DNA of 64,000 bases from Golubevia sp. BC0850 (taxonomy: Eukaryota > Basidiomycota > Exobasidiomycetes > Golubeviales > Golubeviaceae). Every line of letters starts with the position of its first letter. Positions within the stretch are counted from its first letter, which is position 1. Positions 1 to 64,000 of this stretch are shown here, piece by piece. The translations under genes were made by a program, and so were the position numbers. Where the stretch lies: positions 744,001 to 808,000 of the forward strand of contig JAAVVG010000011.1 in NCBI GenBank assembly GCA_012976225.1, given 5' to 3'. Below the pieces are notes generated by a model, which worked only from the letters and a program-made list of their open reading frames with translations, searched no databases and was not told the origin of the DNA.

Positions 1-3000
1 CATTCAGATCCATGGCTCGCAAAGATGCAAACCATCGTGAAAATATGGAATCCGTTGGAGACGAGATCTCTACTCTGCAGCAATCTCTATCTCAAGCTCG
101 CAAGGAGAAGGATGAGCTTCAAACTCTCAACAGAGATCAAATGGCCAACATGTCAAACGAGTTGGAGGTTCTTAGAGCAAAGCTCGCTGAACGAGGAGAC
201 CTCCCTGCTTCCAAGGATGTCGCTCCTCTTCCTGACTCCGGAGAAGAATTGGCTGCTCTCAAGCTCGAGATGGTTAACACCAAGTCAGAGCTCGAGAGAA
301 GAGATCTCGATCATAAGGCTCAACTTGAAGCTCTGCAAGAGCAACTTTCTTCTTCGCACTCCGCCAGAGACGCACAGCACGAATCAGCCCTCTCTGAGCT
401 TAATCGTACCCACGCCGAAGCTCTCGCAGCAGCTGCCGCTGGCAACTCTGAGCTGGCTCAGCGAGGTATAGATGATCATCAAGCTAAGGTCTTCCAGATC
501 CAAGAGGATCACTCCAAGTCCATCCAGGCTAGGGAGGCAGAGCACATCGCTACCTTGAGCAACGCAGAGGCGGAGCGTCGTTCTTCTCGTGAAGCTTTGG
601 AGCAGAAACATGCCGCGGAGAAGGAAGCTGCTCAGCAAGTCTGGGAGAAGGAGAAGCAAGAGCTCAACTCGAAATCCGAAGCTCGAGCTGCCTCGCATTC
701 GGAAGCAATCAGCAGGCTCGAGAGCGCGATGGCCCGCAAAGCTGCAGACCACGAGCAAGCTGTTCAACGAAAGACAGAAGAACACGAATTGGTCCTTTCC
801 ACTCTTAAGGAAGAGCACGCCAGGTCCCTTCAAGCTAAAGAGGACGAGCACACCGCCGCTCTCGGAAACGCTGACCTAGCAAGGCAGAGTTCTCTAGCAG
901 AGACCGAGGAGGAACGAGACTCTCTTCTAGAAAAGCTACAAGGAGAGCACAAGTCTCAAGTCGAGAAGATGAAGGCAGAGCACGAGCAGACCCTCTCCAG
1001 ATCTCTCTCCTCCAGGGACGCTTCTCACGAAGCGGTCGTTGGCGACCATGAAGTCTCCCTTCTTGGCCTCAAGGACGAACACTCTGCTGCTCTACAGGAG
1101 CTCCAGTCTACTCATGCTTCTGTCCTCTCCAAGAAGGAAAGTGAGCAAGTCGCTCAGATGAATGAGCTCAAGAAAGATCACGACGCAGCTCTTCAGAAGC
1201 AAGCCTCCGAGCACAATCTTGCGCTCGAGGATCTCAAGATGGCTCATGGCTCTGAACTGGAGAAGCTCGCTTCGGATCACAAGGTTGCTCTCGTCGCAGC
1301 CGTCGACGCTGCTGCCGTCTCTCACTCTCGAGCTAGGGAAGAATCAGATGCTGCTCTTCATGCCGAGCACCGATCTGCCTTGGCTGACCTTCAAGCTCAA
1401 TCAAACTCCAAGTTGGAAGAAGCGATGGAATTCGCCAGGAAGGAACACGCCGAGGAATCTCAAAGACTGGTCGATGAACACCAGACCAAGTTCTCTGCTC
1501 TCGAAGGCCAACACGCAGCCGCCATTGCCTCCCTTCAAGCAGAGCATGCCACCGCTCTTTCTTCTGGTCAATCGGACATCTCTGCAGCTCAAGAATCTCA
1601 CTCTCGAGCTCTGGAGACTCTCAAGAACGAACACGATGGTTTCACAGCAAAGGCTCAAGCCCAAATCGAGAAGCTCCAGATGGATCACCAGACTGCCCGA
1701 CAACAGCTCGAGTCAATCAAAGCCGAACACGAAGCTACTCTCTCAACTCTCACTGGTGGTCATCAGACTGCACTCTCTGGAGCGGAAGAGAAGCTCAAGC
1801 TGGCTACTAGGGAGAGAGACGAGGCTCGTAGTGCTCATTCTGAGCTGCTGGCTACTCATGAAGCCTGGACTGAACGAGCAGTTGATCCTTCAATCGTCGA
1901 TGGCCTCAACGCAGAGCTAGCTGACACTAGTGAAGCTCTTCTCACGTTCGAGACTGCTCTCACCGAGGCTCAAAGGGAGCGAGATAGCTTAGCAACAGAG
2001 CTTGCTCAACTTCGTGCCAGTGGGGCTTCGAATGGGTCTACCGATCAAGCAGACGCTGCAGCTGCCACTCAGAAGGAGCTCGATCAGCATCGTGCTGCCC
2101 TATCCAACGTCAAATCAGAGTTGGCTCGTAGCAAGAGCGACATCATTTCTCTCACCGACGAAAGGTCGAGGCAGGACTCTCTTCTTCGTGAGCTCCAAGT
2201 TAAGCTTGCAATGGCGGAGACTCGAGCCAAGACTTCTCGCGAGAGTCAGGTCACATCGCCAACTGGAGAGTACCAGAATGGAGAGTTTGGAGGCAGGTCG
2301 CCACTTCCTCGAATCGGCTCAGATGGGCCAGAGAGCGCAGCCTCGTCCTCCAACGATCATCGAGGCTCTCGAGGAGGAGGGTTCGGCAAGCCACCTCCTC
2401 CGACTCCTCCTCCCAACATGCCACCACCGCCAACTCCTACCCTGCCGAACGGGGCTACCACTCCAACTCAGAGAAACTCAGCTAGTGTTCGCACTTCCTC
2501 TTCTTCCATCGGTACTCGACCCGATTCTCCAGGAACTCTCACTCGTTCCTCTTCCACCACTTCCATGAATGGAACAAGTCCGAGCATCAATGGTTACGCT
2601 TCCGGAGTCTCGGATCCAAAGACTGCAAAGATCTTGATGGAGCAAGCAGAGGAATTGAAGGACTTGACCAAGCGCCTCAATCACTGCGAGGGAGATCTCA
2701 GCGCCAACATCGACTTGGTAGCAACTCTGGAGGCAGCTCTGAACGACTCTGAAAGAAATTTGAGAAAGTCAAGAGCTCAGTTGGTTGAAGCTACGAGGGA
2801 GAGGGAGAAGTACTCGATCCAAATCGATGACCTGAGGAGAGAGTTGTCTGGAGCTACCAACGAGTTGGAAACTTTGAGAAACTCAAACATCAGAAGTCAA
2901 CAAGGATACGAAAGCGAGTTGACTAAACAGAAAGCAGCAAAGGAGAAGGCTCAACAAGATCTGCAAGTCAGAATGGACGAGATGCAAAGGAAGAAGGGCA

Positions 3001-3020
3001 GCAAATTCCTCTGCATCTAG
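1..3020 (+). CDS. Long coiled-coil protein, 5'-truncated by the window; probable kinesin-like tail
   Basis: The frame is open from base 1 and ends at TAG 3018-3020. The first ATG is at 12, but CATTCAG at 1-7 looks like an intron acceptor, so this is probably the last exon of a larger gene. Residues about 1-700 are almost pure coiled coil, dominated by an 11-residue repeat of the type (E/D)HxxALxxLxx. A Pro/Ser-rich linker follows (around nt 2260-2600, with PPPPTPPPNMPPPP). A second coiled coil contains LTKRLNHCEGDL and LVATLEAALNDSERNLRK, and the protein ends KFLCI. From memory, this final coil resembles the tail of fungal kinesin-like proteins of the KIF21/kinesin-4 kind. The motor domain would lie outside the window, so the kinesin call is an inference. 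The cysteine is second from the end, so this is not a CaaX box. A myosin-like or golgin-type coiled-coil protein is the alternative. Confidence 0.6.
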   Translation, partial: FRSMARKDANHRENMESVGDEISTLQQSLSQARKEKDELQTLNRDQMANMSNELEVLRAKLAERGDLPASKDVAPLPDSGEELAALKLEMVNTKSELERRDLDHKAQLEALQEQLSSSHSARDAQHESALSELNRTHAEALAAAAAGNSELAQRGIDDHQAKVFQIQEDHSKSIQAREAEHIATLSNAEAERRSSREALEQKHAAEKEAAQQVWEKEKQELNSKSEARAASHSEAISRLESAMARKAADHEQAVQRKTEEHELVLSTLKEEHARSLQAKEDEHTAALGNADLARQSSLAETEEERDSLLEKLQGEHKSQVEKMKAEHEQTLSRSLSSRDASHEAVVGDHEVSLLGLKDEHSAALQELQSTHASVLSKKESEQVAQMNELKKDHDAALQKQASEHNLALEDLKMAHGSELEKLASDHKVALVAAVDAAAVSHSRAREESDAALHAEHRSALADLQAQSNSKLEEAMEFARKEHAEESQRLVDEHQTKFSALEGQHAAAIASLQAEHATALSSGQSDISAAQESHSRALETLKNEHDGFTAKAQAQIEKLQMDHQTARQQLESIKAEHEATLSTLTGGHQTALSGAEEKLKLATRERDEARSAHSELLATHEAWTERAVDPSIVDGLNAELADTSEALLTFETALTEAQRERDSLATELAQLRASGASNGSTDQADAAAATQKELDQHRAALSNVKSELARSKSDIISLTDERSRQDSLLRELQVKLAMAETRAKTSRESQVTSPTGEYQNGEFGGRSPLPRIGSDGPESAASSSNDHRGSRGGGFGKPPPPTPPPNMPPPPTPTLPNGATTPTQRNSASVRTSSSSIGTRPDSPGTLTRSSSTTSMNGTSPSINGYASGVSDPKTAKILMEQAEELKDLTKRLNHCEGDLSANIDLVATLEAALNDSERNLRKSRAQLVEATREREKYSIQIDDLRRELSGATNELETLRNSNIRSQQGYESELTKQKAAKEKAQQDLQVRMDEMQRKKGSKFLCI

Positions 3021-3808
3021 ACTCTTCTCTCAAAACTGTCAACTCAGTATCTCGAAGGTTTCCTTTTCATCTCCACAGATCAGCTTGGTTCCGCCCTCCC
3101 TTTCTTTTACCCCTTCCCCCGCCCTCTTTTCACTTTATTCGATGTGTCTTTCCTCTCATATTTCTCAGTCACACTTTAGATAGCCTTCACTCTCAGTTTC
3201 GAATTCGTCACGCCTTTTTCTCTTCTACAAGATCCTTCTACTTTTCTTCGGCTAAAGTTTTCAGTTTTGCGACACGCTCTGTCTTATATTTACTTTCACT
3301 CTTATCTTCTCCTAATCTCAAGAATTCAAAAATTTTCAATCGACTGTTCGGAGGGGGTGTGTTGACTGATGAGGAATACTTGTGCGACTTGTTGAGATGA
3401 TGATACTTAGGAAATTTAGTGGGTCCGAAGTGCCATGATTCAGTAATAGGCTACTGAAATTGAGGACCGGCACTCTCGAGAAAGCCAACTGGTTCTCAGA
3501 CTTCAGGTTTCAGGCTTCAGAAAGGAGAACAAACTTCAGACTCGCCACACCTCCCTCCGACTGGTGTTCAAAAGTTCAACTCATTCATTCAAAGCGAGCG
3601 TGAATGACCGACTCGAGGAAGAGAAAGAGTAGATTCTGATTAAAAATACTGAGCAAGGGACTCTCTTTTGGATGGCTATTGGGCGGAAGACGTGTGTGAC
3701 AGGATCTGAAAGACAAAAAAAAAGGGGGGGGGGTCAAAGACTAGCGACAAGAAGAAAGTTGATGGCTTCAAGGTCATCATGCATCAGACTCACCTCCTGT
3801 TGAGATCT
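3021..3808. other. Intergenic region between coiled-coil gene and peptide precursor copy A
   Basis: The first 350 bases are C/T-rich and likely hold the 3' UTR of the upstream gene. From about 3515 the sequence is recognisably related to 36869-37164, the 3' flank of the second peptide precursor. Shared blocks include the stretch at 3547-3600 and the GACTCGAGGAAGAG box. A run of 10 G at 3724-3733 precedes the start of the exactly duplicated block. No convincing gene was seen. Confidence 0.6.
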
Positions 3809-4579
3809 TCAGAACCAACCGTCACAATCGTCAAAGTACCTTTGGTCCCAGATTCCAGTGTCGCAAGGAACTTCCTCTTCGACCCAGAGACCATTGGCTG
3901 CCTTCTTGAGCTTCTTGACAGTCTTTTTGGTTGACTTGCTGGACTTTCTGGCAGCCAGTAACTTCGACGTACAAAGAAGATCGAGAAGGGATGAAAGAGG
4001 AAGGGGGATCGGAGGTCAAAAAAGAAGAAGAATGGAGAAAAGAGAAGCGAAGAAGCTTTTAGTCAACTTTGAAGACTTCAAACTCACCTCCTGGTCAGCT
4101 CTTCTGAACCATGAGTCGTCTCCTCTTTTGAACCAACCATCACAATCATCATTTTCTCCACCGTCAAAGAATCCGGTGTCGCACTCGACCTCTTCCCAGA
4201 GCCCATTGGCTGCCTTTTTTAGCTTCTTCTTAGACTTGCTCTTTCTGGAGTCCAAAGGCTGAAGGATCGGAAAGAAAGAAGGACGAAGGGAGTGAGTCCT
4301 TTGGTGATCAAAAGAGGATTGGTTCACATAAACAGAATTGAAAATCTTGAATCAACCATTCTTTGACTCACATCAGCTTGAAGATTATCCCTGCCTGCAG
4401 GGGGGTTTTTGACACCATCAAGGGCTCTCTGGAGAAGAGATTGGAACAGGTCGACAGGAGTTAGTTCAATCTGTGGCTTCAGAAATTAGGTGAAAGACGT
4501 GACTCACATTCTCGAGAGGCATAGCGAAGACTAAGGAGGCAGAAACGGCAAAAGCTATAGCGATTGATTTGAACAACAT
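3809..4579 (-). CDS. Secreted two-repeat peptide precursor, copy A (candidate Kex2 substrate)
   Basis: My model has four exons: 4579-4508, 4428-4372, 4258-4088 and 3961-3809. All junctions are phase 0, and the product is 150 residues. Residues 1-19 (MLFKSIAIAFAVSASLVFA) are a signal peptide. A short pro-region follows (RALDGV, NPPAGRD), then a Lys-rich linker ending KKLKK. Module 1 begins AANGLW, contains CDTG and ends DDCDGWF. It is followed by KR, the hexapeptide GDDSWF, and RR. A second Lys-rich linker, again ending KKLKK, leads to module 2, which has the same AANGLW start and CDTG, and ends DDCDGWF at the stop codon. Each module has exactly two cysteines. KR and RR are canonical Kex2 sites; KK is weaker. 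I know of no family with this signature. By architecture it resembles Kex2-processed repeat precursors (repellent-, pheromone- or RiPP-like), but it could also be an uncleaved small secreted effector. No biosynthetic neighbour is present. Confidence 0.72.
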
Positions 4580-4738
4580 GTTGGGAGGTAGTTGAAGTTT
4601 TGAAAATTTTTAAAAAGGGACTTTTTTTGATTGAGGTTGAAGCAAAGAAGCACCGGGCTACTGAAAAAAAGGAGGAGAAGAAGAGAGAAAAAAGTGGATG
4701 AGAAAAAGGAGAGACGACTTTGGAGAATAAAAGGCTCC

Positions 4739-4746
4739 CTTTTATA
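4739..4746 (-). promoter_or_regulatory. TATA box of peptide precursor copy A
   Basis: TATAAAAG lies on the minus strand, 160 bases upstream of the ATG at 4579. Copy B has the same octamer, with the same TATAGTG context on the plus strand, 146 bases upstream of its own ATG. Its survival in a promoter that has otherwise diverged supports function. Confidence 0.6.
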
Positions 4747-4750
4747 GTGT

Positions 4751-5623
4751 TTCGATAGCCTGGAGAAATGATAGAAAGCATTTTCAAATGCGAGATCTCT
4801 AAGATTCGAGAGATTCTAGATAGGAGAAAAGGAACCCGCAGATTTGTTGTTTGAAGTAGTAATTCAGGGTTGGGTCTTGTCTTTTGAGGCGACTCCCTCG
4901 CTCCCTCACTTTTACCGGAGAATCAAAAGATAAGGGTAAGCTCGCAATTTCTCGAGCAGATGTCTCCAGTTCAGATCTCGAAGTCTGGGTTGAGTAGTCG
5001 AGTAATTTGGAGGACACGCCATATGCAACGGGTAGTTGGTTCAAAAGTGAGCATGCGCCTTGCTACTGAGGTAATGAGGTCTGAGATCTGAGGAGGGTCA
5101 CACAAAAAGAAGAAAATTCTATGCCCACATTCTCTTTCAAAAGGTGGACGGACTTGTTCATGATATTGAGTAGTCTTGCTCAATCCCACCCCCATAGGTG
5201 CCGCGAGGCCGACGAACCGGCCTCCCAGCGGGGTTTGGAGTGAGGGCTTGGGCAAGACTAGATATTGAGTACATACTTGAGTGATGAGTCGTCGTCTTTG
5301 GACCATTCGAAGTTCAAAGGTTTTTCCTTCCCCCTAGGAAGCGCGATGTGTAGTACAAGAACGAACAACAAGGGAATGATCAGCAAAGAGAGGAGAATGA
5401 ACAGGAAGGGATTGATTCTCGAATGTATCTTGAGGAGGGGGGTTTCGCAGAGAATTAGATGTGTGTGAGGATGATGGTACAATTTGAAAACAACAACAAG
5501 AAGAATGTAACCAGGAAGCAATTAGTGGTAGAGAGAAAAGAAGAAGTGAAAAGGGAAGAATGCGGGGGAAAGAAGTGGAGATGATGGAAGCTCTAATAGC
5601 GAAAGAAAGGAAAGTTTGACTTC
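4751..5623. other. Intergenic region without a convincing gene
   Basis: The stretch lies between the promoter of peptide copy A and the 3' end of the RBR ligase gene. Minus-strand open frames at 5258-5521 and 5334-5627 have hydrophobic translations but no ATG start and no splice-consistent continuation. The one clear structure is the hairpin with flanking direct repeats at 5162-5271. Confidence 0.5.
5162..5271. repeat. Hairpin element with terminal inverted repeats and flanking 11-bp direct repeats
   Basis: GATATTGAGTA occurs at 5162-5172 and again at 5261-5271. Between them, GTCTTGCTCAATCCC (5173-5187) is an imperfect inverted match of GGGCTTGGGCAAGAC (5244-5258), with a TA on each outer side. 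The interior holds a second stem (GAGGCCG and CGGCCTC around ACGAAC). The roughly 86-bp unit could be a tiny MITE with a TA or 11-bp target duplication, or a structured RNA or transcription-stop hairpin. It has no coding capacity and I saw no second copy in the window. Confidence 0.55.
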
Positions 5624-8295
5624 TCACTTTGAACTAGATTCATTCAACATGTCATTCCATTTCCATCTTCCTTCTTCAAAACCTTCTGCAGTGTCACTTA
5701 AGACGATCTCACGTCTACGTGAGACGTAGACAGTCAAGTCAGTGACCTTTTGTCGAAGAAGTGGAATCGTTTGAGGATCGATTGGTTTCTCTAGTTCTCC
5801 GGAAAGTTCTTCTACTGCTCTTTCGAGATCTCTGAAAAAAAGTGAGATGTATAGTAAAGGAGAGATCATAGTCAGAGAGAAAGCTATTGGAGCAACAGAA
5901 TAGCATCGGATCGATCAACTCACCTTTGATTATCTTCAAACAATTCGGTCATGTTGTTCTTCTCCAGGTAGAATGCCATGCAGTACGTCCATTTGAGAGT
6001 CATACGACAATCTCCTAAAACATCAATAGCCTTTCGCATGAATTGAACTTCGATCCAGGTGAGCTGAAGAAAAGGAATCGAATGCACCAAATGTCAACAA
6101 CCCGACCGAACAATTTCGTCTCGTGACTTGTAAAGTTCCAAATCAAATTACTCACATCACTAGTCAATTGCATTTGTTCCATCTTTTTCTCGGTCCTCAA
6201 ATAGAGATCCCTTTCCAACTTAGCAGACTGTTCATGATTGGCATATCTATTGAAGTAATGAAGATACCTTTCTAATTGAGCTCTAGATTTCTGTTGTTCA
6301 GTTCTTGCGTCTTGACCTGATTTTTCATCATATCGATTGCAATTATACCAAGCATTTCCATGCTCTGACCAGGGTCCCATACAGATCCAACAGAATTCAT
6401 GACGACACGAACGACAAGAGACGTGATTGCATCCTGGAATGAGAAAGAGAGATGAATCGAGACATATCAGAAAAAGGCCAATTTAGTCTCTTTTCATACC
6501 TTCCAATTTTCTTGGAAAAAGCCAATGAGAAAGCTGTTTCACTCGAGCTCCAATAGAACATCGAGATAATTACTCACCTCCATTCTTCTCAATCGTATTC
6601 TTGCACTTTTCATTCGGACATTCTTTAGTGTTGGCAGAGATCCAATTCGCCTGCGAAAGGTCGATTAGAGAAATCAGAGAAAAGAATTTCAGAACGGTTT
6701 GATGTCAGCAAAGGAAAGATTGTGAACGAGCTAAAGAGATGACATTTTCTCTCAAGCTTCATCTCCAACACCATCTATTCCCTCCATTCCACTCAATCCC
6801 TTCCAAACACGAATCAGCAAAGCATCACAAAAAGAGACACATCCTACAAACTCTTCCCTCCTATTCCCATCTCGAACCTGAAACCCGGATCCCCACTCCT
6901 TTGTACTCACAGTTTCACTATCATCCTCACACTTCTTCAACCATCTAACAGCCGTCTTGCAAATAGCAGGTTGATGAGCTGAATTCCCACAACCATAACA
7001 GAATTGTTCCCCACAAGTGCATTGAACTGAAGGAACGACGGTATCCAATTTCCTAGTTGAGATTCCACATTCCACCGCGTGTTCACAATTCGGAGCTGGA
7101 CACCAACGCATGATTCCAGAATCAGCTACGTAGCATTTGTTTAGAAGAGTAACATATCTGAAAGAACAAAGGGAGAGAAAAAGGGAGAGAAAAAGGGAGT
7201 CAGTAACAGATCTTGTGAAGAGAAAGGGAGGGAGTAGCTTTCTCCCCCCCCCCTTTCCTCTAGTTCTAAAGATTCAAAAAACTCACTTCTCCAACAAATC
7301 ATTGCCCACCAAGATCCCTACAGTTTTCTCATCAACTACCAAACCACAATTTTCCTTCATACATTGAAGTTTCCTACTTTCACCCTCTTTAATTTTGCCT
7401 TCGATGTACATTGTGTAACAATCTTGACAAAACCTATGTCCACAAGCCAAAGCCAAAGTGTTGATCTTTGGATTCTTCTCCTTACCATCCCCAAGATCTG
7501 AAGAAGATAGATAACAAACTTCACAAGTGAAATTTGCTAGAGCTTGAAGCTTTGGAGATTGTTCAACGTCTGTAATCCCAGCTTCTAATTTCAATTTCTC
7601 TGGGGTTTCAACCCATAATTCTATTAAACGTTCTTTGTTCCAACCGTAGTGACGTAGTAGGATTGCTGCATCGGTTTCCTGGAGGTGGAAATGAGGTAAA
7701 CAAAGGATAAGTAAGTCTTTGTCGGAGGTATCGTGTGATGAGAGAGGGAGATAGGATTGAACCTCTTTCCCTTAGAATGAAAATGAAGCAAATGTTGCCT
7801 GCATTCCAACTATTCCTAACGATTGCTTCAGCCCCTTATCGTACCACCCTCTTTTTCAAAGGCTCATTTCAGTCTCTACTCAAACGCCACCCTCTCTCTA
7901 ACTCCACCCCCTCTTCTCTGACTCACTTTCAACTGTAAGAAAGCAGATACATGTTCAATCTCTTCCTTCTGTTTGTTAACGATGCTCTCAACGCTATGAA
8001 CCTTGAAGTCAACTTGATAAGATTTTGATTTGGGTTTCAGTTCTTGAGATTGGAAATTGATATCATCATCATCGAAATCCAATTCATCTTCAATTTGATT
8101 CTCTTCTCCATCTGTGAAACCTGATTCTGCCATTTCATCATCGTAACCGTAACCTGAAGAATCTTCATCCATCGTATCTTCTGCTTCGCGCTGGGAGAGG
8201 AGGGGGAGGGGAGGGAGAGAGAGCAGGGTTAGAAGAGGGGGAGAGGCAGAGAGGAGAGATGATGCTCCTCTACTCACGTCTGATACGTCTGACAT
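5624..8295 (-). CDS. Ariadne-type RBR E3 ubiquitin-protein ligase
   Basis: Eight exons (8295-8278, 8190-7927, 7678-7287, 7157-6911, 6650-6578, 6433-6156, 6063-5924, 5831-5624) give 539 residues, close to the usual Ariadne length. An acidic N-terminus (DDDDINF) is followed by the UBA-like helix segment ([15 protein letters not shown]). RING1 starts near residue 146 (CEVC ... GHRFCQDCY), then comes the IBR ([25 protein letters not shown]) and RING2 ([23 protein letters not shown]). The RING2 cysteine in GGCNH, residue about 333, is the expected catalytic Cys that accepts ubiquitin from the E2. The Ariadne domain follows ([16 protein letters not shown] and the helical tail to GRWKWNDML). Enzymes of this family transfer ubiquitin by a RING/HECT hybrid mechanism, often with neddylated cullins. 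The 5' end lies 168 bases from the divergent AFI1 gene. Confidence 0.93.
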
Positions 8296-8463
8296 TGTTC
8301 GGATTGAAGTTTGATGATCTAGATGTGATTGTAAGGATGAGAATAGAAAGGAATTGAGAAGGTGTTGATAAGGGTAGTAAGGGTCAAGAGGGAGGGAGGA
8401 GTAAAGTGCTAGTGCGATGCTTTCTGTACACTCACACCATCAACTGACTCTAATCTACTCTAC
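8296..8463. promoter_or_regulatory. Shared promoter region of divergent RBR ligase and AFI1 genes
   Basis: Only 168 bases separate the two start codons, so both 5' UTRs and promoters must share this interval. No clear TATA box is visible. Purine-rich tracts (GGGAGGGAGGAG near 8391) are present. Confidence 0.5.
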
Positions 8464-11400
8464 ATGGAAATGGACGTGACAGTCAAGGATGAGATCAAGA
8501 TTAAATCGGAATCGATCCTGTCTAATGAATCTTCTTCAATTCCATCCATTCGATCGGTGACTACTCCTATTGCTAATAGTGGTGCTACTTCTACTACTCC
8601 CTCTATCACCTCTACCTCTACCCCTCAACCACAACCACAACCACGAACTAGAGCTGTTACCATGACCATGAATCCACCAAAGCATTGCAGTTTCTGTTTA
8701 ATGGCAGAATTCGATATCGATAAAGGTTCAACTTTAAGCTTTCAATATCCAAATCCAATTCAACATGACAATCAGTGAGTGCAACGCATTACAACTCAGA
8801 TAGACTAGCACTGCTCATCATACTTTCTATTCTATTCCCTTTCTCTTGACCTGAACAGCATGATAGCAGAACTAATGTTACCAGATGGAGCTCACGCAAG
8901 AGCTGAAGATTGGACCATCTTCTTTCTAAAAGATTCCAATTCAGAACCTCAGCGACCTGAAACTGCTTTAAGTTCGAGGAGTAGATCCTCTTCTCTAGCT
9001 CCTTCTAGACAGAATCAGATGGGAGAGAATGAAGACGAATTGGATAGGGAAAGGGAAAGGGAGAGGAGTACAAGCCCTCTACCTTCATCTTCTAATCGAA
9101 GTAGTGGGAGTGAGAAAGGTGGGTTGACTTACGTTTTGAATTTGGTTAGAACCAAGCATGATAATACAGTTAGGAGGTGAGTAGCAGGAGAGAGGAGGAG
9201 AGAATGAGGACATTCAAGGGAGGGTTGCAACCCTTTCTTCTCGAGGTATTCCATGGATTCATGCTGAAATGGAGATCTGCTACTTTGTAAAATCCATCAG
9301 AGGAGCTATGGTCAAAGCATTAGCTATTGGAACCAGGCATCCTTTCATTCAAGTCTTCAAGGTGAGTTCCTTCTCCTCTCGACTGATCCCTATCAGTCAC
9401 CCCTTTTAACACTAGTACTTTTTCATTTGATTTTCCAAAAATTCCCAGCCACTTCTACTCCTAGCTCTTGACAGTTATTTCATCAGCCCAACAATAGATC
9501 CTCTAATCCAATTGTACGATTCAATCAACTCTCTAGATTTAACTGGGATTCCGAATTTCTCTAGAGAGGAGAAATTGATCCTTCGAACTTTTGATAGACC
9601 AGATTTATTTGAAGAGAAATTCCTTCAATTAGAAATTGGAAGAAGAAGTAGAGGTGGAAGTAGTGGTAGTTCGAATTTTGGAATCAATGTTGGAAATGGA
9701 GGAGAACAAACTCTTAGAGCATCGGAAGCTAATAAATTGTTAGAAGCAAGTTCATCAATTGAAGATGAAGAATTAACAAATACCGAAGAAAACGATTCGA
9801 ACCTGTTGAACACAAATCGCAAAAGAGTAGATAGTAATAGTGCTTCTTCAGTTTCTGAAACTAAAGATGCTAGAGGAGGAGAGATGAACCATTCAAATTC
9901 TTCTCATCCTCCAAATAGTTCTACTAATCCTAGCAGAACCATTCCAAGGAGAACTTCAGCTGCTTCTTTAAGACCCTCAATCTTGAGAAGAACTTCAAAT
10001 GCTTCTACAGATCAAAGGAATAAAAGACCTCAATCTCCTGCTGGTTTAATCGGTTCCAATTCTAATAGAAGCGTTTCTCCTGCTCTTGGAACTACTTCTT
10101 CAAATCAGAAATTGAGAAATGGTAGCATCTCCCAATCTAAGGATACTCATTTTTATGAAACTCAATTGTCATTTGGAGACAAGATTACTGCGATTAGAAT
10201 TCCTACTAGTGGGTTTCCGGAGGAAGTTGGAGATGTGAGTTTATAGATTCTCATGCTTCGCTGGTCATCTTTCTGCGTTTATATTCATGAAGCAAGGCTA
10301 GAAGATCACGGGCTCAGTCAGACTGATTTCATTCCCTTCTCTTTCATAGTATTCCCTCACGACGCTCATCACCTCTTTCTCTAGTCATTCTTCAATGCCT
10401 TCTGGTCCTCAACATCCTCATCTTCATTCCAATGGTGCTTTGACTCATCCAATCATTTTACTCTTCAATGCTTTGGCAACTCAGAAAAGAGTCGTCTTTT
10501 TAGGTCATGGTCAACCTGCTGGGAAAGTTGCTAACTTCGTTTTAGCTGCTTGTGCTCTTGGAAGTGGTTGTGGAGCTGTTTTCAGAGGATTCACTAAGAG
10601 AGCTTTCCCTTACACGAATCTGACGAATCTGGATGAACTGGAAAAGATGTGAGTTTAGAAATTCCGGTTTCTTTAGTTAGGATCTTGGAATCCAAGCTCA
10701 TTTCCGAGGTCTGTTGATGTTGATGCTCATCAATCTCTCCCTGTCTATCTTGAATCATTTCAGTCCCGGCTACATCGCAGGAGTCACGAACCCTCGATTC
10801 GAAGATCTTCATGCTTGGGATGTTCTTTTCAACCTAGAGAATGGGAAAGTCACTGTCGCTAAGGATATGGAGCCTGCGCCTCCTCTAGCTTCCAATCCTC
10901 GACCCGCAATGACTAGAGATGCCTTTTCAAATGGAAGTCTGGCTTCTATGGGAAGCGATGGAACCAAAGAAGAAAGCGTCACAGCTCCCACTGCCAGCTC
11001 GATTCGAAGCGGAAGAGAAAGAGCTGGAACCACTACAGGGATCGAAGCTCGACAGGATGCTCCTGACAATCTATTCGTAGAAGAGGTGAGTGGACTTTCA
11101 AAACTAGTCGATAGAGACCATTGATCTATCTCTGACCTCTTTGTCTCCTCTTTCCTCTCCTTCAGCTTCTCTCGGCCATCTCTTCCAACTGCGGTGAGAA
11201 GTACGTTCGAGCAAGAGTCTTTGAATTCGTTCAAAGCTTTGCTCGACTGGTTGCAAGACACGAGGAGCACTTCTACGGTCATACGTCTCTCAGTCTGGCT
11301 TCTCAACCTTATCTCAATGGTCAACTCGGATCTGGAATCGTTTATTCGGATAGAGAAACTGAATTAAGAGAAATCACTTTCAATGCAATGAGATGTGAAG

Positions 11401-12122
11401 GTTGGAGAAGAAGTGAAGCTTATAGGTTATACAAATCCGACGAACAGAGAAGAGATTCAACTCGATCCATCAAAGGGTTCGATGCTCTCCATCAAGTTTC
11501 AAGACTCAAAAAAGCTAAAAATTTGGCTAATGGAGAAACTGACTTGATCTTCGAGACTTTGGCTAGGAACATCAAATCTTCAGAGCAAATTATCGAGGTG
11601 AGTTCATTGAGGATCCAGCTGAAGTGCGAAATTTCAAAGATGGTCACATTTTTTGGCTGATCTTCCTTTTTCTTCTATTTCTCCATTTAGCTTCTTTCAA
11701 TGCTACCCTCTCACTCTGGAGGACTGATGCCTCTAGCTTTCGGTTTATTTCATCCTTCAGCACTAGTACGATCACAAGTCGTAGACCTTCTTTCTCATAT
11801 CTCATCTCATCCAATTGGTAAAAAGTACATTCAAACACTCAACACCTTTCAAAGGTTGGCTTTAGCAAGGTTAATGAATGAGAGATTGGAAAACATCAAA
11901 GCCAAGGAAAAGGAAAGAGCCATGAATCAAAACAAAGTCGATTCTGTTTATTCTTTCCCTCATTCTCCAGGTCCAATTGGCAGCTTATCTGGCTGGCCAA
12001 GAGCTTTCGGATCTACTAATGGTCTTCCTACTACCAATTCCAATATTCCAGGAAATGGAAAGGACTTGAATTCCAAGTTTGATTCTCTAGCTCCTTCCAC
12101 TGCTTCGCCTACCCTGGGCTAG
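8464..12122 (+). CDS. AFI1: Afi1/MesA-type polarity protein (Arf3-docking and SPA domains)
   Basis: Eight exons (8464-8774, 8859-9176, 9301-9361, 9449-10234, 10350-10648, 10764-11085, 11166-11597, 11691-12122) encode 986 residues. After a Ser/Thr/Pro-rich start comes the Afi1 docking domain: [35 protein letters not shown], then [18 protein letters not shown] across two splice junctions. A low-complexity Ser/Asn insert fills exon 4. The SPA (stabilization of polarity axis) part follows: [32 protein letters not shown] and WDVLF. The architecture is DENN-like. In yeast, Afi1 binds the GTPase Arf3 at the cell cortex and helps set the polarity axis; in filamentous fungi the homologue MesA stabilises hyphal tip growth. 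The family call rests on these motifs; the function here is by homology. Confidence 0.88.
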
Positions 12123-12718
12123 TACTTCTCGGTTCTCTTTCCCTTCTTCTCCCTTTCCCTTCTTCAAAACTCGCATGATTTATTCCAAGTTCGCTTCATC
12201 TTATTCCTGTATCATGAAGTTTTCTTTTTCACCGTTTTCTTGACCGGCATTCGTTCTGTCACCAAGCCTTTCTCACTCACTGTACTTTTAGATGGCCTTT
12301 TATGAAACTGAATCAATGCCTGCGGCAGATTCTTCCTTTGTTCGCCTGTTGTCGATTGTCGATCGTCGATCGTCAACAAGATCATCCCAGGAGAGCCACG
12401 AGCAACGCCAGGGATGAGACAGACCCTTGGTCAAATCTCTCCTTTTGGGTCTTCTAAGGCATCGGGATCCTGTTTCGGCCTTCAGACTTCCTAGAATCTC
12501 TTCTATCATCTTATCTCAAAGCACACGATATTTGATCCCCACAGCACAGCACAGCACAGCACAGCACAGCAGACAGAGGGATGGGTGCGGCTCCCAGCTG
12601 AAGATGGCTCGATCTTTCACTACTGCAATCAATCTTTCCCTTGACGATCCTACTTCCTTTCCTCCTCTAATCTTCATTTCTCCTTTCGGCACTTTTCTTG
12701 TGCGACGAAGTGCTGAAA
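12123..12718. other. Intergenic region, AFI1 3' end and kelch gene promoter
   Basis: The start is C/T-rich and likely 3' UTR. A pentanucleotide microsatellite lies at 12541-12572. The open frame extends a little upstream of 12719, but with no ATG. No other gene is seen. Confidence 0.5.
12541..12572 (+). repeat. Pentanucleotide microsatellite (ACAGC)n
   Basis: Six uninterrupted ACAGC units occupy 12541-12570, followed by AG. The tract sits about 150 bases before the kelch gene start, so length changes would affect its promoter or 5' UTR only. Confidence 0.9.
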
Positions 12719-15700
12719 ATGAGCCCCTCTAACTCATACAGCCAGAGACGAGCGAGTCCCACCTCCCATCACCCACCAACCGCTTCGAAAGCTATTACTC
12801 CGACTGAGGATTCCAATTCTGCATCCGATTCAAGCTCTAACAGGAGGAATTCCATCACATCAAAATTCTCATTCTCTTCTTTGGCTTCAAGTCTTCATCT
12901 ACCTAATCCAAAGAACAGACCAGCCAAAGTCTCGTCAGGACTGGACAATAAAGGGAACAACAGAAGCAATAAGAGCACAAGTTCATTTCAATCTTCAAAT
13001 TCTTCTACTAATAACAGTTTAATTCAGTTGGGAGCTCCTTTCGTTACCACTACCACTTCAATCGTCACTTCAGAATCAGAGACAGTCACTGCGATTAGAA
13101 AGAGAAGCTCTATATCATCTCTCTTTCATAGCAAGTCACCTTCCAATTCTAATCCAATCTTTGATCCAGTAACTACAGTAAGCTCAGCTGCTTCAATCGG
13201 TTCAAATTCGACAAGATCTGATCATACTGAAGATTGCATCTTTGAGGATTCATTCTCGACAACTAATAACTCTACTTCCACCCCTCTTCCACCTCGTCTA
13301 ACCACAAGAAGTGCTTTAAGATCTCAATCTTTAGTCAAACCTTCAACTTTGAATATCCTCAATTCAACAGATCCTTCTTTCATAGCTATAGCAACCGCTT
13401 CTCCAATCTCATCCTCTCCCCTGTCTCCATCTCAGTCTCCTTCCTATCATCAACCGCCTCTACCTCTACCTCAACCTTTAACGATCATGTCAATGTCAAG
13501 GTCTTCTTCAACTTCAGGAAGCGCTGCAGCTTCAATCTCTTCAAGAAGGCCTTCAAATCAATCCGCCCATTCATCCACAAACGGTTCTGCAGTCGGTGGT
13601 CCATCTTCTCCTAGAAACTCTTCTATTCAACCTTCAGTCTCTGTGATTTCTCATGGAAATCTAGGGGGACTACCTCCTAACTATCAAACTCAAAAGGGAT
13701 CCCATACTTTGAGTCATAAAGATTCCTTTGGTGGTGGAACTGGAGTGATGGTCTCCTCTAATTCTGGATCTGGTTCCAATTATGGTTCAGGGCATAATTT
13801 ATCAGGTGGATTTGGGAATGGGTCCAATGTAAGTGGGATCGGAAATGGCGGTGCGATAGATGAAGGAGATTTAGAGGAAGTAGGGGATGATTCCGTGGAT
13901 AGTCAATCTCAACTCCATCATTCACAATCAGCTTCCGGAGGTTCTGGTTCAACCAGTAATCATAGTGGTGGTGGAAACGGAAGTAGAAATCAAATTCCAG
14001 ATCATACGCTTGAGAATTCTAGCTACTCAATTGGGAACGAGACAGATTTAGATGGAGCTGGAAATGGGAATTCAAGGTTTGGGGAAAATCGAGCTTTCGA
14101 TTCTAGGAGTCAGAGGAATACGGTAATTGCAAACAGTGGTCTCTCTAATAACAATTCTTTAGAAATAGGTTCAGGTCAAGGAACGTTGGGCTATTCAACT
14201 TCTCCCTCGAAGAATTCCAATCGTTCAGCTTCTCATTCCAACAACATTTTAGATCCAACTACTCCTCCATCTGCAAAGACGAATTCTTCTGGGGATAGAG
14301 ATCCAGATAGAGAATATTTAGCTTCTCCAAGTTCTGAAGATAAGATCGATCCTTCTCTCGGTCTTACTTCAAGAGGTAGGATGGGAGGATCAGAACTTGA
14401 AGGGAATTCTGGACCTTCGATTTCAACTTTACTCAGAAGATCAAGAGCAGATGAACATGGTCATGCAACTGGATCAAGAAATGCAAGTCCTTCTCCCAGT
14501 GGTAGCAGATCTCAGAGTCCGGATATTTCGATGCCTGGTGCATTGGACTTCAAGGAATTACATGGAAGCTCACTTTCTAGAACTGGATCTTTGAAGGATG
14601 GTGCGGTTAGGATAGAGAGTCCTTTGGGAAGTAAGAAACCTTTGAATGGCACTGGTCTAGGTCCTATCCCTCCGATGCCTCATCAAGCTCAAACTTCGAA
14701 TGAAGACGAAAGAGAGCGAGTTGGTGCTAGTCATGGAAATACTACTACTACCCCTAGAGCTAGCGTTATTTATTCGAATGGAGCAGATAAGGCTCATAAT
14801 AATGGACTTGGGATTGGCTTGAACGATAATAATGCGTTCAGTTCTGAAGACGAAATCAGTAAATCGAAATCTAAATTATCATCTAATGTATTAAAAGCTA
14901 GCTCCTCTTCTAGATCTGATAGTAGGAAAGATTTTCTAGATCCAACCCCTTCAAATCCGAAATCGGTCTCATCTTCTTCAACTAAAACGGTTCTTCAAAC
15001 CTCGAACTCGAATATCAATTCTTCCTCCAAGCCGACTTCTTCTTCTAAGAAGGATTCGAGTAGAGAGAAAGAGAAAGAAAGGGAAAAGGAGAAATCAGCG
15101 GATCCTTCAAGTCATTCGAGATCTTTGAGATCAACACAGAGGGCTGTACCTCAACTACCTTCTGCTCCTGGTTTGTTACCTGCTCCGCCTCCAGCTATGT
15201 ATTGGTCGAAAGCTCCAGTTCATGGATCTGTACCAAAACGAGCCTTCAGAGCGCATACAGCGAATCTTGCTGATGAGGTTCTTTGGTTGTTTGGAGGTTG
15301 CGATTCTAAAGGTTGCTTCAGGGAACTCTGGTGCTTTGATACTGGTGAGTCTGCTACAATAGATGGCGAGGAAGAGATCGCATCAGCAAAAACAAAATGA
15401 GCTTCTGACTGACAATCTTCTCCTGCTTCACAACTTCAGAAACGATGTGTTGGTCGAAGCCTAAAGTTTCCGGAGATCTGCCACCACCAAGGAGAGCTCA
15501 TTCGGCCACGATGGTGGACAAGCGACTATTCATCTTCGCTGGAGGAGATGGTCCTCATTACTTCAACGATCTCTACATCTTCGACACTATCTCTCTTCGA
15601 TGGACCAGACCTGAGATCTATGGTACCGCTCCTTCTCCAAGAAGAGCTCATACATCGAACTTTCATGAAGGTCAGCTCATCATCTTTGGAGGTGGAAATG

Positions 15701-16610
15701 GTGTTGGAGCTCTGAATGATGTCTATACTCTGGATTTGACAGATCTAGATAGATTGGAGTGGAAGAAGTTAGAGTGTACGGGGAAACTACCTATTGGAAG
15801 AGGTTATCATACTAGCAACTTGGTCGATGGGAAGTTGATCGTTATCGGAGGAAGTGATGGTCATATGAGCTTTAGTGACATTCATATTCTGAAGTTAGGT
15901 GAGTGCTGGGTGATTTCTGCCAAGTCGGTCGAACGAGAAAGACAGCTAATCTCTTTCTTTCCTTGTACTACATCCCTGCCTTTGCTTTCACAGACACAAG
16001 GGTTTGGTATCAAGTAAAGACTGACGAGATTCATAATCGATTAGGTCACACCGCTACCCAAGTGGGATCTTATCTATTCGTCGTTGGAGGTCATGATTCT
16101 CAGGCGTATACTCCCGAGATCCTGACTTTAAATCTAGGTGAGTTGGAGAAAGTGGAAATGCTGCGAAACGAGAACGGGAGCTTGGTTTGCCAGGTAGATA
16201 CTGACCTCTACCTATGCCTTCTCTTCGCTCTTTGTACCTACTTCTATTCAACACTTTGTTGACTGGGAACTGTTCCTAGTCAACCTCCAGTGGGAGCCTC
16301 GACGAGTGTGCGGAAGGAAACCTCCTGGAAGAGGTTACCATCAAGCCTGGTTGAGGGATTCGAGATTGTTCGTCCATGGCGGATTCGATGGGAAGGAGAT
16401 CTACAATGATCTTTACTTTGTGGATCTAGCTGCTTGTGCCTATCTGCCTCAGATCACTTCCTTTGGAGTTGAGGTGAGTCGAAAAAATCAAATGATGGCG
16501 GTCCAGCCCTCTTGTTGCCTTTTGCTGATCTCCTTCGCCTTGCTTCTTTCTTCTCCTTTCTCCGCTCTACAACCGAAACTCTGTCGTTCTCAAAGCTCGA
16601 CGAAGAATGA
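12719..16610 (+). CDS. Kelch-repeat beta-propeller protein with long disordered N-terminus
   Basis: Five exons (12719-15344, 15440-15898, 15994-16137, 16280-16473, 16596-16610) encode about 1145 residues; the last exon is only 15 nt and supplies LDEE and the stop. The ATG at 12719 is the first in frame. Residues 1 to about 830 are Ser/Asn/Gly-rich and look disordered. The C-terminal third holds about six kelch repeats with paired glycines and the spaced Tyr/Trp pattern: VLWLFGGCDSKG, RLFIFAGGDGPHYFNDLY, LIIFGGGNGVGALNDVY, LIVIGGSDGHMSFSDIH, LFVVGGHDSQAYTPEI and LFVHGGFDGKEIYNDLY. Such propellers are protein-interaction platforms; fungal relatives include Tea1, Kel1 and Ral2, which act in cell polarity or Ras signalling. 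I cannot choose among them because these lack a comparable N-terminus, so no symbol is given. The adjacent AFI1 gene is also a polarity gene, but that may be coincidence. Confidence 0.87.
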
Positions 16611-17081
16611 AGAGCTCTCTCCCACACTCTCTGACTTCTGTCTCTGCTTAATGATTCAATTCACCTCTTCACTCACCTTTTTCGACTCCTCCCTGTTCAT
16701 TTCCTCTATCAACTTACACTACTGTCATTTCTCATTTCCTCAAGTTCTCTTCTCGCTTTTCCTACAACGTCACTTATCAACACTCGACTCGACACTTTCA
16801 CTTCTCCTTTCTTTCCCTCTTTATTCACTTGTGCCACCGAGCTCTTTCTCTGTCTCCTGGTCACTTATTCTCATAATTAATTCGACATTATTGTTGTGAC
16901 CTGGTGTGATCGCTCTCGTGGAAAGTGAGATAGTGAGATTCTGGGACGTCACAAGAGGCGATGAGAAATGAGATTCTAAGAAGTCAGGCCGCCAATCCCA
17001 TCATCCATCATCAACTATTCGAAACCTATCAACAACCACTGTCGTAGACTAGACGAGCACTAGGGAAATAGAAGAGCAAGG
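16611..17081. other. Intergenic region, C/T-rich
   Basis: About 300 bases of C/T-rich sequence, probably 3' UTR of the kelch gene, are followed by a purine-rich stretch before the RING gene. No gene, repeat or structured RNA is evident. Confidence 0.5.
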
Positions 17082-20000
17082 ATGCCCTCAAGGAGGGAGA
17101 ATCCCAATCGTGAGTTCATTATATGTTACGAGGCGGTGTGGAGTACCAAGACAGGAGCAACAGGAAGGCATCTTGGAAGTAAGAGGAAAAGACTGCTAAG
17201 CGATAGAAATGGGAACCATTCAAATCAAACTTCAGTCTTGAGATCGAATCCACCTATCACTCTGCTGCTTTTGCCAGCAGGCATAAGAGGGGAAAGCTTC
17301 AGTCTGATTAACATGAGCTCTGCTTCACCTCCCCGCTCTCCCTGTCGATCCAGCCTCATCTCTACGTCCTCCAAGATGGACGAACAACAATGGAACTGCA
17401 GGAAGACTATACACTCTATCACAGTCAGCCTCTTCCTCATCTCTGGTCAACCTAGCAACTGCTCCAATAGCCTCTTCCTCCAACACTCCTTCCACCTCTG
17501 CTCAAGATGCAAACCAATTCAACAATCCGTCTTCCAGTTCGAATCCTTTCACTGCTGTATCAGGAATGATGCTGACAGCTCCAGACAACATGAGGAGGAA
17601 GGAGAAAAAGGAAGCAAAGGAGAAGAGGGACAGGAATAGACAGAAGAAGTCAAATGCTGCTCGAGTTGCAGCTCACGCCTTGGCTGGAGGTTCCACTGAT
17701 GCCCTGGTGGGGTTAGAAGCTGAGAACACTGCACTTGGATCTTTGACTTTGAGGCCTCCTTCTAGCGCTGGCAGCGCTGCTTCTGGCTCAGGTGCACCTC
17801 AAAGGCCTACCACTCCTCATTCCGACAACAACATCAGATCCGCTTCTCCAGCCAATGCTCCTCCCAAGAAGAAGCGGCCGAGGGCAGCTCCTGGTTCAAG
17901 CACAGTGGCTGGAAATGGTCAAGCCTCATCTCCCAGACCTACCAGAACGTCTCAGGATAGGGAACGGACAAGAGTTCAAGTTCAGTCACAACCTCATCCT
18001 AGGCCCTCTTTGGCTCAAGCAGGCCCCATCACTTCGAATTCCAATTTAAATGAAAGCAGAAGAGGGCTTACCAGGTCGAGCAGCGGAGGAGCCAGTTCTT
18101 CTGCGGGAGCTAGATCACGATCCACCACCAACCCGAACCAAAATACAAGCTCGAGTTCGTCGAGGAGGCCATCTGCAACTCACGACGAACAGCTAGTAGC
18201 TCAAGAGATCCTCACAGATCGACCTTCTGCTCCAGCTTATCTTCCAGATTCCAGAAACGGAGGCAACCCTTCGGATCAAGCAGCAACCTCCGCTACCCTC
18301 TCACCCACTGCATCTCTTTCCTCAAGTCGGAGACAAGCCATCAATATCTATTCGGATCTTTCCAATTCAGGACTTCCAGGAGCCGAGGAAGACGCTGAAG
18401 ATCCTGATGATCTGCCTCCACCATTCCCGGAAGGAGCTACTCGACCTCACAGTCCGCCTCGACCTCCTCAACCTGGTCCAGATGGAGAGATCACCTGGAC
18501 CGAGGAAGATAGGAGACGACAGGAAGAAGCTGAACAGTATCGAGTCCCAGACTCTCCTCCGCCTGCGTTCAGAAGCGACGAAGAGGGAGAGAGTGGATCG
18601 GAAGGGGTCAACAGAAGGCGAGAAGAAAGGCGGCGACACAACGCTCAGCTTCGAGAAGACGAAGAAAGAGAGCAGGAAAGACTCAGGACTGCAGACCGGA
18701 ATGGAGATGGAGATGCAGCTTCAGATGGGTCAGATCTGAGCAGTGATGGAGAGGTCGAACTGTTGGACGAGGCTGTCCGCTTAGAGAGGGCAGCATGGCA
18801 AGCTGACATCGAGGCTGGATTGAGTCTCGAGGAGAGGATCACTCGGGAGCAAGAAAGGAGAGACGCCAGGGAGAATCAAAGTACACTCAATCTCAGCATC
18901 AACGATCAAGACCCGGAGAGACTTGAAACTTGTTCATCACCTCTTCTTTCTACTCCCGTCTCTCCCGCTCGTGCAGCCCATGCTGCCGCTCAAGCTCTTG
19001 CAGAGGAACTTCAGCTGGACAATCAAGTCACTACTTCAACCTCAACCGCTCTTCCTTCCCTCACGACTCAACTGACTCCTCAAGAAGTCACCAGCGACGC
19101 AGTTCAGAATCCTCCATCCATTCCCTCAGCTCTTCGGACAGAAACGCGTCTAGCTGCTCCCAAGCCACCTACGAAGCATCGACGAGTCGCCTCTGACAGT
19201 CGAGCGGACCAACTCGTCGAATCCTCTCGTGCTTCTTCATCTAGACCAACTTCAAGCTCTGGATTGGAAGCGAAACGCGGGAGAGCCACAAGGATCAGAG
19301 CACGACCTGCTTCAGAGAGCCACTCTCGATTCAGAGATGACGCCACCGCAGCCGCTGAGAGACGGAGAGCTCTGTGGGGCAGCAATGCTTCCCAGAGCAG
19401 CGGGATCGGTCTCTCTGTACCTCTGGCTCCTCTACTTCAGTCCTCTCAGCAGGAACATACCGAGGCTGTTGTGGACACTGAAGAAAGTCAAGCTGCTGCT
19501 CCAGCGACTGCAGCTCTGGCCTCGACTCCCTCGGCTGCGGACGCGACAGACGGGGATTCATCTTCTTCCGAAGATGCCTGGAAAGCTGAGGAGGAGGCTT
19601 TCGAAGCCATGCAACGAAGAGAGGCAGAGGCTGCCCTTGCAACTACTGCTGCTGGAACTTCTTCTGACAGCGACGAGGAAGAAGCTCCTCTTCCCATTCC
19701 TCGTAGAGAGCCATCAACCTCGGTCTCTGTACCCAGAGCTCCTCCACCTCTGGCTCTGGGACGCTCAAGAGGCGGCGCCGCCTACTCTTCTTCCTCTGCT
19801 TCTTCTTCTGACGACGAGGAAAGGAACATGGAATCAAGCTCCGAGGACGAATTCGAAGAAGGAGCTGCCAGTCTACACAGCGCTCCATCGGCAACGTCTC
19901 TTCATTCTCTTGGAAAGTCTGCAGACAAGTCGCTCGACGAGGAAGCCTCAGTACCAGGGGCTTTCTCTTTAGCTCGGGCTCCTTCGACTCGCAGAATGCC

Positions 20001-23000
20001 AGACCCGGAGAGAGTTCGAGCTCCTAGAGCTTTCGTTCCGAGCGAGGACGAAGATCAGATGATAGCGAAAGAAGTAGCTTCCCTCTTCAAAGTACCATCT
20101 CATGCAGATCCAGATCAAGATACCCAGCAAGCGACCATCAAAGGAAAGGGAAAAGGCAAGGCTCCAGAAAGAACTGCCTCGTACTACGACGCTCAAGAAG
20201 GTGCTTATGTTCCAATCACTCTTAGAATGGAATCTCCTCCGCTGAGAGCAGGCCACTTCCAGGAGGACAGTGGAAGTAGCAAAGACTTTGGGTCAGAGAA
20301 CGAAAACGACGAAGAAGATGAGACCTTGTCTCGCCCAGTGCTCGACACCCGAACCAGCTCGAACTCGACGTCAAAGTCTACAGCGGTTCTTTCCAACCAG
20401 CCACTCCCCTCTCGTGGTCACAGCAACAAGAGTTCGGCTTCACTGGCAGAGTCAAGTTCAGCTCCTCGAACCTCCGGATATCAAGAGCAGCCGCTTTCCC
20501 CGACTTCTCAAGACAGAGCTGGCGTTTCTAGCAGACTCAAAGGTCTATTCGGAACACCCTTGCTTTCCGCCGGCATCAACACTGAGTCAACCTCAACACC
20601 TCCAGCTCCTTCTCCACTTCTCAGCCCTAATCTTGGTCAGGGAGCCGGTTCTCGTAGGAGTTCGCTGCGTCGCAGCCTAAGCGGTCGAGAAGAGATGCAG
20701 GAGTCCTCCACAGACGCAGCCCCATCTCCCAGTAGCCTTGCTCGTAGACCATCATCGGGCTCTGATCGCTCAAGTCGTCGAAAGAGCTCTGGATCGTCAA
20801 GTTTTGAAGTTCCACAGAACGAGACAACTAGCAACAGGATGACGACAGAGCAGAAAGCAAGAAGCGATGCGCTTTCTCAGATAGCTTCTCTTCACATTCC
20901 TGGGCATCCTCGTCAGGATTCCTTGGCTGCTCTGGAGCGTTTGCTTTCTGTTGGCTCCCGACCTCAAGCAGGAAGACAAACGGACGAGATGGACAAGATC
21001 CTCCTTCCTCAAGCTGGAGAGCAAGGCTCCTCTAGACTTTCCCGTCAAGGGGCTGTTGTGAACAGAAGACCGCCTCAAGTTCCTCCGATTACATATCCTC
21101 GTGGATCAGGGGCTAGACCCGCCTCTTTCATCAATCCGAGGTCTGCTGCAGCTCCACTTCCTCGCCAATCCCGCCTTCCAGCAATCACAGATGCCACTCG
21201 GCATTTCCCTCCCTCCAGGAACTCTAGTGTCGCTGGCGCTCCTCCTCCTTGGCTCTCTCAGATCAATCAAGACGAAAACGGTCGGCTTCAGAGACCTCTC
21301 TCTCCTACTCGGTCAGGATCCCATTCCGCTTCTCATCAAATGCCACCACCATCTCTCCCTCTTCGTTCTGGGGGCAGTAGGATCTCCGCTATCATATCCA
21401 AGTTTGAAGTGCCAACAGACGAGGAGGCTCAGCACAGCACCGGAAGAGAAAGTCCTTCGAAAAGGTCGATTCGATCTGAATCTCTGGCCGGGAGCAGACC
21501 TGGATCTTATCAGGTTAACCCAACAGATCGTCTAGCTCTTCAGGCGCAGTTCGAGAGAAATGCTGCTTATGGAAGAGGTTCTACGGATCTCGAAACGGAA
21601 GAAGCAATGAGACGGAGACAACCTCCCATCCCGAGTGAAGACACCAGAGCAGCTTCGACCAACCCTTTCCGCAACCTCCCTCCTTCCAGGCCAACAAGTC
21701 TTCAAGCTTTTCAAAGCCATCCACATCCTCCAAATCTGCAGCCTCCTACATCCTCTACCACTTCACCAGTCAATCATCATCTACCCGAGCCCTCTCCTCG
21801 AACTCAAGCAATGCACTCTCTCACCGGTCAGAACTGGAGCTCAGCAGATGCATACAATCGGCGCACTCCATCGCCGATTCCTCCTCCAACTGAGAGCTTT
21901 AACGCCTCTCTGGCAGCTTCACAGGCCGCCACCGTCAGCCGCAGGAGAGGAGGCGAAAGAGGAGATCCTCCACCTGTCCCTTTCAGACCTCAGCACGTAG
22001 GCCAGGGGAGAGAACCTGGCTTCAATCGAGAGGAACGGAATCAACAGAGTCGGCCAGTCGAGGCGGAGAGGCCCTATCCTTATTCAACGCCACCTCAACT
22101 TCCTCAATCTTTCAATCCCGCTTTCGATCCATCTCGCAGGCCAACTTCTGATGGCGCCGATCTATTAGGGATCGCAGAGATACTTCCGACAGCCAAGGAA
22201 TCTAGATCTTCTTCTCCTCAAGTCGCTTCTGGCCCTCGCATCGCTCGTCCTCTGCCACGCCCTCCTTCGATGCTTCCCTCAGCTGGCCCCTCTGTCCCTC
22301 CTGCTCCAGTGAGCTCTCCTCAGATGTCAAGACCATCTCAATCTTCAAATTCAACCAACTCTACTCAATCGCTTCCGACAATCCAGCCCTCAGCTTCCAC
22401 CTTGTCTGGATTGGGACTGGGCCATCCGCCTACTCAGAATCCAGAGCGACCAACGCCTCCTCAACGAGCTGTATCTTCTACCCCCGAAGTCGGAAATCTT
22501 GAGGCTCGTTTATCTCAAGAAGACAGAGGGGAAGGTTCTTCGACGCAGGTCTGGAATGGAACAGAAGAGGCGCCTCGTCGAGCTCCAACGAGAGAGGCTT
22601 CGCTTGGTATCACAGACCTGGACCTCATGGTCTCTCAGCTGGAAAGAGAGGGAGCTCACTACGAGGAACTGGCAGCTATCGGAGAGTTCCTTGGACCGGC
22701 CAAAGAAGTCAAGGCAAGAGCCGACGAGATCGCAGCGCTCCCTGTCGGAAGAGTAGAGGTCCAAAAGAGAAGGGTAAACAAAGATGGGAAGGTCAAGCAG
22801 AAACTGGCTGTAGTCGGAGTCAGAGTTGACAAATGCGCTATCTGCATGAACCAATTCAAGGTCGATCAGATGGCTGCTCTCTTCCCTTGTCAACACATGT
22901 GAGTTCTTGTCTCCTCAAGCCATCTCCAGAATTCACCTTCAGAGTTGCACGCTTTCCTTCTTCTCACCTCTCCCCACTTCTTTCATTTTCTTCCTTCAGA

Positions 23001-23170
23001 TTCCATGAGGCTTGCGCTACCCGATTACTGCAGATCGTCAGATCTTGCCCAGGTGAGTGAAAGAATCGAAGGAGAGGGAAGTCGATTCTTGAGCTGATCT
23101 TGCCTCTTCTCTCTTAAATCCCTCTGCAGTCTGCCGTGCGGATATCTCAACAGGAGAGGTTGAGATGTAG
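17082..23170 (+). CDS. Giant RING-H2 zinc-finger protein, probable E3 ubiquitin ligase
   Basis: The main open frame runs from about 17402 to 22898, then continues in exons 23000-23052 and 23130-23170. Together these complete a C-terminal RING-H2: CAICMNQF, FPCQHIFHEAC and CPVCR (C3H2C3), with four to six further residues conserved in spacing. The first in-frame ATG of the big exon is at 17566, but the frame is open and protein-like upstream (SASSSLVNLATAPIASSSN). I therefore propose a 28-nt first exon, 17082-17109 (MPSRRENPN), spliced to 17402, which keeps phase; this join is less certain than the rest. The product is then about 1872 residues, nearly all disordered, rich in Ser, Pro, Gln and acidic clusters, with a basic N-terminal patch (RRKEKKEAKEKRDRNRQKK). 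The RING suggests ubiquitin ligase activity; no substrate or pathway can be read from the sequence. Confidence 0.82.
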
Positions 23171-24016
23171 AAGGATCCCTCCGCGCAAGATTCCATAATA
23201 ATTCACTTCAAGCCCCGAAGTTTTCAATGTAATCAATTACACATCGTTTTCATCATTTCATGCTCTCGTTCGCACTCTACAATGTACACAGCTCTTAGTT
23301 ATAGCCAATATAATTTCAACTAGTCTCTTTCTCAGTGTTTGGACGTCTCCTCAAGTCTCTTTTATATCACGAGCAGACAGCAGGCAGACGTCAAAAACTT
23401 TTCTTCAATTGAACAAGAGCCACGGAAATTGTGATATCGAGGGAGACAAGAAACGAGGAATAGGGAGGGAAAGAGGGAGCAGAAGAATAGCATGTGATTC
23501 GCGACGACGAGAAACAAAAGGAATGTGTTTGTGTGGGTAAAGTTCGACTCTTGTCAAAAGAGAGATCGGGAAAAGAAAAAGGAAAGTGATAAGCGGATTT
23601 AATTTTTGGGGAGAGAAGAGAGAAAGCTAGAAAGAGAAAAGTTTGCTTGGAAAGAGAGGCCACACGGGACAGAGGCACTTGTTTTGAATTTTCTGGATCT
23701 TTTTCTTGTGTGATTGTTGAATAGACTTGGAATGAACTTGTATTGTGTAATGCGAGAATGTTTGATTGTGAGTGAGAGAGAGAGAAGAGAGAAGTTGACG
23801 AGAATTCGGCTTTTTGGTAGGGAATAAGGGAGAAGGGTGCAGAAACGGTCTCGTTGAAGAAGACTAAGCAGATAAACCTTGTTGCTGAAGGAGAGAGGAG
23901 AAAGTTTTTGAGGGAAGGAGAAGGAGTGGGTGCCAAGGGTATCGCTTCAGGTTCTATTTAATTTAGTCAGAATGGAAATGGTAGTTTTTTTCTCTGTAGC
24001 TGCTTTGAATTGCTTC
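23171..24016. other. Intergenic region between convergent genes
   Basis: The RING gene and the orphan minus-strand gene end here. A 181-codon minus-strand open frame at 23391-23936 lies here, but its translation is a generic Ser/Phe/Leu mixture typical of C/T-rich UTR sequence, so I treat it as 3' UTR of the gene at 24017. Nothing else was seen. Confidence 0.5.
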
Positions 24017-26410
24017 TTAAAATCCACCCAAACAATCTCCATCTTCACCTAAAAGTTCTCTGACCCTTTCCCTCTCTCTTTGCTTTTCTTTCTCTTTCCT
24101 AGCCTTGCTCTTAGTTGATGAAGAACTTTTCTTTCTAGGTTTGTCTTCTCCAGAAGATCTAGTCTTTGATTGCGACCTGCCTTCCAAAGAAGGCGAGGAG
24201 GCAGGACTTCCTAGACGATCCATATCATGTTCATCCTCCAGCAAATGAGTCTTGGCCTTGAATTCTTGATTCCTGTGATGGTCGACGGGTAAGAATTCCG
24301 GTGACGTAGCATTAGACGATAACCAATGAGTTGGAGGGGAATCCGTTCCAGTTGTGTCATCAGAGAGGCTACCGTTCGTACTTGTGTTGCAGCTGCTACT
24401 ACTAGTCAGACCGGGATCCGAGAGGTTTAGAAAGGCTTGGACGTGACTTGCGTTGTGAGATGAGCAATTTGGATCTCGAGAAAGTGCGATTGAGACTAGA
24501 TTTGAGGGAATTGGGACCATCCATCCTTCCAGGCTTGAAGACCTTGAGCTCATGGGACTTGAAGTCAGCGACGAGAAGCTAGATGAGGTTGAACTTTGAA
24601 CGAAGGAGATCGGAGAAGAGATTGTGCTTTCGTCGGTTGAATCTGAATGCTGAGTTGAGGTCAAGACCATGCAAAGCTTGTTCGTCGGAGGTGAAGAGGA
24701 AGATGAAGAAGAAAGAGGTTCGTCTGCTGGAGTAGCTGGTAGGTCGACCTGGGAGAAGATAGTCGAGATTCCTTTTTGACCGTCCAAAGTGGCTGAGGTA
24801 TCTGAACCGAAAGGACTCAAGGGCGGAGAGGTACTCGCATCTTGACCGTTTCCACCCAATCTTGCTGAAACTCTTGCTTCCAATTGATGCCTCTTCAACA
24901 TCTCTCTTACTGCTTCGATCTCCGAACAAGCCGAAGCTGACAGAGGTTCACTTTCGATTTGGGAATTGGATCTTGAGGAACGTGAGGAGGGAATGGGGGA
25001 CCTGTCCTGATTCGTGCTGAAAGAACCATTCCTACTTGAAGATGCAGGTGAAGAAGAAACCAAGGTCCAATCCAGATCGCATGCAGAGAGCAAGGTCTGA
25101 GATGGTGAAGGGTTCCTCCTATATCCCATCTCCTCTTCCTCGTCCTCATTTCCTTGTTGGAAGTAGTCTCTTGAGACTCTGACGAACCTCATTCGTATCG
25201 GTTCCCCATCAGGAGATTGTAGATCGGTAGTTGATTCCTCCTTGACGGTCTCTGCTCCGCTCTCGCTTCCACCTCCATTCACACCGTCCAGATCCGCCTC
25301 GTTTCTGGCTAGGTCGAAGTAGGAGATTGACTGAGATTGAGATGATGGTAGCTGTCCGCTCCTGTTATCATCAGAGAATTGAACGAACGGGTGGCTTCTT
25401 CGAACGCTAGGACTTGGCATGGGAGTTGCGTCTTCTTCGAAAGCTGCCTGCTGTTGCTGAGGTGGTGTTGAGGCCCTCTGGCGTGGGGAAGGAGCTTCTT
25501 CTGGGAGAGTTGGCTTTGAGCAGAGTCCACCGAAAGATCTGACTCCTCTGAAGGGTAGCTCGCATGCATTTGGCGAAGAGGTAGATTGATTTGAGGAGGA
25601 AGTCTCCGACTTGGAAGTAGAGCACCTCTGGTCCTCCTCATTGAGTCCACCTATGATAGTTCCTTTCTTCAAGTTCGCCCATCTACCGAAGTAATCCAGC
25701 CTTATCCTATCACTATCCAATTCTTCCTCCTCTTCCTCATTATCAGCACATTCTTCATCTGAGATTTCCTCCTCTTTACTGCACCTAGGCGGCATGCTCA
25801 TGTCCAACTCTGATCCTTTGGTACACTTGATTGGAGTACGGTCGTAGTTGGTAGATGAGTGCGTTAGATAGGCTTGAGGGGAGGATTCGAATCTGACTTG
25901 TTGAACCGTTGTTCTCTTTTGAGAGAACCTCCTTGGAGCAGCAAAAGAGCAGTGGTACGGATGTCTTGAACTGTCACTCCCTTCTTCTTCTTGATGGTTG
26001 CTGTCACTTCCACTTCCAGTCCCTCCCCGGCTCGAATCATCACTATTATAACCATAGTAAGCTCGACTGCCTTCCGAAGCAGACCTCCTTCCAGAACCAG
26101 AGTAGGGATTGCTGCTGGATGAAGGAGTACCGCCGCTATTGGCGGCTCTGACTGGAGACTCGCTCGTGTTCCTCTTGAGGCATGGTCTTCCAGGTGGAGC
26201 TGTCGGCATAGGTTGATGTAGAGAAATCAGAAATTCCGGACTTGCATCTTCAGTCTCAGAGGTAGAGGAAGAGTAGTTCTTGGTGAGAGTTGAGTTTTGT
26301 ATGCCCTCCTCATCTGAATCGTTGGGTGCTTGCTCAGAGAGTTCCAATTGAGGATCAGCGTCTTCTCCCTTGGAGATGATTGAGTTAGAGGTTGAAGTTG
26401 AATGAAGCAT
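24017..26410 (-). CDS. Orphan Ser-rich acidic protein
   Basis: A single long frame of 797 residues runs from the ATG at 26410 (the frame is open further 5' but without an ATG). I do not recognise the family. Visible features, in order: an acidic Ser-rich start; GRPCLKRNTSESPV; a conserved-looking box with VQQVRFESSPQAYLTHSS then NYDRTPI; a run of acidic residues (EEEEEELDSD) directly before LDYFGRWANLKKGTIIGG; long Ser-rich stretches; and a strongly basic C-terminal tail (RKKSSSSTKSKARKEKEKQ) ending CLGGF. VRF could be a degenerate RVxF-like docking site for protein phosphatase 1, but the preceding basic residue is missing. No membrane segment or signal peptide is present. A regulatory or scaffold protein is the most that can be inferred. 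Confidence 0.75.
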   Translation of the reverse strand: MLHSTSTSNSIISKGEDADPQLELSEQAPNDSDEEGIQNSTLTKNYSSSTSETEDASPEFLISLHQPMPTAPPGRPCLKRNTSESPVRAANSGGTPSSSSNPYSGSGRRSASEGSRAYYGYNSDDSSRGGTGSGSDSNHQEEEGSDSSRHPYHCSFAAPRRFSQKRTTVQQVRFESSPQAYLTHSSTNYDRTPIKCTKGSELDMSMPPRCSKEEEISDEECADNEEEEEELDSDRIRLDYFGRWANLKKGTIIGGLNEEDQRCSTSKSETSSSNQSTSSPNACELPFRGVRSFGGLCSKPTLPEEAPSPRQRASTPPQQQQAAFEEDATPMPSPSVRRSHPFVQFSDDNRSGQLPSSQSQSISYFDLARNEADLDGVNGGGSESGAETVKEESTTDLQSPDGEPIRMRFVRVSRDYFQQGNEDEEEEMGYRRNPSPSQTLLSACDLDWTLVSSSPASSSRNGSFSTNQDRSPIPSSRSSRSNSQIESEPLSASACSEIEAVREMLKRHQLEARVSARLGGNGQDASTSPPLSPFGSDTSATLDGQKGISTIFSQVDLPATPADEPLSSSSSSSPPTNKLCMVLTSTQHSDSTDESTISSPISFVQSSTSSSFSSLTSSPMSSRSSSLEGWMVPIPSNLVSIALSRDPNCSSHNASHVQAFLNLSDPGLTSSSSCNTSTNGSLSDDTTGTDSPPTHWLSSNATSPEFLPVDHHRNQEFKAKTHLLEDEHDMDRLGSPASSPSLEGRSQSKTRSSGEDKPRKKSSSSTKSKARKEKEKQRERERVRELLGEDGDCLGGF

Positions 26411-27712
26411 GATTGAATGTATGCCAGCTTTCAGAAACGATGGAAGAGAGAGAGGGTGTGAGTGCAAGGATCCATGTACTGTTGTATCTGCACAACTGAA
26501 GGTGAAGACTCTGACGTCGACTGCCAAGAGTTAGCGATGTTTGCTGAATCCAACTAGATTAAGCGAGATCTTTTCAACCAGCGTTCTTCGTAGAGGATTG
26601 AGACTGAGCTGAGCCTGGGCTGGGCTATAACTCACCAGGGAAGGCTATACGGATTCAAAGGGGAATAAGAGACGCGTGTCTCTTCTCGAATAAAGAGGTA
26701 GAAGGATTAAGGATAGAATAGAATTGAATTGAAAGAAGAAGAAAGGGGAATCGACCAGCGAGAGAAAGAGGATTGAATTGGTTGAGGGTGCTTTGCTTGG
26801 TTTTGACTTTGAAGATTTGAATGACCTTGAAAGTCTACTTTGTTAGAGTAACCAGGCCATGATTGATCTAATTATCTCTCTTTGTTGAAGTTAAAAGTTC
26901 CTTTGGGAGAGAGAGAATTGGAATGAGGCAGAGGGAAACGGGGAGGGTGGGTTATTGGGAGAAGAAAAAATGAAGGGTTTCAAAATCCAAAGTACTGCTC
27001 TCAAGATCTCAAGCTCTCAAGATCTCAAATGATGTATTTCGTATGCCTTCAAATTTCAAGCCAAAACAAGGTTGCTTATCTTAGGCTACCCCTATCTAGG
27101 AAAGAGGCTATGTATGACGTTAGAGGGGGAGTGAGACCAGTCCTCCTAGCTCTGTCCTCCCTGCGTTTCTCCATTCTACAAGTTTGCAGCTGCTGCTATC
27201 TTCTGCGCTTGTTCTCAGTAATCTACTATCTCAGTGGGCGATTAGGACTTCAAAGTTTGGTCTGGAATTCTGGATAGCAAACAACCAATTCTTCTCAGAT
27301 TCTCTCTCCGACTTTTTTCGGCATCGAACTTCGAGAGTCCTACTTTCTTTCTTTCTCAACTGTAGATTCTTCCATAAGAAATTGATCAAGAAGCCAGGAA
27401 AGCAAATGAAATGAATGTCTTTCGCCTTTCTCTGTGAGCTTTGAACGAAGGCAGGATAAGGGGTGGCCAGGGAAAGCAACCCTGAACGTCCCTTTGGGAC
27501 TTAATTGAAACTGGTTTAATTGACAGAGAGAGTGTGTGATTAAATAGTGAACAGAGAAGAGAAGGAGATAGGTTTACAAAAATTGAACGTTGGACCATGC
27601 AGGTGGAACCGTAGAAGGCGATCGAAAGCGGAGGGTTTGGGAAATCAGAGTGAAGATAATGACCGTGTAAAGAGAGAAACCAAGAAGGAAAAGTGAAGCT
27701 TGAAGGGGTAAT
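26411..27712. other. Intergenic region, promoter of orphan gene and 3' flank of 7-TM gene
   Basis: About 1.3 kb without a convincing gene. The part next to 26410 contains purine-rich tracts and short AATTGAATTG-type repeats (near 26727), and CTCAAGATCTCAAG repeats around 26999-27027. Open frames here are short and lack codon structure. Confidence 0.45.
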
Positions 27713-29756
27713 CTAGCGTCGTCCAAAGGTTTCTCCCATGTCGATGTGAAAGGCTCTTGAAGTTTCCACTATGGGATTGTTTGTGTTATCCAGGGAGACC
27801 GAGGATTGGTTGTTTGGAGTCAGAATCTCGTCATCTCGGAAGTTTGAGTTGATTTGATCTGGTCTGTCTAGCTCTGACGAGGTGTCTCGTCGCAGCCTGA
27901 AAAGAGAAGGTAAAGAAAAGAAGTCAGCGAGATTCTCTTTTGATGCTGCTCTCCAGGAAGCGATGGCTTTGAGCTCATAGTCGCGACACTTTTCTTACTC
28001 ACACGTCGGAACCAAACTCAGACTTCTGAGGAGAGAAGTCTCCTACCATCGTAGATGGCGACATGAGATCTCCGTTGGGAGACAGTTCACTCGGAACTTC
28101 GGTGAAGCCGGGTCCAGAGAAAGGTACCGAAGAGTTGTTGCTCATGGTTCTGTCTCTGTCTCTTTGTACTCGGTTGAAGCTAAAAGTAGGGGTTAGAGGC
28201 GTAGGCGGGAAAGTGTTCAATCCTGAAGGTTCGAAGTAGTCCGCTTTCTCGTTGTTCCTGTCCCATGGCCTCAAACCTCTCTTGCTAGCGATCGAGAATC
28301 CAGGAGAGGTAGGAGATGAGACATCGTTGAGTTCGAGGTCCTCGTCGTTCCGAGGCCCGTAGGAAGTTGAGTGAGCTCTGGTTTCCATGATGGCTACACC
28401 ACCTAGCTGGTTCCTCGAGCTCTGCCTCGCTGCTGAAGTATTCTGAGTAGCGCTGCCAGTACCAGTCGAGGGAGTATGGACGTTCTCCCATCCGCTGTGA
28501 GAAGGTGAGGGGCAATGAAAAGGCATCAGTGGTCAGCATCAAGGGGAATCGAGCTCTTTCTTTCACGAGTCAGACTCACTGCCAGAACTTTGCTTTGGCG
28601 GTTTTCTTCTTCTTCTCTTCTCTCTTCGACTTTGAAGTTGGCAAAGCTCGATCGCCAGCACGAGCATCATTGATCGTTAAGGAGAGATCTCTGAAAGCTC
28701 TACATGCGAGGATGGATGGGAATACCGTCGCCATAGGAGCAGGGAAGATCTGGAGGATGGCGTTGAACTTTAGTTGAATGAGAATGACGCTCAGCAGATG
28801 GAAGGTAACCGCAACGGCTACAAACTGGATACCATCTTTCAATAAAACGCGAGCGAGTTTGGCGAAAGGAACTCCTGCATGGGCTTTTCGAAGTTGCTGA
28901 ACGATGACGAAGAAAGCAGCCGAGTCTACCACCAGAGCTGCCCAATATCCAGCACTTTGTGAGGTCAACGAGACGGAAGAGAGAAGGAAAGTTAAGTGTC
29001 AGGTTTCTTTGCAGAGAATTGAGAACCCTCTTAAAGGAGAGGAGAAGAAGAAAGACTCTGGGTAGGGGCGACTCACCTGAAAGCATCACTGGTATGAGTT
29101 ACATGACAACCGACTCCTTCAGCGTACTCCGCATCGACTGTGAAGGCAGAGTAGAGGCACAGAGCTCCTTGAACGATCCACAACCCCACCAAAACCACCC
29201 CTGTTTTCTTCGTCCACCCACTCAAGGCGATGGCTCTGAGAACGAAAATGGAAGACGCCATCCAGAGAGAGACCTCTCCGAATGCAAAGATCACCTTGAT
29301 CAAGACATCGCAATCCATAGAAGGGTCGTGGGTTCGCTGGACGAAAACGATGGCCAGGAGGTTGAACAAAACTGTAAAGTAGCGAGAGATAAAGAAGGCT
29401 ACCATCGGCCATCGCCACGGAATGTTTCCAATAAGAACCGAGATGTCGTAGGTGATGGTGGTGATGAGTTCCCTGTCGGAAACGGGGCGTAGGGAAAGTA
29501 GAGAAGAAAGACAAAGAAGAGTCAGCGAAATCTTACGCTTGGAAAGCAGTATAAAGCCAACTCACCAGAAGATGACTCCAAGCAAGCAGAAGATATAAGC
29601 CTGAGGAAAGGGAAGGCAAGGTAGGACGGAAGGGTGAGCAAAAGAGGGTGGGACAAGAAAGCGGAGGACAACCGAATTCGATACTTCAAGGCTAAAACTG
29701 ACCTTGTAGATCTCAATATCAAGCGCTATCTGTTCCGGGGAGTTCCAGTCGACCAT
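27713..29756 (-). CDS. Seven-transmembrane integral membrane protein, GPCR-like
   Basis: Six exons (29756-29703, 29600-29566, 29472-29077, 28954-28580, 28494-28003, 27896-27713) join in phase to 511 residues. The first 290 residues contain seven hydrophobic helices: AYIFCLLGVIFWELI, then PMVAFFISRYFTVLFNLLAI, VIFAFGEVSLWMASSIFVL, TGVVLVGLWIVQGALCLYSA, GYWAALVVDSAAFFVIVQQL, FVAVAVTFHLLSVILIQL and ILQIFPAPMATVFPSILACR. A basic cytoplasmic turn (TSKSKREEKKKKTAKAK) follows, then a roughly 215-residue soluble tail rich in Ser/Pro/Asn. The topology matches basidiomycete 7-TM proteins that are annotated as GPCR-like or by a domain of unknown function. No rhodopsin retinal Lys motif or pheromone-receptor (Ste3) motif is visible. 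Ligand and signalling partner cannot be read from the sequence. Confidence 0.83.
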
Positions 29757-31013
29757 TCTTGAGATAAGAAAATAGGGAAAGGGAGGATAAGAGAAAGAAG
29801 GGAAAGGAAAGTGGGAAAAAAGAGAATGAAGAACAGGAAAAGAAGAAGGACCGTTATTTAAGAAACGCTCTCACGATCACTTTCGGAGACAAACCCACCG
29901 TTGCTGCACCGATTCTCGAGTTTGTTTTCCTCGTCCCAATCTGCCTACTGGAAACTTCGCCGGGCTGCACGGCTGCACGAGAAAACTTTTTGAACACCAT
30001 CTATCGACGCTCTCAAACGACCCCCACGATCTTTATTTCAAAAATAAGATGGAAGCGAGGACGTGATAGAAACAGCAAAGAGAAGAGGGAAGATGTAGGG
30101 GGTTTCTCGTTTCTCTTGCGACCTTCCCAAAGAGGAATTTCCAGGGCTTTCTCCCTCGCTTCCCCAAAATGAAACTGCCCTCCATTTAGTGGGCTTTTCT
30201 TCTCTCTCTCTCCTCGTTTGCCTCTTTCATTTCCATCACGCGATACGACCTCGCGCTCCACGTTATGAACGGGATCATCGCGAACCTTGTCCCGACCACC
30301 ACGTCTGTGCGTTTTTAAATTTTTCTCCCGCTCGGCCATCTTCCCATCTCTTTTGCCACTCTCCTTCCAATTCAACCCCTCTTTCTTTCTTGCTCAAATC
30401 TTCGAGATTGTCCACCCAAAACGATTCAATCAAGTCATGCGACCAAACAAACCTGAAACCAAAACTAAATTGACACATAGCATATATAGCATCAAGAATT
30501 TTTAGCGCACCTTTTCAAAGTTCTTCCACTCCCTTGGAGAAACTGTTAGTCTCTCGTCTCCCCTAGAAGCTAGAACGAACTACTTGATTCACTTAGGTCT
30601 ACAGATTTCTTAATCAGAAATCAGAAGGCTTCTTTTATCATCGCTCCGAGAAGTAATTAACGCTCGAAAAATTAACGAAGGCGTACCGGAGGCAAGCGGG
30701 GAACTCGACAATCTCCAACCGTTTCTAATTCGCATCGCTCAGCGCCTCCTGCTAACCAAATAGACAAAGTGACCCTCTGTATGATTCGTCTAGCACCTGC
30801 TTCAGCGACTCAGCTTCCCAAAAAATCAGCAATCAGGTAAATTTGGGCTCAATCGCTCGAGATCGACAGAAAAGATTGCCTCGTTGAACGAATGAATCAA
30901 GTGGAAAGAAGATAAGAAGTTAAATTGCAGAATGAATGGAGAAGTAGATTGAAAAACTTGAACAAGGAGAAGTTACACCAACTGTCGCAGAAAAAGTTTG
31001 ATAGCCCCTCCGC
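29757..31013. other. Intergenic region upstream of 7-TM gene
   Basis: About 1.26 kb lies between the 7-TM start codon and the end of the helicase gene. It includes C/T-rich tracts near 30190-30390 and AT-richer sequence near 30640-30680. Several short open frames exist on both strands, but none has a supported start, splice pattern or domain. Confidence 0.45.
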
Positions 31014-34000
31014 TCAGCGCCTCATCTTACTCTTTGCTTTCGAGACTTTCTTCTTTGGAGCACCTCCTCCACCACCACCAGATCTTTCACCCAAATCCTT
31101 AGAGAAACTACTCTTCTTCCCAGCAGACTTACTTCCAGTGCTACTTCTCTTCTTAGAGTCATAATCCTGTTTCCTCTTTTTCTTCTTCTCCTTTCCTCCA
31201 GATTGTCTCTTAGGTTCCATGATTCCCAATTCCTTTGGCTTCTGAGATCTCTTGGCAGCTCTGATGGAAGCATTAACTTCATGTTTGGAAGATCGACCTT
31301 TCTCTTCTGCTTCCTCAGCTTCCACTTCTTCTCGAGCCATTCGAGAACGTTTTGTTTTTCTTGAAAGTCCGGCGAATCGGTCACGCTTTGGTAGTGGGAG
31401 ATAAGGAGGAGTGGTTCAGAGAGAGAAAATGAAAGATTAGATAGGCGACTTCTGAGTAGACGAGTCGAGTCAAAAAATTGTTGCTTTGTTGCTCACCTTC
31501 TTTGGATCCCCCTCCTTCAGTTTTTCTCTAGCCTTAACAACATCAACCTTAGCTGCATACTCAGCTTTGGAAATATCTGGAAAACGAAACAGAACAAAAG
31601 AATGAGAATGTCAGAGAACCGTCATCTCCTCCTAACCTCTCCTTCCTCCAAACAAAACTCACCCTTAGCTTCCTTCTTATCCTTCTCACTCTGGAACCAG
31701 GTTCTAGCCGGTCTAGAATAAATCTCATCTTTATGCTCAATCATATTTTCTCCTTTCTTGATCTGCATCTCAGCCACTCTAAAAGCTTTCTCTTCTTTTT
31801 CTTCTTCCAAAACTGAATCCACTTCAGGTTTGAGCAAATTAAGTTGAGAAGCGACCGCAGAGACGACATCAGCAGGAATCAATCGATGACGTACTTGAGA
31901 AGAAGATGAACGTTTCAATGCTGTTTTCAGAAGTTTACGATCTGATTCACCGACCAGAGTGACAGCCCTGGTGAACAGAAGAGAGAGGTCGAAAATGAAA
32001 GACGAATCAGGACTGGATTGGTCAATGTCTTTGGGTCTTGTGTGGAAGAACTTGGGGTCTTCTGTCGAAGAAACTCACCTTCCATTCCTTCCAGCTCTAG
32101 CAGTTCTACCAACTCTATGTAAATACTGTTCAAATTGAGCCGGCATATCATAATTAATAACAGTTTGAACCCCTCTAATATCCAAACCTCTACTAGCTAA
32201 ATCCGTAGCGATCAAAAAATCAGTTTTCCCATCTCTAAAAGATTGAAGAGCTTCCAATCTTTGATCTTGAGATAGATCTCCATGAAGTTCCGAAGCAGCT
32301 AAACCCAAAAGACCAAAGACGACTCTAAGTTGATGAGCCAAAGCTTTAGATCTAACGAAGATGATGACTCCATGTCTAAAAGTTCTAGTACAGAGACTTA
32401 ATAACAGAGCAGGTCTAGCTTCATCTTCAGTTCTACCACCTTTAATAGATCTCTTACCTCCTTTTTCTTCTTTCTTCTCTTCATCTACGACTTCACCTTC
32501 AGTTGCTTCCGAATTCATCGTGATCCCTCTAACTCTAACAAATTCTTGAATCAATTTAGCGGCGGTAGTTCTTTTAGGATCAACAAATAATCTAACAGGT
32601 CTTCTAAGACTTAATCTAACCAATTGTTCAACACTATCCGTCATAGTTGCAGAGAACAACATGGTTTGTCTCGCTTTTGGACAAGCCTGAATGATTTCAT
32701 CCAATTCAGCTGCGAAACCATCTTCTAACATTCTATCAGCTTCATCCATAATCAAGATTTCAATGTCATCTAAACTGAAAGAAGCACTATTTCTAACATG
32801 ATCTATAAGTCTTCCTGGAGTACAAATGATGACTTCAGGTCCTTGTTTAAGTTCCGCTTCTTGAGATTTCACAGAAAGTCCACCTGTCAGAGTATCGCGA
32901 AAAGATTGAAAGGAAAAGAGTCAGAAAATCAAACCCCCACGATCTCGACGATTCTCTCTCCTAGTCACTCACCAACACAAAGACAAAACCTAATGTCAGA
33001 AAACTTAGCAATAGCTCTACCAACTCCCATACATTGAATAGCCAATTCTCTTGTAGGAGTTAGAACACAAACTCTAGTTTTAGCTTCTCCTTTGGCTCTA
33101 CTTCTATGAGCCAATCTTTCCAAAACCGGAATCATGAAAGCAGCAGTTTTTCCCGAACCAGTCACAGCTCCAGCTACTAGATCCTTTCCAGCCAAAGCGA
33201 TCGGAATGGTTCTCGCTTGAATGGGAGTTGGAATATGGAAATTCAAAGTCGCTAAAGCTCGAAGTAAAGGTCTTGAAAGTGAAAGATCTTGAAAAGATGG
33301 AGTTGAATCTTGGGTTTCAAAAGAGGATTTCTTTGAAGGTTCTTCAGCTGCGAAATAGGCAGCTTTCTTTGCCTTTTCAATTTCAGATTCTTTTTCAGAA
33401 TCATTGTCTGAATCTTCTTTTCCTGAATCTGATGAGGATTCTGATTCTTCTTGATCTACTTCTTCTGATAGTTCTGGATCATCCCATTCATCATCTTCTT
33501 CTTCCTCCTCTGAATCTTGAGCTGCAGAATCTTCGACTGCTTTCTTACGAGCTCCGGCTCCGAAGGCATCTGATGATGAGAATTGAGAGATGCAAGGCAG
33601 TTAAGAGGGAAAGTCTCAAAAGGAGGCATGGGAAGCAGTAAGATAGTTCCAGAAAGCAATTCAAGTTCCACTCACCTTGATCATCTCCACTATCCATCTC
33701 TTCATCTTCATCTTCATTGAATCCATGGAATTCGAGTTCATCAGCATCTTCTCCTTTAGAGAGGTCATTCACAGCTGATTCATCGTCTGCGTCCCCTTCG
33801 TCTTCTTCTGGAGATGGGAGACGAACTTCCGGTCTTGATTTCTTGCGACGTTCAATGATATCATCTACAGATAGCTTGGGCTGAGAGGTGGTAAAGGGGG
33901 GGAGAAGAAGGAGGTTAGCATCATTAGCTTTTGACGCTATTCTTCCAGAAGCCGTCTCAGGTCGATGACGGTCCTTATCATTCCAAACGTTCGTTTCAAA

Positions 34001-34560
34001 TCTGATAGCGATTCCCGAATCATGAACCCAGCTCTGATATGACCGTCTTCCAATGGCAACTTGCGTTGACCTCACCTCCAAATCTTTACACTCACCAAAG
34101 CACTCTGACCCTTCCCACCTTTAACTGACATATCCCATTCCTGACTTCTATTAACTTTGTCGAAACCCCAATCATCACCTTCAAGATCGAACTGAAAGTT
34201 CTCATCCAAATCCAAACCTTCTTCAGTTGGATCTGAAGCGATTTTCCTCTTTTTGCTGTTACTACTGCTTTGATTCTTTGACATATCTAAAGGCTCCTTG
34301 ATTTTCTGTTTAGATTTGAGACCTCCTTTTGACTTCTTGGAATTGAGCTCAGGTTCAGGTTCAGGTTCAGGTTCTGGAGAAGAAGAAGGTGAATCGGATC
34401 CAGTTGGTTCATGCTGAATTGGATCTGCATCTTCTGGATCTGAATCCAAAGTCATTATGAAATCATCAGATTCAGTTGGCATCGTAGTCGACTGGTTCTT
34501 CTTGCTAGTCTTCTGAGATCGGATCCCATTGGATGATGACTTGGATGGTTTGATAGCCAT
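31014..34560 (-). CDS. DRS1: DEAD-box ATP-dependent RNA helicase Drs1/DDX27 (60S ribosome biogenesis)
   Basis: Seven exons (34560-34096, 33880-33676, 33569-32973, 32883-32079, 31967-31663, 31576-31497, 31385-31014) encode 942 residues. The acidic N-terminal half contains [14 protein letters not shown]. The core shows the Q motif (FHIPTPIQ), Walker A (TGSGKTAAF, near residue 361), [12 protein letters not shown] (near 472), [23 protein letters not shown] and [14 protein letters not shown]. The linker EFVRVRGIT with a charged insert before [11 protein letters not shown] is typical of Drs1. The C-terminus is Lys-rich ([20 protein letters not shown]). Yeast Drs1 and human DDX27 act in the nucleolus on 27S pre-rRNA during large-subunit assembly. 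The open frame extends one GTG codon beyond the chosen ATG. Confidence 0.94.
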
Positions 34561-34724
34561 CACTGAGGATTAATGGAATGGAATGGGTTGGGTTGGAAGA
34601 AATCTTCTCGACTTGGGCCAAAATCAAATTTGACACAGCCCGAATCAATTCTTCTTCATCTTCATCTAATCTTTCCCAACAACCCTCTTTTCTCTTTCTC
34701 TTTCTCTCAAATTGGCAAATTTGA
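34561..34724. promoter_or_regulatory. Shared promoter of divergent DRS1 and mitochondrial RF1 genes
   Basis: Only 164 bases separate the ATG of the helicase (minus) from that of the release factor (plus), so initiation in both directions must be compressed here. C/T-rich tracts occur near the plus-strand start. One gene serves cytosolic ribosome assembly and the other mitochondrial translation, which would make co-regulation plausible. Confidence 0.5.
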
Positions 34725-36648
34725 ATGATTAGTATAACATTCCCAACAGCTGTAAAGAGGAGCAGGAGCATCAATTCTCAAATCAATTCCATCTTTTGCT
34801 ACAAATTCTTCCCACCCGCTTCTTCACGACGACGATTCTCATTTTCTTCAAAATCTTCTAAGGAGAAGGAAAACGATAAGGATACTGTCCTAGCTCTATC
34901 AGAGCTCATTTCAAGAAAGAGACAGAAACTACTGGAAAAGGTCAGATCGACAAAACTCAAGCGCAGAGAAGAGAGACCTCTGGTAACTTAAGATTCTTCG
35001 TCTTCTTCCCATCTCTTCTCTCCCCAGCAATCCACCTCAGATGGATCCGACGACATCGAAGGATCCAAACTCTTGAAAGAATTCGAACCAATTCATCGAA
35101 CTTGGAATGAATGGAAACAGAAGGAAAAGGTCAGTAAACACAAGCTTACTCTTGACCCTTCTTTTTCGAGGTTACCTAACTGGAATTTCTCTTTTGTTTT
35201 TCACATTCAGGAATTGACAACCAGTCAATCATTAGCATCAAACGATCCAGATGAAGACATGAGAATCCTAGCTCAAGAAGAAATTTCAATTCTTCAAGAT
35301 TCCTTAAATTCGATTCGAACTTCACTTCAATCTTTACTTCTACCATCAGATCCCTTAGATTCATCCGGAGCGATTTTAGAAATCCGTCCAGGAGTAGGAG
35401 GTGCAGAATCTGCCATCTTCACCTCTGAAATTTCAAGAATGTATATTCGATTCGCACAATCTCAACCTTCTAATTTAGGTTGGGAAGTTGAAACTTTGTC
35501 TTCAACTCCAATGGATATCTCAGTTGGAACTGGTGCATCAGGTTCAGATGGTTTAAAAGAATCTATCATTCAAATCAAAGGTGAAAATGTATTTGGAGTT
35601 TTAAGATACGAAGCTGGTGTACATAGAGTTCAAAGAATTCCTGTAACTCAAAATTTGGGGAAATTACAAAGTTCTACTATTGCTGTTGTGGTTTTACCTT
35701 TAAGTAATAAAGATGAAAAAGATCAAGAGAAGAAAGATGATCTAATTGATCCTAAAGATGTTAAGATTGAGGTTATGAGGAGTAGAGGTGCTGGAGGTCA
35801 GGTTAGTAACAATCATCCCTCCATCTTGATCGAGAGAGAGGGAGACTATTCAAATTTTGTTGAAAAATGCTTACCCTGTTGATTTTGCCTTTCTCTCTTC
35901 GATACTTTTCATTTGGTTTGACCCCAACGTCTTTACTCTTCAACAAAAGCACGTAAACAAAACTGAATCTGCCATTCGATTAACTCATGAACCTACTGGG
36001 ATTTCAGTTTCGATGCAAGATTCAAGGTCTCAACATCAAGTGAGTTCTACTTTCCTCTTTCCGACACTTCCATCATACTCGCCTCTCTGGGCAAAGATCG
36101 TGGTTGCGAGCTCATCCTGCTGACGATGATCTTTTCTTCTCTTTCTTTGCAGAACCGAACCAAAGCCTGGGCGGTCCTACGAGCTCGTCTGGAAGATCGA
36201 AGGATGAGAGAAGAGATCATCTCAAATAGAGCTGTAAGAACTGCTCAAGTAGCGGGTATGGATAGAGGTGATAGGATTCGAACTTATAATTTCCCGCAAG
36301 TGAGTAGCTGGAACCCTCGTCGTATCCGCAGTCTCTATCTCCTAAATCCAGACAATTCAAACTCAATTCTTACTGATGGCGTTTTCTTTTACGCTCTTTC
36401 AACTTGTGCTTCAACAGGACCGGATAACAGATCACAGAATCTCCCTCTCTCTAACTGGAATCCAAGCTTTCTTGGAAGGAGATGACGACGATTCTACGGC
36501 TCTTGGTTATATGATCGAGAGAATCAGGGAACACTACGATGAAAAAAGATTGCAATCTGAATTGGAAAGAGGGTTGGAAGAAGAAGCGGAAGCGAATGGA
36601 AATGGGAATGGAGAAACTGGGAAAAAGAGCAAGGGGAAGAAAAAGTAG
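34725..36648 (+). CDS. MRF1: Mitochondrial peptide chain release factor 1
   Basis: Six in-phase exons (34725-34982, 35028-35129, 35211-35801, 35950-36039, 36153-36299, 36418-36648) give 472 residues. The Arg/Ser/Phe-rich N-terminus ([10 protein letters not shown]) fits a mitochondrial presequence. The coiled first domain ends near [13 protein letters not shown]. Then come [27 protein letters not shown] and RSRGAGGQ joined across an intron to [13 protein letters not shown], and finally [17 protein letters not shown] (residues 264-266) is the PxT codon-recognition tripeptide of class-I RF1 proteins, and GGQ (315-317) is the peptidyl-tRNA hydrolysis motif. The protein releases finished chains at UAA and UAG on mitoribosomes. 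An exon border falls exactly at the GGQ. The acidic/Asn-rich tail ends KKSKGKKK. Confidence 0.95.
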
Positions 36649-37164
36649 AAAGAACATTTGGAAGCAACGCATTTCTATGATGCAACTATGAATACTTGAA
36701 GTCAAAGTTGTTCTATTGCTCCGCCTTCCAGTTTCGCTGAAAGATCAGAATCTAGAATCTGAGTAGAGCGAGGTTCCATCCCTGGCGAGATCGTTTTATC
36801 GAACTCACCATGACGTCCTGGCTTGCAGCAACTGATTCCGAGGGAAAAACCTCTTAGGAATTAGAAAAGGCTGAAGAAAGGAGAACAAAATCCAGACATC
36901 TCATCACACCTCCCTCCGACTGGTGTTCAAAAGTTCAACTCATTCAAAGCGAGCGTGGATGTCCGACTCGAGGAAGAGGACAGGTAAGTGTTTGGGTTAC
37001 AAATCCTAAAGATGGGACTCTCGTATGGATAGCTGTTGGACGGGAGAACGTGTGTGGCAGAGTCTGAAAGACAAAATAAAAGGGGGGGGTCAAAGACTAG
37101 CGACAAGAAGAAAGTTGATGGCTTCAAGGTCATCATGCATCAGACTCACCTCCTGTTGAGATCT

Positions 37165-37934
37165 TCAGAACCAACCGTCACAATCGTCAAAGTACCTTTG
37201 GTCCCAGATTCCAGTGTCGCAAGGAACTTCCTCTTCGACCCAGAGACCATTGGCTGCCTTCTTGAGCTTCTTGACAGTCTTTTTGGTTGACTTGCTGGAC
37301 TTTCTGGCAGCCAGTAACTTCGACGTACAAAGAAGATCGAGAAGGGATGAAAGAGGAAGGGGGATCGGAGGTCAAAAAAGAAGAAGAATGGAGAAAAGAG
37401 AAGCGAAGAAGCTTTTAGTCAACTTTGAAGACTTCAAACTCACCTCCTGGTCAGCTCTTCTGAACCATGAGTCGTCTCCTCTTTTGAACCAACCATCACA
37501 ATCATCATTTTCTCCACCGTCAAAGAATCCGGTGTCGCACTCGACCTCTTCCCAGAGCCCATTGGCTGCCTTTTTTAGCTTCTTCTTAGACTTGCTCTTT
37601 CTGGAGTCCAAAGGCTGAAGGATCGGAAAGAAAGAAGGACGAAGGGAGTGAGTCTTTTGGTGATCAAAAATGGATTGGTTCACGTAAACCGAAATGAATA
37701 CCTTTTATCAAGCTTTCTTTGACTCACATCAGCTTGAAAGTTATCCCTGCCTGCAGGGGGGTTGTTGACACCATCGAGGGCTCTCTGGAGAAGAGATTGG
37801 AGCAGATCGAGAGAAGTCAGTTGGATCCTTGAAATAGATAATCAGGTAAAAGGGCTCACGTTCTCCACAGGAGCAGAAAAAGTCAAAGAGGCTGAAAGGA
37901 CTGCGACAGCGATAGCAACCTGTTTGAACAACAT
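37165..37934 (-). CDS. Secreted two-repeat peptide precursor, copy B (candidate Kex2 substrate)
   Basis: Exons 37934-37860, 37784-37728, 37614-37444 and 37317-37165 encode 151 residues. The signal peptide (MLFKQVAIAVAVLSASLTFS) and short pro-region (RALDGVNNPPAGRDNFQAD) differ from copy A, while exons 3 and 4 are identical to it. The same features therefore follow: two modules starting AANGLW with CDTG and DDCDGWF boxes, KR and RR between them, and the second module ending at the stop. Here the upstream alternative acceptor for exon 2 is out of frame; only the CTCCAG acceptor after a pyrimidine tract keeps phase. I therefore used it in both copies. The gene lies directly downstream of MRF1 in opposite orientation (convergent 3' ends, 516 bases apart), whereas copy A converges with the coiled-coil gene. 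Confidence 0.72.
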
Positions 37935-38079
37935 GCTGGAAGAGTCGAAGATTTGAAGAGCAAAGATAACTGCTTTATGTTAAATTTGTAACAGAAGCAC
38001 CTGGCCGCTAGGAAAAAAGAGAAAGAAGAAGAAGAAAGACAACTTGCGCATGAGAAGAAGGAGAGGAAGAAAAAGACTT

Positions 38080-38087
38080 CTTTTATA
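38080..38087 (-). promoter_or_regulatory. TATA box of peptide precursor copy B
   Basis: TATAAAAG lies on the minus strand, 146 bases upstream of the ATG at 37934, matching the octamer and context of copy A. Confidence 0.6.
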
Positions 38088-39112
38088 GTGATGAGTACGG
38101 AGCATAGTTCTACATATTCAAGCCTTGAGATCTTGAGATCCGGAGTTTGAATTAGTGCTTCCCTAGAGAAAGAACGAAGAGAAGGAAGTCATTCGAAGAG
38201 GCGGATGAGTGGAACAATTCAGGGGGTCCTCGTCAGGAGGGGCGTGATCTCGGGGGGCTTGAGTTCAAACTCTCAATTCAAGTAACGTGGACTTTCGGAT
38301 CTCGAAATTTGACTGCAAGGTGGCATTTTGTCTTACTAGAGAGCAGTCAGATGCGAGATTTGGTCTAAAGCCTAAAGCATGGCCTTTACTTCCGAGAGAA
38401 CCTGGCGTTTCTGATGGGTCTTGAGGCAACCTCGTTCGTTCGTAGAGTTGTACTTCCCTCGTCGGATTGAGCAATTTTTTTTAAATTTCACCTCTTTCGC
38501 AGTGATACTCTCCTGAAAGAACATATTTCTGTCGCCTTGAACGACCTCACCAGCCGGCAGAATCGAAGAAGTGACTGGTCTAGTGCCCAAGTGGTTCGTC
38601 CCTGCTATCGGATAGAGTCGAATTTTTCACCGAAATAGTGAAAGCAAGCAAGAGGCTCAAAGAAGATCGAAGCAGGAGGTGTTGATGTGAGGCAGCGAGG
38701 CAAGGAGGGCGTTGGTTCCAACTCTCTCTTTTCTCCTTTCAAAAAGAAAGATACCAAAGATTTCGATCTTTCGACTCCCTCGTCAATTTCTCTAGATTTC
38801 AACTAGTCCCAGTCAACTTGGCAAGGACCTTCAATTTGTTGCTCTGGAAATGACGGAGGGACAAGGAGAAAAGATGAGGAGAAAGGGCTGTGGATCACAC
38901 TCTCTTTGCGAAAGATTACTTTGATATAGAAACGTCTTGATTTCAGAAGTACGAGATATTCTGTACTATACCAGTATAAGAAAGTCTCTGAGTTGGGTCC
39001 GATTCTTCTCTCGATCGTCATCATCATCTTCTCTTTGCTCCACAACAAAGGATACCACTCATACCGCTTGGTTCCCCTCGAATTCTTTCTACCAGACCTG
39101 ATTGAATGTCAT
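38088..39112. other. Intergenic region between peptide copy B and the GRAM/VASt gene
   Basis: About 1 kb without a convincing gene. It contains a small inverted motif, GAGTTCAAACTC (near 38262-38273), but no repeat, RNA gene or open frame with support. Both flanking genes are transcribed outward, so it should hold two promoters. Confidence 0.45.
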
Positions 39113-42100
39113 ATGTCAGCTTTCAAGTCATTCTTCAATCGAAATTCCAATTCTGAATCACCTGCTTCTTCAAGGGTCACTTCGCCAATTCTCTCCACTT
39201 CAGCTTCCATCAAATCGAATTCCAGACCTACTTCTCCAATCTCAAAGAAGAATCAGAAGAAAGATTCAATCTCATCTGCAACTTCTTTTTCTTCTAATTC
39301 TATCACTTCTGAAGCTGCAGCTGCTCCATCGGACCTATCTGAGAACCAGCGGATCCTTCCATCAAACGTTGGATTACCTTCAATAGACGTTCAATCTCCT
39401 TCTCCTTCACTTCTTCAAGAGAGTTCATCTCCTTCAGCTTCTTTTTTCCCAGATCCAACCAGGAAGATCACAGCTGAACCTCAATCCTCTATTTCTCCTA
39501 TGGCCAAGTCTTCTTCCAATCGACCTCCTTCTTCTGGAAATGGTGTAACCTCTTCTCCAAACAACCTCAATTCTTCCCCATCTACTCAGAACAAACCAAC
39601 AAGGAGAGGTTCAAGACATGCTCAAGAAGATTCAGGAGCTCCGAATAGACATGAGCTTATGAGAAGAGCGATGGCTGAAGCTATGATGGGAAACGATCAT
39701 GATGGACCTTTGACTTCTTCAAATGATGATGGAAAGAATGGTGGGATGTCACACAGCGTTAGTGGTCCTTCTATGGTGGGATTAGCGAATGGGAATGGGG
39801 TTGGAGCAGGAGCTATGACAGGAGGTGCTGCTGCTGTGGCCAGAAGACCAAGTACCTCGGGAGCTAATGCAGGTAGAAAGAGCCTGACTAATGGAATAGA
39901 GAATGGAGTTGGGAATGGGAAAGGAGGAGAGGAAGGCACGTCTACCTGCTCCCCCTCGAACCCTCCAGAGAAGCCTGGAGAGGGGTCACTCACCATCGAC
40001 GCTTTCTCAGCTGATGGAACCGATACAGCTCTGGTAGATGGTGCTCCTCAACCTATGATCTTTCCTTCTGCCGGTCCGACTACTTTCCCTCCAAATCAAT
40101 CGACTCCAAAGAGACCTGAACTTGGAAGCAGGAATTCAAGTTTCAGTGGACCCTCTTCGAATGGCAAAGCAGTGGACAAATCTTCAAACACTGGTGAATC
40201 TAGTCAGAAGAAATCAGACTCAAGTAAAGTTCCGTCTTCCTCGCCTGGCAATCATGGACGATACGCAACTACCATGTCAAGTGTAGATCCAAGAACTGCG
40301 GTTGGGAAATCTGGCTCTTTAGCTCCTCCCGTTCTATCCAACGGAACAAATTCAATCCTTTCAGATACAGCCATGTCAACTCCTTCCAAGCAGAGAACGC
40401 AAGGTATGGCGGAGTCCAATTCTACTTCTGCTCTATTAACTGCTCCTCCTTCGCCAGGAGCTCTCTCTAGGTTCAGAAGGAATTCCAATTCAGATCTCAA
40501 CGAAGGTTCAGCAAAGAAGAAGGATAGGAAGGACAAGGATTCGGGAGGAATTGCTGGAGCTCTGGCTTTGGGAATGACTGGAATGGCTGGGATTGGAGGA
40601 AGCGGCGCTGCAATGCAAGTCGCTTCTCAACATCTTCAAACCACTTCGAAGTTCCCTACTTCACCTAGGAGGAAATCCGGATCTGGAGATGGATACCAAG
40701 GTGGAGTCTACAGAGATCCATCAACAGGAACAGTAATCGAAAGGGATGATCAAGGAAACGACTACACTCTGAATCGAGATCCAAAAGACCGCAGAGACAG
40801 GTCACCATCTACGACTTCCTCTTTCGGTAACGGATCTATCTCGGGCTATTCTACGTCTTCGGGTCTTGGTGCAGCAGCTGGATTCGGATCTGCCATCGCA
40901 GGAGGAAATCTTCTCTCTCCAGAAGCAGCTTCTAATTTCCCTCGACCAAGCATGTCCAGAAGCTCTTCAACTGGCTCTTTAACCTTCGATCCCAGAAGAT
41001 TGACTCCAGATGGAATCGGAGCTGTTGGTGGCTTGTCACCTTCTGGAATGGGAGAACATGTTGGAATTCTTGATGTGGCTGGGTTTAGAGGTCGAGCTCC
41101 CTCGGAATCAGGATCGGACGAAGGAAGAGCGAATGGATGGGATCATGGAGATTTAGGCATGGGAGGTCAGATCACAGGATTTGCTGTTGCAAGCTCGAAG
41201 AGGAATAGTGACTTTCATGCGCTTTTCCATTCGGTCCCAGAAGATGATTACTTGATTGAAGGTGAGTGCTCTTTTGAAGCGCGAAATCACTCTTTCTACT
41301 TTTGGACACGGCTCACGTTTCTTTCGGCTCCTGTTTTCGTCTTCAGATTATGGTTGCGCTACTGTCAGAGAAATTCTGATTCAAGGTCGAATTTACATCT
41401 CCGAGAATCATGTCTGCTTTCACGCTAACATCTTCGGTTGGGTAACCAATGTTAGTTTGAGATGCCCCTCTCAGTCAATCTCGAGTAACTTCCTGGCTAA
41501 CCTTGAGACTTTGAAATTTTACAGGTCGTAATCCCATTCTCTGACATTGTGTCGATCGAGAAGAGGATGACAGCTTTCGTCATTCCAAACGCAATTCAGA
41601 TCGCGACTCTCCATTCCAAAGTGAGTCGTCTTTCTTCGGACCAAAGCCTTTCCATTCACGGCTGACAGTTTTGTTTCCCTCCCTCGGTCCTCTACTTCAT
41701 CAGCACACATTCGCCTCGTTCCTGTCCAGAGACACAACCTACGATCTCATAGTCAACATCTGGAAACTCTCTCATCCGGAAATCAACCTTTCAGCAGCAG
41801 ACCAATTGGAATTCTCAGAAGATGAAGAAGAAGAGGAAGAAGTTGCAGGTGAAGTTGAAGGAGAAGAGCGAAAGAAGAAACCGAAGAAATCAAAGCTCAA
41901 GAAGTTGTTGACAGCTAAAGAGAAAGGAACCTCACCTGGAGCTGAAGATGAAGATGGAGAATCAAATGCCAAAGCTGCTGCTGGGATCTCTCCTTCCAAG
42001 TCTCCAGGTCCTGGCGGAAAGAAAGCTCCTCATAGGAAAACCGAGTGCGCTTGTGGAAAGGAGAAGAAACATGGTGCTACTTTGGTTTTGGATACCACTT

Positions 42101-43404
42101 ATCCCGCTGTTCCGGAGAAAATTTACAATCTTCTGTTCACAACTGGATTTGTGAAGGAGTTCTGGACGGAGAACCAGAAGCTCATGGGTGAGTTCATAAG
42201 AGAGAGGTTTGAAGGAACGAAAGACCAAACCGACTGACGTTCCCGATCCTCTTTTCGCACATCTCTTTCGTAGATCTTCAAATGTCAGACTGGTCTCCTT
42301 CTGCCGATGCCAAACAGCAACTTTCGAGATCTATTACCTACATCAAGCCTCTCGCCGGTGGATTCGGACCCAAACAGACGAAGTGTCTTTTGACAGATGA
42401 GAACGATCACGTCGAATTTGACGACTACGTCACTGTTCTGACGACTACGAGAACTCCAGACGTTCCTAGTGGAGGCAGCTTCAGTGTCAAGACTAGGACT
42501 TGCTTCACTTGGGCTGGCGGGAACATCACGAGAATGCACGTCACTTGTGATGTCGTCTGGACTGGAAGAAGTATGATCAAAGGTGAGTGCAAATCCTGAC
42601 TCAGTTGAATTCAGAATGGTTCTGACCTTCTTCTGTTTCTTTCTCTACTCAGGAATCATCGACAAGGCCTGTGTAGACGGTCAGAAGCAGTACTACAAGG
42701 ACCTAGACGCTGCCATGCGAGCCTACGTGAAAGAACACGCCAGTGAATTCAAAGAGGAAGGAGACGACCCAGCAGCTGTCGAAGAAATGGCAGCTACCGA
42801 TCCTACCGAAGGTGAAGCTACGAAGGACTCGGATTCAGCCAATGGAAAAGGCTCCGATTCCAACGAAGCTCCAGAAGGAATTCTAGGTCAAGCTATTTCG
42901 GTCTTGAAGATGGCAAGCGAAATGGCTACTGATGGAGTTGGAATGCTGAGTGAATCTCTTTCTGGTGCAAGTCCTTCTTCATTAATCGTTGGTGCTATTA
43001 TCGCTCTTCTGGTTATCTCAAATCTTTGGACCTTATCTTCTGGAACTTCTTCATCTAGGGAAACTTCAGGCTACAACTCTAATTCGGTCAGAAATCAAAG
43101 GAACAATCTCATGAACAATCGAAACGATGGGAATGGCTCTCCTGAACTAGTCGCTTTGGCTATCAGAGACGTCTTGAAAGAGTTTTTGGATCCTGTGAAG
43201 AGAGATGGTCAATCTCCTTTGACTCCTATCTCCGGAGATTCTCAAGTTGGACTTCTGGATCCAGTTCAAGAAGCTAAAGAACTGATGAAGCTGTTGGATG
43301 ACGCTGAAAGTCGGATTGGAAGATTGAGGGATAGCTTAAAGGAAGTTGGAGTTGAGGCGAAGGGGAAGACGGTGGGGAAGGGAGGGCGAAGAAGCGATTT
43401 GTAA
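39113..43404 (+). CDS. GRAM and VASt domain sterol-transfer protein (Lam/Ltc/Aster family)
   Basis: Six exons (39113-41261, 41347-41450, 41525-41620, 41704-42187, 42274-42582, 42653-43404) give 1297 residues. The start is the ATG of MSAFKSFFNR; the frame is open 5' of it but without an ATG. The first 700 residues are Ser/Gly/Asn-rich and look disordered. A GRAM domain begins at about 716 (EDYGCATVREILIQGRIYIS, HANIFGWVT, VVIPFSDIVSIEKRMTAFV, TFASFLSRDTTYDLI). After an acidic/Lys linker comes the VASt (StART-like) domain at about 895-1070 (GATLVLDTTYPAVPEKIYNL, SRSITYIKPLAGGFGPKQTK). A single transmembrane helix lies near 1156-1176 (SLIVGAIIALLVISNLWTL). Yeast Lam proteins sit in the ER at membrane contact sites and move sterol between plasma membrane and ER. 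Which paralogue (Lam2/4 or Lam6 type) cannot be decided, although a single VASt domain fits Lam5/6 better. Confidence 0.92.
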
Positions 43405-44537
43405 ACGATGATTGAGGCAGTTCTCGCTACCTCGAAGCTCCTTATTATGTATATACCATCATGTGAAATACACTCATCACGACCGAGCTTTTGGACACAG
43501 CTTTCAATTCTGTTTGGTTAATCGGATCGAGTTGAGTGAGAGAATGCGAGATTCGAGGCAGGAGACACGAGACACTTTTTAGGGAAATAGTTTCTTCTTG
43601 CCTCTCTTCCTATCATACACTTTTCCCTCTCCTTTCTTTTCATTCTCGGGACCTTATCAACGTCTCAAACCTCTCTCTCTCTCTCTCTCCTTTCTCCGAT
43701 CCACTTCAATCGCACTCTGTCCTCCTTCCATCCACCTGATTCACCTGCAGCTCACGTTCAATGGCCGTGTCATCAGAAACCCGCCTTTCCCTTCAACTTG
43801 AACTCAAAGATGGGTCTCTCGAATCTTTGTAAAATTGAGATCCACTGAGTTCCAAATGAAGGGAAAGCTCTCTGGGACTGAGGGACGCTGGGAGAACGAT
43901 GAACGGGAGGTTCGAGAATTCAGAGTTTGGGGAGACAGAATTCGAATTTGGATGCCTCAATCACTTCCAAAATAGCTTTAGTTAGTCTCTTTAGATATCA
44001 AGTTATCAAGGTCCCTGCAATCTCTGGCGAGAAGGTTTCGAGATCATTTCTGCTCACGCTCTCTCTCTCTCTCTCTCTTAAACAGTTCAGGAAAGATAGG
44101 ACTTGGGATGCCCATCAAGGAGACTAGTCAGACAGATTATCAACTGATGATACAGCAAATGCTTCGGAGCCCTGTGACGCTGTCACACTGACTGTTTGAA
44201 CCTCAACTCGAGAATGCCGGCGTGAGGTGCGATGAGCTCTCTCTAGGACAAGCGTTGGCCTGATAGTTCAAATTCTTAACAGTGAGATCTCCTTTCTACC
44301 AGTTCCTTCACTTCTCTAACCAAGGCGCGAAACGGAGGTAAGAGGTCACTCGTGCGCTGGTAGCTCAAGCAGAAGAGTCATGAATGGAAGATCCAGGCTT
44401 TTCACATCTTGACCGAAAGCATACCTTTGAATCACTTTGAAACCTCAAATCGTTTCCTAATCTACTTATTTTCATCTTCAACCTCAATCAATCCCTTCAA
44501 GAGTCTTCCTCTCATCAAAAGCTAGACCTCTCTTGTC
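43405..44537. other. Intergenic region with two (CT)n tracts, ILV2 promoter
   Basis: (CT)n occurs at 43671-43689 and at 44059-44078, and much of the rest is C/T-rich. No gene was seen. The region near 44270-44540 should hold the ILV2 5' UTR. Confidence 0.5.
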
Positions 44538-47119
44538 ATGGTCTTCCCCGCCAGAATGGCTCATCATCGAGCTGCAGCTTCGGCAGCATCCAGCTCTCTC
44601 AGATCTTCTTTAACTTCAAAAGCCACTTATACTACAACTTCAGCAAGTAGGACTGCCACAGCTACCGGAAAGACTTGTCTCTCAACTCGATCCTTCAATC
44701 CTTCCTCCAGATTCATCTCCTCAAATGCTTCCAACTCTCAAGCCGCTCCAGCCACTCTACCCTCAACTTCTGCGTGAGTATCTGGAATTCCATAACATGC
44801 TGAAAATACAGCTCAGGTTGTGAAGGGCGCAAGACTGGGAGCAAAAGGAGGAAGGAATGACAGCCAAGCAGGGAGTACCTGGGTCTGAGAAGTATGGCAA
44901 AGGACCTTGATGTTGCCTCAGTCAAAACCAATGGTATTCCAAAAAGAGTACAGCGAGCAGCAGATTCCGATTACTTTGTCCTCTCCTCGAGGCCGTTTTG
45001 CCTCGAGACCCTAATTGGGAGGGCTAAGCCCACTGCTTCCTCTCTTTGACTCGGTTGGCTGGAACTCTCTCTCCCAAACAATCGAATCTTCCACTTACCC
45101 GCTTTCCATCTTTTCTACTACTTTCTCTCTTCCTTAACAATCTTCTACGCTCACCTCTTCTCATCCATTCACAGTCGACCTGAACCCTCTCCTGCATTTC
45201 AACAATCGCCGTCATCTAATCCTTCCCCTCTTTCCAAATCCCATGGTCCTGGAGAGATGGACGAGTCCTTCGTTGGAATGTCTGGAGGAGAGATCTTCCA
45301 CGAGATGATGCTACGTCATGATGTCAAGCACGTATTCGGATACCCAGGAGGAGCCATTCTTCCAGTCTTCGATGCTATCTACAACTCTAAGCACTTTGAC
45401 TTCATCCTCCCTAGAAGAGAAGACGGAGCTGGACACATGGCTGAAGGATACGCTCGTGTCTCAGGAAAACCAGGAGTAGTCTTGGTCACCTCTGGTCCAG
45501 GAGCTACCAACGTAATTACTCCAATGCAGGATGCTATGAGTGATGGAACTCCTCTAGTCGTCTTCTGTGGTCAAGTAGCTACCTCTGCTATCGGATCGGA
45601 TGCTTTCCAGGAAGCAGACATCATCGGAATCTCCAGGAGTTGTTCCAAATGGAACGTCATGGTCAAGGACATCGCGGAGCTACCAAGGAGAATCAACGAA
45701 GCTTTCAAGATCGCCACCTCTGGAAGGCCAGGTCCCGTCTTAGTCGATCTCCCAAAGGACGTCACTGCTTCCATTCTTAGGCAGGCAATCCCTTTCAGCA
45801 GCACTCAGCCAAACATGTCCAACATCCCTAGTCGTGCCGCCGCTCGTCCTCGTAGCAGGTCGCAAGGAATGAATATGCGCTACCAGACGGGAGAGGACAA
45901 CTCTCCAGCTCCAGAGATCGCAGCAGCAGCTCGCCTCATCAACATGGCCAAGAGACCTGTCATCTACGCTGGTCAAGGAATGCTCTCCACTCCAGATGGA
46001 CCCAGAATCCTCAAGGAGCTAGCTCACAAGGCCAACATTCCAGTCACCACTACCCTTCAAGGTCTAGGAGGATTCGACGAGACCGACGACCTATCCCTTC
46101 ACATGCTAGGTATGCACGGAAGCGCGTACGCCAACCTTGCCATGCAAGATGCTGATGTCATCATCGCTCTTGGAGCCAGGTTCGACGATCGTGTCACTGG
46201 TCGCGTCGACAAGTTCGCTCCTCATGCAAGGGCAGCTGCTCTCGAAGGACGTGGAGGAATCGTTCATTACGAAATCATGCCAAAGAACATCAACAAGGTA
46301 GTTCAAGCCACCTGCGCTATCGAAGGAGACGTCATTCAGAATCTGTCCAAGACTCTAGAGCACATCAACCCAGTCAGCAAGGAGGAGCGTTCAGAATGGC
46401 TAGCCAAGGTCGCTGGTTGGAAGAAGGCTTATCCCTTCTACTTCGTTCCCTCCGAACCAAGCAAGGGAGAGCTCATGAAGCCTCAGGAAGTCATCGAAGA
46501 GCTAGACCGACAAGTCGCTCACAGGAAGGAGGACGTCATCATCACCACTGGAGTAGGTCAACATCAAATGTGGGCTGCTCAGCATTACAGATGGAGACAC
46601 CCAAGAACCTGGGTCTCTTCCGGAGGATTGGGAACTATGGGATTCGGTCTACCTTCAGCTGTCGGAGCCAAGGTTGCAGCTCCCGAGAAGATCGTAGTTG
46701 ACATCGATGGAGATGCTTCCTTCAGCATGACTGCTATGGAAATGGCCACAGCTTCTCAATTCAACATCGGAGTCAAGATCCTACTTCTCAACAACGAATT
46801 CCAAGGAATGGTTCTTCAGTGGCAAGATCTCTTCTACGAAAAGAGGTATTCTCACACTGCTATGACCAACCCGGATTTCATCAAGCTGGCTCAATCGATG
46901 GGAGTTCACGCTATCTACTGTGATAACCTAGATGATCTACCTGCCAAGATGAAAGAGTTCATCGAATGGGATAACGATAGACCAGTACTCTTCGAAGCTA
47001 GAGTTGTCAAGAATGAACACGTATTCCCAATGGTCGCAGCTGGAAAGGCTCTACATGAACAATTAGTTCACCCAAACCTCAATGCTCCGAATTCAGCTCC
47101 AATTCCTCCAGCCATGTAA
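44538..47119 (+). CDS. ILV2: Acetolactate synthase catalytic subunit, mitochondrial
   Basis: Two exons (44538-44773, 45175-47119) give 726 residues; the 401-nt intron interrupts the presequence region. The Ser/Ala/Arg-rich N-terminus is a mitochondrial targeting peptide. The conserved part includes HVFGYPGGAILPVFDAIY, GAGHMAEGYARVSGKPG, TSGPGATNVITPM, SDAFQEADIIGISRSCSKWN, GRPGPVLVDLPKDVTASIL, GARFDDRVTGRVDKFAP and the ThDP/Mg site (DIDGDASFSMTAMEMATASQ ... LLNNEFQGMVLQWQDLFYE). The enzyme condenses two pyruvates to acetolactate, or pyruvate with 2-ketobutyrate, the first common step of Val/Leu/Ile synthesis, using ThDP, Mg and FAD. Two positions are unusual: the expected HEQ before GAGHMAEG reads RED (the catalytic Glu is kept), and the proline of GQVP reads Ala (GQVATSAIG). 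The regulatory subunit is not in the window. Confidence 0.97.
44986..45007 (+). other. Perfect 8-bp-stem hairpin inside the ILV2 intron
   Basis: CTCGAGGC (44986-44993) and GCCTCGAG (45000-45007) are exact inverse complements separated by six bases. It lies in the second half of an intron that is about four times longer than most here. It may be an RNA structure near the branch-point region or simply chance. Confidence 0.5.
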
Positions 47120-47540
47120 GGAAAGATTAGGGTCATTCAGCCATGTTTTCCCTCTCCATTAGTTGATCTTCTAGTAATTACTTAATGCCCTCGTTCTTTT
47201 GTCACCATTATTTCTTTCTTCTCTTCTCTTTCCATCCTTTTCGTTCAACTCGTTTTTCTACCCTTTCCCCTGACTCCAAACCAAAATGTTGATCAAGGCT
47301 CCGTCCTTGGAAGGTCTTCTTATTTCTATATTTTTCTCGCATTCATTGGTTTTCTCTCGCTTGTTTCTGATCACGAATCTCGAACTTCCTTGTTAAGCTT
47401 TTCGTCATCTTAATGCTCGAATTGTTGTTCCCGATTTGCCTCCGAGCGTGAGCTTCACGTCTTCGAACCAGTGAACGAATCTACACAGTGAAATGATATT
47501 CAAACGTTGATTTGAGATTTAAAAAGCGCCTACAATCCTT
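47120..47540. other. Intergenic region between convergent ILV2 and COG8
   Basis: About 420 bases, C/T-rich on the plus strand, expected to hold the two 3' UTRs and poly(A) sites. No further feature was seen. Confidence 0.5.
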
Positions 47541-50500
47541 CTACTTTTTGCCCTTCTTCTTCTTCTTCTTTCCCTTTGCCCCTTTCACCTGCTGCTTCTC
47601 TCCTCCGTCCTTCTCTCCCTCTCCCTGATTCACTTCGTCTCCATCCACTTCAGAAGGTGCTCGACTTGGATTCGTGCTTTCCGCTTCATTTGAATCATGC
47701 TCTCCTTCTCCCTCTTCTTGAATTTCTTCTGGAACCGCAGAGACCGGCTCCGGTTGCTGAACTGGAGAAGATGTCGCTTGCAGAGTCTCGTCCGTTTCGA
47801 CCTCGTCTAGATTGGATTCAACTTGAGGCGCTTCGACATTTGGACTTGCTTCAGAAGCATCAACGGAAGAAGATTTGATTTGAGCTTCAGATTCAGCTTT
47901 GGCTTGAGCTGCTAATTTGGCCTGTTCTCTTTCTTCGGCTCTCAGTTTGAGCTTGTCAGCTAATGAGAGCTTCTTGTTTACTGGTGGCTGAGGTTCAGTT
48001 GCAGGACTTGCTGAATTAGAAGGAAGAGTGGAATCGGAAGTGGAAGAAGTTGGCTGTGATGGTGAGACTTGAATTTCTGATGAAGGATTTGTTGCTTCTT
48101 TCCTTTGAGTTGCTTCTTTTTCTTTGTCCAGTTGAAGTTGGTCCGCTTCTTTCTTCAATGCAGCAGCTTTTCTCTCCTGTTCAGCCTGTTCTGCTTCGAC
48201 TCTTTCTTTCTCCTTCCTTTCTCTTTCACTCTTTTCCAAAGCCTCCTGCTCTAATCTCTGCGCCTCTGCTTTCTCCTTCTCTATCCTTTCACGTTCTAAT
48301 CTCTCTTTTTCAAATTTCTTCTTCTCCTCTTCAAGCTGAGATACCTCTCTCTCTTTCTTTAATCTTTCCACTTCCAGCCTTTCTTTCTCGACTCTCTCCT
48401 GTTCAAGCCTTTCCCTCTCTATCCGTTCTTTTTCTAATTGTTCATTTTCTAACCTCTGTCTTTCAATTTCTAATCTCTCATTCTCCTGCCTCTGAAGTTC
48501 TTCCTTCTCCCTACCAGATCTCACGCCTTTTTCCACTTCTTCTTTTCTTTCCTCCTCATTCCTCGATCTTTGAGTCTCGATTTCTCTGGCCCATTTATTT
48601 AGCTCAGTGATTCCTAGAAGTCCAACTTCTTCAGGAGTCAAGATCTTTGAGTCAGAATAGATTCCATTGTTCAACCCATTCAAAAGCCAAGGAATCAGGT
48701 TTTCAGTGAAAAGAATGATAGCTCTGGAAAGGATGGAGAACTCGATTTCGGCTCTTCTCTTGAGGAGATTAGAATCAGAATTGATGTTGGAAGTAGATTT
48801 TGAGAGATAAAGTTTTGAGTCTTCCGACAGATCAAAGGAAGGTAGATCCCAATCCCATTTCAGGTTTCTGCGGGATGAGTCTTCAAAGAATTCGTTCAGC
48901 CTCTCTTCTAAATCAATCTTGTAATTATCTAGGGCTTTAATAATGGATTTGAAAGAGGAAATTAATGTTTGAAGAGCTGACCCTTTGACAGAGAAAAGAG
49001 GGAATAACCTTAAAGCATTGAAACTTGAGATCAAAGAATTCAAATAAGAGATCAAAGGTGAGAATTGAATTAAAGGGTTGTTCTTTGAATTGCTAGAAGG
49101 ATTGAACATGTCATTGGGGGAATTCATGGTAGAAAAGGATGACAATCCTAGTTGCAAAAGTTTTTGAATGGTCTTGGTCTTTGAAGTTCTAGAATTGGTG
49201 GAGAGAAAGATTGAAGCAGGGAAACTTTCTTGATCGAGAGAAGTTGCGTTGGATAAAAGATTGACTAATTCATCGGTTGAGTTTGCGATTGGAATAGAGA
49301 ACAAAGAGAGTAGAGTTTTAACAAAAGGACCTTGGTTGTCCATAGAGACTTTGGATTGAATCCCGATTCCAAGTAATTGACTGAAATCCAATCCAATCCT
49401 TCCAAGGTTGGCACTAACAAAAGACAATTGAGTGAAGAGAGTTGAAAGACTGTTTGCTGATAGTTCTAGACTTTTGGAATAATCATAATTTGAGGAATAA
49501 GAACTTGGATTCGGAACTAGTGAAGGGATTTCGATTTCTAAGACTTGTTTCAAAATAGTAAAAGAATGAGCTGAGAAGCTTGAGATCAATAAGAGAGGAG
49601 ATGGAGATTCGTTCAAACCTTTACTGTTTGCAATTGTTTCTGATGATGTGTTTGAATCAACGAACAAAGACATTGCTAAAGAACAAGTTTCAGAGACTGA
49701 TTCCCTCCAACTATCAATGAAACTCTTTAAATAATTTGTAATTTGTTCTATTCCTCTAGCTTGTTTTGACTTGGTTTGACTACTTGTAAGTTCTTCTAAA
49801 CTCCTCTTTAAATTCGAAAACCTAGATCTTAAGAAAACCAAACAAAGTTGAGCTTCTGCAATCCCAAGAGAGGAACCCTTTGACCTAGATCCAGAGGCAA
49901 CATCTAATTCTTGTAACTTTCTCAAATAAACCAAAGTTCTCTTTACAGTAGACATCTTGATTTCCGGTCTTTTCAGAGTTTCAAGTAAATCCTTTCTCAT
50001 TCTATGAAAGTGATTCCAAGTTTCTTCCTTGAGAGAGATTAGGACTGGATCTTGATAAACGCCTTCTGCCTTCTCCTTTGAGGTTGAGGGATCAGACGAA
50101 AGCTTTGCAATATGAACCCCAAGTTTTAAAGCTTCATGATAGTGCTTTGCAAGAATGCATGTTTCTACCAGTCTTGGAAGTTCTAAGAGATCGTGTAATC
50201 CAGCTCCTCCTCCTCCTCCTCCTCGGCTGGATTCATTTGAACTAGTGTAAACACCAGAATAGTGTTCTTTTAGATTTAAAGCTTTGTTCCTGTTGGCTAG
50301 GGATGGAGAGGTATTGGATTTGAATTGGTTTGAAAGGGAGTCTAAATTTGGAAGATGAGAATTTAAGATTGAGGATAGAGATGAAGAAATATCGGAGAGG
50401 GTTGAAGTGGAAGATGATGATTCTGGATGATCGTTACTTGTAGAGGTTGAAGATGGAAGGTTTGAGTTTGAATTTGAATTAGAATTTGAAGTGAGAGATT

Positions 50501-50834
50501 GAATTGAATTATGAACTTGAATAAAAGAGTCAACGTGCTTTAAACAAAGATCTGATAATTGACTCTCCAAAGAAGTTGAAATTTCTTTGAATTGATCAGG
50601 TTGAGATTGGATAGTTGAAAGTGAAAGTGAAGAAAGAGATGAGAGATAAGATTGAGCGTTGGGACTGCTAACATCTAAATCTCTCAAATCTACTTTCTCC
50701 TTCTCCTTCCAGCCTGTCTTGTCATTTGATGCAACTTTATGGATGAGTGAAGTCAACGATGAAGAGGATTGGCCACCTTGGACATTTTGAGGTTCAGGTT
50801 GGCTATAAGATTCAGTTGCTGAATTCATGCTCAT
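47541..50834 (-). CDS. COG8: Conserved oligomeric Golgi complex subunit 8 with long charged-helix extension
   Basis: One uninterrupted frame of 1097 residues runs from the ATG at 50834 (the frame is open upstream only with a TTG). The N-terminal half matches the Dor1/COG8 pattern: SYLSSLSSLSLSTI near the start, then LESQLSDLCLKHVDSFIQVH, and LHDLLELPRLVETCILAKHY followed by HEALKLGVHIAKL. Further helices follow, with ERLNEFFEDSSRRNLKWDWD. COG8 belongs to lobe B of the COG tether, which captures recycling vesicles at the Golgi and keeps glycosyltransferases in place. From about residue 750 to 912 the chain changes to a very regular Glu/Arg/Lys helix (ERLEQERVEKERLEVERLKK type). It is followed by LADKLKLRAEEREQAKLAAQ, an acidic Ser-rich stretch and a poly-Lys end (KGAKGKKKKKKGKK). 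The tail roughly doubles the size usual for COG8. Confidence 0.82.
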   Translation of the reverse strand: MSMNSATESYSQPEPQNVQGGQSSSSLTSLIHKVASNDKTGWKEKEKVDLRDLDVSSPNAQSYLSSLSSLSLSTIQSQPDQFKEISTSLESQLSDLCLKHVDSFIQVHNSIQSLTSNSNSNSNSNLPSSTSTSNDHPESSSSTSTLSDISSSLSSILNSHLPNLDSLSNQFKSNTSPSLANRNKALNLKEHYSGVYTSSNESSRGGGGGGAGLHDLLELPRLVETCILAKHYHEALKLGVHIAKLSSDPSTSKEKAEGVYQDPVLISLKEETWNHFHRMRKDLLETLKRPEIKMSTVKRTLVYLRKLQELDVASGSRSKGSSLGIAEAQLCLVFLRSRFSNLKRSLEELTSSQTKSKQARGIEQITNYLKSFIDSWRESVSETCSLAMSLFVDSNTSSETIANSKGLNESPSPLLLISSFSAHSFTILKQVLEIEIPSLVPNPSSYSSNYDYSKSLELSANSLSTLFTQLSFVSANLGRIGLDFSQLLGIGIQSKVSMDNQGPFVKTLLSLFSIPIANSTDELVNLLSNATSLDQESFPASIFLSTNSRTSKTKTIQKLLQLGLSSFSTMNSPNDMFNPSSNSKNNPLIQFSPLISYLNSLISSFNALRLFPLFSVKGSALQTLISSFKSIIKALDNYKIDLEERLNEFFEDSSRRNLKWDWDLPSFDLSEDSKLYLSKSTSNINSDSNLLKRRAEIEFSILSRAIILFTENLIPWLLNGLNNGIYSDSKILTPEEVGLLGITELNKWAREIETQRSRNEEERKEEVEKGVRSGREKEELQRQENERLEIERQRLENEQLEKERIERERLEQERVEKERLEVERLKKEREVSQLEEEKKKFEKERLERERIEKEKAEAQRLEQEALEKSERERKEKERVEAEQAEQERKAAALKKEADQLQLDKEKEATQRKEATNPSSEIQVSPSQPTSSTSDSTLPSNSASPATEPQPPVNKKLSLADKLKLRAEEREQAKLAAQAKAESEAQIKSSSVDASEASPNVEAPQVESNLDEVETDETLQATSSPVQQPEPVSAVPEEIQEEGEGEHDSNEAESTNPSRAPSEVDGDEVNQGEGEKDGGEKQQVKGAKGKKKKKKGKK

Positions 50835-51559
50835 GCTGCTGCTGATCTGATTGCACCCAGCTTGAAGGCCATCCGTCTTAGAAAGGTGCGACTTGTTGAT
50901 GTGGAAAGATTTGATAGGAGATCCCAAGAAGCTGTGGCTTGAAATAAGCAGTGATGCTGACGCTGATGCTTCAAGAAGAAGAAGAATTGCAGCGAGCTGG
51001 ACGAACGAACGAACGCGAAGGCCCGAAGGCCCCTAAAAACTCTAAAAGCCTCAACAAGTCTTCAACCAGCTTCTGCAGCTGGGTCATCATCAAACTTGAA
51101 TCGAGAGGTTTTCACACAAGTGTTGATCAAAAGGAGGGAAAAAGAAACTTCTTTTCTCTACAAGTCATAACCGCATATTAACCCACCAACTTCTGAGAAA
51201 TGGATCAATTCCCTTCAGAAATGTCCGGCCCAATCTTCAAAGAGTTGAGCCTCAGAGAGATGCTTCATCCCTGAATACTCTTCTCATTTGGCATCTCTCT
51301 ATCGCCATTTCAATCCTCGTGTTCTCAGCAGTGAGTAGTGAGTCAGTAAGAACGGAAAGAGATCGGGATAGTAGAAGGGTAAGCGAAGCCACTCTTGTTT
51401 CAAATAATAGATTCCCAGTGAGAAAGAAAGAAAGAAAGAAAGATTTGAGGGTAAAGAAGGACAGATATAAAATGAATGAGGTTCAAAAAGGAGATGGAGA
51501 GTAGAAGACGAACAGAAGTGAAACATTTCAAGGGGGAAAGGGGTTGTTTTTGTTCTTAT
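50835..51559. other. Intergenic region with (AAAG)n tract
   Basis: The region holds the COG8 promoter and the 3' flank of the FAD oxidase gene. A near-perfect (AAAG)n run lies at 51421-51442. The inverted-looking pair CGAAGGCCCGAAGGCCCC is near 51016. No gene was seen. Confidence 0.5.
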
Positions 51560-53469
51560 TTACGAGTAGTTAGGACCAGTCGAGTAATTTGTGAAGAAGC
51601 CTTCGGAATCGTACTTGTTCTTGATGCTCTTAACTCTTTCATAAGCTCCATAAGATTGAATGATTGGTTGATTGAATTGAGCATCATTCAAAAAGATGGG
51701 TGCGCCGGCTAGGTATGGAGTTGGGTAGATTTGATCTTCGAACTTCTGAATCAAAGTTTGATAGTTGAGGTTGGAAAGTAAACCTTTGTGAGTTTGAACC
51801 AGAGCGTTGGTAAAGATGTAAGGTCCATCTGGAGATTGTTGAGAATTTCCTCCAGCAGCTCTACTAGCTTCGATTAGAGATTGAGGAACAGGCTGAATGG
51901 CTAGAGAGAGTAGGTCATATTGAAGACCTTGCTTTCCACTGAAAGCCTTGAAGCCATCGACCACACTTTTCATGGTGTCAACATCTGCTTTGAAGGTTCC
52001 AGCACGGTAGAGTTGGTTGAATCCGTAGATCGGGATGTCGTTCAAAGAAGTCGAGTCGACGTAGGTCCTGAAGGAGCAGAAAGATGGATTCAGAAGTCAG
52101 GGTCAATACTGAGAAGAAGAAGAACTACGATGAATGTAGACCGTATCACTCACCCAACTTTTCTGGTGTCAGCGATGTGAGGAATCTTGTCAAACATAGC
52201 GTAGTTGTCACCTGGATCTTCACCGTCGTAAGAAACGAGGATCAAGAAGATGTCGATGGGTCTGGTTAAGATGGTTTCACGGGTAACAATGACAGCAGCT
52301 TTGGGGTCTGCGTTCTTGGTGAAGTCAACAACTGCCTCCATGATAGCATCAGAATGAACACCAGAGATGACGATGTCACCCTAAAAGAAAGAGAGAGCGC
52401 GATGGAAAAAAGAGTGAGAGAAAGCTAAAGTCAGTGGAAGAATTGAGAGCGATCGAGTTCCATGAAGTACTCACATAGTAAGTCTTTCCGACCTCTCTAG
52501 TATGGACGGTGTACTCGGTGACGATTCCGGCTCCACCTCCCGATCCTTTCAAGAAGAAGAATAAATCGCTGTACTCATTGTCGTTGGTAGCGGTTACAAT
52601 CTGACCATCTGGTAGAACGACCTCGAGTGAAATGAAACCGTCGCAACTGAGTCCATATTGTGCTGAAAGATAGCTCAATCCACCACCGAGAGAAAGTCCA
52701 GTACCGACGTCTGTTGAGATTTTGGAGAGAAAGGTCAGAAGCAGGCCAAATGGCAAGTCGACGGTTAAAGTGCGAATCACCAAAGTTCCAACAGTTCTCG
52801 CCGACTACTTACCTCCCAATCTACCACCGACAACTTGTTGACCGTGTCCACTGTCTTGGAGGAATTGATAGATGTCCGACCAGCGATTTCCAGGCTGGTA
52901 AGTAGCGGTACGAGCGACAGGGTCGATGGACTTCGACTTCATGTTTCTCATATCTATCAAGACCCCAGTGGTTGAAGAGCCTCCGGTATTGGTGTTGTGA
53001 CCACCTCAGCATTAAAAAAAACAAGATTAAGTAAGTTGAAGAGAAGAGGACAATGCGAGAGTGGCGACGACAAAGTTGCTCCGGGAAACAGGGAATTCTT
53101 CTCCCTCCTAATGACTTCTCATGCTCTGCCGTTAGCTGACACCACCATTAACTCACCTGCCTTGACAGCAAATCTGGAGCTGAACTTTCGGACAACCTTC
53201 ATAGCAGTGGAGACATCTTGGGTAGATTCAGCCAAAAGAACACAAGTTGGATGGTTGTTCTCATTTCTGGCAGAGTAGTAATGAGTTCTTGAGTAGTAGT
53301 ATTCCTTTGGATCAGAGGTTGAGTTGATGACCTTATCACCAAGAGAGGAGATTAACTCGGAACAAGCTTGAGTAGAATTGGAAGAAGCAGCGGCGGCAGA
53401 GGCTTGACCGAGGAAGAGAAGAGAGAATAAGAGAGTGAGTAGAGGCGAGACTTTCAAGAGGGAAGTCAT
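51560..53469 (-). CDS. Secreted FAD-linked oxidase (PCMH fold with berberine-bridge C-terminus)
   Basis: Five exons (53469-53157, 53004-52813, 52710-52475, 52380-52154, 52067-51560) give 491 residues. The first 25 or so residues (SLLKVSPLLTLLFSLLFLG ...) are a signal peptide. The FAD-binding part reads CVLLAESTQDVSTAMKVVRK, then AGGHNTNTGGSSTTGVLIDM, where the His of GGH is the usual covalent FAD attachment, and QQVVGGRLGDVGTGLSLGGG with SYLSAQYGLSCDGFISLEVV. The C-terminus has the berberine-bridge signature YGAYERVKSIKNKYDSEGFF. The Cys of bicovalent flavin enzymes is absent from the expected place, so a single His link is predicted. Such enzymes oxidise carbohydrates or alkaloid-like substrates with O2; the substrate cannot be deduced. 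No cluster partner flanks it. Its 5' end faces WC-1 across 1.67 kb. Confidence 0.93.
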
Positions 53470-55135
53470 CTTTGATTAAAAGAGAGTGATGAAGGAGGGG
53501 AAGAGAGATGGAGGAAAGGGAAAGAAGAAAGAAAGCTGGAACAGAATTCCTTTTCAACGCGGGATCTGTCAAATTCCGATCGGATTTTGACAACCCCATC
53601 GCCACATCTCTCTGTGAGATTGATGGTATCGGATCTTGAAACCCTTGAAGTGCTTAATTAGTGTGGATTCTAAGGTTATCCAAACAGAATCGGTATCTGT
53701 GAAATGTGAAAGTTGGAGAGAAGACCATGTATGTACGACCAACTGTCACTCGCAGCGCAGGGACGGACCCGAAAAGAGTAGAGGAGGAACGGGATGTCTT
53801 CCAACCATTGGGTCAATTCCAACAAAGTTCTCTTCCAACTGAAGCGCTGAAGCGCTGAGGCCCGACGGACTGCCAGCATCGATTCTTTTCGTTGACCTAG
53901 AAAGAAAGGACCTTTGTGCCAGTGAACTATCCATCGTTGGTGAAGAGATACTACAGCCGCAGCTGTAAACGCTTATGCCCAAGCGCTCAAGTTTGAACAC
54001 TGGCAAAGTTTTCGCATTTGAAGGAGCCAGATGTTGGTGTTTGGATTGAGGTTGCTTGATGGGTCCAAAATGTTTGAGGCAAATAGTGATTTGGCGTGGC
54101 CACCTTCTTCTCTCCTTCACACATCCTCATAATTCTTCAGTAAACGCAGCTACCATTCTAGCACCTGTTTACGGTTGTCAACTGCTTTCATTCAAGCGAA
54201 TCAACTCAAACCAGACAACTTCAATTCAAGTTCATCGTTTAGATCATCTAACAGACAACCCATCCAAGAATCTATTTCTATTTCAAACCCACTCTAGTAC
54301 ACCCACCCTCAACAATTCTTCAACCTTTTCACTTGGACCGGAAGCTGGTTCATCTTTTTCTGAATTGATTTCAGTCGTTTCTTACTTGAAAGAAGCGCTC
54401 ATCAGATAAAGAGGGCGAGACAGGCCTCTCTCTTCTCTCCACTTCCAACCACCAAAGGTGAGTCCTCATCTTGCCCTCCTCTCTCCGACGCGCGGCTGCT
54501 TGGTGGACAGATGGAAAGGGCGCTGAAACTAACTTCAGAGATCAAGGAATATTTTAAGAATGAAATCGGAAGACATTGGCTATGGATGGGAAGAGGAAGT
54601 AAGGCAGTTGTGTAATAGAGAGGTCCGTGTGGAATTCCGAGCCTTCTAGCTCTTTCCTTTAAGCCTAATAGACCTCTCTCCCACGTCTTTGTGAATTCAT
54701 CAAGATGGATAGATCAGAACTGAGAGATCTCGTGACGCACATCAGGTCTCCGCGCTTGATGCTGCGACTTTGGTGGCACAAAAAGTTGGACCCTTCTCTA
54801 GTCCTGCAATTCCCTGCTCACACTCCCACTCCAAACCTCACTCTTTGTCACAGGTTTCCCAACCCCATTTCGTTATCTTTTCAATCGTAACTCTCTTGGG
54901 TCACTGTTGAAGGCTTCGAATCCAACTATCAACTTCGAGTAAGACAAGCAGGTTTCTCTCAACCCACGTCTCTCAATATTGTAACTGCGTCCGATTTCGC
55001 TACGCATCAAAGTTCAGTCAAATATCTCTATACAGCCTCTACTCAGGTTCAACAATCTCAATCCAACTCCAACACTTCAACCACAACTCCAAGTTCTACC
55101 ACCACCACCACCTCTAATTCTAAATCAAAGCCACC
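53470..55135. other. Divergent intergenic region between FAD oxidase and WC-1
   Basis: The 1.67 kb holds both promoters. The last 130 bases before the WC-1 ATG are rich in CAA/CCA-type low-complexity sequence (CAACTCCAACACTTCAACC and similar), as in unstructured 5' UTRs. Short open frames at 53636-54409 show no protein-like continuity. No RNA gene was seen. Confidence 0.5.
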
Positions 55136-58100
55136 ATGTCTCCAAGCTTCGATTTCTCTGCCTTCATTAACGGCAATTCTCCTGGCAATCCAGACCTTCA
55201 ATCTTCCCTCAATCGATCGGACAACAACGATCCTTTCTCCAACGTGCCCCACTTAGGCGAGTCATCTTCGATGCTGATGCCTTCAAGTTGGGCCCTTCCA
55301 ACACTAGAAAGTGGACCTCTGACTTCCGTTCCAGCCGGAACAGGAGGAATCGATGTCTACCATTCTAGTGGTCCTGCTGGCTCTATCCAAAGGGAATCCA
55401 ACACTCAAGGGGTTCCAATCTTCACAGCTGGGGCACCCGAGAGTTACCGAGCTTCAATCGCAGCTCATCACTCTCATCTCCTCAATTCTGGTCTCAGTAG
55501 ATCCAAGAGACCCTTCCCAACTCGTCCAGCTGGTTTCGCCAAGTCGTCCTTGGCCGGAGGAGGAGCAGGAGGAGCTCACAGCGCTCCAAGTGTCCCTCGC
55601 AGTCTACAAGCCCTCAATCAAAAAGGACTCACTCTGCAAGAACGTCGTCGTCTCTCCCGTCGAGCCATCGCAGAGAAACCTGTCAGTCATCAAAGCTCTA
55701 GGTCTGGATCAAGAAGCAAACACAGCGGCTCATCTGAAGAGGGGATGACTTCTCAAACTTCGATTCGTACCGGAAAGCGTCATTCAAGAAGACACCATCG
55801 CAGCAGTCGTACCTCTTCATCTAGACAAGAACCCAGTTCCTCAAGTTCTATGCCAACTTCTCTACCAAGATCAATTCCTTCAGACCCTAGGATGAAGGAG
55901 GAGGATTCGGAATCTCTCTACGGAAATAGCAAGACGGGAGAGATCTACTCTGCAAGTGGGTTCGACATGCTAGGTGCTCTCATGCGCGTTGCTAATCGTC
56001 CAAACAAGCAAATCGCTCTAGGAACGGTCGATCTCTCCTGCTCCTTCACCGTCTCAGACGCCAGACATTCAGAGCACCCTCTCATCTACTGCAGCGAGAC
56101 CTTCACCCGTCTCACTGGCTACGAAATGGATGAGATCATCGGTCGCAATTGTAGATTCCTTCAATCTCCAAACAACTCGATCAGCAAAGGAGATCTGAGA
56201 GAACATACCGATCATCGAGCCGTTCAACACCTTCAGAAGAACCTCAAGGACAAGCAGGAGTGTCAAGTCAGTCTCATCAACTATCGCAAGGACGGAACTC
56301 CTTTCATCAACTTGGTCACTATCATTCCAATCAGCTGGGATACTCCTGGCGAAATCGAGTTCTTCGTAGGTTTCCAGGTGGATCTCATGGAGCAGCCAGG
56401 TGCAATCTTGGAGCGTACTCCTGAAGGTCTCTACGTCGTCAATTACGCCACTGCCTCTGCTCCAATCCCCGTTCCCGCTGCTCTGGTCCACGGAGGAACC
56501 GAATCAGAGGAGGAGAAACAAGCTCTACTAGCCAAAGATCTAACTCAGCTCATCGACGACGGCTCCAACGACACCAAACTCTGGTCTCGTCTTCTTCTAG
56601 ACCAATCTCACGATCTGGTCTTCGTTTTGTCTCTCAAAGGCAACTTCCTCTACATGTCACCTTCTTCTGAACGTCTCCTTGGCTACAAACCTCACGAGAT
56701 GGTCGGAAAGAGTATCAGTGAATTCTGTCATCCAAGTGACGTCGTTCCACTCTTCAGAGAGCTCAAAGATTCGACCAGCAACGCTAGCATTTCTGCAGCT
56801 GCTAAGAGATTCACTAGAGCTGATGGAAGCGCCAATCCTTTGACAAGAGGTGGTTCTGGACAGTCTGGTCCAAGAGTCAACCTTTTGATGAGGATGCGTC
56901 ACAAGACTGCTGATTACATTTGGATTGAGAGTTGTGGAAAACGTGAGTATCACAAGAGATGGACTTTCTCTTTGTCAGGCTGAAAGACATGTTGGAGGTT
57001 TCGCTCATCCTTAATCCCGCCCTCGCTCTCACTTCCCTCTTTCAGTACATCTCGAGCAAGGAAAAGGAAGGAAAGTAGTGATCTCCAGTGGCAGAATCAG
57101 ACCAATCTACAATCTGCCTTGGGAGAAGGTCAATCAGACCAGTCAGATCAAAGAGGCTTCTTTCTGGACCAGAGCCTCAAAGGATGGGCTCATACTGAAC
57201 GCCACTGCTCCTTCCGTCGACGTCATCGGCATCACTGCTCATCAAATGTCAGGCTCTCACCTTGGTCGATTGGCTACTGGAAAGAACGCGACTGCTCTCA
57301 TGGAAGCCCTTAAAGGTTCAGCCACCAAGAGTGTAGAGCACGAGCTAGATGATGGAGCTGGTCTCGTCGTTCCTGTCATCTCCACCGTCTACCCTCAGGC
57401 CTTCAACTCGACCTCTGACACTCAGACGGTCTTTGTTCGTACTCAGATGGCTTCGAGCAAGCCTGCTGCTCCCAAGCAACCCGGGGGTATGGATGTCGAC
57501 GGAGCTATGGACGTAGGAATGAAACAAGGAGCTGGAGGTTTCTTCCCAGCTGCTCCTAACGCTCCCTCCTCCGACCGTCACGGTTCTTCTGTTCAGCCCT
57601 CGTCATCCAAGCTTGACCGAGAGGATTCAGAGATGTCTCCGACCATGGACTCGTCCGCCAATGTCTTCAACGAACTATCGACTGACGCTTCTAGCTCTTG
57701 GATCTTCGAGCTACATCAGTTGAAGAACTCGAACCGAAGATTGAGAGAGACACTCAAATCTTTGAGAGTTTCTCGGCATCAAGCTGAGGAAGACGGGGCT
57801 GATGGATCTTCGGAAGAGGCCACTTCTTCTGCTTCAGGAGGAGGAAGCACCAATCAGCAGGTCAACCATTCCAAACCCACGATTGGAAAGGATAGAGGAG
57901 GAGCGGATCTCTCACTTCAAGGTCCAGCTCTCGCTCATCTGCATTCCTTTTCGAACAGTGGATCTGGATCGGGATCAGCCTCTGGATCTCACACGGATCT
58001 CTTCGATCAAGTTGGTGCTCTCAACTCTCGAATTCCTTCTGACGATACAGAGGTGACTTCCGGAGGCAGTAGTGGTGGAAGTGACGAAATTACTCAAGCT

Positions 58101-58220
58101 CAAAGAGATCAACGCTTCATGATGCAAGTCGACTCTGCTATCAATGGAGGACCGCATGGACCAGTTCAAAACCAACAGCCGATTGATCATAATCCAAAGA
58201 AGAGAAAGCACAGGGGCTAG
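55136..58220 (+). CDS. wc-1: White-collar-1 blue-light photoreceptor, LOV/PAS, no zinc finger
   Basis: Two exons (55136-56942, 57046-58220) give 993 residues. After a Ser-rich N-terminus with basic stretches (KRHSRRHHRSS) comes the LOV domain, about residues 280-425: YCSETFTRLTGYEMDEIIG, then GRNCRFLQ with the flavin-adduct Cys at 339, NYRKDGTPFINLVTI and GEIEFFVGFQVD. PAS-B lies at about 482-600 (SHDLVFVLSLKGNFLYMSPS, SERLLGYKPHEMVG) and PAS-C at about 640-700 (FWTRASKDGLILNATAPSVD, ITAHQMSG). The tail is Ser/Gly-rich and ends with a basic nuclear signal (PKKRKHRG). There is no C-terminal GATA finger, as is usual for basidiomycete WC-1, where the zinc finger is carried by the partner WC-2. 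The protein binds FAD, senses blue light and regulates light-responsive genes as a complex with WC-2, which is not in this window. Confidence 0.95.
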
Positions 58221-58406
58221 ATTCTTCCCCTTCTCAACCGTCCCTTCCGGTTCTAAGGTCTCCAGTTCGTGATTCTTCAACATTCGATCTTCCTTCAACC
58301 TCGGTTCCCCATCTCAGACAAGTCTATGATGAGCTAGTTCAACTTTCTCAGCCTATGCCAAATTTAATCATGAAAACCAGAAACAAACAAAACAAGTCAA
58401 AATACC

Positions 58407-58437
58407 AAAAAAAAAAAAAAAACAAAAAAAAAAAAAA
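58407..58437 (+). repeat. A-rich homopolymer tract, A16-C-A14
   Basis: Sixteen A, one C, then fourteen A lie about 190 bases after the WC-1 stop codon, in the probable 3' UTR or just beyond it. No retro-element body precedes it, so it is not obviously a retroposed poly(A) tail. Confidence 0.9.
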
Positions 58438-59088
58438 GGAACATTGTCCCTCTATCAAAGCCAGCTCCGCCGCTGTCCTCTTTTCTCTCCTCTAGCCCTC
58501 TCATGGTTTACTATTACCACGTCTTAATGGCACAGCTAGATCAGATCCAACTCTTCGGGTGAATCTACCACTCGACTTTCATTCACTCCAACAGCATCCT
58601 CTTTAACTAATTACATGACTCTCCGTCGTATACAGTATACCACCCCCACTTTCTTGTAAGAGTTAATTCCGGATGACTTCAATTCTGTAAATCACCTTCT
58701 CCCCCCCCCTCCTTCCTCTTTTGATCTAATACGGAGGATGTTTCGGCTGTACACTATTTTCTTTCCTCGTCGTTGTTTTCTCGTACTCTCCCTTTACACC
58801 TAGAATCCGAATCTGCTTCTTGAACGAGACAGTTGTGAATTGGCATGGTGGAGACTCGTCGCCACATCCCTTCGAACGTCTTCCCTTGCCCCTTTCTCTA
58901 AAACGCTTCAAATTTCTCACGGTCACCTTCTTCTCTCAAACCCAAACCTCAGAGAGCATACAGGTGATTAAAGCTTTAGTTTCATAAGAGTAGTTTTAAA
59001 AGTAGTTAAGACATAAGAGAGGAAGAGCGAGAAAGAGGCAAAGGAAAGTGGAACGGATAGAAGAGAGTTGTTTGGCATAGTTCGAAGG

Positions 59089-59109
59089 TTTTTTTTTTTT
59101 TTTTTTTTT
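59089..59109 (+). repeat. T21 homopolymer tract
   Basis: Twenty-one consecutive T. On the minus strand it is an A run, downstream of the PNRC-like gene. It could be a retroposition scar or replication slippage; no flanking target duplication was noticed. Confidence 0.9.
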
Positions 59110-60632
59110 AGCTTTGAATAGCTTTTATACGGGCAAAAGAGAGAAACGAAAAAGCGTCGAGAGTCAAGAGAAGGGATGAAAACGAAACATTGGGAGAGTA
59201 GAAGGAGAACAAAGCTGATTTGAGGGTAATCGATTCAGAAAAACAGTTTAACCTCAGGGATTGGGAAGCAATTTGTTCGACTTGTGATTTGAGATTGTCT
59301 TCAGAGTGACTTTGTAAAATCGGTTGATGAAAGAAAAGGGTTTCGAGGAAGACTTATTTGGTGGAAAGGTTGGAAAACGAACCTCTGGTTTTGATTGGAT
59401 GTTGATTTGAGATGAGAAAAAGAAAATACAATCTCTTTTCTGACCAAGGAAAGTTGAGGTGTTACATCTTTACAATGACGAGAGAGAAGTTGTTTCATTA
59501 ACCCGATTGTCAACAAGTTGATCTCGAAAAGGGAAAGGGAATCGATTAATCGTTGAAGCAGAGAGAAAGAAAAGAGAAGAAGATTTGAAGTTTGAAAGAA
59601 ACAAAGAAGTACAAACCGAGAGAAATTGATGGAACACTTGAGTTTGATGTTACACAAAGGACCATCGAGAATCAGAGGAAGTAGCATTCATAAAACCTGC
59701 AGTTGAGATTAGAAACCAAAGAGAGAGAAAAGACTTTAAAACGGGAACCTTAGATGATTGGATTGAGTTTGATGATTGAATGAGTAGTGATAGGGTTCCT
59801 TTGGTAGTAGCAAGAAGCCAGCATTCTTATAGAGTCTTAGTGATTTCAGGCAATTAAAACATCTAGAGGTTGGTGAAAAGGGAGTGAACGCTTTGAGAGT
59901 TCAACGATTTGTTTGAACCTTGAGCTGGAAAGATTGCGTCTAAGATAAAGAGGGTAAAGAAGAATTGTAAGGAGTGACCGGTCTGTTGCTACTATGAAAG
60001 AATACGATGTTGATGCTGTTGAGGGTAGAGATAAGGAGTGTTCTAAGTTGAAACCGATTCTTTATTGTATCTTGAGTCTTTGAAAAGCTTTAATTTACTA
60101 AGAGAGATGAGATGTCTGAATTGATGGATTCTTCGTTCTGTGTTTCTTGAGATTGGACCTTTGCAATGTTGATTTGGAAGTATGATTCGATAAGGGAAAA
60201 GAGAAGAGAACGAAACTTGAGAAAAGTGTTGAAGAAAGGGGTAATTATAAACCAAGAGGATCTTTATTGAAAGTTGTTTGGAGTTGACTAGCTGGAAAAA
60301 AGATGATTTGAGATTGAAGGACCCCCTCTAATGATTACACGAGAACTCGATATTTTGAACCCTTCTTCTTGCTATCTTGAGAACCACATCTTGGAAACTA
60401 GAAAAGAAAGAGCAATGGGAAGAAAGAGTCTTGGAGGATTGGAAAAGGAAGAAAAGACTTGAGAGTGGAAGAGGTTGATGAATTAGAAGGCGACGGTAAT
60501 TTGGAAATTGATAACCAGTCTTTGAGGTGAGAATCATAGAGAAGAAACAAACAGAGAAGGAGTTGAAGAGAAGGGGAGAATTCAAAGCATGGCAGAGGCT
60601 CGCTTGGTCATGATGTTGAAAATGAGCCCTCA

Positions 60633-62390
60633 TCAAATAGGAGTTCCCATCATTCTAGCCAACAAGTTCTCAATAGTAGTTTGTCTGTTGTCCTGATTGA
60701 AGGAATTCCTGTTATCGACCGGAGCAGTGACACTCCTCGTGGATCTATTCATTTCTTCCTTTCCACTTTCACTCCCGCTATCACTTCCACTACCACTACC
60801 ACTACCGCTTCCATAACTATTATTAGAACTACTAGTACTTTCCCCCAAAGGATGATGTCCATTAAAGCCATTTCCGAAATTTCTAGAATTCCTAGCTTTG
60901 AATTGAGGAGCAGGTAGACTAGCAGGAGAAGGTGAGTTATGGAAATTAGGTCCAGCGTAAGCATTGACATTTGGATGTTGATTGTTAGCTTTGTTAGGAG
61001 TAGGCTTGTTGTTTCCTTTTCCTTGGCCTTTGATCGGGGTACTTGGATGATGAACACTTGAAATTGGGGAAGACTGATTGAAAACGTCATCAATGTAAAT
61101 GGACGAGTTTGAGGAATCTGGATGAGAATTATGGTTTCCTAAAGATCCTGAACGAGTTCTGCCTTGAAAATTGGCATTGGAATTTGAAGCTCCAAAGGTC
61201 GCAGCATCCCTGGCGTCGGCGAAGGTGTCGTAGGCTAGACCGGTGGTTGAACGTGGTTTGTTGGAGGAAAGTAATGCTTGTTGCCAAGTGAGAGAAGAGT
61301 CTGTAGGGAGAAGGGAAGGAAAGGGAGGGAGAGAGTTGTCATGAGCACAGGGGTCTCGCGGTGGAGGAGTGATAGGTCGTTGCCCCTCTTTGGGATTCGA
61401 ATCCGTCTTCTTTCATTCAAGTCCGTTCTTTCCCCCAATCCAAAATCGTCTACTCAAGGCAACTGTCCCATCTCGCTCCACTCCTATCGCCCCTCGAGCT
61501 ATATCCCGTTGACGCCCCTTCTTTCGCCCCCCTTCTTTTCCGATCCCGTCTTATGACTCACCATGCGCTTCCAGGTCTACCGACTTCTTCTTTCCACCCA
61601 AATTTCCGACACTATTGTTCTTTGAAATCCCACGACTCTGAGGTCCATCCTCCCCATGAGAGCCCGATCCCGAAGAATTGGCCAACAATTGTTGTTGCCA
61701 AGTCAATCCAGAATCCCTCTTGTTCTCCGAAGCTCCCACTGACCTCTCATTTCCTTTACGAGGAGGAGTAGAAGGCATTTCCCAACCACTAGAAGAATCC
61801 AACAAAGCATTAGCTGAAGTCTTATAGCCAGTTCCATTGCCAGATTTGTTATGAGTAGTAGGTGCTGATTTCGAAAGTTGAGAGATTCCATTGTCTTTCT
61901 CCACCTTTTTCATGTGCTTTGATGCAGAGGATTTGTTGCTGTTCTTAACTGCTACAGGATGAGCTTTAGAAGAGATAGGAGAAGGTGAAGATGGAGGTCC
62001 ATTTCCTGAGATGCCCGTTGAGGAGGAAAGTTTGGAGACTTTCTTTGACTTTGAAGATTTCTTCTTATTCTTTGATGAATCTGAAGCGGTTGAATCGACT
62101 TGATCTTGTTGTTCTGAAATTGGTTTTGATAAAGTGATTAGTCCTGGAGTGGATTGTTGATTGGATGGCTGAGGTGAATTAACGGTGGTAGAAGAGGAGG
62201 AAGAGGAGGTGGTTGGTTGTTTACGTTGTTGTGATGACATCGATTTCTTGTTTGCATTATTGTTTGATGTCGATTTAGTTGACTTGTTATTCGATTGTTT
62301 CAAGTTACGAGAAGGAGAATGAGATGGTGAAGGTGAAGATGGTCTGGAGGATGTTAAGTGAGGTGGATTCGATCTCATCGTCGCCAGCAT
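60633..62390 (-). CDS. PNRC/Edc1-like enhancer of mRNA decapping
   Basis: Two exons (62390-61562, 61300-60633) give 498 residues. Most of the protein is Ser/Asn/Lys-rich and disordered. Three short motifs stand out: GWEMPSTPPRK near the end of exon 1; LTWQQQLL in exon 1, repeated as LTWQQALL at the start of exon 2; and YAGPNFHNSPSPASLPAPQF near residue 390. The last matches, from memory, the proline-rich motif shared by human PNRC1/2 and yeast Edc1/Edc2 (tyrosine, small residues, then LPxP), which binds the EVH1 pocket of Dcp1 and activates Dcp2. The protein is therefore likely a cytoplasmic cofactor of mRNA decapping and decay. A Gly-Ser dipeptide tract ([15 protein letters not shown]) precedes the C-terminus, which ends in a short helix (IENLLARMMGTPI). 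Confidence 0.78.
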
Positions 62391-64000
62391 CGTTGAATTA
62401 GAGGAGAAGTCAGTTGACTGAGTTTATGGGTTGGATTGGATTAGAGATAAGGGAAGAGAAGAGATGTAGAAGGAGGGGAGAGAAGGAGGGGGGGCAGGAG
62501 GAGAGGGAGAGGGAGAGGGCACAGCCAGAGACAAAGACAAAGGGAAAGTGAGTGAAGGTGGAATGGGTTGATGAACTAAGATGACGATCATTCATATCGT
62601 AATTTGAATGAAATACCTACGTTAATATTGAATGAATAATTGCAGGGCAGGAAGATTGACCGATTCAAAGCCAAAACGTTCTGGATGGAATTGAATGGAT
62701 GAGTTCCTGAGAGTTTGAAGGATTTGGATTGGATGCACTTTGCGAAAGTAGACGTGACGTGAAGGAGTTGAGCAAAGTTAACAGAATTTGAATGGATTGA
62801 AATGAATTGCTTGAAGATCTTGAAGAGGAGTTGTAGGAGTTGCGTAGCTTGGGGGGAGAAGGTGAAATGAAGAAGAGGAGAGTCGGGCTTGTTCGCCACG
62901 TGGGAAAAAATTGAGAGGGGGAGTTCTCAAGTATAATTTAATGATTCGATATACCAGATTTTGATTGCAGAACAGCAGTCAAGCTCAAGTCAATGTCCAG
63001 ACACCATGATGTCCTTCTTGCCTGGAGGGGACTTTCTTCACAGCGTAACCCCCTCTTCTTTGGTTTCCCTCAGGTCAGATCCATTCCGGAAGTTTCTGAA
63101 GTCAAGTGAAGAGTTTGAAGAGTTTCAAGCTTGCTTAACTAGAAAGAGGCTGGAATTACAGCAAACTCCTCCCTCCAGTACTTTTTCTTTTCTTCTCCTA
63201 GTTCCCACCCACCTTTGCGCTTCCTCTCAGTTGGCAAATTCTTCGAGTTCCAGGTAGGTGAGCGTTCTGGTCAGAATCTAGATTCAGAATTCCTCTTTCC
63301 TTGGATTAGTACAGATAGACGAAAGAAGGAAGAGCAAACTTGTAGATGTTCGATGTGGATCTTGAGGCTGTTCTCTTTCTCGACCTTTCCAGTTCAACAG
63401 TCATCGGCGTCGTTCATTCTTCAGAAATGACCACTCATATCTAAACACTTCAACCATCTGTATGCCAGAGATCCTCTGCACCAAATGAATGTAACTGTCC
63501 CGTGAGACGAATATGTTGGGTGGCAAATCGTTCACTTCTTTTGTCCGTTCCACCACTCCCCACCACTCAGTCCATGGGCATGATATTTCATGTGTGGAAC
63601 GTCCTGTGTGTAATCTGAGATCTGAATACTTCTTCATGTCTACAGGAAGCACTATAGCAAACAGGAATCCAAAAGAGTGAGCGGCACACGGATTCATGCT
63701 CCAACAAGGCCACTGCCGCGCGTCAGTAAAGTTACTCCTGCGGACTGCTGGCGAGCAGCTGGCGATCTTCTTGAGGTTGGCGACTTTCTGGCGATGCCCC
63801 AGCGACCTTCTGCTCTTCGCAGCTGGCGATTTGCTGGCGATTTGATCTTAAGACGCGACTGTGATCGCCCACTACTTCTCTCGTCTTTACAATGTAGAGA
63901 AATCTCTTCTCTTCCCAACACCATCAGCATCTACTTCTCCTCTACCCAGTTCCTCTCAAACAGGTCTTCCATTAGCTTTCATCACTTCATGCTCTATCAG
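62391..64000. other. Terminal 1.6 kb without a convincing gene
   Basis: The first 500 bases are the promoter of the PNRC-like gene, with G/A-rich tracts (near 62470-62520). A 98-codon plus-strand frame at 62961-63257 has an ATG but no recognisable motif, and its last third looks like intron or UTR sequence. A degenerate 7-bp repeat lies at 63748-63840. Confidence 0.45.
63748..63840 (+). repeat. Degenerate short repeat, unit CTGGCGA
   Basis: Exact CTGGCGA occurs at 63748, 63759, 63788, 63823 and 63834, with variants TTGGCGA at 63777 and CCAGCGA at 63799. Two pairs are spaced exactly 11 bases apart. This is far too dense for chance and suggests a decayed minisatellite or a cluster of protein-binding sites. 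Confidence 0.75.

Follow-up and report, generated by a model that had tools for sequence, protein, structure and literature searches.

A Three-Copy Gene Family Encoding Secreted-Looking Small Peptide Precursors in Golubevia sp. BC0850

Results

Structure of the Copy A Gene

The window analyzed here is a 64,000-nucleotide stretch of the Golubevia sp. BC0850 genome (contig JAAVVG010000011.1, positions 744,001 to 808,000). Its minus strand carries a gene, designated copy A, that runs from 4579 to 3809, with the ATG at 4577-4579, the TGA at 3809-3811, and four coding exons. The spliced product of 150 aa reads MLFKSIAIAFAVSASLVFAMPLEN-RALDGVKNPPAGRDNLQAD-PLDSRKSKSKKKLKK-AANGLWEEVECDTGFFDGGENDDCDGWF-KR-GDDSWF-RR-ADQE-LLAARKSSKSTKKTVKKLKK-AANGLWVEEEVPCDTGIWDQRYFDDCDGWF, followed by the stop codon. 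Two further copies, B and C61, are described below and were used to refine the following features of copy A.

4740..4746, minus strand: TATAAAA box-like sequence, read directly from the sequence (copy B counterpart upstream at 38081-38087)
4508..4579, minus strand: exon 1, signal-peptide-like N-terminus MLFKSIAIAFAVSASLVFAMPLEN, best 12-residue mean Kyte-Doolittle value 2.47
4429..4507, minus strand: intron 1, 79 nt, GTGAGT...CTCCAG, with an acceptor that works in all three copies
4372..4428, minus strand: exon 2, RALDGVKNPPAGRDNLQAD, from copy comparison
4259..4371, minus strand: intron 2, 113 nt
4088..4258, minus strand: exon 3, 57 codons, phase 0-0, containing a Lys-rich stretch, module 1, KR-GDDSWF-RR, and ADQE
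4130..4213, minus strand: module 1, AANGLWEEVECDTGFFDGGENDDCDGWF, 28 aa, net charge -9, two Cys (position counted from exon 3)
4124..4129, minus strand: KR, Kex2-type site directly after module 1
4106..4123, minus strand: GDDSWF hexapeptide, flanked by KR and RR
4100..4105, minus strand: RR, Kex2-type site
3962..4087, minus strand: intron 3, 126 nt
3809..3961, minus strand: exon 4, coding part with stop, containing a Lys-rich stretch and module 2
3812..3901, minus strand: module 2, AANGLWVEEEVPCDTGIWDQRYFDDCDGWF, 30 aa, net charge -7, two Cys, abutting the stop codon (position counted from exon 4)
3794..3808, minus strand: untranslated remainder of exon 4, five codons past the stop, from the exon 3/exon 4 alignment
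3706..3793, minus strand: predicted 3'UTR intron, 88 nt, GTGAGT...TTTCAG, whose C61 counterpart lies within coding sequence

Two acceptors for exon 2 are in frame in copy A, at 4470 and 4428. When the sequences of the three copies were read together, the 4428 acceptor was the sole one with the frame kept in all three, and exon 2 was therefore placed at 4372-4428; the equivalent of the 4470 acceptor produces a frameshift in copy B and is missing from C61. A CTAAC branch-point-like sequence lies in intron 1 upstream of 4428. The modelled coding exons are all multiples of three, so the introns are phase 0. A splice donor ends exon 4 at 15 nt past the stop, and is followed by the predicted 88-nt intron and a non-coding fifth exon. 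As far as comparison of the copies goes, these results confirm the four coding exons proposed in a preliminary description of this DNA, with the placement of exon 2 refined and the fifth exon added.

The window also contains a single open frame for acetolactate synthase (45050-47116) and, at 55124-56980, a reading frame with several PAS domain matches that we take to be white-collar-like. Scans of the window for tRNA genes (bacterial code) and against Rfam gave no matches.

The Two Modules and Their Origin

The two modules of copy A, one per exon, share the layout KKLKK-AANGLW...CDTG...DDCDGWF, each with two Cys. A Lys-rich stretch ending in KKLKK precedes each of them, this being PLDSRKSKSKKKLKK for module 1 and LLAARKSSKSTKKTVKKLKK for module 2. 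Module 1 leads into KR-GDDSWF-RR and module 2 into the stop codon, and both end in DCDGWF. All of the sequence features previously listed for the locus were thus found: two modules, each with KKLKK in front of it and two Cys within it, the KR-GDDSWF-RR segment, and identical DCDGWF ends. The two Cys stand 12 residues apart in every copy of module 1, and likewise in module 2 of A and B.

Alignment of the two module stretches at the DNA level gave a score of 73, compared to a maximum of 29 in 500 shuffles, and alignment of exon 3 (171 nt) end to end with exon 4 up to its donor (168 nt) gave a score of 83, compared to a maximum of -13 in 300 shuffles, the controls in both cases being plain base shuffles. 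The exon alignment extends to a common CAGGAG/GTGAGT at the donor and contains a single 24-nt gap in exon 4 and five short gaps, 21 nt in total, in exon 3. The stop codon of exon 4 is aligned with an Arg codon of the exon 3 RR site. Because the exons align end to end, the second module looks like a duplicate of the whole exon, and the 15 nt past the stop may be read as a relic of that duplicated exon.

Copies B and C61 and a Tract of Identity

The genome (25.8 Mb, 64 contigs) contains at least six matches to a 49-residue piece of exon 3, and these come from three genes: copy A; copy B, located in the same window from 37934 to 37165; and a gene (L003) on contig C61, here called the C61 copy. 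Copies B and C61 both lie beyond what the preliminary description had listed. The features of copy B and of the tract that it shares with copy A are as follows.

37860..37934, minus strand: copy B exon 1, MLFKQVAIAVAVLSASLTFSAPVEN
37728..37784, minus strand: copy B exon 2
37444..37614, minus strand: copy B exon 3, no differences from copy A
37165..37317, minus strand: copy B exon 4, no differences from copy A
3734..4298, minus strand: identical tract, copy A side, 565 bp, extending from the last 40 bp of intron 2 through exon 3, intron 3, and exon 4 to 75 bp past the stop
37090..37654, minus strand: identical tract, copy B side, coordinates set by shifting those of copy A by 33356

Copies A and B are direct duplicates separated by 33 kb, with a matching block of 1.1 kb at 90%. 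Ungapped identity between A and B is 0.78 in the 5' flank, 0.82 in exon 1, 0.80 in intron 1, 0.93 in exon 2, 0.89 over the full intron 2 (of which the last 40 bp fall within the identical tract), and 0.86 over positions 3500-3699. Because 565 bp that include both module exons are identical while the sequence outside differs by about 7-22%, the simplest reading is a recent gene conversion around the peptide exons; the alternative is an assembly artefact.

The C61 copy is 58% identical to copy A over 152 aligned residues. Its neighborhood (9.9 kb) matched the window by blastn at the gene itself only, with no common neighbors, and the extra matches found by tblastx were only short pieces scattered elsewhere. 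Conservation of the dibasic sites and module boxes in homologues had been set beforehand as a test of the preliminary description, and in C61 the outcome differs between the modules. In module 1, AANG-W and DDCDGWF are retained, the two Cys are again 12 residues apart, and a KKR site is present. The RR site is replaced by QR. Neither AANGLW nor KKLKK is found in module 2, where Arg also stands in place of the second Cys. There is no stop after the second module, the frame reading on by way of SRSELK into a 16-residue tail encoded by the last exon, and so the intron matching the 3'UTR intron of copy A sits in the coding region. Copies A, B, and C61 are a real three-copy gene family of secreted-looking small peptide precursors.

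Conservation of the Coding Sequence

Of the 99 nucleotides aligned between the two copy A modules, 24 differ, and 14 of the differences fall at third positions. The result is 7 residue changes compared to the 15.7 expected when 24 changes are placed randomly, and none of 5000 simulations gave a number as low. Between copies A and C61, we found 19 residue changes in exon 3 (26.7 expected, P=0.0012), 26 in exons 2 and 3 together (33.9 expected, P=0.0046), 20 in exon 4 (24.7 expected, P=0.02), and 12 in exon 1 (16.2 expected, P=0.01). Nei-Gojobori estimates for the same pair were dN 0.22 and dS 0.78 for exon 3, and dN 0.41 and dS 0.89 for exon 4. On the footing of one independent homologue (C61) and the repeat itself, these data show a signature of purifying selection on the module. 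Ungapped identity of A and C61 was 0.70, 0.81, 0.79, and 0.74 for exons 1 to 4, and 0.74, 0.76, 0.72, and 0.76 for introns 1 to 4, with 0.79 for the 120 bp upstream. Since the introns and upstream sequence are nearly as similar as the exons, the constraint on the coding exons appears only moderate.

Candidate Processing Sites and Proteases

All three copies have a hydrophobic N-terminus by hydropathy. The signal peptide of the preliminary description can accordingly be called signal-peptide-like, which is as far as hydropathy goes.

In copies A and C61, every internal W-F or W-L end (five of five) is followed within 2-3 residues by Arg (KR, RR, KKR, QR, SR), a count that should be read with the knowledge that the W[F/L] pattern was picked after the sequence had been seen and that copy B repeats A. 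In A and B the stop codon immediately follows the last WF. The residues after the copy A sites are acidic at P2' in KR↓GD, and small at P1' and acidic at P2' in RR↓AD. Acidic or small residues at these positions are over-represented at the cleaved sites of four yeast Kex2 enzymes, and positively charged residues are under-represented, according to PMC2515848. The genome has one P-domain match, which belongs to a subtilisin-kexin gene with S8 and P domains on contig C5; it also has 19 peptidase S10 matches (counted as exons), candidates for Kex1, and one DPPIV/Ste13-type gene. For Kex2-processed repeat proteins (KEPs), the route is described as Kex2 cleavage followed by Kex1 trimming, and single-Arg cuts are also reported in KEP processing (PMC9769878).

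It is uncertain where the N-terminal cut would fall. Lys precedes AANG both in module 1 (all three copies) and in module 2 (A and B), and the Kex2 P1 residue is described as 'almost exclusively an Arg' (PMC8528282), so KK↓AANGLW would be a weak Kex2 site. An expanded Kex2 motif has P1 Arg with P4 Leu, LxxR (PMC8528282). The sequence L-x-x-R-K-S opens each Lys stretch of A and B, as LDSR↓KS and LAAR↓KS; C61 has LTPR↓KS in exon 4 and, in exon 3, LASKKS without Arg. PAGR↓D is present in all three copies. The Kex2 processing put forward in the preliminary description therefore stands as a prediction for the KR and RR sites, with their yeast-like following residues and a kexin gene in the genome, and is doubtful for the cut after KKLKK, where P1 is Lys.

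Copy A has 10 dibasic pairs, 8 of them within Lys-rich stretches, and such pairs weigh little as evidence, being expected in a Lys-rich protein. A fold prediction for exon 3, made from a 3-row alignment in which the C61 row started with M (GTG read as start), had a mean pLDDT of 60, too weak to judge disulfides. An EF-hand-like reading of the N-x-D-x-D-G in module 1 was also considered and was dropped because module 2 has Phe at the first position.

Searches for Relatives

A single-sequence protein search with a 164-aa model using the 4470 acceptor gave 67 candidates, none at E<=10. Nor did the corrected precursors of the three genes, the C61 one lacking its final 16 residues, have a match at E<=10 among the 7995 best word-sharing candidates. 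The neighboring acetolactate synthase served as a control query and found many basidiomycete proteins, the best named one being from Tilletiaria anomala (81% identity), with further named matches from Violaceomyces, Thecaphora, Testicularia, and other smut relatives; annotated smut relatives (named Ustilaginomycotina) are thus present in the protein collection. One nearer entry matched the control at 85% over 83% of the query, and another at 100%. The control matches put the genome in or near Ustilaginomycotina. A potential concern is that gene callers can miss a gene with exons of 57-171 nt, and that no close relative was among the matches by name. Besides true novelty, a shortage of close relatives in the collection and the overlooking of small exons could equally account for the failure to find homologues.

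No Pfam family scored above its gathering score (best DUF4110, 10.8 bits compared to a cut-off of 27), and a profile search of the PDB found no relative, its single match at E=1.3 being taken as chance. The view that the precursor belongs to no recognized family agrees with these searches of the protein collection, Pfam, and the PDB. Four module peptide strings were absent from the running text of the papers searched. Although of a known general kind, the family has no precedent in these searches, nor does its two-module layout.

Searches of the genome for UstYa/DUF3328 and for STE2 gave no match, as was also the case in 14 of 14 control genomes for each. The RiPP-like role that had been left open is without support, the UstYa/DUF3328 search being as empty here as in its 14 control genomes. 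STE3-type pheromone receptor matches (L012 and L013) are present on contig C62 at 362016-363056. A mating-locus reading of the peptide genes was dropped, as the STE3 match is on another contig.

Discussion

Comparison with Known Precursors

The precursors resemble KEPs in their signal-peptide-like start, in near-identical repeated cores between basic sites, and in being small and secreted-looking. They differ in having two repeats, two Cys per core, and KK rather than KR before the cores. The KEP surveys call for at least three repeats, given as repeats of at least 8 residues each by Umemura 2020 (PMC7329392) and as at least three similar fragments by Le Marquer 2019 (PMC6339444). Copy A has two full modules, and its third WF unit, GDDSWF, has 6 residues. 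The module flanks of A and B, with KKLKK before and KR or the stop after, fit the KEP flank criterion (KR, RR, KK, RK), and C61 has basic flanks at module 1 only (RK before, KKR after). Judged from its sequence, the precursor would work like KEPs, yet it is no member by their working definitions.

By lineage, the nearest comparison is Rep1 of Ustilago maydis. Rep1 and the other repetitive secreted proteins of that fungus come from Kex2-cut precursors, as is predicted for our genes, in a smut that probably belongs to the same subphylum (PMC7329392, PMC8528282). Rep1 is described as giving at least eight surface-active, amyloid-forming repellents (PMC7329392, PMC8528282), whereas two acidic Cys peptides are predicted here, a distinction drawn from the description of Rep1 (PMC7329392, PMC6339444, PMC8528282) and not from an alignment. 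K2PP effectors, which have a pro-domain removed by Kex2 (PMC8528282), could have in common with our precursors the Kex2 removal of an N-terminal pro-region, which PAGR↓D would allow, but here the repeat and the WF-KR junctions lie inside the chain. Dikaritin/ustiloxin RiPP precursors combine a signal peptide with Kex2-cut cores, as is predicted here. Their cores are shorter than the module cores found here, and the UstYa search, which had no working control, gave no match.

Two-Cys alpha-type pheromone precursors, and a two-Cys KEP of the basidiomycete yeast Trichosporon oleaginosus, QSWGGCGGRGTPCW (Le Marquer et al., PMC6339444), share with the modules two Cys, an aromatic end, and a possible Ste13 signature. 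The ring and the peptide are longer here, and the comparison is one of features and not of sequence similarity. Hormone-like roles have been suggested for basidiomycete KEPs with Ste13 signatures (Le Marquer et al., PMC6339444).

Proposed Processing and Alternatives

The model we favor, and hold to be probable with a good measure of doubt, is that of a lineage-specific precursor cut by Kex2 and then Kex1 after D-x-W-F-[K/R]R to give acidic two-Cys peptides ending in DGWF. Secretion, cleavage, the Cys ring, and the action of the peptides are all matters that we infer. The precursor would enter the secretory pathway through its signal-peptide-like start, the fungal kexin would cut after D-x-W-F-KR and D-x-W-F-RR, and a Kex1-type carboxypeptidase would trim off the basic residues. 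Together with the natural C-terminus of the chain, these cuts would yield two acidic peptides, each of the AANGLW..CDTG..DDCDGWF type with its Cys pair, plus the hexapeptide GDDSWF, and all released peptides would end in D[G/S]WF-COOH. The N-terminal ends could be at KKLKK↓AANGLW, or at the upstream LxxR↓KS with the Lys-rich tail kept, with the DGWF end the same either way. Each Cys pair, 12 residues apart, would probably close a 14-residue ring, and the peptides would most likely act extracellularly, as a self-signal of the fungus or in contact with other organisms. C61, the sole homologue not homogenized with A, counts against this model in having lost RR and most of module 2, and so do the small margin by which its coding exons exceed its introns in likeness to A and the lack of a P1 Arg before AANGLW.

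The choice of N-terminal cut leads to a possible but tentative variant in which the Lys-rich stretches belong to the active peptides, cleavage at LxxR↓KS and KR/RR producing bipolar 38- and 45-residue peptides with a cationic tail and an acidic Cys ring, perhaps membrane- or wall-binding. In keeping with this, L-x-x-R-K-S occurs in exons 3 and 4 of A and B and in C61 exon 4, and its P1 Arg and P4 Leu agree with the expanded Kex2 motif, KK having no P1 Arg (PMC8528282). The LASKKS of C61 exon 3 does not fit, and P1' would be Lys, whose positive charge is under-represented after cleaved sites, while KK↓AA has small P1' and P2' residues (PMC2515848); in addition, KK is accepted as a flanking site by both KEP pipelines (PMC6339444, PMC7329392). 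Cleavage itself would be dispensed with if the product were an uncut small secreted protein carrying two Cys modules on one chain, an ordinary candidate effector or surface protein. This we consider unlikely: the recurrence of WF-[K/R]R junctions and the alignment of a stop codon with a basic codon of the exon 3 dibasic site argue for cutting, even though A and B have four Cys per chain, the product looks secreted and has no homologue in the protein searches, and C61 keeps the chain with its second dibasic site gone.

A functional version of the favored model would make the product an alpha-type-pheromone-like peptide hormone with a G-protein-coupled receptor. The two Cys, the Trp near the N-terminus, the aromatic C-terminus, and a possible Ste13 signature of A-A after the basic site all recall such hormones, and the Trichosporon oleaginosus peptide provides a precedent (PMC6339444). 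That peptide has 6 residues between its Cys compared to 12 here, with the likeness drawn from features; the genome gave no STE2 match (nor did any of the 14 control genomes), and the mating-receptor match that was found is STE3. We regard this version as quite doubtful. Least probable, by a wide measure, is a decaying gene family without function. The degenerate second module of C61 and exon conservation barely above that of introns are what decay would produce, but against it stand open frames and GT-AG junctions in all three modelled copies, purifying selection, and the recent homogenization of A and B.

Implications

Two-module precursors fall under the KEP survey threshold of three repeats, so that the surveys of PMC6339444 and PMC7329392 would miss them; copies A, B, and C61 suggest that such precursors can be real, multi-copy, and homogenized by gene conversion. 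It is a more speculative and rather improbable proposal that they represent a new lineage-restricted family of Cys-ring peptide hormones, with a pair per precursor made by exon duplication, a common DGWF end, a constant 12-residue Cys spacing, identity of A and B maintained by gene conversion around the peptide exons, and a receptor of their own. If the peptides are made, they would provide a defined and easily synthesized ligand ending in DDCDGWF with which signaling or interaction could be tested in a little-studied, smut-related lineage.
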